NCBI GenBank assembly: GCA_018819205.1
Contig: JAHJQE010000011.1
Location: 47,978-111,977 of the forward strand
Direction: 5' to 3'
Length of the DNA: 64,000 bases
Origin: Gammaproteobacteria bacterium
GTDB lineage: Bacteria; Pseudomonadota; Gammaproteobacteria; Burkholderiales; Gallionellaceae
Shown: positions 1-64,000 of the stretch, piece by piece
How positions within the stretch are numbered: position 1 is the stretch's first letter
How the letters are laid out: each line of letters starts with the position of its first letter
Translations under genes and position numbers: made by a program
Notes under the pieces: model-generated
Seen by the model: the letters and a program-made list of their open reading frames with translations, nothing else
Database searches by the model: none
What the model was told of the DNA's origin: nothing

Positions 1-219
1 GTGGCGTCTTTCGTAGGCATGGCACCGGCATCCGATCCGCGCCTGATCGTGGCCGTTATGGTGGATGAACCGTCAGGCGCTGAATATTACGGCGGCCTGG
101 TGGCGGCACCAGTCTTCAACAATGTGATGAGCGCTTCCTTGCGTGCGCTGGATGTTCCATACGATGCACCGCTGAACAATGTGCTGCAGTCCGCACCGCT
201 GGTGGAGGAGGAGACATGA
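1..219 (+). CDS. ftsI: Peptidoglycan D,D-transpeptidase FtsI (PBP3), C-terminal fragment
   Basis: ORF to the window edge; C-terminal transpeptidase-like sequence (FVGMAPASDPRLIVAVMVDEPSG..YYGGLVAAPVF) directly upstream of murE. Confidence 0.9.
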   Translation: MASFVGMAPASDPRLIVAVMVDEPSGAEYYGGLVAAPVFNNVMSASLRALDVPYDAPLNNVLQSAPLVEEET

Positions 220-1715
220 ACGCGCTTCGACTCGGTGAATTGGGCATGCTGGGTATAGCGGTCACAAACTTGGTCTCGGACAGTCGCACGGTGCAGCCGG
301 GCGATACCTTCGTTGCTTATCCCGGCGAAACCGGCGATGGTCGCCGCCATATCGCGCAGGCCATCGCCAATGGTGCCAATGCCGTGATATGGGAGGCGAA
401 CGATTTCAGCTGGTCGCCGGAATGGACAGTGCCCAATCTGCCGGTGCACGGACTGCGCCAGCAAGCCGGATACATTGCCGACGACATCTACGGCCACCCC
501 TCCGGCAAGCTGTGGACGGTGGGCGTGACCGGCACCAACGGCAAGACCTCGATCAGTCAGTGGCTGGCGCGCTGCTTCAGTGCAGTGGGCAGCAAGAGTC
601 TGGTAATCGGTACTTTGGGCAACGGTTTTCCTGATGCATTGCAGGCGAGCGTGAACACCACGCCGGATGTACTGCGACTGCATGCTTTACTGGCAAACGG
701 GATCAAACAAGGCGCACAGGCTGCGGTGATGGAAGTTTCGTCGCATGCGCTCACGCAGGGGCGGGTCAACGGTGTGCAGTTCGATGTCGCACTGCTGACC
801 AACCTGACACGCGACCATCTCGATTACCACGGCGACATGCAGCACTACGCAGCCGCCAAGCGCAAGTTGTTCGACTGGAGCAGTCTCAAGTATGCGGTAG
901 TGAATCTGGACGATGCATTCGGAGATGAGCTCGCTGCATCGTTGCGTGATGGGGCTGCAGAAGTCATCGGCTACGGCTTGAGCGAGGAGGCGCTAATGCG
1001 TGCCGGTCGCCTCGGCATCCGCATGGTGCACGGAAAATTGCAAGGCGCTGACATGCAGGGTTTGTCGATGCTGTTGCATACCAGCTGGGGTGTGGAGGAA
1101 TTGAGCAGCCGTCTGATCGGCCGCTTCAATGCGTCAAACTTGCTTGGTGCACTGGCGGTGCTGTTGGCGAGTGAAGTGAACATCGAAGATGCCGCGCGCG
1201 AACTAGGTATGCAAAAAGCGGTTGCGGGGCGCATGCAGACACTGGGCGGCAAAGATGCGCCGACGGTGGTGGTGGATTACGCACACACACCGGATGCGCT
1301 GGAAAACGTGCTGCAGACATTGCGCGAGGCGACAGAGCCGAATGGCGGTCGCGTCACCTGTGTGTTCGGCTGCGGCGGAGATCGCGACCGCGGCAAGCGT
1401 CCAATGATGGGCACGGTCGCCGACAGGTTCGCCGATGTGCGCATCGTCACCAGCGACAATCCGCGCAGTGAAGCTCCGCAGGTGATCATCGAAGAGATAT
1501 GCAGCGGCATGCAGGGTGAATATCAGGTGATCGAGGATCGCGCCCGTGCCATCGCGCAGGCTATCGATAAAGCGAGCATCAATGACACGGTGCTTATCGC
1601 CGGAAAGGGGCACGAGGATTATCAGGAGATCGCCGGTGTGCGATATCCGTTCTCGGACTGCGAGGTGGCGCAGCGTGCACTGAGCATGTGGAAGCCAGAG
1701 GAGCGCTGGTCATGA
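216..1715 (+). CDS. murE: UDP-MurNAc-L-Ala-D-Glu:meso-DAP ligase MurE
   Basis: GVTGTNGKTS P-loop, DNPRSE motif, Mur ligase order; overlaps the ftsI stop. Confidence 0.96.
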   Translation: MNALRLGELGMLGIAVTNLVSDSRTVQPGDTFVAYPGETGDGRRHIAQAIANGANAVIWEANDFSWSPEWTVPNLPVHGLRQQAGYIADDIYGHPSGKLWTVGVTGTNGKTSISQWLARCFSAVGSKSLVIGTLGNGFPDALQASVNTTPDVLRLHALLANGIKQGAQAAVMEVSSHALTQGRVNGVQFDVALLTNLTRDHLDYHGDMQHYAAAKRKLFDWSSLKYAVVNLDDAFGDELAASLRDGAAEVIGYGLSEEALMRAGRLGIRMVHGKLQGADMQGLSMLLHTSWGVEELSSRLIGRFNASNLLGALAVLLASEVNIEDAARELGMQKAVAGRMQTLGGKDAPTVVVDYAHTPDALENVLQTLREATEPNGGRVTCVFGCGGDRDRGKRPMMGTVADRFADVRIVTSDNPRSEAPQVIIEEICSGMQGEYQVIEDRARAIAQAIDKASINDTVLIAGKGHEDYQEIAGVRYPFSDCEVAQRALSMWKPEERWS

Positions 1716-3088
1716 TGATGCTCTCGCAAGTCGCCCAAACATTGCATGCACGCCTCGAAGGTAGTGATGTGCGCTTCAGTGCGGTTTCCACCGATACGCG
1801 CAGCATCGCGCAGGGCGACCTGTTCGTCGCGCTGCGGGGCGAACACTTCGACGGTGCGCGATTCGTCGTCCAAGCTGCGCAAGCCGGCGCGGTCGCAGCC
1901 ATCGTGAATGAAGGCAGCGTACTGGAAGGCATGAGCTGCCCGGTATTGTTGGTGCCGGATACGCGTCTTGCGCTGGGAAAACTTGCTGCGTACTGGCGCA
2001 GGCAGTTCGACATCCCGCTGCTCGCCATCACCGGCAGCAATGGCAAGACGACGGTGAAGGAGATGCTGGCAGCGATCCTGCGCCAGCAGGCCGGAGAAGA
2101 TGCCGTGCTGGCGACGCGAGGCAATCTCAATAACGACATCGGCATGCCGCTCACCTTGCTCAAGCTGAGCGCACAACACCGTTATGCAGTGATCGAGATG
2201 GGCATGAACCATCCCGGCGAGATCGAGTACCTCACGCATCTCGCACAGCCTGATGTGGCGCTGATCAACAACGCCAGCGGCGCACATTTGCAAGGTCTGG
2301 GTTCGGTGGAAGGTGTGGCACGCGCCAAGGGCGAGATCTTCGTGGGGCTGAAAAGCAACGGCACCGCAGTCATCAATGCGGACGATGCGCATGCCGGACT
2401 GTGGCGCACGCTGGCGAACAAACATCGCGTGTTCGACTTTGCGCTGGAACATACCGCCGCAGTGAAGGGCGAATGGCAGGCGCAGAACTTCGGCGGCGAG
2501 CTGCGCGCGTTTACCCCGGCAGGCGAACTGCGAGCCGTGCTGCAGGTGCCGGGCGAACACAACGCGCGCAACGCGCTGGCCGCCGCGACTGCCGCACTGG
2601 CGGTGCATGTGCCATTGGCAACAATCGCCCGCGCGCTGGAAGGGTTCGGCGGAGTGGCGGGACGCTTGCAGCGCAAGCAGGCGCTGGGCGGCGCAACCTT
2701 GATCGACGATACCTACAACGCCAATCCGGCCTCCATGCATGCCGCACTGGAAGTGCTGGCGCAGGCAAAAGGCGCACGCATCTTCGTGCTGGGCGACATG
2801 GGCGAGCTGGGCGATGGTGCGGCGCAATTCCATCGCGAGATAGGCATTGCAGCGCGCGAGCTGGGTATCGAGAGTCTGTATGCGCTGGGCGAGTTGAGCA
2901 AGCAGGCGGTCAGGGAATTCGGTGAGGGAGCGATACATTTCACCGAAATCGAAGAATTACTGGCTATTTTGAAGAATGAACTGGATGCGCAGACCACGGT
3001 GTTGGTGAAGGGGTCGCGCTTCATGAAGATGGAGCGTGTCGTGCAAGGATGCGCGGCACCACAGGAGGAAACATGCTGCTCGCATTAG
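1712..3088 (+). CDS. murF: UDP-MurNAc-tripeptide:D-Ala-D-Ala ligase MurF
   Basis: ATGA overlap with mur[14 protein letters not shown] motif; [11 protein letters not shown]. Confidence 0.95.
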
Positions 3089-4176
3089 CCCAATGGCTGT
3101 CACAAGACGTACGCGCATTCAGTGTCTTTAACTACATCACTCTGCGTGCTGTGATGGCTGCGATGACCGCGCTCATCATCTCGTTCATGCTGGGGCCGTG
3201 GATGATCCGCAAACTGACAGCGATGAAGATTGGACAATCGGTGCGCAGCGATGGCCCGCAGACACATTTGGTGAAAGCCGGTACGCCGACCATGGGCGGT
3301 GCGCTGATCCTGATGTCGGTCGCAATCACCACCCTGCTGTGGGGTGACATGCATAACGCCTATGTATGGGTGGTGCTGCTGACCACGATGGGCGTGGGCG
3401 CCGTGGGCTGGGTGGACGACTATCGCAAGGTGGTGAACCGCAATCCGGATGGTCTGTCCGCACGCGCCAAGATGTTCTGGCAGTCGCTGATCGCGTTGGC
3501 AGTAGGCATCTATCTGTGGACGCACGCCACACTTCCGCAGCACACGGAAGTCATCGTGCCGTTCTTCAAACATTTTGTCATCCCGCTCGGCATGGTGGGC
3601 TTCATTGTGCTGGTCTATCTGGTAATCGTTGGTAGCAGCAATGCGGTGAACCTGACAGACGGTCTGGATGGCTTGGCCATCATGCCGACTGTGATGGTGG
3701 CGGCGGCGCTGGCGATCTTTGCCTATGTCGCCGGTCACGCCGAATTCTCTAAATATCTGGGGGAACCTTCTATTCCCGGCGCGGGCGAACTTGCGGTGTT
3801 CTGCGCTGCCATCGCCGGTGCCGGTCTGGCCTTCCTGTGGTTCAACGCCTACCCGGCCGAAGTGTTCATGGGCGATGTCGGTGCACTGGCGCTGGGAGCG
3901 GCGCTGGGTGCTGTGGCCGTGATCATCCGACAGGAACTGGTGTTGTTCATCATGGGCGGCGTGTTCGTGGTGGAAGCGGTATCGGTGATGTTGCAGGTAA
4001 GCTACTTCAAGTACAGCAAATGGAAGACCGGCACAGGGCGCCGCATCCTGCTGATGGCGCCGCTGCATCACCACTTCGAGCAGAAGGGCTGGAAAGAGAC
4101 ACAAGTCGTGGTGAGGTTCTGGATCATCACGATGTTGTTGGTATTGATTGGACTCTCGACACTGAAACTGAGATGA
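3073..4176 (+). CDS. mraY: Phospho-MurNAc-pentapeptide transferase MraY
   Basis: Polytopic; [20 protein letters not shown] and PLHHHFE motifs; AGGAGG ribosome-binding site upstream of ATG 3073. Confidence 0.96.
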
Positions 4177-5555
4177 CGACCCTGCGCGACAAATCGGTGC
4201 TGATACTCGGTCTCGGGGAGACCGGGTTGTCGCTTGCGCGTTATCTGCACGCGCAGGGCGCGCGTCTGCGCGTCGCCGATAGCCGTGCAGAGCCGCCCGG
4301 TGTGGCGACATTGCGCAACGAGATGCCGCAGGCCGAGTTGCATTGCGGCGCGTTCAACGAGGGGCTACTGCAAGGTGTCGACAGTATCGCCATCAGCCCC
4401 GGCGTGCCGGTGGCGGAGTCGCTGGTGCAAATGGCCATGGCACGCGGCATCCGGATCGACGGCGACATCGAGCTACTGGCGCAACAGATCGCAGTTGCAC
4501 AACCCAAGCCGAAAGTCATCGCCATCACCGGCGCCAACGGCAAGACCACCACCACCAGCATGGTCGGAGCCATGTGCGTCGCAGCCGGACTGGATGCGCA
4601 GGTGGCGGGCAATATTTCGCCTGCCGTGCTGGATGCACTGCGTGAACGCGGCGGGCATCAGCCGCAAGCCTGGGTGCTGGAACTGTCCAGCTTCCAGCTG
4701 GAGACGACACATACTCTGGATGCCGACGCAGCGGTGGTACTCAATGTGAGCGAGGATCATCTCGACCGTTATGAGCACGATATGGAACTGTATGCGGCAG
4801 CCAAGATGCGGGTGTTCAACGGCCATGGGGTGCAGGTACTGAATCGCGACGATGCACGCAGTGCAGCGATGGCATTGGTCGGACGTCGCCAAGTGACCTT
4901 TGGTTTGACACCACCGAGCAGTGAACAGGATTGGGGTATTAGTAAAGAAGGTGCGATCACCTGGCTGATGCAAGGCGCGCAGAAAGTGATGCGTGCCGAT
5001 GAATTGCAAGTGGCAGGGTTGCACAATGTGGCGAATGCATTGGCTGCGCTGGCATTGTGCCGCGCACTCGATCTGCCGCTGGCTCCGTTGGTGTCAGCGC
5101 TGCGCGCATTCAAAGGATTGCCGCATCGCGTAGAAGAAGTGGCGCAAGTGAATGGCGTCACTTATTACGACGATTCCAAAGGCACCAACGTCGGCGCGAC
5201 CGAAGCAGCGCTGAATGGATTGGGCAAGCAAGCAGTCGTCATCCTGGGCGGTGACGGCAAGGGACAGGACTTTTCGCCGCTGAAACTGGCGGTCGAGAAA
5301 TATGCGCGCGCGGTGGTGCTGATCGGCCGTGATGCACCATTGATCGCAAGCGCGATTGCTGGTTGTGACAAGCCGGTGCTGAATGCGAGCGATATGGATG
5401 AGGCGGTGCGTATCGCCACTGCCAATGCGCAACGAGGCGATGCAGTGTTGATGTCGCCCGCCTGCGCCAGCTTCGACATGTACCGCAACTACCTGCATCG
5501 CGCGGAAGCATTCGTCGCAGCGGTGAGGAAACTGCAAGCGGAGGCGACATGCTGA
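4173..5555 (+). CDS. murD: UDP-MurNAc-L-Ala:D-Glu ligase MurD
   Basis: ATGA overlap with mra[26 protein letters not shown]. Confidence 0.95.
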
Positions 5556-6712
5556 ACACTGCACTGCACGCGCCGCGTCGTCATGTTGCCGAATACGACA
5601 CCGTATTGGCATGGCTGATCACGGCCTTGCTTGCCATCGGTCTGGTGATGGTCTACTCCGCCTCGATCGCTACCGCAGAAGCCGGACGCTACACCGGACA
5701 TCAGGCGACCTACTATCTGGTTCGCCATGGCTTGTTCATGACTGTCGGACTGGCTGCGGCAGTGATCGCGTTCCAGGTGCCGACGCAGACCTGGCAGAAA
5801 TATGCGCCAGTACTGTTCATGATCGGAGTGCTGCTGCTGATGCTGGTGCTGATCCCGGGTATCGGGAAATCCGTGAACGGCAGCCGCCGCTGGATCTCGC
5901 TGATCGTGTTCAACATGCAGCCTTCCGAACTGATGAAACTGTTCGCGGTACTGTACGCCGCTGACTATGCGGTAAGAAAAGGTGCGGTGCGACACCGTTT
6001 CGTGCAATCGTTTGTGCCGATGTTCATCGTGATGGCGCTGGTTGGTGCATTGCTGCTGCTGGAGCCGGACATGGGGGCATTCGTGGTGATTTGCGCGATC
6101 GCCATGGGCATGCTGTGGCTGGGTGGCTTCAATCTGAAGATATTCGGCGCACTGACCGTCGCGCTGCCGCTGGCCTTCGCCGCACTGATCTTCTCTTCCG
6201 AATACCGCATGCAACGCGTTCTGGGGTTCCTTGACCCCTGGTCCGACCCCTACGGCAAAGGCTACCAGTTGAGTCACGCGCTGATCGCATTCGGGCGCGG
6301 CGAGTGGCTGGGCGTCGGTCTGGGCGGCAGCGTAGAGAAACTGTTCTACCTGCCGGAAGCGCATACCGACTTCCTGCTGGCGGTGATCGCCGAAGAGCTC
6401 GGATTATTCGGCGTGACCGCCGTGCTGTTGCTGTTCGGCTGGCTGATCGTGCGTGCCTTTGCCATCGGTCGCCAGGCCGCGATGTCCGACCGCCTGTATG
6501 CCGCGCTGGTGGCGCAGGGCATCGGCGTGTGGCTGGGCGTGCAGGCGATGATCAACATCGGCGTGAACATGGGCGTACTGCCGACCAAAGGCTTGACCCT
6601 GCCTTTCCTGAGTTTCGGCGGCAGCGGCGTGGTGGTGAATATGGTTGCGGTCGCAGTGTTGTTGCGCATCGATTATGAAAACAGACGTGTTGCGCGGGGA
6701 CTTCCGATATGA
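5549..6712 (+). CDS. ftsW: Lipid II polymerase / division protein FtsW
   Basis: SEDS family: [30 protein letters not shown]; dcw context. Confidence 0.95.
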
Positions 6713-7770
6713 GCAGAACCATTCTGATCATGGCAGGCGGCACAGGCGGGCACATCTACCCGGGCTTGGCCGTGGCAGACGCCTTGCGCGCCCAGGACTG
6801 GAATGTGGTCTGGCTGGGCGCGCCGCACAGCATGGAAGCGGAGCTGGTGCCCAAGCACGGCTATCCGGTGGCGTGGGTGAACTTCAGTGGCGTGCGCGGC
6901 AAAGGTCTGTTGCGCTTGCTGATGCTGCCGTTCACCTTGCTGCGTGCACTGGGACAAGGTGCGGCCGCGATATTGCGTCATAGGCCCGATGTGGTGCTGG
7001 GCATGGGTGGCTACATCACGATGCCCGGCGGATTGATGGCCGCATTCCTGCGCCGACCGCTGGTGATACACGAGCAGAACTCCATCGCCGGCATGAGCAA
7101 CAAGGTGTTGGCGAAGCTGGCGTCGCGCGTGCTGAGCGGTTTCCCGGGTGTGCTGAAGGGCACCGAGTGGAGCGGCAACCCGGTGCGTGCCGACATCGCA
7201 GCATTGGTGGAACCCAAGGCGCGATTCGCGCAACGCAGCGGCAAGCTGAACGTGCTGGTGGTGGGGGGCAGCCTGGGCGCGCAGGCCTTGAATGAAGCTT
7301 TGCCAAAAGCGCTGGCAATGATGGATGAGGCCGTACGTCCGCAGGTTATCCACCAGACCGGCAAAAAGCATTTCGAGGCGGTGCAGCAGTTGTATATACA
7401 AGCCGGTGTACAGGCAGATGTGCGTGCCTTCCTCGACGACATGGCACAGCAGTATGCACAGGCCGATGTGGTGATCTGTCGTGCAGGTGCGCTGACTGTC
7501 GCTGAGTTGGCGGCAGCGGGTGTGGCGAGTGTGCTGGTGCCATTCCCGTTCGCCGTGGACGACCATCAGACGCACAACGCACGCTTCCTGAGTGAGCACG
7601 GCGCAGCGATCCTGCTGCCACAAACAGAATTGAACGCGGCAAAACTGGCGCAACTGTTGCGCGAACTGGATAGGGAAAAACTGCTGGCGATGGCGCAAGC
7701 CGCACGCAGTCTGGCAAGACCGGATGCGACACAACAAGTAGCGCAAGTTTGCATGTCACTCGCAGGTTAG
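6709..7770 (+). CDS. murG: Lipid II synthase MurG
   Basis: [21 protein letters not shown] overlap with ftsW. Confidence 0.96.
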
Positions 7771-7778
7771 GAACAGAG

Positions 7779-9191
7779 ATGAAACATAAAATCAAAAACA
7801 TCCACTTCGTAGGCATCGGCGGTTCCGGCATGAACGGCATCGCCGAGGTCATGCTCAACCTTGGTTTCAAAGTGAGCGGTTCTGATATCGCGGACAGCAC
7901 AGTCATCATGCGCCTGCGCGATCTCGGTGCTGAGATCACGCAGGGACATGATGCGAGGAACTTGCGCGATGCGGATGCGGTGGTGACGTCCACCGCCGTG
8001 AAAGCGGACAACCCGGAAGTGGTCGCCGCCCGCGAACAGCATATTCCCATCGTGCCGCGCGCGGTGATGCTGGCGGAACTGATGCGTTTGCGTCAGGGCA
8101 TCGCCATCGCCGGCACGCATGGCAAGACCACTACCACCTCACTGGTGACCAGCGTGCTGGCCAAGGGCGGATTCGATCCGACCTTTGTGATTGGCGGTCG
8201 CCTGAACAGCAGCGGTGCGAATGCGCGTCTGGGTACCGGAGAATATATCGTGGCCGAGGCGGACGAGTCGGATGCGTCCTTTTTACACCTGACGCCGATC
8301 ATCGCAGCGGTCACCAACATCGATGCCGACCACATGGAGACCTACGGCCACGACTTCAACAAGCTGAAGCAGGCCTTCATCGACTTCATCGAACGTCTGC
8401 CGTTCTACGGTCGCGCCATGCTGTGTGCGGACGACCCGAATGTGCGCGACATCCTGCCGCGCATCAGCAAACCGGTGACCACCTACGGCCTGGGCGAGGA
8501 CGCGCATATACGCGCAGTGAACGTGCGCCACGAGGGTGGGCAGATGCGCTTCACCGCGCAGTGTCGCCATGACGAGAAGTGCCTGTTCGATGGCAAGCCG
8601 CTGGACCTGGACATTACGCTCAATCTGGCAGGTGAACACAACGTGTTGAACGCGTTGGCGGCGATCGCCATCGGGCTGGAAGTGGGGGTCGCACCACAAG
8701 CCATCGCAGATGCGCTGGCCGAGTTCCAGGGCGTTGGCCGTCGCATGCAGCGCTATGGCGAGGTCGCCTTGCCGTCCGGCGGCAGCTTCACGCTGATCGA
8801 CGACTATGGACACCACCCGGTGGAGATGAAAGCGACCATCGCCGCCGTGCGCGGCGCATTCCCGGACAAGCGTCTGCTGCTGGCGTTTCAGCCGCACCGT
8901 TACACACGCACACGCGACCTGTTCGAAGATTTTGTGAAGGTGCTGAGCGGGGTCGATGCACTGGCGCTGGCGGACATCTACGCCGCTGGCGAGGCACCCA
9001 TCGTCGCTGCGGACGGCCGTGCATTGATGCATGCGCTGCGTGTGGCCGGGCAGACCAATGTGGTGTTCGTGGAAGATATCAACGACATGCCGCAGACCAT
9101 CATGCAGTTGGCGAGGGACGGCGATGTGGTGCTGACCATGGGAGCTGGTTCAATTGGCGGCATACCGAACAAGGTGACACAGCTGGCTTAA
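7779..9191 (+). CDS. murC: UDP-MurNAc:L-Ala ligase MurC
   Basis: [27 protein letters not shown]; start moved to ATG 7779. Confidence 0.95.
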
Positions 9192-9193
9192 CG

Positions 9194-10111
9194 ATGAATA
9201 TGAGCGAAGCGACACATTTCGACATATCCGGGTTGCGTGGAGAACTACTCCATGACGAACCGATGTCGCGCCACGTGAGCTGGCGCGCGGGCGGTGTCGC
9301 GCAGCGTGTATACCAGCCGGCCGATCTGGCCGACCTGCTGGTGTTCCTGCGGCAGCTCCCGGCGGACGAGCCACTGCTGGCGGTCGGGCTGGGAAGCAAT
9401 CTGCTGGTGCGCGATGGAGGTTATTGCGGCACGGTGCTGCTGATGGTCGGTGCACTCACTGAGCTGCGTATGGAAGACGGCTTGATCTATGCACAGGCCG
9501 GCGTGCCGGGTGCGAAGCTGGCGCGCTTTGCGGCCAACAACAATCTGTGCGGCGCGGAATTCTTCGTCGGCATCCCCGGTACCTTGGGCGGCATGCTGGC
9601 GATGAATGCCGGTTGCTACGGGGGAGAGACCTGGAGCGTGGTGCAGCGCGTACAGGTGTTGACACGTGGCGGTGAGCTGATCGAGCGCACGCCGCAGGAA
9701 TACGACATCGGCTACCGCCATGTCACGTTAAAACAGCACAGCGATGAGTTCTTTGTGGGTGCCTGGTTGAAACTGGGACAGGGTGATGTCGAAGCGGCCA
9801 AGCAGGAGATCAAAGTGCTGATGGAGAAACGCAGTGCCAGTCAGCCATTGCAGATGCCGAACGCGGGATCCGTGTTCCGCAATCCGCAGGGGGAGCATGC
9901 GGCGAAACTGATCGAAGCTTGCGGATTGAAAGGCCGGCGTATCGGCGGTGCGCAGGTGTCTGAGAAGCATGCGAACTTCATCGTGAATACGGGTGGAGCG
10001 ACAGCAGCGGACATCGAGAATCTGATTGGGGAAGTGCAGGTAACGGTGCAGCAACAGACGGGCATCAACTTGCATCCGGAAGTGAAGATAGTCGGAGAAA
10101 AGACAACGTGA
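9194..10111 (+). CDS. murB: UDP-N-acetylenolpyruvoylglucosamine reductase MurB
   Basis: [13 protein letters not shown]-type FAD-binding motif, [18 protein letters not shown]; dcw context. Confidence 0.94.
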
Positions 10112-11019
10112 GTGATTTCGGAAAAGTGGCGGTGATGTTCGGCGGACGTTCGGCAGAGCGCGAAGTTTCGCTGAAGAGCGGTGCGGCGGTGCTGGCTGCC
10201 TTGCAGCGCAGTGGTGTGGATGCGCATGCATTCGACCCTGCTGAGCGTGAGCTGTCGGAATTGAAGACAGAGAAGTTCGATCGAGTGTTCGTTATGTTGC
10301 ACGGCCGTTTCGGTGAGGACGGTACGGTGCAGGGCGCACTGGAGCTGATGGGCATCCCTTACACGGGCAGTGGCGTGATGGCATCGGCCATCGGCATGGA
10401 CAAGTGGCGCAGCAAGCTGATCTGGCAGGCGGCCGGCTTGCCGATTCCGGAATACGAAGCACTGACAGCGCCGACCGACTGGGAAGCGGTTGCGGAACAC
10501 CTCGATCTGCCATTGTTCGTAAAGCCTGCCAGCGAAGGCAGCAGTGTCGGCGTGGTGAAGGTGAAGACAGTGGAGGCATTGCCTGCCGCTTACGCCGAAG
10601 CGGCGAAGCACGACAAGGTGGTGATCGCCGAAAGTTACATGAGCGGCGGCGAGTACACGGTGGCGATCCTGAACGGCAAGGCACTGCCGGCGATCAAGAT
10701 CGAACCGGCGAACGAGTTCTACGACTACGAGGCCAAGTATCTGCGCGACGATACGCGTTATCTGTGTCCTTGTGGACTGGACGCAGAGCAGGAAACAGAG
10801 ATGAAGCATATGGCGCAACTGGGATTCCAGTTGATCGGCGGTCAGGGCTGGGGACGCATGGACTTCCTGCGCGGTGAGGACGGCAAGATGTATCTGCTGG
10901 AGGCGAATACTGCGCCCGGCATGACCGATCACAGTCTGGTGCCGATGGCTGCGCGTCAGGCAGGAATCAGTTTCGATCAATTGGTGGTGCAGATACTGGA
11001 GGGGGCGCATGTGGGATAA
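10108..11019 (+). CDS. ddl: D-alanine:D-alanine ligase
   Basis: [19 protein letters not shown]-grasp EANTAPGMT. Confidence 0.95.
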
Positions 11020-11713
11020 CGCTCATCTGTTGCGCGGTATAGCCAATGTGCTGTTCGGCTTCAGCATGTTGCTGATGGTGTACGGCGTGGTGCGTTACGT
11101 GGCGCAGTTGCCGGCGTTCTCCCTGCAGGCAGTGGTGCTGACGGCAACGCCACAAAGGGTGGAGATGGCCCGGCTGCAAGAAGTCGTGCGCGATCAGATA
11201 CACGGCAATTTCTTCACTGTCGATCTGGCCGAGACACGTGCTGCATTCCAGCAGTTACCTTGGGTGCGTTCGGTGAGTGTGCGGCGCAAGTTCCCATGGC
11301 AACTGGAAGTGGTGATCGAGGAGCACGTTGCGCTGGCGCGCTGGAACAAGACGGCAATGGTGAATACCTATGGTGAGGTGTTCGAGGCAGAGACTGACGA
11401 ACAACTCCCTGCTTTCTTAGCCGAACAGGAGAACTCGCTGGTGGTGGCGCGGATGTTCAGTGAGCTGGAGCAGGAGTTGCAGCCCTTGCAACGGCACATC
11501 GTGCAATTGACGCTGTCGCCGCGCATGGCCTGGCAGGCCAGGCTGGATGATGGCATGGAGATTGCGCTGGGGCGAGAGGCGATGCGCGAGCGCTTGGCCC
11601 GTTTTGCCAAGGTGTTTCCATATAGCGTAGCCGTGCGCATACCGAATGCGAGCCGCATCGATCTGCGCTATCGCAACGGATTTGCAGTGCAGCCGCCGCT
11701 AGGCGCGGCATGA
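11009..11713 (+). CDS. ftsQ: Cell division protein FtsQ
   Basis: N-terminal TM segment, POTRA-type [22 protein letters not shown], between ddl and ftsA. Confidence 0.9.
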
Positions 11714-11732
11714 GGGTGGTCGGGAGAGGGTG

Positions 11733-12962
11733 ATGAGTAAAGAGAGCAAGAATCTGGTCGTGGGTCTGGACATCGGTACGTCGAAGATCGCGTGCATCGT
11801 GGCCGAGGTGACGGCTGAAGGCACGCTGGAAGTGATCGGCGCCGGCATGCACGAATCGTCGGGCATGAAGAAGGGCATGGTGGTCAATATCGATGCCACT
11901 GTGGGTGCGATCCAGCAGGCGCTGCAGGAGGCGGAGCTGATGGCGGACTGCAAGATACGACAGGTCTATACCGGCATCGCGGGCGGCCACATCCGCAGTT
12001 CGAATGCGCACGGCATGATCAAGATCAAGGACAAGGAAGTGGCGCACACCGATGTGGTGCGAGCGATCGAGACGGCAAGCTCGATCAGCCTGCCGGGCGA
12101 CCAGCAGATCTTGCACATCCTGGAACAGGAATTCAGCATCGACGGGCAGGGCGGCATCAAGAAACCGATGGGCATGAGCGGTATGCGCCTTGAGGTGGAG
12201 ATACACATCGTGACCGGAGCGGTGTCCGCAGTGCAGAACATCCTCAAGTGCATTCATCGCTGCGGTCTGGAAGTGGAGGACATGATCCTGCAGCCGCTGG
12301 CGTCGAGTAAGGCGGTGCTGGCTGAAGACGAGAAGGAATTGGGCGTTTGCCTAGTGGATATTGGCGGCGGCACCACCGATGTGGCGATCTTCACCGGCGG
12401 CGCGATCCGACATACGGCGGTGATCCCTATTGCAGGTGACCAGATCACCAACGACATCGCGATGGCCTTGCGCACGCCCACCAAGGACGCAGAAGACATC
12501 AAGATCAAGTATGGCTGCGCCTTGCGCCAGCTGGCGAACGATGCGCCGATCGAGGTGCCGGGCGTAGGAGAGCGCAGCGCGCGCATGTTGTCGCGTCAGA
12601 CACTGGCCGAGGTGATCGAGCCGCGTGTGGAAGAGCTTTATTCGCTGGTGCAAACCGAGATCCGGCGTAGTGGCTTCGAAGATCTGCTGTCGTCCGGCAT
12701 CGTCATCACCGGCGGCAGTGCTGCCATGCAGGGCATGGTCGAGCTGGGCGAAGAGATATTCCATCTGCCGGTGCGGTTGGGTTTGCCGCGCAGCATCGGA
12801 GGACTGTCTGCTGTAGTCAGGACGCCGCGTTATGCGACCGGCGTCGGCCTGCTGGTGTACGGACTGGAACGCCACCAGCGCGAGGAAGTGTCTAGGGTGG
12901 GGACGGGGTCGTTCAAGGATGTGCTGGAGAGGATGAAGGACTGGTTCAAGGGGAACTTTTAG
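11733..12962 (+). CDS. ftsA: Cell division protein FtsA
   Basis: VVGLDIGTSKIACIVAE; actin-like ATPase; followed by ftsZ. Confidence 0.96.
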   Translation: MSKESKNLVVGLDIGTSKIACIVAEVTAEGTLEVIGAGMHESSGMKKGMVVNIDATVGAIQQALQEAELMADCKIRQVYTGIAGGHIRSSNAHGMIKIKDKEVAHTDVVRAIETASSISLPGDQQILHILEQEFSIDGQGGIKKPMGMSGMRLEVEIHIVTGAVSAVQNILKCIHRCGLEVEDMILQPLASSKAVLAEDEKELGVCLVDIGGGTTDVAIFTGGAIRHTAVIPIAGDQITNDIAMALRTPTKDAEDIKIKYGCALRQLANDAPIEVPGVGERSARMLSRQTLAEVIEPRVEELYSLVQTEIRRSGFEDLLSSGIVITGGSAAMQGMVELGEEIFHLPVRLGLPRSIGGLSAVVRTPRYATGVGLLVYGLERHQREEVSRVGTGSFKDVLERMKDWFKGNF

Positions 12963-13027
12963 TATCAGGCGAGCAGTGGGTTCGGTCGGTTTAGTACAAA
13001 ATATTCGCAATTTATTTAAGGAGAAAA

Positions 13028-14188
13028 ATGATGGCTTTCGAACTGTTGGATGCACAACCGCAAGGCGCGGTGATCAAGGTGGTGGGTGTGGGCGGCTGCG
13101 GCGGCAATGCGGTCGATCACATGATTGAACAGGGTGTGCAAGGTGTCGAATTCATCACCATCAACACCGATGCGCAGGCGTTGAAGCGCAGCAAGGCTCG
13201 TGTGCAGCTGCAGATCGGCGCTGCATTGACCAAGGGGCTGGGCGCGGGTGCCAAGCCGCAGATCGGTCAGGCTGCGGCGGAAGAGGATCGTGAACGCATC
13301 GCCGAGATCATTGACGGCGCGAACATGGTGTTCATCACAGCCGGCATGGGCGGTGGCACCGGTACAGGTGCGGCTCCGATCGTGGCCCAGGTGGCCAAGG
13401 AGATGGGCATCCTGACGGTTGCGGTCGTCACCAAGCCGTTCGTGTTCGAAGGCAAACGCATGACGCTGGCACAACAAGGTATCGAGGAGCTGAGCGCATA
13501 TGTGGATTCGCTCATCATCGTGCCGAACGCGAAACTGATGGAAGTGCTGGGTGGCAAGACTACGCTGCCGGAAGCCTTCAAGGCAGCGAACGGCGTGCTG
13601 CAGGGCGCAGTGGCAGGCATCGCTGAAGTGATCAATGTGCCTGGCATGGTGAACGTGGACTTCGCCGACGTGTGCACGCTGATGTCCGAGAATGGCATGG
13701 CAATGATGGGGGCGGCTTCCTCTTCCGGCGAAGGTCGTGCGAAACGCGCAGCTGAGCAAGCCATTGCCAGCCCGCTCTTGGAAGATGTGGATCTGACCGG
13801 TGCGCGTGGTGTGCTGGTCAACATCACATCCAGCAGCAACATCACATTGGAAGAGTTCCATGAGGTGATGAACTGTTTCCAGTTCGCGGCTGCCGAGGCG
13901 ACAGTGATCGTCGGTTCAGTGTTCGACGAGAATATGGGCGATGAACTGCGCGTGACCATCGTCGCCACCGGTCTGGGTGAAGTGCGCAAGCCGCAGTCGC
14001 GTCCGGTGTTGGTGCCGCAAGCGCAGTTGCGTACCGGCACGCATGATGCGCCTATGGTCGACTTCAGCGAGCTGGATATGCCGGCAGTGATGCGTAGCGG
14101 ACGCCATCGTGAAGCGGTCGAGGCGATGAAACAATCCGGCGTGGAGACGCTGGATATCCCATCCTTCCTGCGTAAACAGGCGGACTGA
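13028..14188 (+). CDS. ftsZ: Cell division protein FtsZ
   Basis: Tubulin signature GGGTGTGAAP; C-terminal LDIPSFLRKQ peptide. Confidence 0.98.
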   Translation: MMAFELLDAQPQGAVIKVVGVGGCGGNAVDHMIEQGVQGVEFITINTDAQALKRSKARVQLQIGAALTKGLGAGAKPQIGQAAAEEDRERIAEIIDGANMVFITAGMGGGTGTGAAPIVAQVAKEMGILTVAVVTKPFVFEGKRMTLAQQGIEELSAYVDSLIIVPNAKLMEVLGGKTTLPEAFKAANGVLQGAVAGIAEVINVPGMVNVDFADVCTLMSENGMAMMGAASSSGEGRAKRAAEQAIASPLLEDVDLTGARGVLVNITSSSNITLEEFHEVMNCFQFAAAEATVIVGSVFDENMGDELRVTIVATGLGEVRKPQSRPVLVPQAQLRTGTHDAPMVDFSELDMPAVMRSGRHREAVEAMKQSGVETLDIPSFLRKQAD

Positions 14189-14293
14189 GGAAGTCCTTTT
14201 CGGATGGAGTGCGGGTGGGTCGGGTCGGCCCATGAGTCGGGCCGCGTACAGGGCCTGTGCTAAACTTCGCAGAGAAAAGGTCGGATAAATAGT

Positions 14294-15205
14294 ATGGTCA
14301 AACAGCGCACATTAAAGACGGTGGTCGAAGCGACCGGAGTCGGTCTGCATACCGGCGAGAAGGTCTATTTGACCCTGCGTCCGGCAGCCATCGACAGCGG
14401 CATCGTGTTCCGACGCGTGGATCTGCCGCAATCATCTGACATACGTGCCGAAGCGCATGCGGTGCATGACACGCGCCTGTCCACCTGCCTGGAAGAGAAG
14501 GGCGCGCGCGTGGCGACGGTCGAGCACTTGATGTCGGCGCTGGCCGGATTGGGCATCGATAACGCCATCGTCGAACTGACCAGCCCCGAGTTGCCCATCA
14601 TGGACGGTAGTGCGGGTACTTTTATCTTTCTGCTGCAATCGGCAGGTATCGTCGAGCAGGATGCGCCCAAGAAGTTCATCCGTATCAAGAAAGTCGTTGA
14701 GGTGAAGGATGGTGACAAGTGGGTGCGTTTCGATCCGTTCAACGGTTACAAGCTGAGTTTCACCATCAATTTCGCCCATCCGGTGTTCGCCAACACCAAG
14801 CAGAACGTCGTGGTCGATCTGGGTGAGCATTCTTATATTAAGGAAGTTAGCCGGGCGCGCACCTTCGGCTTCATGCAGGATGTGGAGAACATGCGTGCGC
14901 AGGGTTTGGCACTGGGCGGCAATCTGGACAATGCCATCGTGATGGACGAGTACCGCGTGATCAATCCTGATGGTCTGCGCTTTGAGGATGAGTTCGTGAA
15001 GCACAAGGTGCTGGATGCGATCGGCGATTTGTATCTGTTAGGCCATCCGCTGATCGGTGCCTTCTCCGGCTACAAATCCGGTCATGCCTTGAACAATGCC
15101 CTATGCCGCGCCTTGCTGGCGGACGAGTCAGCATGGGAATTCACCACATTCACCAAGGCTGAAGAGGCGCCGAACTTTTTGCGCCTGCAACTACAGCCTG
15201 TCTGA
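14294..15205 (+). CDS. lpxC: UDP-3-O-acyl-N-acetylglucosamine deacetylase LpxC
   Basis: [42 protein letters not shown]. Confidence 0.97.
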
Positions 15206-15216
15206 TCCGGGGCGGT

Positions 15217-15414
15217 ATGCTGATCCGACTGGTCTTGTTGCTGTCAGCGTTGCTGCTGGCAGTCTCCGGCCTGGCCTACCTGTTCACGCGAGACTTGCGT
15301 TATCTGATAATTATCAGGCAGATCGTGCGTTTCTTGCTGTTTCTGCTGCTTGTATTTGCGGTGCTGTATGTATTGGAACGTTTCGGGCTGGTCGCTTGGC
15401 GCGTCTTTGTCTAG
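15217..15414 (+). CDS. Small (65 aa) membrane protein, unknown function
   Basis: Two hydrophobic segments separated by TRDLRYLIIIRQIVR; just downstream of lpxC; stop overlaps the converging gene end. Confidence 0.55.
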   Translation: MLIRLVLLLSALLLAVSGLAYLFTRDLRYLIIIRQIVRFLLFLLLVFAVLYVLERFGLVAWRVFV

Positions 15415-15833
15415 CGCTTGCTGTGTGCAAGCCGTTCTAGCGCCGACCTCAGTCCACCTTCCGGCAGTTCATGCGCCAGCTCATCCAGCGCGACACGGCC
15501 TTGTTCGCCAACTGTTCGTGGTGGCAACGGCGGGGCTGGCGGGTTGGCGTTCACTTGCACCTGGGTTTGAATTCCAGTAACCTCGCATCCCCTTGTTCGA
15601 AATAAGGAAATCAATTGAGGGGCGAGTTGTTTGAGTTTGCTGGCGACGGCACCATTGTCGGCAGCCAATGTCAGATGATTGTTTTCAAACCGTAAGACCC
15701 GGCTGCCTTGAACCAATGAAGGCGGTGCGATGGACCGATATTGACGCTGTAACCACACGAGCTGGCGCGCTGCCAGTGAGAGTCGTTTCAGTTTGGGATC
15801 GGCGTCCAGAAAGTCATTCAGGCGGTTGGACAC
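15411..15833 (-). CDS. DUF721/DciA-like protein
   Basis: KLKRLSLAARQLVWLQRQYRSIAP..LTLAADNGAVASKLKQLAPQLISLF; located near lpxC/secA, as is common for this family. Confidence 0.7.
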   Translation of the reverse strand: MSNRLNDFLDADPKLKRLSLAARQLVWLQRQYRSIAPPSLVQGSRVLRFENNHLTLAADNGAVASKLKQLAPQLISLFRTRGCEVTGIQTQVQVNANPPAPPLPPRTVGEQGRVALDELAHELPEGGLRSALERLAHSKR

Positions 15834-15865
15834 AGTCGTTTGGAAATCTCGTAGGGAGTGGATCA

Positions 15866-16789
15866 GTGAATATTATTCTAGTTTCGAACAGTTCTGCAAA
15901 AGCACGCAGTCTGACACTGACCGGTACGCATATGGTGCTGGCTGGCTTGGTGGCGCTGGGCCTGTTTATCGCTGCAGTGTTGATGGCGCAATATGCCATC
16001 GTACGATTCCAGTCAGGCAGCATCAGCAATGAATTGCGTAGCTGGCTGGCCAGTGCGCAGGACGAGGAAATGCGCAAGCAGGAATTGTTCATGCGCCAGA
16101 GTCTGGATGCGATGGCGGTGCGTCTGGGGCAGATGCAGGCACAACTGCAGCGTCTGGATGGTCTGGGTGCACGCCTCGCCAAGCTGAGCGGCATGAAGCC
16201 GCAGGAGTTCTCATTCGGTCAGAAGCCGGCACAGGGTGGTCCATTGCTGACCGTCCCCCCGCAGCAGGACATCTCACTGGAAATGATGATGCGGCAGCTG
16301 GATGATCTGAACTCGTTGCTGGGAGACAGAAGCGACAAGCTGGTCGCGCTCGAGACCTTGTTGCAACAGGATAAGCTGGACAAGAAGATGCTGCCATCGG
16401 TGGCACCGATCACGGTGAGCTGGTATTCCTCCAACTTCGGCTGGCGCATCGATCCCTTCACCGGAAAGAACGCGATGCATGAAGGCGTGGACTACATGGT
16501 GCCGGTTGGGACGCCGGTGTATGCCTCGGCTGGAGGTGTGGTGGTGTTCGCGGGCATGCATCCTCAATATGGTAATATGGTCGAGATAGATCACGGTAAC
16601 CAGATCATCACCCGTTACGCACATGCTTCCAAGCTGCTGGTAAAGGTCGGCGAGGTTGTGCGCCGCGGGCATGAGATCGCAAAAGTCGGCAGTACTGGAC
16701 GCTCGACCGGCAATCACCTGCATTTCGAAGTGAGATACAGGGGGACGGCGCAGAATCCGGTGCGCTTCCTGGAAAAAGCAGCCAGTTGA
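15866..16789 (+). CDS. M23 family metallopeptidase (membrane-anchored)
   Basis: N-terminal TM, coiled region, LytM domain: FGWRIDPFTGKNAMHEGVDYMVPVGTPVYA, GRSTGNHLHFEVRY; GTG start inferred. Confidence 0.88.
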   Translation: MNIILVSNSSAKARSLTLTGTHMVLAGLVALGLFIAAVLMAQYAIVRFQSGSISNELRSWLASAQDEEMRKQELFMRQSLDAMAVRLGQMQAQLQRLDGLGARLAKLSGMKPQEFSFGQKPAQGGPLLTVPPQQDISLEMMMRQLDDLNSLLGDRSDKLVALETLLQQDKLDKKMLPSVAPITVSWYSSNFGWRIDPFTGKNAMHEGVDYMVPVGTPVYASAGGVVVFAGMHPQYGNMVEIDHGNQIITRYAHASKLLVKVGEVVRRGHEIAKVGSTGRSTGNHLHFEVRYRGTAQNPVRFLEKAAS

Positions 16790-16808
16790 AGCAAACGTCT
16801 TTACGGCA

Positions 16809-16836
16809 GGGTGAGGTGGGTACCTCACCCTTTTTT
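16809..16836 (+). terminator. Rho-independent terminator after the M23 peptidase gene
   Basis: Perfect 9-bp stem GGGTGAGGT-gggt-ACCTCACCC followed by TTTTTT. Confidence 0.92.
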
Positions 16837-16871
16837 ATTTGTTCGCAACAATCGTCACAGAAAATACAAGC

Positions 16872-19586
16872 ATGATCTCCAAATTGTTGAAATCCGTCTT
16901 CGGTAGTCGTAATGACCGTTTGCTCAAACAGTATCGCCAGACCGTCGCGCGCATCAATGCGCTGGAGCCGGCGATAGAAGCGCTGTCAGATGAGGCGTTA
17001 CAAGCCAAGACCGCCGAGTTCAAACAACGCGTGGAGAAAGGCGAGGCGCTGGATGCACTGTTGCCCGAAGCTTTTGCTGTGGTTCGGGAAGGTGGCAAGC
17101 GCGTGCTGCAGATGCGTCATTTCGATGTGCAGTTGATCGGCGGTATGGTGCTGCATTACGGCAAGATTGCAGAGATGCGTACTGGAGAAGGCAAGACCTT
17201 GATGGCGACTTTGCCGGCCTATCTCAATGCATTGTCTGGCAAGGGTGTGCATGTGGTGACAGTGAACGACTATCTGGCTTCTCGCGATGCGGAGTGGATG
17301 GGGCGTCTGTATCGTTTCCTCGGTCTGTCCGTCGGTGTCATCCTGTCCAATATGGATCATGGCGACAAGCTGGCAGCTTACAACGCGGATATCACCTACG
17401 GTACCAACAACGAATTTGGTTTTGACTACCTGCGAGACAACATGGCGGCGCGTGCTGAGGACCGCTTCCAACGCGGTCTGAACTTCGCCATCGTCGATGA
17501 AGTCGACTCCATTCTTATTGACGAGGCGCGGACACCGCTGATCATCTCCGGTCAGGCGGAGGACAATGTCGACATCTATATGCGGGTCAACGTGCTGGCT
17601 CCCAAGCTGGTGCGGCAAGCCGATGACGAGGCGCCGGGCGATTACAGCGTGGATGAGAAGAGCCACCAGATCCTGCTCAGCGAAGCGGGGCACGAGCATG
17701 CCGAACAGTTGCTGTCGCAAGCGGGACTGTTGCCGGAAGGCGGCAGCTTGTATGACCCTGCCAACATCACGCTGATCCATCATCTTTATGCGGCTTTGCG
17801 CGCGCACAACTTGTTCCATCTCGACCAGCATTACGTGATCCAGGATGGCGAGGTGGTGATCGTCGACGAGTTCACCGGGCGCCTGATGGCGGGCCGCCGC
17901 TGGTCAGACGGACTGCACCAGGCGGTCGAGGCCAAGGAGGGGGTGGCGATCCAGAAGGAGAACCAGACGCTGGCTTCCATCACCTTCCAGAACTATTTCC
18001 GCATGTACAACAGGCTGTCCGGCATGACCGGTACAGCTGATACCGAAGCCTTCGAATTCCAGTCCATCTACAACCTGGAGACGGTCATCGTGCCGCCGCA
18101 CCGCCCGACGGTACGCCAGGACCTGATGGACAAGGTGTATCTTACCGCCAAGGAGAAATATGCCGCCGTCATCGAGGATGTGCGCGACTGTCACAAGCGC
18201 GGGCAGCCGGTGCTGGTGGGTACCACATCCATCGAGACTTCGGAGTTGTTGTCCGGCTTGATGCAGAAGGCCGGCTTGCCCCACCAAGTATTGAACGCCA
18301 AGCAACACGCGCGCGAGGCGGAGATCGTCGCGCAAGCAGGCCGTCCCGGCATGATCACCATTGCCACCAACATGGCCGGTCGCGGCACCGACATCGTGCT
18401 GGGCGGAAATGTGGAAAAGCCGATCGAACTGGTGCGCATGGATGAAAGTCTGGATGCTGAGACCCGTGAGCAGCGCGTTGCGCAGTTGCGCGCAGAATGG
18501 CAGCCGGTGCATGATCAGGTGTTGGCCAGCGGCGGCTTGCACATCATCGGTACCGAGCGCCATGAGTCTCGTCGTGTGGACAACCAGTTGCGTGGTCGTT
18601 CAGGTCGACAGGGCGACCCCGGCTCCAGCCGCTTCTATCTGTCGCTGGAAGATCCCCTGTTGCGCATCTTCGCTTCCGACCGAGTAGCGGCGATCATGAA
18701 CAGGTTCAAGCTGCCGGAAGGCGAGGCCATCGAGCATGTCTGGGTGACGCGTGCGATCGAAAATGCGCAGCGCAAGGTGGAGGCACGCAATTTCGATATG
18801 CGCAAGCAGATCCTGGAGTATGACGACGTAGCCAACGATCAACGTAAAGTGATTTACCAGCAGCGTGCTGAATTGCTGGAAAGTACCGATATCAGTGAGA
18901 CTGTGACTGCGATGCGAAACGGCGTGCTGCGTGAGCTGGTCGAGCTGCATCTTCCTCCCGGCAGCATGGAAGAACAATGGGATGTACCCGGACTCGAGAA
19001 AGCTCTGGCAGCCGAGTTCCAGTTGCATTTGCCGGTCGTGGCATGGATGGAGCAGGACAAGCAACTGGATGCGGAAGGACTGTCATCTCGCGTCGCTGAA
19101 GCAGCTGCTCAGCAGTATCAGTCGAAGGTCGATCAGGTCAGCGTGGAGGTGATGCACGGCTATGAGCGCATCGTGATGTTGCAGAGCGTGGATCAGCATT
19201 GGCGCGAGCATCTGGCCTCACTCGACCATTTGCGCCAAGGTATCCATTTGCGTGGCTATGCACAGAAGAATCCCAAGCAGGAATACAAACGCGAAGCCTT
19301 TGAGCTGTTCGCAGCCATGCTGGACGGAATCAAGCGAGATGTGACGCAGACGCTGATGAACGTGCAGATTCGCAGCGAAGAAGCGGTACAGGCGGCTGAA
19401 GTGCCCCACGCCCCTGAAAATGTGCAGTATCATCACGCGGCCTATGAGGAAGCGCTGGCATCAGGTGGCGAGGAGGGGGCGGAGCACAAGCCGTTCGTGC
19501 GGGGAGGAGAGAAGGTCGGACGAAACGAACCTTGCCCATGTGGTTCCGGCAAGAAATACAAGCAGTGCCACGGTAAACTGAACTAA
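16872..19586 (+). CDS. secA: Protein translocase subunit SecA
   Basis: [40 protein letters not shown]-terminal [14 protein letters not shown] zinc motif. Confidence 0.98.
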
Positions 19587-19612
19587 CAGATAACAATCCA
19601 GGGAGACCAAAG

Positions 19613-20110
19613 ATGGTGATGGATCAAATGATTCTGCAAACCTTGCATAATTCGACACTCACTGAAGAATTGCGCGATGCCGAGATCGAGACGCTGGGAC
19701 AATTGTTCGAAGTGCGGGAGTTCAAGGCGGGGGAGAGTCTGTTGCGTCCGGGCGAAGAGAAGCTGAAAAACTCTCTGGTCATGCTGGCCAAGGGCGAAGT
19801 TGAGGCGACTGCCAACATTGGCAATGAGCAGGCCACTTTGCACCTGTTGCAGCCGGGCGATCTGGCAGGCATCATCACCTTCGTCGGGGGCAGTGCTTCC
19901 CAGATCAGCGCAACCATCACTGCGAAGACTGATTGCCAAGTGCTGATTCTGGATCGTTGCAGGCTTGAATCTTTGCTGAACACTCAGCCGGCCATTGTCT
20001 ACTACGTCATGCGCGGCATCGTGCGCCATACCCATGGTATCGTACGTCGCATGAACGCCCAGTCGGTCGAGATGACGAATTATCTGTACAAGACCGGCCG
20101 CCACCTCTGA
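19613..20110 (+). CDS. Cyclic nucleotide-binding (Crp-like) domain protein without apparent HTH
   Basis: [51 protein letters not shown] beta-roll pattern; only 165 aa. Confidence 0.7.
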
Positions 20111-20114
20111 AATC

Positions 20115-21332
20115 ATGCCAGTGAATCTGTCTGCGCCCGTTGCGGCACAATTGTTGCCCATTGCGGGCGTTTCTTTGGGTATAGCAGAAGCAGGCATCAA
20201 GCGTGCTGACCGTAAGGACCTGCTGGTCATCAAGCTGGAGGATAATGCCACTGTCGCGGGGGTGTTCACCACCAACCGTTTCTGTGCCGCCCCGGTCACA
20301 GTCGCCAAGGAACATCTGGCTGCTAATTCTTCAATCCGAGCACTGCTGGTCAACACCGGCAATGCCAACGCCGGAACCGGAGAGCAAGGCATGGCGGCTG
20401 CCCGTCGCACTTGTTCTGAGCTGGCAAAATTGTTGGGGTGTGCGCCGGAGCAGATCCTACCTTTCTCTACCGGCGTCATCATGGAGCCGTTGCCGGTCGA
20501 CAAGATCGTTGCCGGTATGCCGCGTGCGATCGCTGGCTTGAAGAACGATAACTGGTGTGACGCCGCGCACGCGATCATGACCACTGACATCGTAGCCAAA
20601 GCGGTATCGAAACAGGTGCTGATCGGCGGCAAGACAGTCACGATCACCGGTATCTCCAAAGGCTCAGGCATGATCCATCCCAACATGGCGACCATGCTGG
20701 GTTATATCGCGACCGATGCGGAGGTTGCGCAACCAATCCTGCAAGAGATGGTGCGCGAAGCCGCGAACAAGTCTTTCAATTGCATAACTGTAGACGGAGA
20801 TACATCCACCAACGATGCGCTCATGCTGATTGCATCCGGCAAGAGCGGCGTGCGGATCGAAGGTGGGGAGCGTGCTGCGATGCAAGCTGTCCTCAACGAA
20901 GTTGCTATCGAACTTGCACAAGCCATCGTGCGCGACGGTGAGGGCGCGACTAAATTCATATCTATTCAAATCGAAGGTGGCAAGGACGAAGAAGAGTGCA
21001 AGAAGATCGGCTATGCCATCGCGCATTCTCCGCTGGTCAAGACTGCCTTCTTCGCTTCCGATCCAAACCTCGGCCGCATCCTTGCTGCAATCGGTTATGC
21101 AGGCGTGGGTGATCTGGATGTGGCTAGGCTCAAACTGTATCTGGACGATGTGCTGGTTGCAGAGAACGGCGGGCGGGCGATGAGCTACCGGGAAGAAGAC
21201 GGGCAGCGCGTGATGCAGCAAAGCGACATCACCATCCGCGTGGTACTGAACCGTGGTGCGGTCAATGCAACACTGTGGACATGCGATTTCTCATACGATT
21301 ACGTGAAGATCAACGCCAGCTATCGCAGTTGA
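20115..21332 (+). CDS. argJ: Glutamate N-acetyltransferase / amino-acid acetyltransferase ArgJ
   Basis: [34 protein letters not shown] autocleavage region, [15 protein letters not shown]. Confidence 0.96.
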
Positions 21333-21359
21333 TGGAAACCGCTCTCGGCTGAGGTATCT

Positions 21360-22223
21360 ATGGACAGGCTGGATAAATTCCTCTCCCGTGCCGATAACCT
21401 ACTCTCCCGTCTGGAAAGTATCCTGCCCGGCGTTGATACGCCAGTGCCCGACTGGCACGCTGCTGCCGCGTTCCGCTGGGATCAGCGGCAGCGCATGCTG
21501 CATCCCGTTCCAAACTTTCAACGCATCGCGCTCTCTGATCTGCTCGGTATAGACGAGCAGAAGCGGCGTATTTGTCAGAATACGCAGCAATTCGTGCAGG
21601 GTGGAACCGCAAATAACGTACTGCTTTCGGGTGCGCGTGGCACGGGCAAATCATCTCTCGTGAAGGCGTTGTTGAACGAATATGCAGGACACGGCCTGCG
21701 TGTGATTCAGATCGACAAACTGGGACTTATTGATCTGTCATACATCATCGGTTTGGTGCAAGGGCGCGATGAACGTTTCATTTTGTATTGCGACGACCTT
21801 TCCTTCAATGCGGAAGAGCCCGGTTACCAGTCACTCAAAGCGGCACTGGATGGCGATCTGGTGGCCTTCTCCGACAACCTGCTCATCTATGCGACCTCCA
21901 ACCGTCGCCACTTGATGCCTGACTACATGCAAGACAACCTCGCCACCAAATATGCAGGTGATGAGGTACATCCTGCGGAAAGTGTTGAGGAGAAAGTCTC
22001 ATTGTCCGAGCGCTTCGGCTTATGGGTATCGTTCTATCCGTTCTCGCAGGATGACTATCTGGCTGTGGCAGCGCACTGGTTGGAACATCATGGATGGAAG
22101 CAGGGTATGACGGATGAGATACGAACCGCTGCATTGCAGTGGTCGTTGATGCGCGGCTCGCGCAGCGGCAGGGTGGCCGGTCAATTCGCGCGCGATTGGT
22201 GTGGGCGGCATGTCCAGGGATAA
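21360..22223 (+). CDS. DUF815-type AAA ATPase
   Basis: [21 protein letters not shown] Walker [11 protein letters not shown] Walker [14 protein letters not shown] sensor. Confidence 0.85.
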
Positions 22224-23154
22224 GATCGTCGAAGTATCAGCTGCGATACTGCAACGACCGGATGGGACATTCTTGCTGGCGCAGCGACCAGCCGACAAGA
22301 TATGGGCTGGCTACTGGGAATTTCCAGGTGGCAAAGTCGAGCCAGGTGAGACAGCACACCATGCTTTGGTCCGCGAGTTGCGCGAAGAGTTGGGTATCGC
22401 AGTTCAAATTGCCTATCCATGGCTCTCCAGGACTTTCACCTATCCGCATGCCACTGTACGTCTGACCTTCTTTCGTGTGACAGTTTGGGAAGGAGCGTTA
22501 CATCCTCACGAAGGTCAGCAGTTCGCCTGGCAACAGGCTGGGCAAGTGACCGTCGCTCCGATACTCCCTGCGAATGCGCCGATTTTGCGCACGCTGGAGC
22601 TGCCGAACTTGTATGCCATAAGCAATGCTGCGGAACTCGGACTGGATAAATTTCTGGACACTTTTCAAGCCAAACTGGACGCAGGTTTGAGACTGATTCA
22701 GCTGCGCGAAAAAGATCTCACGCTAGAGGTGTTACGACCATTGGCTGGAAAGGTGGTGGCACTAGCGCATGCCAGCGATGCAAAAGTATTGATAAATGCC
22801 GATGTGGCACTGGCGCAGGAAGTGGGAGCGGACGGTGTACAGTTGACGGCGACACAGTTGGCAACATTGAAGAAGCGTCCAGCGGTGGATTGGTGTGCGG
22901 CCTCGTGTCACAGCATCGAAGAGTTGCGCTGTGCAGAGGAGCTGGGTTGTGATTTCGCCTTGCTGTCACCAGTGTTGCCGACGCAGTCACACCCCGGTGC
23001 ACTACATATGGGCTGGGGAAAGTTCGCTACCATAGCGGCCGGCGCATCCATCCCGGTGTATGCCTTGGGTGGATTGGAGCAAGGGGATATGCACAGGGCA
23101 TGGCAGCACGGCGCGCATGGCATCGCCCTGCTGCGTCAGGCTTGGGGTTCCTGA
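22210..23154 (+). CDS. Nudix (MutT-like) hydrolase fused to a ThiE/TenI-like domain
   Basis: Nudix box [25 protein letters not shown]-terminal [11 protein letters not shown]...[11 protein letters not shown]-barrel. Confidence 0.88.
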
Positions 23155-23321
23155 TCTCCTGAATCTCTTTCGCGCTGTTCGACGCGATATTCTTCGTTCG
23201 CCCATTTCCCCAAGTCGATCAGGCGGCAGCGCTCACTGCAGAAAGGACGGAAACCGTTGCTTGTGTCCCAAGCATGCTCTTTGCCGCAAGTCGGGCAAGT
23301 GACGACAAGCGGTTTGCTCAT
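23136..23321 (-). CDS. yacG: DNA gyrase inhibitor YacG
   Basis: [33 protein letters not shown] zinc motif. Confidence 0.93.
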
Positions 23322-24076
23322 TGCAGTGAACAAAAGACCAGGCTGAAATCTACATCGTGCTCGTAGAGCGTAGTCTTGGCGCTGAAGTTGGCGGAGATGA
23401 AGCGGATGTTCAGTGCATACTTGTTGGCACTGATCTCAGGGATGCAGGGCTGTTCCTTACCAAGGGTGACACAAAGTAACTGCGCGACGCGCCCGCCTTG
23501 CATCTGCTGGAATGTTCCATGATGGGCAGTGAACCGATGGTGGCGACCACTTTCCCGCAAGAGCTTGAGCATGATGTCGATACCATCCTTGAGCGGAAGC
23601 AATGGTGCCAACCAACCATTCAGGTCTGCACGGCGCTTCTCCACTGACTGGTTCTGCCAATAATGGTAAGAGGGCAGGTCGAATTCACATACTCCGCCGG
23701 GAATGATCGCGCGCTGCTTGATGCCCATCAACCACTCGTTGTCGCGCAGGTGCTGGCCGATCTTGCCGGAGATATCCAGCAAACGACTGCAGTCGGCCTC
23801 GATCTCATTCAGCACGGCATCCAGTGCATCCTCGGAGATGGCCGGATTGTTATGCAGGGCGTTGAGTGACTTTTTTTGCCGTTCCAGTTCCTGTAGCAGA
23901 TCCGATTTCAGGTCGGCCCGGCTGGCGACTTCCAGAATCTCGAACAACACCCCCAGCGCCGCATGATGGTCTTCACATTCCTCGCGCGAAATGAAACGCT
24001 GGATGCGCGAAAACAGATCCTCCAGTCGCAGCAGGGTGCGCACACGTTCGTTCAACGGGAACTCGTAGCTAATCAC
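23318..24076 (-). CDS. zapD: Cell division protein ZapD
   Basis: [33 protein letters not shown]-like core; coaE-zapD-yacG order. Confidence 0.92.
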
Positions 24077-24148
24077 TTTATCGGATGTTTGAGGCGGTGT
24101 TCTTGGAGCGAAAGATTATAGGCCGGGCTGGTTATCGTCAAATGCTTT

Positions 24149-24745
24149 TCAGAGGCCAGACAGTCGCTTGTGAAGTGCGGCGACCCGGCTCTGGAGTTGT
24201 TCCATCGTGCCGTCATTCACGATGACCTCATCGGCAAGTGACAGTCTGCCGGCACGATCCATCTGCTGCGACATGATCGCACGTATGACAGTCTCATCCA
24301 TCCCGCTCCGCTGCAGAGTGCGAGCGAGCTGCAGTTCCTCGGGGCAGTCGACGACGATGATGCTTCGTAGCCAATCCCGATAGCGCCCACTTTCGAATAG
24401 CAATGGCACGACCACTACGGTGTAAGGTGCCTCAGTAGGAGATAAAGCCTCAGCTTTGGCTTGTGCAAGAATCAAAGGATGCAGGATGGTTTGCAGTCGT
24501 TGCTTGGCGTCAGTATCAGAGAAGACGAGTGCTCTCATTCTGGCGCGATCCAGTGCGCCATCAATTGTGATGTAGGAATCACCGAAAGCTTGCTGAATGG
24601 CTGGAATGGCCGCCCCCTTGCTTGCAGTCAGGCGGTGGGAGATCTCGTCCGTATCAACAATACGCGCGCCAAGCGTTTCGAACAATCTGGCAACGGCGCT
24701 TTTCCCGCTGCCTATACCGCCGGTCAAGCCATAACAGGATTTCAC
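24149..24745 (-). CDS. coaE: Dephospho-CoA kinase
   Basis: YGLTGGIGSGKSAVARLFETLGARIVDTDEISH; GTG start at 24745, overlaps the pilD stop. Confidence 0.94.
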   Translation of the reverse strand: MKSCYGLTGGIGSGKSAVARLFETLGARIVDTDEISHRLTASKGAAIPAIQQAFGDSYITIDGALDRARMRALVFSDTDAKQRLQTILHPLILAQAKAEALSPTEAPYTVVVVPLLFESGRYRDWLRSIIVVDCPEELQLARTLQRSGMDETVIRAIMSQQMDRAGRLSLADEVIVNDGTMEQLQSRVAALHKRLSGL

Positions 24746-25605
24746 GGGGCCGACAGTAGTTGCAGATAGCTCTGGGTCAAGGGCTGTCCCCAGAACAGCG
24801 CGATCAATCCGCCTCCGGCAAGATAAGGGCCGAACGGGATAGGGATGTTGCGACCTTGTTTGGTGATGACGATCAGGGCGAGACCGACCACGGCTCCAAC
24901 CAGCGAAGAAAGCAGGATGGTGAGCGGCAGCAAGGTCCAGCCCAGCCATGCTCCGATGGCAGCCAGTAGCTTGAAGTCGCCATATCCCATCCCTTCCTTG
25001 CCTGTCACCAGCTTGAACAGCCAGTACACGCTCCATAAAACCAGATACCCGGCTACTGCACCGACGACGGCATGGGTGAGTGAGGTGAAAGTGGCGTTGA
25101 TATTTAACAGCAGGCCGAGCCAGAGCAAGGGCAAAGTGATGGCGTCCGGTAGCAATTGCGTATCGAAGTCGATAAAGGTCAGTGCGATGAGTGCCCAGAC
25201 CATGATCAGGGCCGCGCCAGCTGCGACGCCGAAGCCGAAGTGCCAGGCGGCATAGGCAGAGAGTATGCCGCTCAATGCTTCTACGATGGGATATCGCATC
25301 GAGATGTGCGCACCGCAGCCCTTGCACTTTCCGCGCAACATCAGATAACTGATGAGGGGGATGTTCTCCAGTGCACCGATGGCGTGCTCGCAATGCGGGC
25401 AGGCAGAGCGAGGAACGAACAGGTTGTACGGGGCGATTTCCGGTAAGGGCTTGCCATCAAGCTCGGCACATTGTGCATGCCATTCACGTTCCATCATCTT
25501 CGGTAGACGGTGGATGACTACATTGAGGAAGCTCCCTACCATCAAGCCGAGCAGCCCACAAACAGTTACGAACAATGCAGGATTATTTTGCAGCAATAGG
25601 ATCAT
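24742..25605 (-). CDS. pilD: Type IV prepilin peptidase PilD
   Basis: GSFLNVVIHRLP, CPHC...CKGC cysteines, GYGDFKLLAAIGAWLG. Confidence 0.95.
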   Translation of the reverse strand: MILLLQNNPALFVTVCGLLGLMVGSFLNVVIHRLPKMMEREWHAQCAELDGKPLPEIAPYNLFVPRSACPHCEHAIGALENIPLISYLMLRGKCKGCGAHISMRYPIVEALSGILSAYAAWHFGFGVAAGAALIMVWALIALTFIDFDTQLLPDAITLPLLWLGLLLNINATFTSLTHAVVGAVAGYLVLWSVYWLFKLVTGKEGMGYGDFKLLAAIGAWLGWTLLPLTILLSSLVGAVVGLALIVITKQGRNIPIPFGPYLAGGGLIALFWGQPLTQSYLQLLSAP

Positions 25606-25656
25606 CTGAGCATTTATAGGTATGCGGCGCGACAGCCTGTCGCACCGGGTTGAAAA

Positions 25657-26871
25657 TTAGACCACTTGGCCCATCTTGAAGATTGGCAGGTACATGGCGA
25701 TCACCATACCGCCGATAAGAGTGCCCAGCACCACCATAATGATAGGCTCCATCAGGCTGGATAACGCTTCCACAGCCTCGTCAACCTCACCTTCATAGAA
25801 ATCGGCGACTTTGGACAACATGGAATCGATCGAGCCGGATTCTTCACCGATGGCAACCATCTGCAGCACCATGGCCGGGAAGGCATTGGTATTGATCATG
25901 GCTGCATTCAAGCTGCTGCCTGAGGTGACCTCACGCTGGATCTGCTTGGTGGCATCGTAATACACGGCGTTACCTGCGGCACCTGCGACCGAGTCGAAGG
26001 CTTCGACCAGTGGTACGCCGGCAGCGAACATGGTGGACAGCGTGCGCGTCCATCGAGCGATGGTGGCCTTGCGAACCAGTGGCCCGAATACGGGAATTTT
26101 GAGCATGATCTGATCCATCACGCGTTGCATCTTCTTGTTGCGCTTCCAAGCATAGAAGAAGCCATAGATGCTGCCACCAACAATACTGAAAATGGCCCAC
26201 CACCACTCGACAAAGAAGTCCGAAATCGCCATCACTACCAAGGTAGGCGCGGGCAGGTCTGCACCAAAGCTGCTGAATAACTCCTTAAAGGCCGGTATCA
26301 CGAAGATCATGATGATGGCCGTGATGATGAAGGCCACCGCAACAATCGAAACCGGGTAGAACAAGGCAGACTTGATCTTGCCCTTAATGGCTTGGATCTT
26401 TTCCTTATATGACGCCAAACGATCCAGCAGGGTGTCCAGAATACCGGCCGCTTCACCGGCGCCGATCAGGTTGCAGAACAGGTCGTCGAAATAGAGCGGG
26501 TATTTGCGAAAGGCCTGCTCGAGACTGCTGCCAGTCTCGATATCGGTCTTGATGGTCATCAGCAGGTGGGCGACTGCCGGGTTGTCATGTCCCTTACCCA
26601 CGATATCGAAAGCCTGTAACAAGGGAACGCCGGACTTCAGCATGGTGGCGAGTTGGCGTGTGAACAGGGTGATGTCTTTGTCGGTTACTTTGCCACTTCC
26701 CTGGGTGCTTTTTTTGACTTTGCTGACCTGAATACCTTGACGGCGCAAGTAGGCAGAGACGGTAGCTTCGCCAGGCGCGCGCATCTCACCTTTCACCGAC
26801 TTTCCGGATTTATCCTTGCCCTCCCAGTGATATAGCTGTTCTTTGACTTTCTCGGTTTTTTCGATGGCCAT
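25657..26871 (-). CDS. pilC: Type IV pilus inner-membrane platform protein PilC (T2SF family)
   Basis: LFTRQLATMLKSGVPLLQAFDIV, EESGSIDSMLSKVADFYE. Confidence 0.93.
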   Translation of the reverse strand: MAIEKTEKVKEQLYHWEGKDKSGKSVKGEMRAPGEATVSAYLRRQGIQVSKVKKSTQGSGKVTDKDITLFTRQLATMLKSGVPLLQAFDIVGKGHDNPAVAHLLMTIKTDIETGSSLEQAFRKYPLYFDDLFCNLIGAGEAAGILDTLLDRLASYKEKIQAIKGKIKSALFYPVSIVAVAFIITAIIMIFVIPAFKELFSSFGADLPAPTLVVMAISDFFVEWWWAIFSIVGGSIYGFFYAWKRNKKMQRVMDQIMLKIPVFGPLVRKATIARWTRTLSTMFAAGVPLVEAFDSVAGAAGNAVYYDATKQIQREVTSGSSLNAAMINTNAFPAMVLQMVAIGEESGSIDSMLSKVADFYEGEVDEAVEALSSLMEPIIMVVLGTLIGGMVIAMYLPIFKMGQVV

Positions 26872-26993
26872 CTTTTTCCTCGACTGGAATGCTGTGCCGG
26901 CAGAGTTTCGGTTAATTATGAGCGCTGCGCTAAACGTGCCGGATTATAAAGGCTTTTTGCATCATGCATGGCATTGCATGCTTTGTAAAGTGA

Positions 26994-28283
26994 TCAAGCC
27001 TTTGCCTTGCGTTTGTTTGCTTGCGCGGGAAAAATGCGAGCGACCTTGATAGCTCGATCCTGTGTCTGGATGATTTCGATGGGATAGCCGCCGATCTTCA
27101 TGCTGGTACCGGCTTCAGGGATATCCTCCAGATGTTCCAGAATCAAACCATTAAGCGTCTTGGCTCCGTCCAATGGGAAGTGCATGCCCAGCTTGCGATT
27201 CAGGTCGCGTAGACTGCTGCTACCTTCGAGCAAGTAACTGCCGTCATTCTGTTGCAGATATTTTCCGCCATGAGCGGGTGATTGCGTGGTGAAATCGCCA
27301 ACGATCTCCTCCAGGATGTTCTCCAGTGTGACCAGTCCGAGCAGTTCGCCGTATTCATCGACCACCAAGCCGAGGCGTGTCTGCCGCTCCTGGAATTGTT
27401 GCAATTGTTTGAGTAGTGGCGTCTCGGATGGGATGAAATAAGGCGTATGCAGTATTTCATGAAGTTGCGCAGAATCAATCACTTCTTCTCGCAATAGTGG
27501 TAGTACACGTTTGATGTGCAGAATACCGATGATGTTGCTCGGAGAATTCTCATACACCGGCAGTAGCGTATGGTGGCTGGTGATGATCTGGTGTTTCAGA
27601 TCTTCGGAGTCGGCGGAGAAATTCAGCGATTCGATCTGGTTGCGGGGAATCATTACATCGTTCACGGTAATACGTTCCAGATCGACCAGGTTGAGCAACA
27701 TCTTCTGATGTTTGTGCGGCAGGTAGTAGTCGGCTTCCAGAACCATGGAACGCAATTCCTCGAGCGTGGCACGTGACCGGCTTTGATCGGTCTGCAGCCG
27801 GATTCCGAACAGGCGCAGCAGGTTCTTGACCAGCATGCCGGCGACCCACACCACCGGATGGAACAGCGTGATCAACGGCGAAAGAAGATAACTTGCAGGC
27901 AGAGCCAGCTTTTCCGGGTAGCTGGCGGCCAGTACTTTTGGGGTGATCTCACTGAACACCAGCAAAACAAAGGTGAGCGCAAGGGTGCCGAGCAGAATGG
28001 CCAGATCGTCCTGGCCGTATATGCGCAGCACGATGATGTTGGTCACGGCTGCGGCGGCCACATTGACCAGCGTGTTGCCGAGCAGGATGGAGCCGAGCAA
28101 TTTGTCCACTTTCGCCAGCAGGTGGTTGACCAGCTTGGCGCTGCGGTTGCCCTTGCGCATTAAGGTGTTCAGGCGATAGCGGTTGATCGCCATCATGCTG
28201 GTCTCGGAGCCGGAGAAAAAAGCGCTGCAGATCAGCAGTACGAACAGGATGCCGAACAACGCGCCCAGTGATATGTCATCCAA
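26994..28283 (-). CDS. HlyC/CorC-family transporter (CNNM/DUF21, CBS pair, CorC_HlyC domain)
   Basis: FFSGSETSMMAINRYRL, MIPRNQIESLN CBS region, VVDEYGELLGLVTLENILEEIVGDF. Confidence 0.92.
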   Translation of the reverse strand: MDDISLGALFGILFVLLICSAFFSGSETSMMAINRYRLNTLMRKGNRSAKLVNHLLAKVDKLLGSILLGNTLVNVAAAAVTNIIVLRIYGQDDLAILLGTLALTFVLLVFSEITPKVLAASYPEKLALPASYLLSPLITLFHPVVWVAGMLVKNLLRLFGIRLQTDQSRSRATLEELRSMVLEADYYLPHKHQKMLLNLVDLERITVNDVMIPRNQIESLNFSADSEDLKHQIITSHHTLLPVYENSPSNIIGILHIKRVLPLLREEVIDSAQLHEILHTPYFIPSETPLLKQLQQFQERQTRLGLVVDEYGELLGLVTLENILEEIVGDFTTQSPAHGGKYLQQNDGSYLLEGSSSLRDLNRKLGMHFPLDGAKTLNGLILEHLEDIPEAGTSMKIGGYPIEIIQTQDRAIKVARIFPAQANKRKAKA

Positions 28284-28346
28284 AACGGGACACCTTGATT
28301 AATAACGGGGGGTGAGTATCGGGGAGGCAGTCCGGCAGTGTCAACT

Positions 28347-29315
28347 TCACCAGTCCTTGAACGTCAATCCAAAAGAGAAGCTCGTCTGGTTGTGATTGTA
28401 GTCAATGAGGTTGTGCCCATAGCCTGAGGCGAGCTGCAAGCTCAGATGGGATAGATGCCATATGCGTACCGGCGTTGACCAGTCAAGCTGTAGATAACCA
28501 CGCGGCTGGTCTAGGGAAAGGTTGCTGCGCGCCAACAGCGTCACTTCATCATCCGAATCAGGCGACCAGTGTGCTTCAAGTTCCACTTTGCCCAGATATT
28601 GCTGGATATCAGGGTTGTCATCGTTGCTGGTTGATTCTGGAAGACGCCACCAGCCTCTAGCGAGCAGATAATAGTCGCCACTTTCCCATCCGCTTTGGGC
28701 ATAGATCCTGTTCCAACTGCGTGATAAGTGATTCCCTCGGCCGTTTGATTGATGCGACAGGCCGATATTCAACAACTTCCAGCCTTCGCCATGTCCGGTG
28801 CCGAAAGTGCCGATGAGTTCGGGTTCATAGTTGGTCTCCCGGAACGGCGAAGATTGAGCCCCGTTGAACAATTGCCAGAAGGACTGCTGGGTGAAACCTG
28901 CCCAAAGACGAAAATCCCGGAACCAGAGTAGTTCTAGCTCACGGAAGTTGCCGATCTCTGATTTCGCACTGAACTGGAACTTCAGCTCGTTCGGCTGATA
29001 GGGGTAGGGGGGCGGTGCGAAGTGGGCGGGGGATGCAGGCTGCACATTGATGCGTGAAGTATGCTGCACCATCACACGGTTGGCACGATAAGGCTCCAGC
29101 CTGCGCACCCCGGCGGAATCCGGATTGCCGAGGCCGTCCAGATCCCATGCTCGTGTAAGTGCTGAGCGCTGGTTATAGCGATGTCCCGTGAGTTGGTCAT
29201 AACAAGCGAGACGCTCCTGTTGATTGCCGATGGAGGCGCAAGTCTTCCAGTTGGGCGTCGCAGCGTGGGCGGTACCGATCAAACAGAAGCAAATGGCATA
29301 CAAAATGCGCAGCAT
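28347..29315 (-). CDS. pldA: Outer-membrane phospholipase A (PldA-like)
   Basis: Signal peptide MLRILYAICFCLIGTAHA; LNIGLSHQSNGRGNHLSRSWNRIY active-site region. Confidence 0.85.
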   Translation of the reverse strand: MLRILYAICFCLIGTAHAATPNWKTCASIGNQQERLACYDQLTGHRYNQRSALTRAWDLDGLGNPDSAGVRRLEPYRANRVMVQHTSRINVQPASPAHFAPPPYPYQPNELKFQFSAKSEIGNFRELELLWFRDFRLWAGFTQQSFWQLFNGAQSSPFRETNYEPELIGTFGTGHGEGWKLLNIGLSHQSNGRGNHLSRSWNRIYAQSGWESGDYYLLARGWWRLPESTSNDDNPDIQQYLGKVELEAHWSPDSDDEVTLLARSNLSLDQPRGYLQLDWSTPVRIWHLSHLSLQLASGYGHNLIDYNHNQTSFSFGLTFKDW

Positions 29316-29317
29316 GG

Positions 29318-30100
29318 CTAGATCTTCGGATGTGACCGTTTCATCAGCCAGAAGCCGGCCAGCAGCATTGGCAGGCTCAACCATTGACCCATGCTTACGC
29401 CGAACGTCATCAGGCCGAAGATGCCGTCATCTGGATTGCGCGTGAACTCACCAAGGAAGCGGAAGCTGCCATAACCGACCAGGAACAGTCCAGACACTGC
29501 ACCGACCGGGCGCGGTTTGCTGGAGAACCACCAGAGAATTATGAACAGTGCGATACCTTCCAGCGCCAACTCATATAACTGCGAGGGATGGCGAGGCAGA
29601 TTGTCGACTTGCGGGAACACCATGCCCCAAGGCATATCTGTCGGCCTTCCCCACAATTCCCCGTTGATGAAATTGCCGAGCCGCCCGAACGCCAGGCCGG
29701 GCGGCACCAGCGGGGCGATGAAATCCATCAGTGCCAGCCACTGCACCTTCCTGCTGAGCGCGAACAACAGCATGGCGATCAGCACGCCCAGAAAGCCACC
29801 ATGGAAGGACATGCCTCCCTCCCATACGGCCAATATCTTCTGCGGATGGGAGAAGTAATAGCCGGGGTTGTAGAACAGCACCTCACCCAAGCGCCCCCCC
29901 AGCACCACCCCCAGTACTCCGAAAAACAGCAGGTCATCCAGGAATTTCGCATCCCAAGTCGGCCGATTCATTGTGAGCAGGCGTTTACGTCCCAGCCAGA
30001 TGAAGGTCGCAAAGCCCAGCAGATACATCAGGCCGTACCAGTGGATGCCGAAAGGGCCGAAATGTATGGCGACCGGGTCGAATTGGGGATGAACGAGCAT
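29318..30100 (-). CDS. lgt: Prolipoprotein diacylglyceryl transferase Lgt
   Basis: [28 protein letters not shown]-type motif ([17 protein letters not shown]), HPSQLYE. Confidence 0.97.
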
Positions 30101-30154
30101 AAGCCTATGGGTTAGAATCAATGCCCTGATTATACGTTGCCTGAGAGTCTGAAC

Positions 30155-32005
30155 ATGCCGCAATACCGCTCCCGTACTTCCACCCATGGCCGTAACATGG
30201 CCGGCGCCCGTTCACTGTGGCGAGCCACCGGCATGACCGAAGGTGACTTCGGCAAGCCCATCATCGCTATCGCCAACTCATTCACCCAATTCGTGCCCGG
30301 CCACGTGCACCTGAAAGACATGGGGCAGCTGGTGGCGCGCGAGATCGAGAAGGCGGGCGGCATCGCCAAGGAGTTCAATACCATCGCCATCGACGACGGC
30401 ATCGCCATGGGCCACGACGGCATGCTGTACTCGCTACCTTCGCGCGACCTGATCGCCGATAGCGTGGAATATATGTGCAACGCGCACTGCGCCGACGCGC
30501 TGGTGTGCATCTCCAACTGCGACAAGATCACTCCGGGCATGCTGATGGCCGCGATGCGTCTGAACATCCCGGTGGTGTTCGTCTCCGGCGGGCCGATGGA
30601 AGCGGGCAAGGTGAACTGGCAGGGCAAGATCAAGGGCCTCGATCTGGTGGATGCGATGGTGGCGGCGGCGGACAGTCACGTGAGCGACGAGGAGGTCGAT
30701 GCCATCGAGCGTTCTGCTTGCCCGACCTGCGGTTCGTGTTCCGGTATGTTCACTGCCAACTCGATGAATTGCCTGACCGAAGCGCTGGGCTTGAGTTTGC
30801 CGGGTAATGGTTCGCTGGTGGCGACGCATGCCGAGCGCAAGCAGTTGTTCCTGCGCGCCGGGCGCCTGATCGTCGAGCTGGCCAAACGCTATTACGAACA
30901 GGATGATGAATCTGTTCTGCCGCGCAGTATCGCCACTTTTGAGGCGTTCGAGAACGCGATGACATTGGACATCGCCATGGGTGGCTCGACCAATACCGTG
31001 CTGCACTTGCTGGCCGTCGCGCGCGAAGCGGGCGTGGATTTCACCATGAAGGACATGGACCGTCTGTCGCGACATGTGCCGACCCTGTGCAAGGTCGCCC
31101 CTTCGTCCGAATACCATATGGAAGATGTGCATCGTGCCGGCGGCATCGCAGCGATCCTAGGTGAACTGGATCGCGCCGGCTTGCTCCACGGTGAAGTCGG
31201 CTCTGTGCACAGCAACACCCTGCGCGACGGACTCAAGCAGTGGGACATCGCGAAGACGCAGAGCGAAGAGGTGAAGAAATTCTTCCGTGCTGCGCCTGGT
31301 GGCATCGTGACGACCATCGCTTTTTCGCAGTCCATGCTCTATCCCGAGCTGGATGCCGACCGCAGCATGGGCTGCATCCGCGACAGGGCGCATGCATATT
31401 CGCAGGACGGCGGATTGGCTGTGCTGCACGGCAACATCGCACTGGACGGCTGCATCGTGAAGACCGCTGGGGTGGACGAGAGCATCCTGAAGTTCACCGG
31501 GCGGGCGCGCGTGTTCGAGAGCCAGGACGCAGCGGTGCACGGCATCCTCGAAGATCATGTGGTGGCAGGTGATGTGGTCATCATCCGCTATGAGGGGCCG
31601 AAGGGCGGCCCCGGCATGCAGGAGATGTTGTATCCGACTTCATACCTGAAGTCCAAAGGCCTGGGAAAAGCCTGCGCACTGCTCACCGACGGCCGTTTCT
31701 CCGGCGGTACCTCTGGTCTGAGCATCGGTCATGCCTCGCCGGAAGCGGCAAGTGGCGGCGCCATCGGTCTGGTGCAGGAAGGCGACCGCATCGAGATCGA
31801 CATCCCCAACCGCACGATCAATCTGGCAATCTCCGATGCCGAGCTGGCGCAACGCCGTGCCGCGATGGAAGCCAAGGGCAAGCAGGCATGGAAGCCGGTA
31901 GCAGAGCGTCCGCGCAAGGTGTCGGCAGCGCTGCGCGCCTACGCAGCGATGGTGACCAGTGCAGACAAGGGCGCAGTGCGCGACGTCTCGCAAGTGGAGA
32001 ACTAG
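30155..32005 (+). CDS. ilvD: Dihydroxy-acid dehydratase IlvD
   Basis: [42 protein letters not shown]. Confidence 0.97.
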
Positions 32006-32021
32006 AAAAGGAGATGGCGGT

Positions 32022-32645
32022 GTGAAAGCGATCCTGATTGCAAATCCGAAGGGCGGCAGCGGCAAGACTACGCTTTCCACCAATATCGCGGGCTATCTGG
32101 CATCGCAAGGCAAGCGTGTCGCCATTCTTGATCTGGATCGCCAGAAATCTGCGACGCAGTGGTTATCCACGCGTCAGATGGATTTGCCCGCTATCGAATT
32201 GATGCAAACGGGCAGCGGACACGATGCGCCGCTGGATTGGCTGGTAATCGACTCTCCGGCGGGATTGCACGGTAAAAATCTGGAACATGCCTTGAAGTTG
32301 GTACACAGGGTGATCGTTCCCATCGCCCCTTCCGCGTTCGACATTCAGGCCAGCCGCGACTTTCTTGAATCACTGCATCACGAAAAAGCCATACGCAAAG
32401 GCAAGATATTTGTCGGTGTGGTGGGGATGCGCATGGATCCGCGCACTCGGGCAGCGCTGACGCTAGAGCAGTTTCTACAAGGACTTGATTTGCCAGTACT
32501 CGCCTACCTGCGCGAGACACAAGCCTATGTGAACGCTGCATTCGAAGGCAAGACCTTGTTCGATCTGCCACGCTCGCAGGCGCATCGCGAACAGGAACAG
32601 TGGTCATATCTTTTGAACTGGCTGGAAAACGGCGAAGGATCCTGA
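32022..32645 (+). CDS. Orphan ParA/MinD-family ATPase
   Basis: [33 protein letters not shown] deviant Walker A; no adjacent parB. Confidence 0.85.
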
Positions 32646-32673
32646 TCCATTATCAAAGATGCTGGAGAAGAAT

Positions 32674-33252
32674 ATGAAGAAAGCCTGGATTTTGACCGCG
32701 CTGTGCGCCTTGGCAGGGTGTCAGCCTGATGTGCAGGAAAGTACTGTCGTACCGCCAGCTTTCGTAGCAAAACCAGAACAGCAGACGGTCGTGACACAAA
32801 CTCCTGTTCAGTCCCAGACTCACAAAGCGTCGGCAGCGGCGGTGCCAGTGGTCGTTCAGCCTGCGCCAGAAAAAAAAACCGGCAAGCCTGAGGTCATCGC
32901 TGCTCCTGTTAGAGTGGTAGAGCCAGCCAAACAGGCGATAGTCAGCAAGGCGGAGGAGACACCTGTCGCGTTGCCTGTGTCAAAAGCACTGTTTTCTGAA
33001 GCTGAAGCAATGGCGCTGGCAAAAAAGAAAAATTGCTTCGCCTGTCATGCGCTGGATAAAAAAGTGGTCGGACCAGCCTGGAGGGCTGTGGCGGAAAAAT
33101 ATCGCAGTGACGCGGGTGCCCAAGCCGCCCTTGAGGCCAAGGTGCGCAAAGGGGGTAAGGGAAACTGGGGTGGCATTGCGATGCCTCCTCAGCCGGCCCT
33201 GAGCCGTGAGGAGTTGACCGGACTTGTGGCGTTCGTGCTGCAGCTGAAGTAA
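32674..33252 (+). CDS. Class I cytochrome c, predicted lipoprotein with a long linker
   Basis: Lipobox ALAGC, Pro/Ala/Val/Lys-rich linker, CFACH heme motif, distal IAMPPQP Met region. Confidence 0.88.
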   Translation: MKKAWILTALCALAGCQPDVQESTVVPPAFVAKPEQQTVVTQTPVQSQTHKASAAAVPVVVQPAPEKKTGKPEVIAAPVRVVEPAKQAIVSKAEETPVALPVSKALFSEAEAMALAKKKNCFACHALDKKVVGPAWRAVAEKYRSDAGAQAALEAKVRKGGKGNWGGIAMPPQPALSREELTGLVAFVLQLK

Positions 33253-33303
33253 TGAGTCAACCGATTCATGAAACGATGCGTTAATCGCCCACCGCTTTGT
33301 GGT

Positions 33304-33331
33304 TTGCAATTCATGCGGGGTTGTTTAGAAT
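33304..33331 (+). promoter_or_regulatory. Predicted sigma70-type promoter of the small cytochrome c
   Basis: TTGCAA - 16 bp - TAGAAT. Confidence 0.55.
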
Positions 33332-33393
33332 GCGGTCGGGGTAATCGCTCCGCTCGTAGTGAAATGTAGTCAAACCAAAAATATGGAGAGAAC

Positions 33394-33708
33394 ATGAAAT
33401 CTATCGTCGTTAGCATGATTGCAGCAGCAGGTCTGATGGTTGCGGGCTCCGCCATGGCAGTCGATATGCCGGCCGCCGCAAAGAAGAACAACTGCACCGC
33501 TTGCCACAAAGTGGACAAGAAGGTAGTTGGCCCGGCTTGGAAGGATGTCGCTGCCAAGTACAAGGGTGATGCTGCAGCTTGGGACAAGGTTGCTGCCAAG
33601 ATCAAAAAGGGTGGCAGCGGTGCTTGGGGTTCCATGCCTATGCCGGCCAACCCGAAGGTCAGCGATGCTGACATGGCCGAGATCATCGCTTTCATCAAGG
33701 GCCTGTAA
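33394..33708 (+). CDS. Periplasmic class I cytochrome c (c551/c8-like)
   Basis: Signal peptide ending AMA, CTACH heme motif, SMPMPANPKV distal Met. Confidence 0.92.
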   Translation: MKSIVVSMIAAAGLMVAGSAMAVDMPAAAKKNNCTACHKVDKKVVGPAWKDVAAKYKGDAAAWDKVAAKIKKGGSGAWGSMPMPANPKVSDADMAEIIAFIKGL

Positions 33709-33738
33709 TCCCTTAAAGCTTGATACAAAGCAAGTAAG

Positions 33739-33764
33739 AAAGCCGGCGCAAGCCGGCTTTTTTG
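33739..33764 (+). terminator. Rho-independent terminator after cytochrome c
   Basis: AGCCGGC-GCAA-GCCGGCT followed by a T-run. Confidence 0.9.
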
Positions 33765-33857
33765 TTGTCGGGGCTGCGTTTGAAATGCATCTCAAGGCTT
33801 GAGTCTCATGCAGCTTCGGGTTCTAATCGGAATCATGAGACTAGGGGAGGGAGCAGG

Positions 33858-35366
33858 ATGAAGGTGTACAGGGCGGTGATGGGGCTGGTGATGGGTGTCG
33901 CACCACAGTTGGCGTTGGCAGGAGAATCCAGCCTCGATGCGATGTTCGGTTCGATCAACAACTTGCTGGCCCAAGTCATCTTCTTCGATATTTTTCCCGG
34001 CGAACCTTCCATGCCGCTGATCGTCGCCTGGCTGATCGTAGCGGCGGTATTTCTGACTTTCAGGTTTGGTTTTGTCAATCTGCGCATGATGCGTCATGCC
34101 TTCCATGTCATTCGGGGTAAATACCGGACGGCTGATGACCAAGGTGAAGTCACATCGTTTCAGGCACTTTCCACCGCCCTCTCCGCTACGGTCGGCCTAG
34201 GCAATATCGCGGGTGTGGCGATTGCCATCTCCATCGGCGGGCCGGGCGCCACATTCTGGATGATCGTTGCGGGTTTTCTCGGCATGAGCACCAAGTTCAC
34301 CGAAGCCAGTCTTGCACAGATGTACCGTGAGGTGCGTCCTGATGGCCGGTTGATGGGCGGTGCGATGGAATATCTTTCCAAGGGGCTGGCAGAGAACGGC
34401 GCACCTCGTACCGGGAAAGTATTGGCGATCCTGTTTGCGATCTTTACGATTCTGGGCTCCTTCGGTGCCGGAAGTGCATTCCAGGTCAGCCAGTCGATGG
34501 GGGCCGTGCAGACCCAGATCGATTTCTTTCGCGAGGTACCTGTCGCCTACGGTCTGGTGATGGCGATCGCCATAGGCTTGGTGATCATCGGTGGGCTACG
34601 GCGCATCGCGCATGTGGCCGAGGCGGTGGTGCCGACCATGGTCATCATCTATGTGGGGACCTGTCTGTGGATCATCGGCAGCAACGCAGACTTGGTGCCG
34701 GCGGCATTGGGCAAGATCGTCATGGAAGCCTTCTCGCCGATAGCGGTTGCGGGCGGTATGGTGGGGGCCATCGTGCAGGGATTCAAACGCGCAGCGTTCT
34801 CTTCCGAAGCGGGGTTGGGGTCGGCAGCGATCGCGCACTCCGCTGCATCGGTGAAATATCCGGTCCGGCAAGGTTTGGTCGCGCTGTATGAGCCATTCAT
34901 CGATACGGTGGTGATCTGTACCATGACCGCGCTGGTGATCATCATCACGGGCGTCTATAACGCACCCGAATATGAAGCGATCCGTGCGGCAAGTCAGGGG
35001 GCAACTCTGACTTCCATGGCATTCGCGACCGTTTCCGATTGGTTCCCTTCGATACTGGCCTTGTCCGTTGTGCTGTTTGCCTACAGTACGGCGATCTCTT
35101 GGTCTTATTACGGTGAACGGTGCTGGGTGTATGTTTTCGGTGAACGCTATTCCCTCTTGTACAAGGCGGTGTTCATCGGCTTCGTGGTGGTCGCTTCGGT
35201 GGCGAGCGCTTCCAATCTGGTGGACTTCACCGACCTGCTGGTGCTGTCCATGGCATTCCCCAATCTGATCGGCCTGTATGTGCTGAGTGGCAAGGTTAAA
35301 CTCGCCTTGGCAGATTACGAATCCAGACTTTCCCGCGGCGAGCTGGACCGTGAGGCCCAACGCTGA
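33858..35366 (+). CDS. Sodium:alanine symporter family (AGCS) protein
   Basis: TALSATVGLGNIAGVAIAISIGGPGATFWM; GSAAIAHSAA; polytopic. Confidence 0.93.
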   Translation: MKVYRAVMGLVMGVAPQLALAGESSLDAMFGSINNLLAQVIFFDIFPGEPSMPLIVAWLIVAAVFLTFRFGFVNLRMMRHAFHVIRGKYRTADDQGEVTSFQALSTALSATVGLGNIAGVAIAISIGGPGATFWMIVAGFLGMSTKFTEASLAQMYREVRPDGRLMGGAMEYLSKGLAENGAPRTGKVLAILFAIFTILGSFGAGSAFQVSQSMGAVQTQIDFFREVPVAYGLVMAIAIGLVIIGGLRRIAHVAEAVVPTMVIIYVGTCLWIIGSNADLVPAALGKIVMEAFSPIAVAGGMVGAIVQGFKRAAFSSEAGLGSAAIAHSAASVKYPVRQGLVALYEPFIDTVVICTMTALVIIITGVYNAPEYEAIRAASQGATLTSMAFATVSDWFPSILALSVVLFAYSTAISWSYYGERCWVYVFGERYSLLYKAVFIGFVVVASVASASNLVDFTDLLVLSMAFPNLIGLYVLSGKVKLALADYESRLSRGELDREAQR

Positions 35367-35367
35367 A

Positions 35368-36165
35368 TCAAGTCAGGACTTTGAATAGTAATTTGGTCGC
35401 CAGCACGATCAGCAAGCCGGCGAACAACTTGCGCAACAACTCCACGTTCAAACGATGTGCCGCCCTCGCACCTAAGGGGGCACTGAGCATGGTGGCAATC
35501 GCAATCCAGAACAGGGCGGGCAGGTAGACATAACCGATGTGCAGGTCCGGCAGCCCTTCGATCTGGGCGCCGACCAAGATGTAGCCCAGAGATCCCCCGA
35601 TCGCGATAGGGAAACCAATGGCGGAAGAGGTGCCGATAGCATGACGTATCGGCAGATTGCACCAGAGCAGGAAGGGCACGATCAGCGTGCCGCCGCCGAT
35701 GGAAACCAGACTGCTGATCCAGCCAGTGAATGAGCCAAAGAGTGATAGTCCTGTCACACCGGGCAATTGGCGAGCTGCATGCGGACGCTTGTCGATCAAC
35801 ATCTGCGTAGCGGCAAAATATACGAACAGCGCGAAGAAAATGCCGAGGCCTTTGGCCGGGATGGTGGAAGCGGTCAATGCGCCGATGCCCGTGCCGAGCA
35901 GGATGCCGGGCGAGATGTGGCGCACGACCTGCCAGTCTACTGCGCCATGCTGGTGGTGTTTGCGCATGCTGGCGAGCGAGGTGAATATGATGGTCGCCAT
36001 CGAGGTGCCGAGCGCAAGATGCATGATGTGTTCTGGTGCGAAATGTTGGGCATCGAACATCAGCAACAACACCGGTACTAGCACAAGTCCGCCGCCAACG
36101 CCGAACAGTCCGGCCAGAAAACCGGCAAATGCGCCCAGCACCAGATAGGCGACATACCACTCCAT
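35368..36165 (-). CDS. TauE/SafE-family sulfite exporter-like membrane protein
   Basis: GFLAGLFGVGGGLVLVPVLL and SLVSIGGGTLIVPFLLW repeats. Confidence 0.9.
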   Translation of the reverse strand: MEWYVAYLVLGAFAGFLAGLFGVGGGLVLVPVLLLMFDAQHFAPEHIMHLALGTSMATIIFTSLASMRKHHQHGAVDWQVVRHISPGILLGTGIGALTASTIPAKGLGIFFALFVYFAATQMLIDKRPHAARQLPGVTGLSLFGSFTGWISSLVSIGGGTLIVPFLLWCNLPIRHAIGTSSAIGFPIAIGGSLGYILVGAQIEGLPDLHIGYVYLPALFWIAIATMLSAPLGARAAHRLNVELLRKLFAGLLIVLATKLLFKVLT

Positions 36166-36629
36166 CAGCTATGCACTAACCGCGTCGTAATGAACTTCCA
36201 TTCCGCCGGGTCTAACGGGGTGATGGACAAGCGATTACCGCGTTGCAGGGTGCGCATGTGTTCCAACTCGGGATATTGTCTGAGCTCATTCAGGGATATC
36301 AGCACGATCTTCTGCACCAGCTTTACATCCACATTCATCCAGCGCGGCTGCTCGGGAGTAGCCTTGGCGTCGAAGTATTTGCTCTTCTTGTCGAATTGTG
36401 TGGCATCCGGATACGCAGGGCTGCACACCTCGGCGATACCCGCGATGCCGGGTTCCTTGCAGTTCGAGTGGTAGAACAGCACACCGTCGCCGATGTTCAT
36501 CTGGTCGCGCATGAAGTTGCGTGCCTGATAGTTGCGCACGCCATACCATGCAACGGTCTGCTCCGGCAGTTTGGCCAGATCGTCGATGCTGACATCGGAA
36601 GGTTCGGATTTCATCAGCCAGTAGCGCAT
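36165..36629 (-). CDS. EVE domain-containing protein
   Basis: RYWLMKSEPSDVSIDDL..WYGVRNYQARNFMRDQMNIGDGVLFYHSNC. Confidence 0.93.
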   Translation of the reverse strand: MRYWLMKSEPSDVSIDDLAKLPEQTVAWYGVRNYQARNFMRDQMNIGDGVLFYHSNCKEPGIAGIAEVCSPAYPDATQFDKKSKYFDAKATPEQPRWMNVDVKLVQKIVLISLNELRQYPELEHMRTLQRGNRLSITPLDPAEWKFITTRLVHS

Positions 36630-36648
36630 GGAAGTATCCCTTCAAATG

Positions 36649-36674
36649 AAAAGTGCGACCCTTAAGGATCGCAC
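36649..36674 (-). terminator. Rho-independent terminator downstream of 6S RNA
   Basis: On the minus strand: GTGCGATCC-TTAA-GGGTCGCAC then TTTT. Confidence 0.8.
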
Positions 36675-36675
36675 T

Positions 36676-36824
36676 GGAATAAAGGCCCCCGCCTGTGCCG
36701 TTGACTCAATGTCTTGAACCTGGGTTCAAGAGGGTCGGTTCCCGGTTACATCAGGTGCTTCCACAAGGGATGCTCACAACAGTAACTTGAATGGGGCGCA
36801 ACCTAAGCATTAGCTCATTGGTTC
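36676..36824 (-). ncRNA. ssrS: 6S RNA (ends approximate)
   Basis: Minus strand carries CTCTTGAACCCAGGTTCAAGacattgagtcaacggcacaGGCGGGGGCC, resembling the conserved 3' half of 6S RNA; adjacent to zapA; CATAAT -10 about 6-11 nt upstream. Confidence 0.82.
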
Positions 36825-36873
36825 AAAGAATTATGAATCTCACGAACACCGCAGGGGACAAACTGTCGATCAG

Positions 36874-37188
36874 TTAAAACAACTGATCCTGGTCGACCAG
36901 CGCATTATCGATGGTCGCCTGCATACTTTGCATTCTACGCTTCAATTCGGCGAGGTCAAAGCCGCCGCCGACACGCGTGGTAAGTAATTCGTGTGTGATG
37001 TTGAGCGCTGCCATGATGGCGATACGTTCGACCGAGGCGATCTTGCCGGCATCACGGATCTCGCGCATCTTGAGGTCCAGATATTTGACCGCATCCAGCA
37101 ATTCACCTCGCTCATCGGCTGGACAGGCGACGCGGAACTCGCGGTCAAGGATGTTCACATCCAGAAAGCTGGTCTTTGCTTCACTCAT
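36874..37188 (-). CDS. zapA: Cell division protein ZapA
   Basis: VNILDREFRVACPADERGELLDAVKYLDLKMREIRDAGK..ERIAIMAALNITHELL. Confidence 0.94.
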   Translation of the reverse strand: MSEAKTSFLDVNILDREFRVACPADERGELLDAVKYLDLKMREIRDAGKIASVERIAIMAALNITHELLTTRVGGGFDLAELKRRMQSMQATIDNALVDQDQLF

Positions 37189-37385
37189 AATGCTTCGGCA
37201 GGAAATTGGTCGAGGAGTTTTTCAAGGCGCGATGCAGCTTGATCGATCTTGTCCTGATGTTTGCGTTGCTCGTTCAGGGCCGAAGCAACATGTTGACGCA
37301 ATTGTTGGTTCTCCTCACGCAGGCGATGATTGAGCTGCACCAGTTGGTGCAGTTTCTGTTCGAGTGAGTCGAGTTCGCTAAGCAT
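37185..37385 (-). CDS. Short coiled-coil protein upstream of zapA (ZapB-like)
   Basis: Heptad-rich LEQKLHQLVQLNHRLREENQQLRQHVA; 4-bp overlap with zapA. Confidence 0.75.
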   Translation of the reverse strand: MLSELDSLEQKLHQLVQLNHRLREENQQLRQHVASALNEQRKHQDKIDQAASRLEKLLDQFPAEAL

Positions 37386-37492
37386 GCGTGCACTATAGTT
37401 TTTATTTCCCTGTTAAGTCAATTGCTAACGGAATGTTTTGCAAGTATTTTGGAGTCGATGCATGCCAAGCCTGCTACAATCCGTCTTGCTTC

Positions 37493-37665
37493 AAGGTGCT
37501 GAAGGGCGAGAGTCCTTCAGTTAAACGGGAAGCAGGTGAGATGCCTGTGCTGCCCCCGCAACGGTAAGCAAGTGAGGGTTCGTCGATATGCCACTGTGCG
37601 CAAGCATGGGAAGGCGGCGAATCAAGACTTGTGAGCCCGGATACCGGCCTTGGGCGAGGTTCAGG
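37493..37665 (+). promoter_or_regulatory. Cobalamin (AdoCbl) riboswitch
   Basis: Conserved blocks: AAACGGGAAGCAGGTGAGATGCCTGTGCTGCCCCCGCAACGGTAAGC ... GAGCCCGGATACCGGCC; upstream of btuB. Confidence 0.95.
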
Positions 37666-37775
37666 AAATGCTGCGGGCGGCGCATGGACGATGTCATTAC
37701 TATCATCGCCTGCAGTTCTTCCTGGTTTTATCGTTGTTCCAACGGGGACGCTTGGAACACTCTCAGGAAAATCAA

Positions 37776-39587
37776 ATGAAACAACAGAAACTCATTGCCG
37801 CACTGCTGTGTGCGGTATCCACCCTGGCCGTTGCCCAGGACAGTCTCGATGAAGTGGTGGTGACTGCCGCGCGTAGCGAGCAAGGCATCACTCAAACTTT
37901 GCTGCATACCAGTGTCATCTCACAGCACGATATTCAGGCTTCAGGCGCTGCAGATGTGCCAACTTTGCTGCGCAGCCTGTCCGGCGTGGAAGTTACGCAG
38001 AGCGGTGGTGTCGGTTCGCAGAGCAGCCTGTTCCTGCGCGGTACGAATTCAACGCATACGCTGGTATTGCTGGACGGGGTGCGTGTCGGTTCTGCCACGT
38101 CCGGCGCGTCAGCGTTCGGCCAGCTGATGCCGGATCAGATTGAACGCATCGAGGTCGTGCGCGGTAACGTCAGTAGTCTGTACGGCTCAGAGGCCATTGG
38201 TGGCGTGGTACAGATATTCACCAAGCGCGGCCAGGGGACGCCCAAAGCCCAAGTCAGTGCCGGTTATGGCACGCATGCCACGCGCCGTGCGAGTGCATCT
38301 TTTGGAGGTGAAATGAATGATGCCCACTTCCATGTGGGAGTGTCAAAGTTCGCTACCGATGGCGTGTCCGCGCTTAATACGACGCTGAATCCTTCAGCCA
38401 ATCCGGATGCGGATGGCTACGATAACACCAGTGTGTCGGCCCAAGCTGGCTATGCCTTCAATCGCGCCCATCGCATCGACGCCTCCTTGTTCCAGAGTCA
38501 GGGCAAGGTGAAGTTCGACAATGCGTATGGTGTGGTGACGGATATACATGATAGCGATAGCACATTGTCAAAATGGTCGCTGCGTTTGCATGATCAATTG
38601 TTGCCAGCTTGGCAAAGCAGTTTGATGCTGGCACAGGGGACGGACGATCTGGCCAGCAATACCAATGGTGTGCGCAGTTCGCAATTCAAGACAGTGAACG
38701 ATCAGCTCTCCTGGCAGAACACTCTGGATACTGGTGCGCAAGGCGTACTGTTACTGGGCGCAGAAAGATTGAAGCAGCGCGTGAGCGGCACTACTGCATT
38801 CACTATGAACGCACGTAGCAGCAACAGTTATTTCGCGGGGTACATGGGTGACTACGGTGTGCATCAGGTTCAGGTGAATATGCGTCAGGATCGTTATTCG
38901 GATTTCGGCACTGCCAATACCGGCTTGCTGGGTTACGGTTTACGGGTGACTGATAGCTGGCGCCTTACGGCAAACGCCTCCACTGCGTTCAAGGCACCGA
39001 CGTTCAATGACATGTATTACCCGCTTTCCTTCGGTTATCAGGGTAACCCCAACCTCAAGCCGGAGCGCGCGCGAAATGTTGAGTTTGGTGCGCATTACCT
39101 GCAAGGAGGAATGCATCTGGACGGCGTGCTGTTCAGGAATCGCATTCTTGATCTGATTGCGATCAACAGCAGCTACACCACGATGGAGAATATCGACGAG
39201 GCTGTGATCGAGGGGATGGAGCTGGTTTATGGCGTACGGCAAGGTGGAGTAGCGGTCGAGAATGCGCTGACACTGCAAAGTCCGCGCAATGCAAAGACCG
39301 GCGCACAACTGTCACGGCGTGCACAGGTGTTGAATACGCTCACGGTCGCCCGCACTTTTGAGGCGGGCAGCATCGGGTTCGAATGGCGAGCCAGTAGTGC
39401 GCGCACGGATGGGTTCAACACACTGGCCTCTTATGACGTGATCAGCCTTTCCGCCCAATGGCAGGTCGCACAGCATGTGAATATGAATGCGCGCATGGAT
39501 AATCTGTTCAATCAGGATTACATGCTGGCATACGGATATAACACACCTGGCCGCGTCCTTTATGTCGGCTTGAATTACCGGCCATAA
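37776..39587 (+). CDS. btuB: TonB-dependent vitamin B12 outer-membrane receptor BtuB
   Basis: Signal peptide, TonB box DEVVVTAAR, plug domain, downstream of the B12 riboswitch. Confidence 0.92.
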   Translation: MKQQKLIAALLCAVSTLAVAQDSLDEVVVTAARSEQGITQTLLHTSVISQHDIQASGAADVPTLLRSLSGVEVTQSGGVGSQSSLFLRGTNSTHTLVLLDGVRVGSATSGASAFGQLMPDQIERIEVVRGNVSSLYGSEAIGGVVQIFTKRGQGTPKAQVSAGYGTHATRRASASFGGEMNDAHFHVGVSKFATDGVSALNTTLNPSANPDADGYDNTSVSAQAGYAFNRAHRIDASLFQSQGKVKFDNAYGVVTDIHDSDSTLSKWSLRLHDQLLPAWQSSLMLAQGTDDLASNTNGVRSSQFKTVNDQLSWQNTLDTGAQGVLLLGAERLKQRVSGTTAFTMNARSSNSYFAGYMGDYGVHQVQVNMRQDRYSDFGTANTGLLGYGLRVTDSWRLTANASTAFKAPTFNDMYYPLSFGYQGNPNLKPERARNVEFGAHYLQGGMHLDGVLFRNRILDLIAINSSYTTMENIDEAVIEGMELVYGVRQGGVAVENALTLQSPRNAKTGAQLSRRAQVLNTLTVARTFEAGSIGFEWRASSARTDGFNTLASYDVISLSAQWQVAQHVNMNARMDNLFNQDYMLAYGYNTPGRVLYVGLNYRP

Positions 39588-39623
39588 CAGGCTGCACGGC
39601 GGATTGGCGCCATTTCTGGTAAA

Positions 39624-39651
39624 GTTCCTGCCAGTGATCGCTGGCAGGAAC
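39624..39651 (+). other. Perfect intercistronic hairpin between btuB and the btuM-like gene
   Basis: GTTCCTGCCAG-TGATCG-CTGGCAGGAAC, 11-bp stem, no T-run; ends just before the GGGAGA ribosome-binding site. Confidence 0.8.
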
Positions 39652-39666
39652 CTCGGGAGAATCTTA

Positions 39667-40251
39667 ATGAATATTTTACAAAACAAAACAGTCTGGATCG
39701 CATCGGCATTACTGCTGTTAATGGCGTTGACGCGCTACAACCATTTCGGTTCAGCCTTGTCTTTGCCAGATGCTTCATATGCCGTGTTCTTTCTGGGTGG
39801 TCTTTTCCTCGGTCGTGTACGCGGTGCCTTGGTGATTCTTGCATTGCTGATGATAGAGGCGGCGATGGTCGATTATTACGCGATCAACTTCCGCGAAGTG
39901 AGTGGCTGGTGTGTGACCTCGGCCTACACCTTCCTGGTATTCGCCTATGGCGCGCTGTGGTTCATTGGTCGCTGGTATGCGCCGCACCATGATCTGACGC
40001 TCAAAGGCATGGCAGGCCTGTTGCTGGCAGGCGCAGTTGCAGGTAGTGCGGCGTTCGTCATCGCCAACGTGAGTTTTTATCTGTTGGCCGGATATTTCGA
40101 CAGCATGAGCGTTATCCAGTATGTCTCCAGCGTCGCGCAATACTACGGTCCTTATGTCGCAGTGGCGGTGTTCTACATCGGTTCGGCGGCGGGGGCGCAG
40201 ATGCTGTTCGCATTGCTCAGCGGCAAGAATCGGCAGGTCGATGCACGCTGA
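39667..40251 (+). CDS. btuM: Probable solitary ECF-type vitamin B12 S-component (BtuM-like)
   Basis: 195 aa, about 6 hydrophobic segments; single Cys at position 82 (VSGWCVTS); downstream of btuB and a cobalamin riboswitch. Confidence 0.7.
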   Translation: MNILQNKTVWIASALLLLMALTRYNHFGSALSLPDASYAVFFLGGLFLGRVRGALVILALLMIEAAMVDYYAINFREVSGWCVTSAYTFLVFAYGALWFIGRWYAPHHDLTLKGMAGLLLAGAVAGSAAFVIANVSFYLLAGYFDSMSVIQYVSSVAQYYGPYVAVAVFYIGSAAGAQMLFALLSGKNRQVDAR

Positions 40252-40278
40252 TTCAGCCCCTCGGAGCATTGCTGTCCG

Positions 40279-42033
40279 ATGACTAGCGCGCAACTCTACC
40301 TGCGCTTGATGCGCTATGTACGCCCGCATTGGCGGGTGTTCGCAATTTCCATCCTCGGCATGGCAGTGGCTGCGGCAACTGAGCCCTTGTTGCCGGCATT
40401 ACTCAAGCCATTCCTCGACGGTACCTTCGTGCACAAAGATGATGCGGTGATGCATTGGGCGCCGGTATTCATCCTGGTCATATTCTTTGTTCGCGGCATC
40501 GCAACCTTCTTCGGGTCGTATGCTATCCACTGGGTAGGGAACAAGGTGGTCATGGATCTGCGTGCTGAGATGTTTGGAAAATTGATGTCCTTGCCTACGC
40601 GCTACTACGATGATCATGCAACCGGTTCTTTGATCTCCAAACTCACCTACGATGTGACCAATGTCACGGCTGCAGCTACCAGTGTAGTCACCATCACCAT
40701 CCGCGACAGCATCATCATCCTCGGTCTGCTGGGCTGGCTGTTCTACCTGGACTGGAAGCTGACATTGATCTCGCTTACCGTCGCACCCGTGGTGGCCTGG
40801 GTGATTCAGACGATCAACCGCCGACTGCGCAGTTCCAGTCGTGATACGCAACAGGCAATGGGAAGCATCACGCAAGTGATCGAGGAAAGTGTGACTGCCC
40901 ACAAGGTGGTCAAGTTGTTCGGCGGTCAGCAATATGAACAGCAACGCTTCGACCAGGAAATCAACTGGGTACGTCGGCATATGATGAAGCAGGCTGCTGC
41001 TGCTGTGGCCAACGTACCCATCGTGCAGATGGTTGCGGCGATAGCTTTGGCTTTCGTGATCTACCTGGCGATTGGCCAGGCACAGAGTGATGCCACGACC
41101 GTTGGCAGCTTCCTTTCGTTTGTCGCGGCGATGCTGATGCTTACAGCACCACTGAAGCGCATCACCAGCATCAATGAATTTATCCAGCGCGGCTTGGCAG
41201 CTGCAGAAAGTGTCTTTGCTTTACTGGATACCGAGAGTGAAGTCGACCAGGGAAAATTGCATTTGGGAAGGGTGAAGGGAGCTGTTAGCTTTCAGCACAT
41301 CGACTTTGCTTACCTGCCGGGTGGCAAATTGGTTCTGAACGACATCGATCTGGATATTCCTGCAGGACAGGTGGTGGCGCTGGTGGGGGCTTCTGGAAGC
41401 GGCAAAAGTACTTTGGCGAATCTGGTGCCGCGTTTTTATGAGCTGAGCAAAGGACGCATTCAGATCGACGGGCAGGATATACATGACGTATCGTTGGTCA
41501 GCCTGCGCGCGAACATCGCGCTGGTAAGTCAGGAAGTGGTGCTGTTCAACGATACCATCGCAGCCAACATCGCCTACGGTCAGATGCGCGCAGTGCCTGA
41601 GAGCGAGATCGTCGCGGCGGCAGCGGCGGCTCATGCGATGGAATTCATCAAGGATATGCCGCAGGGGCTGCAGACGCTGGTCGGAGAAAAGGGTTTACGC
41701 CTATCCGGCGGGCAGCGCCAGCGCATCGCCATCGCACGCGCCATCCTCAAGGACGCCCCCATCTTGATTCTGGACGAGGCGACTTCGGCACTGGACAGCG
41801 AATCCGAGCGTCATGTGCAGGCTGCGTTGGAGATACTGATGCGTGGGCGCACCACGCTGGTGATAGCGCACCGTCTGTCCACCATCGAGAAGGCGGACCG
41901 CATCGTGGTATTGAGCAAGGGGCGGATCGTGGAAGCGGGTACCCATGCTCAGTTGCTGGACAAGGATGGCGAATATGCGCAACTGCATCGCACACAGTTT
42001 GGCGGGGCAGGGGAACAGGAAATTTCTGCATAA
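40279..42033 (+). CDS. msbA: Lipid A export ATP-binding/permease protein MsbA
   Basis: ABC TM domain plus GASGSGKSTLANL, LSGGQRQRIAIARAIL. Confidence 0.93.
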   Translation: MTSAQLYLRLMRYVRPHWRVFAISILGMAVAAATEPLLPALLKPFLDGTFVHKDDAVMHWAPVFILVIFFVRGIATFFGSYAIHWVGNKVVMDLRAEMFGKLMSLPTRYYDDHATGSLISKLTYDVTNVTAAATSVVTITIRDSIIILGLLGWLFYLDWKLTLISLTVAPVVAWVIQTINRRLRSSSRDTQQAMGSITQVIEESVTAHKVVKLFGGQQYEQQRFDQEINWVRRHMMKQAAAAVANVPIVQMVAAIALAFVIYLAIGQAQSDATTVGSFLSFVAAMLMLTAPLKRITSINEFIQRGLAAAESVFALLDTESEVDQGKLHLGRVKGAVSFQHIDFAYLPGGKLVLNDIDLDIPAGQVVALVGASGSGKSTLANLVPRFYELSKGRIQIDGQDIHDVSLVSLRANIALVSQEVVLFNDTIAANIAYGQMRAVPESEIVAAAAAAHAMEFIKDMPQGLQTLVGEKGLRLSGGQRQRIAIARAILKDAPILILDEATSALDSESERHVQAALEILMRGRTTLVIAHRLSTIEKADRIVVLSKGRIVEAGTHAQLLDKDGEYAQLHRTQFGGAGEQEISA

Positions 42034-42038
42034 GCAGG

Positions 42039-42066
42039 TTGACAGCAGGGATACTTCTGGTAAATT
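42039..42066 (+). promoter_or_regulatory. Predicted promoter of the peroxiredoxin gene
   Basis: TTGACA - 16 bp - TAAATT. Confidence 0.6.
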
Positions 42067-42114
42067 CCATACCCTAGCATTTCACTCAACATTAACTCTT
42101 TATTGGAGGTCACC

Positions 42115-42717
42115 ATGGCAGTACTCGTAGGCAAGCAAGCTCCTGATTTCAACGCAGTTACCGTGATGGGTAACAACGAGATCAATGAAACATTCAATCT
42201 GAGCAAGCACATCAACGGCAAATACGCAGTGGTGTTCTTCTACCCGCTGGATTTCACCTTCGTGTGCCCATCCGAGCTGATCGCATTCGATCACCGTCTG
42301 GAAGAATTCAAGAAGCGCAACGTGGAAGTGATCGGCGTGTCCATCGACTCCCAGTTCACCCACTTGGCATGGAAGAACACCCCGGTAGAGAAGGGGGGCA
42401 TCGGACAGGTTCAATATCCACTGGTCGCGGACGTTAAGCACGAGATCTGCAAGGCCTACGACGTGGAAGCCGATGCGGGCGTGGCATTCCGTGGTTCCTT
42501 CCTGATCGACCGCGCTGGTGTAGTGCGTCACCAGGTGGTGAACGACCTGCCGCTAGGTCGCAATATCGACGAGATGCTGCGCATGATCGACGCGCTGCAA
42601 TTCACTGAAGAGCACGGCGAAGTCTGCCCGGCTGGCTGGAGCAAGGGCAAGGCCGGCATGAACGCTTCTCCAGACGGCGTTGCCAAGTACCTGGCATCGC
42701 ATGCCAAGGAACTGTAA
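42115..42717 (+). CDS. Typical 2-Cys peroxiredoxin (AhpC/Prx1 family)
   Basis: DFTFVCPSELIAF peroxidatic Cys; GEVCPAGW resolving Cys. Confidence 0.95.
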   Translation: MAVLVGKQAPDFNAVTVMGNNEINETFNLSKHINGKYAVVFFYPLDFTFVCPSELIAFDHRLEEFKKRNVEVIGVSIDSQFTHLAWKNTPVEKGGIGQVQYPLVADVKHEICKAYDVEADAGVAFRGSFLIDRAGVVRHQVVNDLPLGRNIDEMLRMIDALQFTEEHGEVCPAGWSKGKAGMNASPDGVAKYLASHAKEL

Positions 42718-42740
42718 GAACTGAGTTTCACAGTCAGTGC

Positions 42741-42765
42741 AAAAAGGCCCCTTCGGGGCCTTTTT
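42741..42765 (+). terminator. Rho-independent terminator after peroxiredoxin
   Basis: AAAAAGGCCCC-TTC-GGGGCCTTTTT. Confidence 0.93.
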
Positions 42766-42806
42766 GCATTCTTGCCAAGACTGCTAGAATCCGCGACGTT
42801 CTCAAT

Positions 42807-44273
42807 ATGCGGATTTCCTTCATGCTGGTCGGCTTCGTCTTCCTCTACCTTGTCTTGTCCATCGGCATCGGCATGTATGCCGCCACCAAGGTGCACAATG
42901 CGCGCGACTACATCACTGCCGGGCGATCGCTGCCGATGTACATCGTGCTGGCCATGGTGTTCGCCACCTGGTTCGGTGCAGAAACTGTACTGGGCATCCC
43001 GGCCACGTTCATGGAAGAGGATCTGGGCGGGTTGATCTCCGACCCGTTTGGCGCTTCGCTGTGCTTGGTCCTGTTCGGACTGTTCTTCGCGCGCAAGCTG
43101 TACCGTATGAACCTGCTCACCATCGGTGACTTCTATCGTCAGCGGTTCGGGCACAAGGTCGAGGTCATCGCCGGTATCGCCATCGCTTTGTCCTATCTGG
43201 GCTGGGTGTCGGCGCAGGTCACTGCGCTGGGGCTGGTGTTTAACGTGCTGTCGGACGGCACCATCACCCAAGCGCAGGGTATCCTCATCGGCGCGGCGAT
43301 CGTGTTGCTGTACACGCTTTACGGCGGCATGTGGTCGGTGGCGCTTACCACCTTCGTGCAGATGATCGTCATCGTCATCGGCCTCATCTATATCTCGACA
43401 TTGCTGGCGAATATGACAGGCGGTGTCGCGCCGGTCGTGCAGCACGCGGTGGATAACAATAAATTCAATTTCTGGCCCGACCTGAACGCGGTGGCGATGG
43501 TGGCGTTCATCTCCGGCCTGCTCACCATGGGCTTCGGCTCCATCCCGCAGCAGGACGTGTTCCAGCGCGCCAACACCTCGAAGAACGAGAACGTTGCAGT
43601 GTGGGGTACGGTGCTGGGTGGCGTCGCCTATTTCCTGTTCGCGGCCGTGCCGCTGTTCATGGCCTATTCGGCCAACCTGATCGATCCGGCGCTGACTGCT
43701 CAATGGATGGCGGAGGATAGCCAGAAGTTGCTGCCAGAACTGGTCAAGGCGCACCTGCCGCTCATCGCGCAGGTGATCTTCTATGGCGCCTTGCTGTCGG
43801 TCATCATGAGTACTGCCTCAGGCACCTTGCTCGCGCCGTCAGTCACGCTGTCTGAGAACGTGCTCAAAGGCTGGCTCACGCGCAAGAACCTGTCTGACCA
43901 CAAGATGCTGGTGATGACGCGCTGGGTGGTCGGAGTCTTCTCGGTGTGCGTCACACTCTATGCATTGTGGGCGCTGGATCAGGAGACAGGTATCCACCAG
44001 ATGGTGGAGAACGCCTACAAGGTGACGCTGGTGCTGGCCTTCACGCCGCTGGTGGCTGGGCTGTACTGGAAGCGCGCCACGACGTTGGGTGCCTACTGGG
44101 CGATGGGGCTGGGCGTCGCGGCATGGTTGCCGATGGAGTTCATCGCGCCAGAGGCGGCGCTGCCGCCGCAATTCGTCGGATTCCTGATGAGCATCGTCGG
44201 CATGGTCTTCGGTTCTCTGCTGTCGAAGACGGAAGGTCCATTGCGCGAAAAAACGCAGCCAGCCGCGGAATAG
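42807..44273 (+). CDS. Sodium:solute symporter (SSS) family protein
   Basis: Polytopic; ARDYITAGRSLPMYIVLAMVFATWFGAETVLG; FISGLLTMGFGSIPQQDVFQRANTSKNE. Confidence 0.9.
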   Translation: MRISFMLVGFVFLYLVLSIGIGMYAATKVHNARDYITAGRSLPMYIVLAMVFATWFGAETVLGIPATFMEEDLGGLISDPFGASLCLVLFGLFFARKLYRMNLLTIGDFYRQRFGHKVEVIAGIAIALSYLGWVSAQVTALGLVFNVLSDGTITQAQGILIGAAIVLLYTLYGGMWSVALTTFVQMIVIVIGLIYISTLLANMTGGVAPVVQHAVDNNKFNFWPDLNAVAMVAFISGLLTMGFGSIPQQDVFQRANTSKNENVAVWGTVLGGVAYFLFAAVPLFMAYSANLIDPALTAQWMAEDSQKLLPELVKAHLPLIAQVIFYGALLSVIMSTASGTLLAPSVTLSENVLKGWLTRKNLSDHKMLVMTRWVVGVFSVCVTLYALWALDQETGIHQMVENAYKVTLVLAFTPLVAGLYWKRATTLGAYWAMGLGVAAWLPMEFIAPEAALPPQFVGFLMSIVGMVFGSLLSKTEGPLREKTQPAAE

Positions 44274-44276
44274 CCA

Positions 44277-44294
44277 CTGTCATGTTACTGTCAC
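44277..44294 (+). promoter_or_regulatory. PHO box upstream of phoB
   Basis: CTGTCATGTTACTGTCAC: two CTGTCA(T/C) repeats spaced as in the PhoB consensus. Confidence 0.88.
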
Positions 44295-44344
44295 AATAGT
44301 TTCATACCATCGTCGGCGAACCGTAACGAGAGATGGAGTACATG

Positions 44345-45034
44345 ATGACGACAGCCGATATCCTGCTGGTGGAAGATGAACCGGCGATCCAGGAGTTACT
44401 GGCATTCAATATCGCGCAATGTGGCTTTCGCGCGATCAAGGCGGAAGATGCGACTTCCGCGTTCGCCCACATCAATCGTGCCTTGCCTGATCTGATCCTG
44501 CTCGACTGGATGTTGCCCGGCGCTACGGGCGTGGAGATCGCGCGCAAGTTGCGCGCGGACTCCCGCACACGCGACATCCCGATCATCATGCTGACAGCGC
44601 GCACTGATGAGCGCGACAAGATACTGGGCCTCGAATCGGGTGCGGACGATTACATCACCAAGCCTTTTTCGCCACGTGAACTGATGGCGCGTATCCGTGC
44701 TGTGTTGCGCCGCCGCGCCCCGCAGATGAGCGACGAGACCGTGCGCGTGGAAGGCATCGAACTCTCGCCGACTACACACCGTGTTTCCGCCAACGGCCAG
44801 AACATCGAACTCGGTCCTACCGAGTTCCGCCTGCTGCATTTCTTCATGACCCATATCGAGCGTGTCTATAGCCGTGCACAGTTGCTCGATCAGGTCTGGG
44901 GCGATCACGTGTTCGTAGAGGAACGCACGGTAGACGTGCATATCCGCCGTTTGCGTCAGGCGCTGGAACCCTCAGAAACCGACAAGATGGTGCAGACTGT
45001 GCGTGGTAGCGGCTATCGCTTTTCACGAACATAA
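44345..45034 (+). CDS. phoB: Phosphate response regulator PhoB
   Basis: Receiver [23 protein letters not shown]; winged-helix DNA-binding domain; PHO box upstream. Confidence 0.93.
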
Positions 45035-45100
45035 ACGCCTGAGGCGCGCTGCGGCTGGTTCCGCCCGTATAATGCCGCCGTCCAATAACGAGATCATGCC

Positions 45101-46396
45101 GTGAGCGACTTCTGGCAGCGAGTTTTTTTCTTCCATTTTTTCCTGCTCCTGTTTTCGTTGCTGGTGTGGGCCATCGCCGGTGCCTTGCCGGCAGTATTCG
45201 TCTTTGCTATCGGGATATCGTTGCGATTGCTGCACCATTTGCGCAATCTGGCGGATCTGCTGCGCTGGTTGAAAGACCCCGAGAATCTGGCGTTGCCGGA
45301 CGGCTCAGGCCTGTGGGAAGAGGTGTTCTCCCATTTGAACAAGATGGTGCGCAGCAATCGTTTGCAACGCGAAAAGCACATCGCGTCATTGCAGCAGATG
45401 GAGCAGGCCACTGCTGCCTTACCTGAAGGCGTGGTCATTCTGGACGATGTGGACCGCATCGAATGGTGTAATCCGTTGGCGTCCAAGCATTTCGGGCTGG
45501 ATAGCGATTACGACATCGGCCAACAGATCACCTATCTGGCGCGTCAGCCGGCCTTCGTCCAATACCTCGCAGCACGGGAATTTGGCAAGCCGCTGGTATT
45601 GCACGGTGCGCGTCAGGACGACCTGATCCTGTCCATCAAGCTGATCTCCTACGGCGAGAACCAACGTCTGCTGATCAGTCGCGACATCACCCAGTTGCAA
45701 CGTATCGAAACCATGCGGCGTGACTTCGTTGCCAACGTCTCGCACGAATTACGCACACCGCTCACGGTCGTCAACGGATTCGTCGAGACACTGCAGGACA
45801 TGCCGTCCCGCGACAGCGAGATGGCGCAGCGCGCCCTGTATCTGATGGGCGAACAGACCGACCGCATGGAACATCTGGTGGACGATCTGCTGACCTTGTC
45901 GCGACTGGAAGACGACCAGAACCGCTTGCGAGAAGAGAAGGTGGAAGTGGATAAGTTGCTGGATGAAGTCATGCGCGACGGCAAGTTGTTGAGCAACGGC
46001 AAGCATCGCATAGAGTTGCAGGAAAATTGCGGCGTGAACCTGAACGGAAGCCGGGATGAGCTGCGCAGTGCTTTCTCCAATCTGGTCAGCAATGCCATCC
46101 GCTACACACCGGATGGCGGGAACATCGAGGTACGCTGGTCGCTGCGCGATGGGCATGCGGTGTTTGCCGTAAAGGACAGTGGCATAGGCATCGCACAGCA
46201 ACACATCGCGCGACTGGCCGAACGTTTCTATCGAGTGGACCGTAGCCGATCGCGCGAGACCGGCGGTACAGGCTTAGGCCTGGCCATCGTCAAGCATGTG
46301 GCGATGCGGCATCAGGCGAGGCTGCATATCGTCAGCGAAGAAGGCCAGGGCAGTACTTTTTCCATCATTTTCCCCGCTGTGCGCATGCTGCAGTAA
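45101..46396 (+). CDS. phoR: Phosphate regulon sensor kinase PhoR
   Basis: Two TM, PAS, H-box FVANVSHELRTPLTVVNGFVETL, ATPase GTGLGLAIVKHV. Confidence 0.94.
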   Translation: MSDFWQRVFFFHFFLLLFSLLVWAIAGALPAVFVFAIGISLRLLHHLRNLADLLRWLKDPENLALPDGSGLWEEVFSHLNKMVRSNRLQREKHIASLQQMEQATAALPEGVVILDDVDRIEWCNPLASKHFGLDSDYDIGQQITYLARQPAFVQYLAAREFGKPLVLHGARQDDLILSIKLISYGENQRLLISRDITQLQRIETMRRDFVANVSHELRTPLTVVNGFVETLQDMPSRDSEMAQRALYLMGEQTDRMEHLVDDLLTLSRLEDDQNRLREEKVEVDKLLDEVMRDGKLLSNGKHRIELQENCGVNLNGSRDELRSAFSNLVSNAIRYTPDGGNIEVRWSLRDGHAVFAVKDSGIGIAQQHIARLAERFYRVDRSRSRETGGTGLGLAIVKHVAMRHQARLHIVSEEGQGSTFSIIFPAVRMLQ

Positions 46397-46459
46397 GATG
46401 CGAGTAGATCCTGGGCGCTTGCCGCGAGCGCCGGGCTGATAGATGCGGCAGGGGGAGTT

Positions 46460-48754
46460 ATGAAATTGAGCAGACTGTCCGAACTGCTGACATTCCAGCA
46501 GTCCTTCGGGGAGCAGGAGCAACACATCCGGTACAAGGTCGTTTTCCTGAACAGTGTGTTCCTGCTGGCGGTGGTCGTCGCATTCGGGATGGGATTCTAC
46601 CGCTGGCAGCACAGCGCTCTCATGGGGGCGATCGATTTCGCTTTCTCGATTGGCGGTCTGCTCGCCCTTGCATATCTCAGGCGTCACAAAGAAAAGGTCG
46701 AACTCGTCAGTACCGTGGCCATCGCCATGGCCTATCTGCTGTTCCTCGCTATCTACCTGCTCGCCCCGTACAACACGATGCGGTTGTCACTGTTCTTTCT
46801 GTTGTCTGCATCCGTGTTCTATCTCAAGGGGCGCAGGACAGGACTGTACGGCCTAGCCTGCATCCTGCTGACCATTCCGGTAGCACATGTCCTGGCGGGA
46901 GGGGCCACAGCCTATTCCACCATAGACATCATCACGACCTGCGTGTACCTGATCGCGCTGTTCGTGATCTTCTGGCAATACGAATCGGTAAGGGAGCTGC
47001 AGTACCAGCGTGACCATGAGCACGAGATGCAGCTGCGCGTCGATCAACGCACCCGGCAACTGCTGGAAGCGGAACGTGGTCGGTTCCAGACCATCCTGGA
47101 TAATGCCCCGCTGGGAATCTGGATGCTGACGCCCGAGGGGCGCCTGCAATTCGTCAACAAGGGATTTTGCAAGGCGACCGGTATAACTGAAGAAACTTTT
47201 CTTGCGGCGCGTCACTATGTCGAGGTATTGCCCGCGTCAATGGCTGCCAACTGCATGCAGTCGGACCGGGAATGTCTGGCGCAGAACGCTCCGCACCTTT
47301 CACGGGAGTGGGTGCCGTTCGTGGACGGACGCGACCATCTGCTCGAGATCACCAAGATCCGCCTCAAGAATCCGGATGGTTCTGTCAGTGGACTGATCGG
47401 TCTGGCGATGGATATCACAGAGCGCGCCGAACACGAAAAGCAACTGGAAAAGATCGCGCATTTCGATGCACTGACCGGTGTGCCCAATCGTGTGTTATTG
47501 GCCGATCGTCTGAAGCAAGCCGTGGCCAGAACACATCGCGATCAAGGCATGCTGGCGGTGTGTTACCTGGATCTGGATGGATTCAAACCGGTCAATGACA
47601 GTTACGGACATGAGATAGGCGACCAAGTGTTGGTGGAGATCACTCGCCGTATCAAACAGGTGATCCGCGAGGACGATACGGTAGCCCGATTGGGCGGGGA
47701 TGAGTTCGTGGTACTGCTGGTCGGACTGACACGCCCGGAAGAATGTGCCGGTAGCCTGCATCGTCTGCTGCATGCCATCAGCCAGCCTATCTCGATACAG
47801 CAGCATTCCATCCAGATCAGCGCCAGCATCGGCGTCTCGCTGTATCCGGAAGACGAGCATGATCCCGACACCCTGTTGCGTCATGCCGACCAGGCCATGT
47901 ACATCGCCAAGCAGGCAGGCAGGAACCAGTATCACCTGTTCGATCTTGGGCACGACCAGCGTGCACGTTCGCATCATGCGATGCAGGAGCAGATACGACG
48001 GGGCATGGATCGCGGCGAGTTCGAACTTTATTTCCAGCCCAAGATATCCCTGTCGACGGGAGAATTGCTTGGAGCCGAGGCACTCATTCGCTGGAACCAT
48101 CCTGAGCGGGGGCTGTTGCTGCCAGGAGAGTTCCTGCGCGTGATCGAAAACACCGAACTGGAGATCGTACTGGGCGACTGGGTGATCGCCGATGCCATCG
48201 GGCGCTTGCGCCGCTGGCGTGAACAAGGGTTCGCCATCGAGGTCAGCATCAACGTGTCGGCTTGGCATCTGCAATCCCCAGGATTTGTGGACAGCCTGCG
48301 TACAGCAGCCAATCTATGCTGTCCCGGGGATTGTTCCGGTACCTTGCAGGTGGAAGTGCTGGAGACGGCAGCATTGAACGACGTCGCGACAGTAAGCGGT
48401 ATCATTCAGGAGTGCAAATTGTTCGGCATGTGCTTCGCGCTGGATGACTTTGGCACCGGCTATTCATCGCTCAGCTATCTGAGCAAGTTCGATGTGGATA
48501 CGCTCAAAATCGACCAGTCGTTCGTGCGCGACATGCTGCATGACAAGGGTGATCACGCCATCGTGCAAGGCATCATCGCACTGGCGAAGGCTTTTGAAAT
48601 GACCACGGTGGCGGAAGGGGTCGAGACTGACGAGCAATACCGGATGCTGGCAGAGATGGGCTGCGATCTGGCGCAGGGTTTCGGCATCGCACGACCTATG
48701 CCGGAAGCCGCCTTACTGGAATGGGGCAGGCCGCGCCTGCCTAAGCAGGCTTGA
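46460..48754 (+). CDS. Membrane-bound PAS-GGDEF-EAL c-di-GMP turnover protein
   Basis: RLGGDEFVVLL with REDD I-site, EALIRWNHPERG, DDFGTGYSSLSYL; N-terminal TM cluster and PAS. Confidence 0.95.
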   Translation: MKLSRLSELLTFQQSFGEQEQHIRYKVVFLNSVFLLAVVVAFGMGFYRWQHSALMGAIDFAFSIGGLLALAYLRRHKEKVELVSTVAIAMAYLLFLAIYLLAPYNTMRLSLFFLLSASVFYLKGRRTGLYGLACILLTIPVAHVLAGGATAYSTIDIITTCVYLIALFVIFWQYESVRELQYQRDHEHEMQLRVDQRTRQLLEAERGRFQTILDNAPLGIWMLTPEGRLQFVNKGFCKATGITEETFLAARHYVEVLPASMAANCMQSDRECLAQNAPHLSREWVPFVDGRDHLLEITKIRLKNPDGSVSGLIGLAMDITERAEHEKQLEKIAHFDALTGVPNRVLLADRLKQAVARTHRDQGMLAVCYLDLDGFKPVNDSYGHEIGDQVLVEITRRIKQVIREDDTVARLGGDEFVVLLVGLTRPEECAGSLHRLLHAISQPISIQQHSIQISASIGVSLYPEDEHDPDTLLRHADQAMYIAKQAGRNQYHLFDLGHDQRARSHHAMQEQIRRGMDRGEFELYFQPKISLSTGELLGAEALIRWNHPERGLLLPGEFLRVIENTELEIVLGDWVIADAIGRLRRWREQGFAIEVSINVSAWHLQSPGFVDSLRTAANLCCPGDCSGTLQVEVLETAALNDVATVSGIIQECKLFGMCFALDDFGTGYSSLSYLSKFDVDTLKIDQSFVRDMLHDKGDHAIVQGIIALAKAFEMTTVAEGVETDEQYRMLAEMGCDLAQGFGIARPMPEAALLEWGRPRLPKQA

Positions 48755-50366
48755 AGCTGACGCGCTCGTAATCCACGCCGCGCTCCACACTTATCCCGAG
48801 CTTGACCTTCATCTTGCTGCGGTCCGCAAGCGTCAGCTCGACTTCGCGTCCCGGCTGGAACCAGTTGCGCGGCATCACCAGACTGGCCGGGATGCGCAGC
48901 TTTTCCATGGCCGGTAACATCAGGCAGGGAGCGGATCCTGACTGCAACATGGTTTGCGATGATTCTGCTGCATTGGCGATGGCGGCTTGCGGCTGGCCGG
49001 GCAGATAATGCACGGTCACATACAGCTGGCCGCTGTGAGTCACCTCGATGCGGTCAATCACCCCTGCTTTGTGCACGGGGGAATCCAGTGAGAAGATACT
49101 GATGATATGGTGTGCTGCCATGCGGTCGCCTGCCGGAGAATTCCTCAGCAGGCGACCTCGAAGCAGTGAGTTTTCTTCCACCAGCCACTCCTCAGGCAGG
49201 AAGCCCAGTTCCTTCAGGCTGTGTTGTCCGGTCTCGTCCAGCACGCGGCCGAAGGTGGCGATCTGTGCCTGAGCGTCCTTCATGGCCTTGCTCAGATCCT
49301 TAACGGGCTTGAACGGCTTGCCTGCGATGTGGGAGTAGATCTTTTCCAGGCCGACACACATATTTACCGAACTCGTTTCGCGCGGCATCTCCACCAGAGT
49401 GTCCTGCCTGGCCTCGCACCAGCACTGGTGCAGTTTTCCCAGCAGGTCGATACATTCCTTGCCAGGCATCTCAGTCGCCAGGTCCACTTTCTTCGGCGCC
49501 TGTCCTTGCTGCAACAGGATAGTCTTGATGCGGATCTGCTTCGATAGCGGCACCATCGGCATGCAGCGCATGCTGGCCGATGCGCGCGCATGGCTGGCGG
49601 ATTGCAATCCGCGATAGCCTTCCAGATCTACCACCAGCGGCGGCGCGTCTTCCTTGGTGGCGGTGCAGCGCGGCAGCAAGGAAAGTGTATCTGCCCACAA
49701 CAACAGCCAGTGTTCCGCTGTGTGTCGCTGCTCGCGAGTCAGGCCGAGCAATCGGGCGCGGTGCATCAGCAGGGTGGTCAGATACAGCGTCTGGCAACTG
49801 AGCGGATACCCGTTGCGAAAACGCTCATCCTTCACCGTCTCATTCTGTATGCCGGAGGACTCGATGTTCAGATAAAGAGAATGGAATTGCCGCCATGTTG
49901 CACGATCCGGCTCATATCCGGCGCGGGTGAATTCGGTGATCTGCTGCATGCCGTAATACAGACTGCGCTGCCACAACATGGCACGTCGTTTTGCCATGTG
50001 CGCATCGCCGGCTTCCGCACTTTGCAGGCAGCGCAGATAACCGTTCGCCATGGCTTGCCACAGGCTGCACAGCGCAGTCAGCAACAGGTATTCGTCATCT
50101 GTGAGTGGGAGGGGTTTGCCGACGAGTCGCTTGGCAAAGTCGCTTTGCAGTTGAGAGACGGGGTCGCGTAACATCTCGAGGATATTGAGGCGCACCTCAG
50201 CCTTCATCGCGTAGCGATTCAATTCATCTATCTGTTTGCGCAGATTGCCCTGCGCCATGCCGATGTTGGTCAGTTGCAACTGGCTCAACCACTTCGTGCA
50301 ACCTTCGACATCATGGAATGCCGGTTTTGCCAGGTCGTCAGTCGGTTCCAGTGACAGCATGCTCAC
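48741..50366 (-). CDS. Conserved hypothetical protein (541 aa), function unknown
   Basis: Long ORF with normal composition; converges with and overlaps the 3' end of the GGDEF-EAL gene by 14 bp. Confidence 0.75.
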   Translation of the reverse strand: MSMLSLEPTDDLAKPAFHDVEGCTKWLSQLQLTNIGMAQGNLRKQIDELNRYAMKAEVRLNILEMLRDPVSQLQSDFAKRLVGKPLPLTDDEYLLLTALCSLWQAMANGYLRCLQSAEAGDAHMAKRRAMLWQRSLYYGMQQITEFTRAGYEPDRATWRQFHSLYLNIESSGIQNETVKDERFRNGYPLSCQTLYLTTLLMHRARLLGLTREQRHTAEHWLLLWADTLSLLPRCTATKEDAPPLVVDLEGYRGLQSASHARASASMRCMPMVPLSKQIRIKTILLQQGQAPKKVDLATEMPGKECIDLLGKLHQCWCEARQDTLVEMPRETSSVNMCVGLEKIYSHIAGKPFKPVKDLSKAMKDAQAQIATFGRVLDETGQHSLKELGFLPEEWLVEENSLLRGRLLRNSPAGDRMAAHHIISIFSLDSPVHKAGVIDRIEVTHSGQLYVTVHYLPGQPQAAIANAAESSQTMLQSGSAPCLMLPAMEKLRIPASLVMPRNWFQPGREVELTLADRSKMKVKLGISVERGVDYERVSFKPA

Positions 50367-50371
50367 CCTTT

Positions 50372-53300
50372 CTATAGCAACACGCGTTCGATACCGCCTT
50401 CGTTGGCCAGCATCACGTATTCCGCCTGCCAGTTCTCGCCCAGCAAATGTTTGGCCATTTCCACCACGATGTAATCGGCATCCGCATTCACGTCATCAGT
50501 ATAGCGCGACAGACCCTGCTGGCAGGCGGGGCATGAGGTCAGTATCTTCACTTCGCCATCGTAGCCATCGGCGCGCAAAGCATCGCTGCCTTTGCGCAAT
50601 TCTTCTTCCTTGCGGAAGCGCACCTGCGTCGCGATGTGCGGCAGCGAGACGCCGAAGGAGCCGGCCTCGCCGCAGCAACGGTCGTTCAGCGGCACGTCGG
50701 TCGCCATCAGTGTCTTCACTACGTCCAGCGACTTGTGCGTCTTCATCGGTGTGTGACAGGGTTCGTGATACATGTAGCGCACGCCGGTCGCCTGATCCAG
50801 CTTCACACCTTTCTCCAGCAGATATTCGTGGATGTCGAGCAGCCGACAACCGGGGAATATCTTGTCGAACTGGTATTGCAGCAGCTGGTCCATGCACGTG
50901 CCGCAGGACACGATCACGGTCTTAATGTCCAGATAGTTCAGCGTGTTCGCCACGCGGTGGAACAGCACGCGGTTGTCGGTGGTGATCTGGCTGCCTTTGT
51001 CTGCATGGCCAGAGGCGGTCTGGGGATAGCCACAGCACAGGTAGCCGGGCGGCAGCACGGTGATCGTGCCCAAGTTATAGAGCATGGCTTGCGTCGCCAG
51101 TCCCACTTGCGAGAACAAGCGCTCGGAACCGCAGCCGGGGAAATAGAACACCGCCTCCGATTCTTCGTTCAGCGTGCGCGGATTGCGGATCACCGGCACC
51201 ACGGTGTCGTCCTCGATGTCGAGCAGTGCGCGCGCGGTCTTCTTCGGCAGGCCACCCGGCATCGGCTTGTTGATGAAGTGGATCACCTGTGCCTTCAGCG
51301 CTGGCTTGCCCACTGTTGCCGGCGGATGCTGCGTCTGTCCATTGAGCAGGCCGAACTGTTTGGCCAGGCGGTGCGCCCAGCGCTGTCCCTTATAGGCCCA
51401 TTCGATCATCACCTTGCGCACCAGCTTGATGGTCGACGGGTCCGATGCGTTGAGGAACAGCATCGATGTCGCCGTGACCGGGTTGAATTTCTTTTGCCCC
51501 TGCTTGCGCAGGAAGTTGCGCATCGAGACCGATACGTCACCGAAATCGATGTCGACCGGGCAGGGCTTCTCGCAGCGGTGGCACACGGTGCAATGGTCGG
51601 CCACATCGTTGAACTCGTCGAAGTGGCGGATGGAGACACCGCGCCGTGTCTGCTCTTCATACAGGAATGCCTCGATCAGCAGCGAGGTGGCAAGGATCTT
51701 GTTGCGTGGCGAATACAGCAGGTTGGCGCGTGGCACATGCGTGGTGCACACCGGCTTGCACTTGCCGCAACGCAGGCAGTCCTTGATCGAATCGGAGATG
51801 TCGCCCAGTTCGCTCTTCTCAAGGATCAGGCTCTCCAGTTCCATGAGGTTGAAGCTGGGGGTGTAGGCGCGTTCCAGATTGCTGCCCGGCATCAGTTTGC
51901 CGCGGTTGAAGCGACCGTCCGGATCGACCTTGTGCTTGTAGGCGATGAACGGTGCGATCTCTTTTTCATCGAGGAAGTCGAATTTGGTGATGCCGATGCC
52001 ATGCTCGCCCGAGATCACGCCGCCGAGATCCTTGGCCAGTTGCATGATGCGATCCACCGCGCCGTTCGCCTGTTGCAGCATGGCGTAGTCGTCGGAGTTG
52101 ACCGGGATGTTGGTGTGCACGTTGCCGTCGCCGGCATGCATGTGCAGCGCGACGAACACGCGGCTCTTCAGCACTTGCTGGTGGATGGCAGAACATTGCT
52201 CCAGAATGAGCTGGTAAGTGCCGCCGCTGAAGATCTGGCGCAGCGGCTCGCGCAACTCGCGCTTCCAGGAGGCACGCAGCAGATGGCGCTGTATCGCATC
52301 GAACACGGTGACAGCGTCCTCTTTGTTTTCCGGTGCGAACGGGCACTCACTCAGTGGCGCATCCAGATGTTGCATCAGCCAGTTCCAGCGAGTGCGAATT
52401 TCGGTCAGTAGCTTGTGCGCGGCCTGCGGACGCTCGCCCAGCAGTTCGGCATCGCCCAGTTGCGCGTCGTCCTGATAGTGCAGCGGCAATTCGCAGGCGA
52501 AGAATTCGTCCAGTGCATCCAGCAGTTTGAGTTTGTTCTGCAGCGACAGCTCGATGTTGATGCGCTCCACGCCGTCGCAATAGTCGCCCATACGCGGCAA
52601 CGGGATCACCACGTCTTCGTTGATCTTGAACGCGTTGGTGTGTTTGGCGATGGCTGCGGTACGTGCGCGGTCCAGCCAGAACTTCTTGCGCGCTTCGGCC
52701 GAGACCGCGATGAAGCCTTCACCGTGGCGCAGGTTGGCCAGTCGCACGATCTCGGACGCCGCGGCACCGGCGGCGGCCTCGTCGTCGCTCACCACGTCAG
52801 CGATCAGCACCATCTTCGGGCGCGTGCCGCGCTTGGATTTGGTGGCGTAGCCGACCGCCTTCAGATAGCGCTCGTCCAGATGCTCCAGACCAGCCAGCAG
52901 CACTTGCTTGTCGGCACGGTTGTCGAGCAGGGTGGTGATTTCGACGATGGCGGGCACGGCTTCGCGCACCTGGCCGAAGAACTCCAGGCATACGGTGCGT
53001 GTGTGTTGATGTGCACGGTGCAGCACGAAGCGCGCCGAGGTGATGATGCCGTCGCAGCCTTCCTTCTGGATGCCGGGCAGGCCGGACAGGAACTTGTCGG
53101 TCACGTCCTTGCCCAGTCCGGTCTTGCGGAAAGCGCTGCCCGGGATGGTCAGTGTCTCCGGTTGGCCACCGAGCGGTTTGTCATGGCGGTCGTAGCGGCT
53201 GATGCGGAAGGTCGCATGCTCAGCGTCGTGGATCTTGCCGAAGTTGTGGTCCATGCGTTCGACCAGCATCCAGCGCCCGTCCGGCGCCACCATCTTCCAA

Positions 53301-54190
53301 GACACCAGGTTGTCCAGCGCGGTGCCCCACAGCACGGCTTTCTTGCCGCCCGCGTTCATGGCCACGTTGCCGCCTATGCACGAGGCGTCCGCCGAGGTCG
53401 GGTCGACCGCGAACACCAGATCGGCCGCCTCGGCCGCTTCCATCACACGACGCGTCACCACGCCGGCACCGCAATGGATGGTGGCATACGGTTCGCTGTG
53501 GCCGGGCAACACCATGGGTTCCACCGCCGAGATCGCATCCAGCTTCTCGGTGTTGATCACCACGGAATATTTGTCCAGCGGCACGGCGCCGCCGGTGTAA
53601 CCGGTACCGCCGCCGCGCGGGATGATGGTCAGGCCCAGCTCGATGCAGGCGCGCACCAGCGGCGCGATCTCTTCTTCGTTGTCCGGTGCCAGCACCACGA
53701 ACGGGTATTCCACGCGCCAGTCGGTGGCATCGGTGACATGCGAGACGCGTGCCAGTCCGTCAAACTGTATGTTGTCGCGCCGGGTGATGCGGGAGAGTGC
53801 GCGCAGCGTACGTTTGCGCAGCTTGAGCGTGCTCTCGAAATCCTCGGCGAAACTTTCGACGGCAGCGCTGGTGAGTTCGAGCAGGCGCTTCACCACCTCG
53901 TTATTCTGACGGCGCGCTTCGATGGCGTTCAGGCGGTGATGCAATGCGCCGATCAGGGCACGGCGGCGCTTGCGGTTGGAGAGCAGGTCGTCTTCCAGGT
54001 AGGGGTTGCGCGTCAGGACCCAGATGTCGCCCAACACTTCGTACAGCATCTGCGCCGAGCGTCCGGTGCGGCGTTCCGCACGCAGGGTGTTGATGATCTC
54101 CCAGGCTTCGTCGCCGAGCAGGCGCAGCACGATCTCACGGTCGGAGAAGGAGGTGTAGTTGTAGGGTATTTCACGTAAACGCGCGTTCAT
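50372..54190 (-). CDS. FAD-linked oxidase / 4Fe-4S / CCG-domain fusion oxidoreductase (GlcD-GlcF-like, N-terminal extension resembling DUF3683)
   Basis: [18 protein letters not shown] motif, [24 protein letters not shown] and [15 protein letters not shown] clusters, CCGYP and [12 protein letters not shown] motifs. Confidence 0.93.
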
Positions 54191-54280
54191 GCAGGTAAGC
54201 CCCTGTTACAAGGCGCGCATTCTACCCGAATGCGCCCTCATACTCGACCCCGATGCGCATAAGGCGTTAGCATCCATGGC

Positions 54281-54823
54281 ATGGAATCCACACCTGAAAC
54301 GACCCGGCGTCTGTTCTTCGCCCTGTGGCCCGATGAGGCGGAACAGGCTGCACTGGCAGACTGGCAAGCCCCCCTCCGGAAATGCTGCAGGGGTAAGGCG
54401 ATGCGCACCGACACCCTGCATTGCACACTGGTCTTTCTGGGGCAGGTCGCTGAACAACGTCTGGAAGCCTTGCTGCTGGCGGCACAGGAAGCGACGTTCC
54501 GCCCGTTTGAGTTCGAGCTGGGCGTCGCGCATTACTGGGGGCATAACCATATCGTCTATGCAGCGCCGAAGGACACACCGCCCGAACTCTCCGAGCTGGT
54601 CACCTCCTTGCAGGACATCCTGCGCGCGCACCGCTTCCGCTTCGAGGAGCGGCCCTACAAGCCGCATGTCACGCTGCTGCGTCATGCCAACTGGACGGAT
54701 GCAGCGCTTCCGTCCATGCCGTCCGTGCGCTTGCGCTGCCGTGAATTCGTGCTGGTGCAGTCGCTGAGCGATGCAGAGGGCGCGCGTTATGAAGTGCTGT
54801 GCCGCTTCGGCGGGCAGGCATAG
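54281..54823 (+). CDS. thpR: RNA 2',3'-cyclic phosphodiesterase (LigT/ThpR family)
   Basis: RRLFFALWPDEAEQAAL; HCTLVFLG and HVTLLRHA HxTx motifs. Confidence 0.92.
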   Translation: MESTPETTRRLFFALWPDEAEQAALADWQAPLRKCCRGKAMRTDTLHCTLVFLGQVAEQRLEALLLAAQEATFRPFEFELGVAHYWGHNHIVYAAPKDTPPELSELVTSLQDILRAHRFRFEERPYKPHVTLLRHANWTDAALPSMPSVRLRCREFVLVQSLSDAEGARYEVLCRFGGQA

Positions 54824-54850
54824 AATGCCGCATACATCCGGGGGAGATAC

Positions 54851-55810
54851 ATGCTCAACGCATTCACGCTGAACAACGGTCATCTGGAACGCCTGACCTT
54901 CGAAGTGACAGACGACCTCGCCTCGTCCGCCATCGTCTGGATCGACCTGTATGCGGCCAGCGAAGCGGAAGTGGCGCAAGTGGAACGGTCTTTCGATCTG
55001 CGCTTGCCCAGCCCGGAACATCTGCGCGATATCGAGGCCAGCGCGCGCTTCTACGAGCATGACGGCAAGCTGCACTTGCGTTCCGATTATCTGTCCGGCA
55101 CAGAGAGTCACGCGCACAGCGTGGCGGTGGCCTTCGTGCTGGCCGGTGAGACACTGATCAGCATCCACGACGAAGACCTGCCTATCTTCAGGTTATTGCG
55201 CATCCGTCTGCATGCGGAATCCGGTCCGATAGAGAACAGTCGCGACGTGCTGATCGACCTGTACGGCATGGATGTGGAGTTCTCGGCCGATGCGCTGGAG
55301 GAGGTGTATGCCGACCTGGGGCGGGTGAGTCAAAGCGTGCTGAACGAGACGCTGAGCGACAAGCAGGCGCGCGATTCGCTGGCCGAGATCGCTCATGCCG
55401 AGCACGTCAACGGGCGCATCCGGCGCAATGTGATGGACACACAACGCGCACTCTCCTTCATGGTACGCACCAAGTCGCTGAGTCCGTCGCAGGTCGAAGA
55501 GGTGAAGCAGATCCAGCAGAACATCGAATCACTGGACGGCCATACCGCCTTCCTGTTCGACAAGATCAACTTCCTGATGGATGCCGTCATCGGCTTCATC
55601 AACATCAACCAGAACCGCGTCGTGAAACTGTTCTCGGTGGTGTCGGTGGCCTTGCTGCCACCCACGCTGATCGCCTCCATCTACGGCATGAATTTCCAGT
55701 TCATGCCGGAATTGCACTGGCAGCTGGGTTACCCTTTCGCGCTGCTGCTGATGGTGCTCACGGTCGGTGCGCCCTTGTTGTTCTTCTGGCGTAAAGGCTG
55801 GTTGCGTTAG
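54851..55810 (+). CDS. corA: CorA-family divalent metal transporter
   Basis: C-terminal LIASIYGMNFQFMPEL GMN motif and two TM segments. Confidence 0.94.
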   Translation: MLNAFTLNNGHLERLTFEVTDDLASSAIVWIDLYAASEAEVAQVERSFDLRLPSPEHLRDIEASARFYEHDGKLHLRSDYLSGTESHAHSVAVAFVLAGETLISIHDEDLPIFRLLRIRLHAESGPIENSRDVLIDLYGMDVEFSADALEEVYADLGRVSQSVLNETLSDKQARDSLAEIAHAEHVNGRIRRNVMDTQRALSFMVRTKSLSPSQVEEVKQIQQNIESLDGHTAFLFDKINFLMDAVIGFININQNRVVKLFSVVSVALLPPTLIASIYGMNFQFMPELHWQLGYPFALLLMVLTVGAPLLFFWRKGWLR

Positions 55811-55812
55811 GC

Positions 55813-56241
55813 ATGCGCATATGGTCGCTGCACCCGCAACATCTGGATGGCAAGGGGCTGGTCGCCTTGTGGCGCGAGACCTTGTTGGCGCAGAAGGTGT
55901 TACGCGGCGAGACCAAAGGTTATCGCCATCACCCGCAACTGCAGCGTTTTCGCACACATCCTGAGCCACTGGCCGCCATCGCCGAATATCTGCGTGCAGT
56001 GCAACGCGAAGCCGAACGGCGTGGCTATAGCTTCGATGCCGGCAAGATCGGCCCGCAGACCACACGCAGGAAGATCACAGTCACGCGGGGACAGGTCGCA
56101 TACGAGCTGGCGCATCTGCGCAACAAGTTGCAGGTGCGCGACGCGCAAGCATGGGCGCGCTTGCGGAGGTTCGAGCAGCCGATGCTGCACCCACTGTTCA
56201 GGGCGGTAGCAGGGGAAGTGGAAGCGTGGGAGGTCGTCTAG
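55813..56241 (+). CDS. Pyrimidine dimer DNA glycosylase/endonuclease V-like protein
   Basis: MRIWSLHPQHLDGKGLVALWRETLLAQKVLRGETKGYRHHPQLQRF, typical of the family N-terminus. Confidence 0.85.
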   Translation: MRIWSLHPQHLDGKGLVALWRETLLAQKVLRGETKGYRHHPQLQRFRTHPEPLAAIAEYLRAVQREAERRGYSFDAGKIGPQTTRRKITVTRGQVAYELAHLRNKLQVRDAQAWARLRRFEQPMLHPLFRAVAGEVEAWEVV

Positions 56242-57008
56242 GCTTGCGCAGCCAGTAGCTTGTCGATGCACCAGCCCGCCGCCGCAAATCCCATGCTGGC
56301 CGTCACCGTCACCGCCGAACCGTAACCCGAGCAACTCAAGTCGGCAGTCGAGCAAGCCGCGCCGCGTTGCGACGGTTCTTCCAAGTAGATACACGTCACG
56401 CCGAACTTGCCGTTGCTGCGCGGATGGATGTTGAAATCCTTTTTCAGCATGGTGCGGATGCGTGCCAGCAGTGCATCGTGGGTGGTGCGTGCCAGATCGT
56501 CGCGGCGCAACTTCAGCGCATCGCGCTTGCCGCCCGCCGCGCCGCACACGACGAGTTTCATCTTGTTGAAACGCGCATGCACGATCAGCGCCGCCTTAAC
56601 TTTCGCCTCGTCACAGGCATCGATAACCGCATCGAAGCAGTCGGCTGGCAGTAGCTGCATCATGTTATCTTCGGTCAAAAAATCATCCACCACCGTCACC
56701 CGGCATGCTGGATTGATGTCGGCGATGCGTGCCTTGAGCGCCTCGGTCTTGGCCATACCCAGTGTGCTGTCCAGCGCCTGGATCTGCCGGTTCATGTTCG
56801 ACACGGCCACATGGTCGAAGTCGATCAGCGTGAGGTTGCCGATTCCGCTGCGCGCCAGTGCCTCCACCGCCCAGGAACCCACCCCACCCACGCCGATCAC
56901 GGCCACGCGCGCCTTGTGCAAGGTCAAGCGCGCGCCGTCGCCGTACAGGCGGTCGAGTCCGCCGAAGCGGCGTTCGTGATGGTCGTCGAGGGGGTGGCGA
57001 TGCGGCAT
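56238..57008 (-). CDS. tcdA: tRNA threonylcarbamoyladenosine dehydratase TcdA (ThiF/MoeB-like E1)
   Basis: AVIGVGGVGSWAVEALARSGIGNLTLIDFDHVAVSNMNRQIQAL. Confidence 0.93.
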   Translation of the reverse strand: MPHRHPLDDHHERRFGGLDRLYGDGARLTLHKARVAVIGVGGVGSWAVEALARSGIGNLTLIDFDHVAVSNMNRQIQALDSTLGMAKTEALKARIADINPACRVTVVDDFLTEDNMMQLLPADCFDAVIDACDEAKVKAALIVHARFNKMKLVVCGAAGGKRDALKLRRDDLARTTHDALLARIRTMLKKDFNIHPRSNGKFGVTCIYLEEPSQRGAACSTADLSCSGYGSAVTVTASMGFAAAGWCIDKLLAAQA

Positions 57009-57009
57009 G

Positions 57010-57786
57010 TCAGTGTGTCACGGGGAGGTCAGGGAGGGCGGAAGATACATTCCCGGTCGTGATGCGCGCAATCTCTTCGATGCGCATGCCGCGCAGATCG
57101 GCCAGCGTTTGCGCGATGCGTGCGATGTATTCCGGTCTGTTCGGCTGTCCGCGCTCCAGGAAGTCGGGCGGGATGTCCGGCGCGTCAGTCTCCAATACGA
57201 TGCTCTCCAGCGGCAAGGTAGCGGCGAGTTCGCGCAGCTTGGTGGCGCGGCTGTATGTCATCGCGCCGCCGAAGCCGAGCTTGAAGCCGAGTTTGATGAA
57301 CTCGTCCGCTTGCTGGCGGCTGCCGTTGAAGGCGTGCGCGATGCCGCCAACCACCTTGTGCTGGCGCAGATGTTTGAGGATCACATCCTGCGCGCGGCGG
57401 ATATGCAGCAGCACCGGCAGGTCGAATTCCTGCGCCAGCTTGAGCTGTTCGATGAAGAAGTGTTCCTGCCGTGCGCGGTCGAAATGGTCGATGAAGAAAT
57501 CCAGCCCGATCTCGCCGATGGCGACAGGGCGATGCTGTTGCAGCAGATCGCGCAGCGCCGTCAGGTCGTCCGGTAGTGCATCGTCGGTGTACATCGGGTG
57601 GATGCCGTAGGCGGGAGAGCAAGACGGAAAACGTTCGCACAATTCGCGTACGGTGGCGAAGTTGCCGCGTGCGACCGATGGCACCACGATGCGGTGCACA
57701 CCGGCATCCAGTGCGGCGAGCACGATGTCGGCCTGTGTGCCGCCGAACTCTTCGGCGTCGAGGTGGCAGTGGGTGTCGATAAACAT
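57010..57786 (-). CDS. tatD: TatD-family metal-dependent hydrolase
   Basis: FIDTHCHLD, AIGEIGLDFF, ETDAPDIPP; start set to ATG 57786. Confidence 0.93.
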   Translation of the reverse strand: MFIDTHCHLDAEEFGGTQADIVLAALDAGVHRIVVPSVARGNFATVRELCERFPSCSPAYGIHPMYTDDALPDDLTALRDLLQQHRPVAIGEIGLDFFIDHFDRARQEHFFIEQLKLAQEFDLPVLLHIRRAQDVILKHLRQHKVVGGIAHAFNGSRQQADEFIKLGFKLGFGGAMTYSRATKLRELAATLPLESIVLETDAPDIPPDFLERGQPNRPEYIARIAQTLADLRGMRIEEIARITTGNVSSALPDLPVTH

Positions 57787-57789
57787 TTT

Positions 57790-57865
57790 CGTCGTTCCCG
57801 TGAAGGCGGAATCTTTAAAGCATTGTGAACAACCCCGTCGAATTCCCGCACGTGCGGGAATGACG
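57790..57865. repeat. MITE/REP-like palindromic element with imperfect terminal inverted repeats
   Basis: CGTCGTTCCCGTGAAGGCGGAATC ... GAATTCCCGCACGTGCGGGAATGACG; translated signature VIPARAG. Confidence 0.75.
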
Positions 57866-57924
57866 GTGTTTTCGGTAAGTGTCGCCATGTTAAACTCGCT
57901 CAATCAATTAAGCGAGATAACACC

Positions 57925-59019
57925 ATGTCTGGAAACACATTCGGCACCCTGTTCACAGTCACCTCCTTCGGCGAATCGCACGGCGCGGCTATCGGCTGCA
58001 TCGTGGACGGTTGCCCTCCCGGCATGGAATTGAGTGAAGAGGACATCCAGATCGACCTCGACCGCCGCAAGCCGGGCACTTCGCGCCACGTCACCCAGCG
58101 CCGCGAATCGGACACGGTGGAGATCCTGTCCGGCGTGTTCGAAGGCAAGACCACCGGCACACCCATCGCTTTGCTGATCCGCAACGAAGACCAGCGCAGC
58201 AAGGACTATGGCAACATCGCCGACACCTTCCGCCCCGGCCACGCCGACTACACCTACTGGCAGAAATACGGCATCCGCGACCATAGAGGCGGCGGCCGTG
58301 CCTCGGCGCGCGAGACGGCTGGCCGCGTGGCGGCGGGTGCGATCGCGAAAAAATGGCTGCACGAGAATTACGGTGTCACCGTGCGCGGTTATCTGGAACA
58401 ACTGGGCGAGATCAAAGTCCCGTTCAAAAGCTGGGCGGAAGTGGTTGAGGTGGGCAACAGCTTCTTCGTCGCCGACGCGAGCTACGTCGGCCAGCTGGAA
58501 GACTACATGGACAACCTGCGCAAATCCGGCGACTCCATCGGTGCCAAACTCGCCGTGGTGGCCGCCAACGTGCCGGTGGGCTGGGGCGAGCCGGTGTTCG
58601 ACCGCATCGACGCGGACATCGCGCATGCACTGATGGGCATCAACGCGGTGAAAGGCGTGGAGATCGGCGACGGCTTCGCCTGCGTAACGCAGAAAGGCAG
58701 CCAGCACGGCGACGAACTCACCCCGCACGGTTTCGCTTCCAATCACGCGGGCGGCATCCTCGGTGGTATCACTACCGGGCAGGACATCATTGCGCGTTAT
58801 GCAATCAAGCCGACTTCCAGCATCCGCATCGAACGCAACTCCATCAACAAGGCGGGGGAGGCGGTGAAGGTCTCTACCGAGGGAAGGCATGATCCTTGTG
58901 TGGGAATCAGGGCTACGCCGATCGCTGAGGCGATGGTGGCGTTGGTGTTGATGGATCATGCATTGCGGCATCGGGCGCAATGTGGGGATGTGGTTTGTGA
59001 GACGGTGAAGCTTCGATAA
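57925..59019 (+). CDS. aroC: Chorismate synthase AroC
   Basis: [65 protein letters not shown]. Confidence 0.97.
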
Positions 59020-59038
59020 TCAAGTCAGAACTGACTAA

Positions 59039-59656
59039 ATGAATCTTGCAAGATTGAACTTCAATGAAGCCAGAGAATATGCTGACCTTATTGGTATTCA
59101 GCATGATCTTAGAACGACAATTGATTATTGTGACGTCATTCTAAATAAGCAACAGGACCGCAGTCCCAATGAAGAGCTTGTTCTGGAAGGCCTTTGTCAT
59201 GCGGCTGTAATTCGATATTGCAGAGCGTTCTCTCCAGGGGCTCGTTTTCACTTAGATAGAAAAATCTTCCAAGAACTTCCTTCGGAGTATGCCGAGGACC
59301 ATGAGTTTATTAAATCTCTAAGAGATAAATATATTGCGCATTCAGTAAATCCTTTCGAGGAATGTGCAATTTATGCGCAAATTAGAACAGGTGAAAATGG
59401 GAAACTTGAAATTCCTAATGTTCAGTCCCGCTATATGTGGATGAGGTTTTTAGAGCCGCATGAAATCCAAAGACTGAAGGGATTGGCCGGGAAAGTATTG
59501 GAATCTGTAGAGGATATCGCAGGACCAAAACAACAAACAGTCATTGAGATAGCTAGGAAACTTCACGAAGATGAAATTGAGTTTTCTAGCGGGACAGAGA
59601 AATTAGTTGATGTGTCTCGTGAAGCAGTTTCAAAGCGGCGCAATGGGAAAAAGTAA
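59039..59656 (+). CDS. Hypothetical protein with HEPN-like RDKYIAH motif; AT-rich, likely acquired
   Basis: 205-aa ORF, visibly lower G+C than neighbours; FIKSLRDKYIAHSVNPFEE fits R-x(4-6)-H. Confidence 0.65.
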   Translation: MNLARLNFNEAREYADLIGIQHDLRTTIDYCDVILNKQQDRSPNEELVLEGLCHAAVIRYCRAFSPGARFHLDRKIFQELPSEYAEDHEFIKSLRDKYIAHSVNPFEECAIYAQIRTGENGKLEIPNVQSRYMWMRFLEPHEIQRLKGLAGKVLESVEDIAGPKQQTVIEIARKLHEDEIEFSSGTEKLVDVSREAVSKRRNGKK

Positions 59657-59702
59657 GCGTAGGATGGTTTGAGAGAAGCGAGATCCATCAATCAAAGTCA
59701 AA

Positions 59703-59725
59703 ACCGTCGGGCAACCCCCGACGGT
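59703..59725 (+). terminator. Stem-loop downstream of the AT-rich ORF, possible terminator
   Basis: ACCGTCGGG-CAACC-CCCGACGGT followed by GTTGGTTTTG. Confidence 0.5.
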
Positions 59726-59749
59726 GTTGGTTTTGATTTGGTCCATTCA

Positions 59750-59787
59750 TCCTTCGATACGGCCTTCGGCCTACTCAGGACGAACGG
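59750..59787. repeat. Dispersed intergenic repeat-like sequence
   Basis: TCCTTCGATACGGCCTTCGGCCTACTCAGGACGAACGG; resembles a repeat family common in proteobacterial intergenic regions; single copy in this window. Confidence 0.5.
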
Positions 59788-59797
59788 CCTGCGGTGT

Positions 59798-60331
59798 TCA
59801 CACCACCAACATCTTCACCCCGATCAAGATCAACACCACCCCGCCAAACATCTCCGCCTTGCTCTCCAGCCATGTGCCGCTCTTCTCTCCGATACGCACG
59901 CCTATCCAACTGAAGGCGAAGGTGGTCACGCCGATGATGGCGCAGGCGAGGTAAGCGTTGACTTCGAGCAGCGTCAGGCTGAATCCGGCAGCCATGGCGT
60001 CGATGCTGGTGGCGATGGCGAGCAGGAGCATCATGCGGTGGGTGAGGGCGGCGATGTCTTCTTCTATACCTTCGTGCAGGCTTTCATAGATCATCTTGCC
60101 GCCGATCAGCGCCAGCAGGCCGAAGGCGATCCAGTGCGCATAGTTCTCGACCCAACCGAGTACGCCTTTGCCGCCAAGGTAGCCGATGAAGGGCATGAGT
60201 GCCTGGAATGCGCCGAAGTAGAGTCCGGCTTTCAGTCCCAGCCCTTTGGTGTCGCCTTTTGAGCCGAGTCCGATGGAGACGGCGAAGGCGTCCATGCTGA
60301 GTGCGATGGCGAGGATGATAACTTCCAGCAT
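59798..60331 (-). CDS. mntP: Manganese efflux pump MntP
   Basis: [18 protein letters not shown] and [14 protein letters not shown] repeats; polytopic. Confidence 0.93.
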
Positions 60332-60393
60332 GATGCGATTCTCCAATAGGTGGCGCAAAAGGGCGCGCATTATAGGGGAGCTGCGTCGTGAAT

Positions 60394-60422
60394 TTGATGC
60401 CGTCAGACACTTCGGCTATAAT
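60394..60422 (+). promoter_or_regulatory. Predicted sigma70 promoter of carAB
   Basis: TTGATG - 17 bp - TATAAT. Confidence 0.65.
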
Positions 60423-60437
60423 GCGCCCCGCAAATGA

Positions 60438-60464
60438 GCGGGATGAACACAGGGTTCGTCCCGC
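60438..60464 (+). promoter_or_regulatory. Leader stem-loop in the carA 5'UTR
   Basis: GCGGGATGAAC-ACAGG-GTTCGTCCCGC, 11 bp with one G-U, followed by TTCTTTAT. Confidence 0.65.
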
Positions 60465-60530
60465 TTCTTTATAGGTACGCTCGCAATCCAGCTCGGGCAT
60501 ACTGACAGCCAGTTAATCAAGGAGTTATAC

Positions 60531-61654
60531 GTGTCGCAGACGAAACCAGCCATCCTAGTCCTAGCCGATGGAACGGTATTTCGCGGCATTTCTATCGGGG
60601 CAGATGGCAGTAGCGTCGGCGAGGTGGTGTTCAACACTTCGATGACCGGCTACCAGGAGATCCTCACCGATCCTTCCTATTGCAGCCAGATCGTCACCCT
60701 GACCTATCCGCATATCGGCAACGTCGGTTGCAACCCGGAAGACGTAGAGTCGAACCAAGTGTTCGCCAGCGGCCTGATCATTCGCGATCTGTCCATGACG
60801 GTGAGCAACTTCCGCGCGACGCAATCGCTGTCGGAATATCTCAAGGCAAATAATGTTGTCGCCATCGCCGGCATCGATACGCGCAAGCTGACGCGCATCC
60901 TGCGCAGCAAGGGTGCGCAGAACGGCTGTATCGCTTCCGGTGACGATGTCGAAGCGGCATTGGCGGCAGCCAAGGGCTTCGCCGGTCTGGCCGGTATGGA
61001 TCTGGCGCAGGTGGTGACTTGCGACAAACCTTACCAATGGGCACAGCGCGAGTGGAAGCTTGGCGAAGGCTACAGCGATGCGACCGAATCCAGATTCCAC
61101 GTCGTGGCTTACGACTTCGGCGTGAAGCGCAACATCCTGCGCATGCTGGCCGAGCGCGGTTGCAAGATCACCGTGGTGCCTGCCAAGACGAGTGCCGACG
61201 AAGTGTTGAAGATGAATCCGGACGGTGTGTTCCTGTCCAACGGCCCCGGCGATCCTGAGCCGTGCGACTACGCCATCGCCGCCGCGAAAAGATTCCTCGA
61301 AGTCGGCATGCCGATGTACGGCATCTGTCTGGGTCACCAGATCATGGGCCTGGCCTGCGGTGCGAAAACCGTGAAGATGAAGTTCGGCCATCGCGGCGCG
61401 AACCATCCGGTGCAGGACACGGCGACCAAGCGCGTGATGATCACCAGCCAGAACCATGGCTTTGCGGTGGATGCGGCGACGCTGCCGGCCAATGCGCGTG
61501 TCACGCACATCTCGTTGTTCGACGGCACGCTGCAAGGTTTCGAGCTGACCGACAAGCCTGCGTTCTGTTTCCAGGGCCACCCTGAAGCCAGCCCCGGCCC
61601 GCATGACGTGGCCCCGTTGTTCGACCGCTTCGTCGCGTCGATGGAGAAGAAGTA

Positions 61655-61655
<1 letters not shown>
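60531..61655 (+). CDS. carA: Carbamoyl phosphate synthase small subunit
   Basis: [27 protein letters not shown] glutaminase site. Confidence 0.97.

Positions 61656-64000
<2,345 letters not shown>

Follow-up and report, generated by a model that had tools for sequence, protein, structure and literature searches.

The question raised by this locus is whether a cobalamin riboswitch, a btuB gene, and one small membrane protein form a vitamin B12 uptake unit. The window, meaning the whole 64,000-nucleotide stretch of DNA that was analysed, belongs to a Sideroxydans/Gallionellaceae-like genome, and the nearest named relatives of its BtuM are from Sideroxydans MAGs (Gallionellaceae), at 86% identity. 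The gene order is cobalamin riboswitch, btuB, a BtuM-type membrane protein gene 79 nt further on, and then msbA. Very probably, the locus is a short, riboswitch-switched operon with which a Sideroxydans-like B12 auxotroph takes up vitamin B12 through BtuB and BtuM. The features are as follows.

37477..37666, + strand: cobalamin riboswitch aptamer (RF00174), full length; 118 bits, E 5.7e-29, gathering score 31.5
37717..37775, + strand: riboswitch expression platform; minimum-energy fold, both helices conserved in 12 loci
37776..39587, + strand: btuB, TonB-dependent outer-membrane B12 receptor, 603 aa; TIGR01779, PF07715, PF00593
39667..40251, + strand: btuM, predicted solitary S-component-fold B12 transporter, 194 aa, C82; phmmer, alignment, Foldseek
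40279..42033, + strand: msbA, lipid A flippase; TIGR02203, 780.1 bits, over the cut-off of 602

The initial annotation proposed a two-gene import route. The locus fits the BtuB and BtuM model, which is not new: this route was predicted and characterised earlier by Rempel et al. 2018 (PMC6072759). The locus is a clean further example of that published system and not a discovery. The details new here are modest, namely the leader hairpin that hides the Shine-Dalgarno sequence, the apparent exchange of btuB receptors, and BtuM-like proteins with tyrosine in place of cysteine.

The membrane protein encoded after btuB had been described as a 195-aa BtuM-like protein; it is present at 39667-40251 and has 194 residues, 195 being reached when the stop is counted. 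Its sole cysteine is at position 82 in the motif EVSGWCVTS, as quoted. Pfam and NCBIfam scans of the protein returned no family, and the identification therefore rests on a PDB sequence match and on the fold. The sole significant sequence found by phmmer against the PDB is that of 8c7p/8ovv (E 2.6e-23, residues 2-183), with full-length homology and 34% identity to Thiobacillus denitrificans BtuM (TdBtuM). Entry 8ovv bears the title 'Tagless BtuM in complex with hydroxycobalamin', and the 8c7p/8ovv sequence has H28, D67, C80, Y85, and R153 at the T. denitrificans BtuM numbers (PMC6072759). AlphaFold produced five models, built from 23 sequences, with six helices and a mean pLDDT of 63 (moderate confidence). 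When this moderate-confidence model was compared with the PDB by Foldseek, the top match was 8ovv (E 2.5e-4, TM 0.65/0.71), the only one below 1e-3; the thiamin S-component (ThiT) was ranked second, with an E-value not below 1e-3. Sequence homology and predicted fold together identify the protein as BtuM.

Four of the five pocket residues compared agree. In the alignment, C82 falls exactly on TdBtuM Cys80, the cobalt ligand, and H26, D69, and Y87 correspond to H28, D67, and Y85. TdBtuM R153 is replaced by S155 at a variable site, with arginine in 33 of 65 family rows. The R153A variant of TdBtuM retained B12 binding and decyanation (PMC6072759). The family alignment has 65 rows, drawn from Gallionellaceae and from further families of the order, and includes a few duplicate copies of one locus. 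The cysteine is conserved in 63 of 65 rows, the equivalents of D67 and Y85 in all 65, and the H28 equivalent in 64. By analogy with TdBtuM, the protein would hold B12 in the base-off form, with cobalt coordinated by the C82 thiolate, would remove the beta-axial cyano group where present, and would take B12 across the inner membrane with no need of an ECF module or BtuCDF. The toppling mechanism, like transport and decyanation, is carried over from TdBtuM and is likewise presumed.

Compared with TdBtuM (Tbd_2719; 8c7p, 8ovv; PMC6072759), the protein is alike in length, in its six helices, and in the site Cys, His, Asp, and Tyr. The two hosts also share btuB linkage and the lack of BtuC and BtuF; no ECF module was found in either, apart here from one weak, orphan EcfT-like gene. 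The differences are the 34% identity, the Ser for Arg at Td position 153, the lack of btuR either adjacent or in the genome (a PduO-type enzyme is found instead), and the msbA gene downstream. Solitary BioY biotin S-components are also of the S-component fold and work without an ECF module (PMC6072759, PMC11109136), but their vitamin and sequence are different and the general fold alone is in common.

Genome-wide importer searches covered the BtuC, BtuF, and EcfT families. No PF01032 (FecCD) domain of a BtuC-type permease and no PF01497 (Peripla_BP_2) domain of a BtuF-type binding protein was found in the genome; the controls gave matches in 13 of 14 genomes. The earlier observation that the window holds no btuCDF or ECF genes thus extends to the whole genome for BtuC and BtuF; for ECF it is qualified by one weak, orphan EcfT/CbiQ-like gene elsewhere. 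Among 200 genomes of the order, 34 carry BtuM. FecCD, a family that also takes in siderophore permeases, is present in 15 of these 34 and in 140 of the 166 others (Fisher p 2.6e-6, uncorrected for relatedness).

The genome encodes MetH and, elsewhere, a PduO-type adenosyltransferase (PF01923). These would use the imported cofactor inside the cell and may trap it. Only two TP_methylase genes are present in the genome; their open frames are 459 and 303 aa long, and by size they would be siroheme synthase and RsmI. No extra TP-methylase genes of corrin-ring synthesis were found in the genome beyond these two, so the corrin-ring pathway appears to be missing, and B12 auxotrophy of the organism is probable. 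With no BtuC or BtuF and no sign of corrin-ring synthesis, yet with MetH and a PduO-type enzyme, uptake by BtuB and BtuM fits such an auxotroph. In T. denitrificans, as in most hosts, btuR adjoins btuM (PMC6072759); this linkage is a common context of BtuM and does not define the protein. No BtuR (PF02572) was found in this genome. Since a BtuM host has a PduO-type rather than a BtuR-type adenosyltransferase, metabolic trapping need not involve BtuR. Gallionellaceae-type iron oxidisers now join the examined BtuM carriers, and the locus points to a dependence of these bacteria on B12 from other producers. A search of the literature on Sideroxydans and cobalamin found no paper that treats cobalamin uptake, judged by titles and the openings of abstracts.

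Expression of the operon is probably governed by its leader. The riboswitch proposed initially is a full-length RF00174 aptamer that begins about 16 bases upstream of the start first given. It is the sole copy in the genome, and its nucleotide identity is 91-95% in six close relatives. The expression platform downstream consists of an inner hairpin (GTTCCAA/TTGGAAC, loop CGGGGACGC) enclosed by an outer helix (TTCCTGG/TCAGGAA), which covers the btuB Shine-Dalgarno sequence about 6 nt before the ATG. The energy z-score of the leader fold is only -1.9. The inner helix is fully paired in 12 of 12 loci, with paired changes in L020 (GTTCCGG/CCGGAGC) and L009 (GCTCCAA/TTGGGGC), and the loop reads CGGGG(A/T)CGC in all 12. 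The outer helix keeps all of its pairs in nine of the 12 loci and 5-6 of 7 pairs in the other three.

This anatomy is that of a translational cobalamin riboswitch, and because the Shine-Dalgarno sequence of btuB is hidden by a hairpin that is conserved and shows compensating changes, control of btuB is probably translational. The E. coli btuB riboswitch is translational and of the same Shine-Dalgarno-hiding type. Both have the full aptamer, a downstream hairpin with a G-rich loop, and a helix over the Shine-Dalgarno sequence, and no difference from this type was detected. General knowledge of riboswitches suggests the direction of control and a loop-loop contact, which would probably form between CCCC of the aptamer and the GGGG loop of the downstream hairpin. 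With little B12 in the cell, the Shine-Dalgarno sequence would be free and the btuB-btuM mRNA translated. When B12 occupies the aptamer, the loop-loop contact would stabilise the helix that conceals the Shine-Dalgarno sequence.

The first gene after this leader was correctly named btuB. The best NCBIfam model for the receptor is TIGR01779 (TonB-B12; E 3.3e-134, 448.7 bits), which is the best family match along the whole length, and the protein has the PF07715 plug and the PF00593 barrel. Its score is under the strict equivalog cut-off of 599.7, as is that of the L004 allele. BtuB would carry B12 through the outer membrane by means of TonB.

The receptor gene differs among relatives at a fixed site, with swaps seen across the window and loci L004, L007, L008, L009, L012, L013, L022, and L028. 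Two types of swap occur, and in both the riboswitch and btuM are conserved. The first is barrel-only: between the window and L004, identity is 85% over a stretch that starts upstream of the riboswitch and runs to about btuB codon 154, the alignment is then nearly lost until 39496, and identity is 80% from there through btuM. The second replaces the whole receptor: L013 and L008 have BtuM proteins that are 97% identical and receptors that are 25% identical, and their nucleotide similarity stops about 40 bases into btuB and returns at 94% just past it. The receptor of L007, L008, and L028 is a different TonB-dependent protein; in L007, TIGR01779 is the best model but a weak one (165.9 bits against 599.7). 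The simplest reading of these alignments is recombination at the receptor gene. The chances are about even that receptors are exchanged by recombination at the btuB position, as barrels or as a whole, with riboswitch, signal peptide, and BtuM fixed and one BtuM serving several interchangeable outer-membrane receptors. If so, selection by phages, bacteriocins, or differing environmental corrinoids could drive the swaps.

The swapping of the paired receptor for different receptors could also mean different ligands, and the affinity of TdBtuM for cobinamide is sub-micromolar (PMC6072759). It is nevertheless very improbable that this BtuM imports, in place of B12, another corrinoid, for example cobinamide or a cobamide other than B12: the cobalamin riboswitch, the BtuB-type receptor, and MetH are all consistent with B12, and nothing points to a different ligand.

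Uptake of B12 by BtuB and a solitary BtuM is also preferred over a BtuM driven by ATP. The EcfT/CbiQ-like gene of the genome (C91:15355) is a weak match, at 28.2 bits against a cut-off of 25. It encodes an orphan 222-aa membrane protein (L003:1420-2088, contig C91) flanked by fimV-like and truA-like genes. Many genomes of the order have comparable CbiQ matches, likewise weak and partial and of about 210 aa. Among the 200 genomes, EcfT-like genes occur in 11 of 34 with BtuM and in 44 of 166 without it (p 0.53); being no commoner with BtuM, they give no reason to name the EcfT-like protein its partner. The other candidate partner, the MsbA ATPase, is encoded 27 nt downstream of btuM, and the two genes are adjacent in many Gallionellaceae. 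In L011, L014, L018, L025, and L029, msbA is not beside btuM, and it is therefore a neighbour and not a part of the uptake unit. Coupling of BtuM to the lone EcfT-like protein or to the adjacent MsbA, suggested by the presence of these genes and by the short gap before msbA, in which no terminator-like site was found, is highly improbable, as EcfT-like genes are equally common without BtuM, MsbA is a complete lipid A flippase whose gene is absent beside btuM in several relatives, and TdBtuM works in E. coli, a host without an ECF module (PMC6072759). Neither protein is supported as an energy source for BtuM.

Transcription of msbA is a separate matter. No terminator-like or consensus promoter-like site was found in the btuM-msbA gap (40251-40279), and msbA is probably co-transcribed with btuM. 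Given this 27-nt gap, msbA, a normally essential gene, may partly share the B12-controlled transcript.

The order riboswitch-btuB-btuM is kept in most relatives, and btuB adjoins btuM in most. A riboswitch is present in 22 of the 26 loci scanned. Those without one are L019, L025 (a locus whose start lies within the unit), and L087/L088. In L019 (3137-4523), btuM is kept beside a zapA-like gene without btuB or riboswitch, and in L079 the riboswitch is immediately 5' of btuM. Some genomes have two BtuM genes (L065, L067, L083, L027, and L057), and in some of these genomes each copy has its own btuB.

Remote BtuM-like proteins in which Tyr replaces Cys are encoded at L087:7950-8585 and L088:7833-8417 (genomes G085 and G041), two related genomes that count as one observation. 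These proteins retain the His, Asp, and Tyr of the cobalamin site. No cobalamin riboswitch and no btuB match was found in the 16-kb loci. As judged from sequence, this pattern agrees with a need for the cysteine in B12 work, and the homologues offer a natural test of how the cysteine works.

When the surroundings of the operon were scanned for promoters and terminators, no site clearly exceeded shuffled sequence. Upstream of the operon, a 6S RNA (SsrS) gene lies at 36682-36860 on the - strand beside a zapA-like gene, and it is conserved as a neighbour of the operon in relatives.
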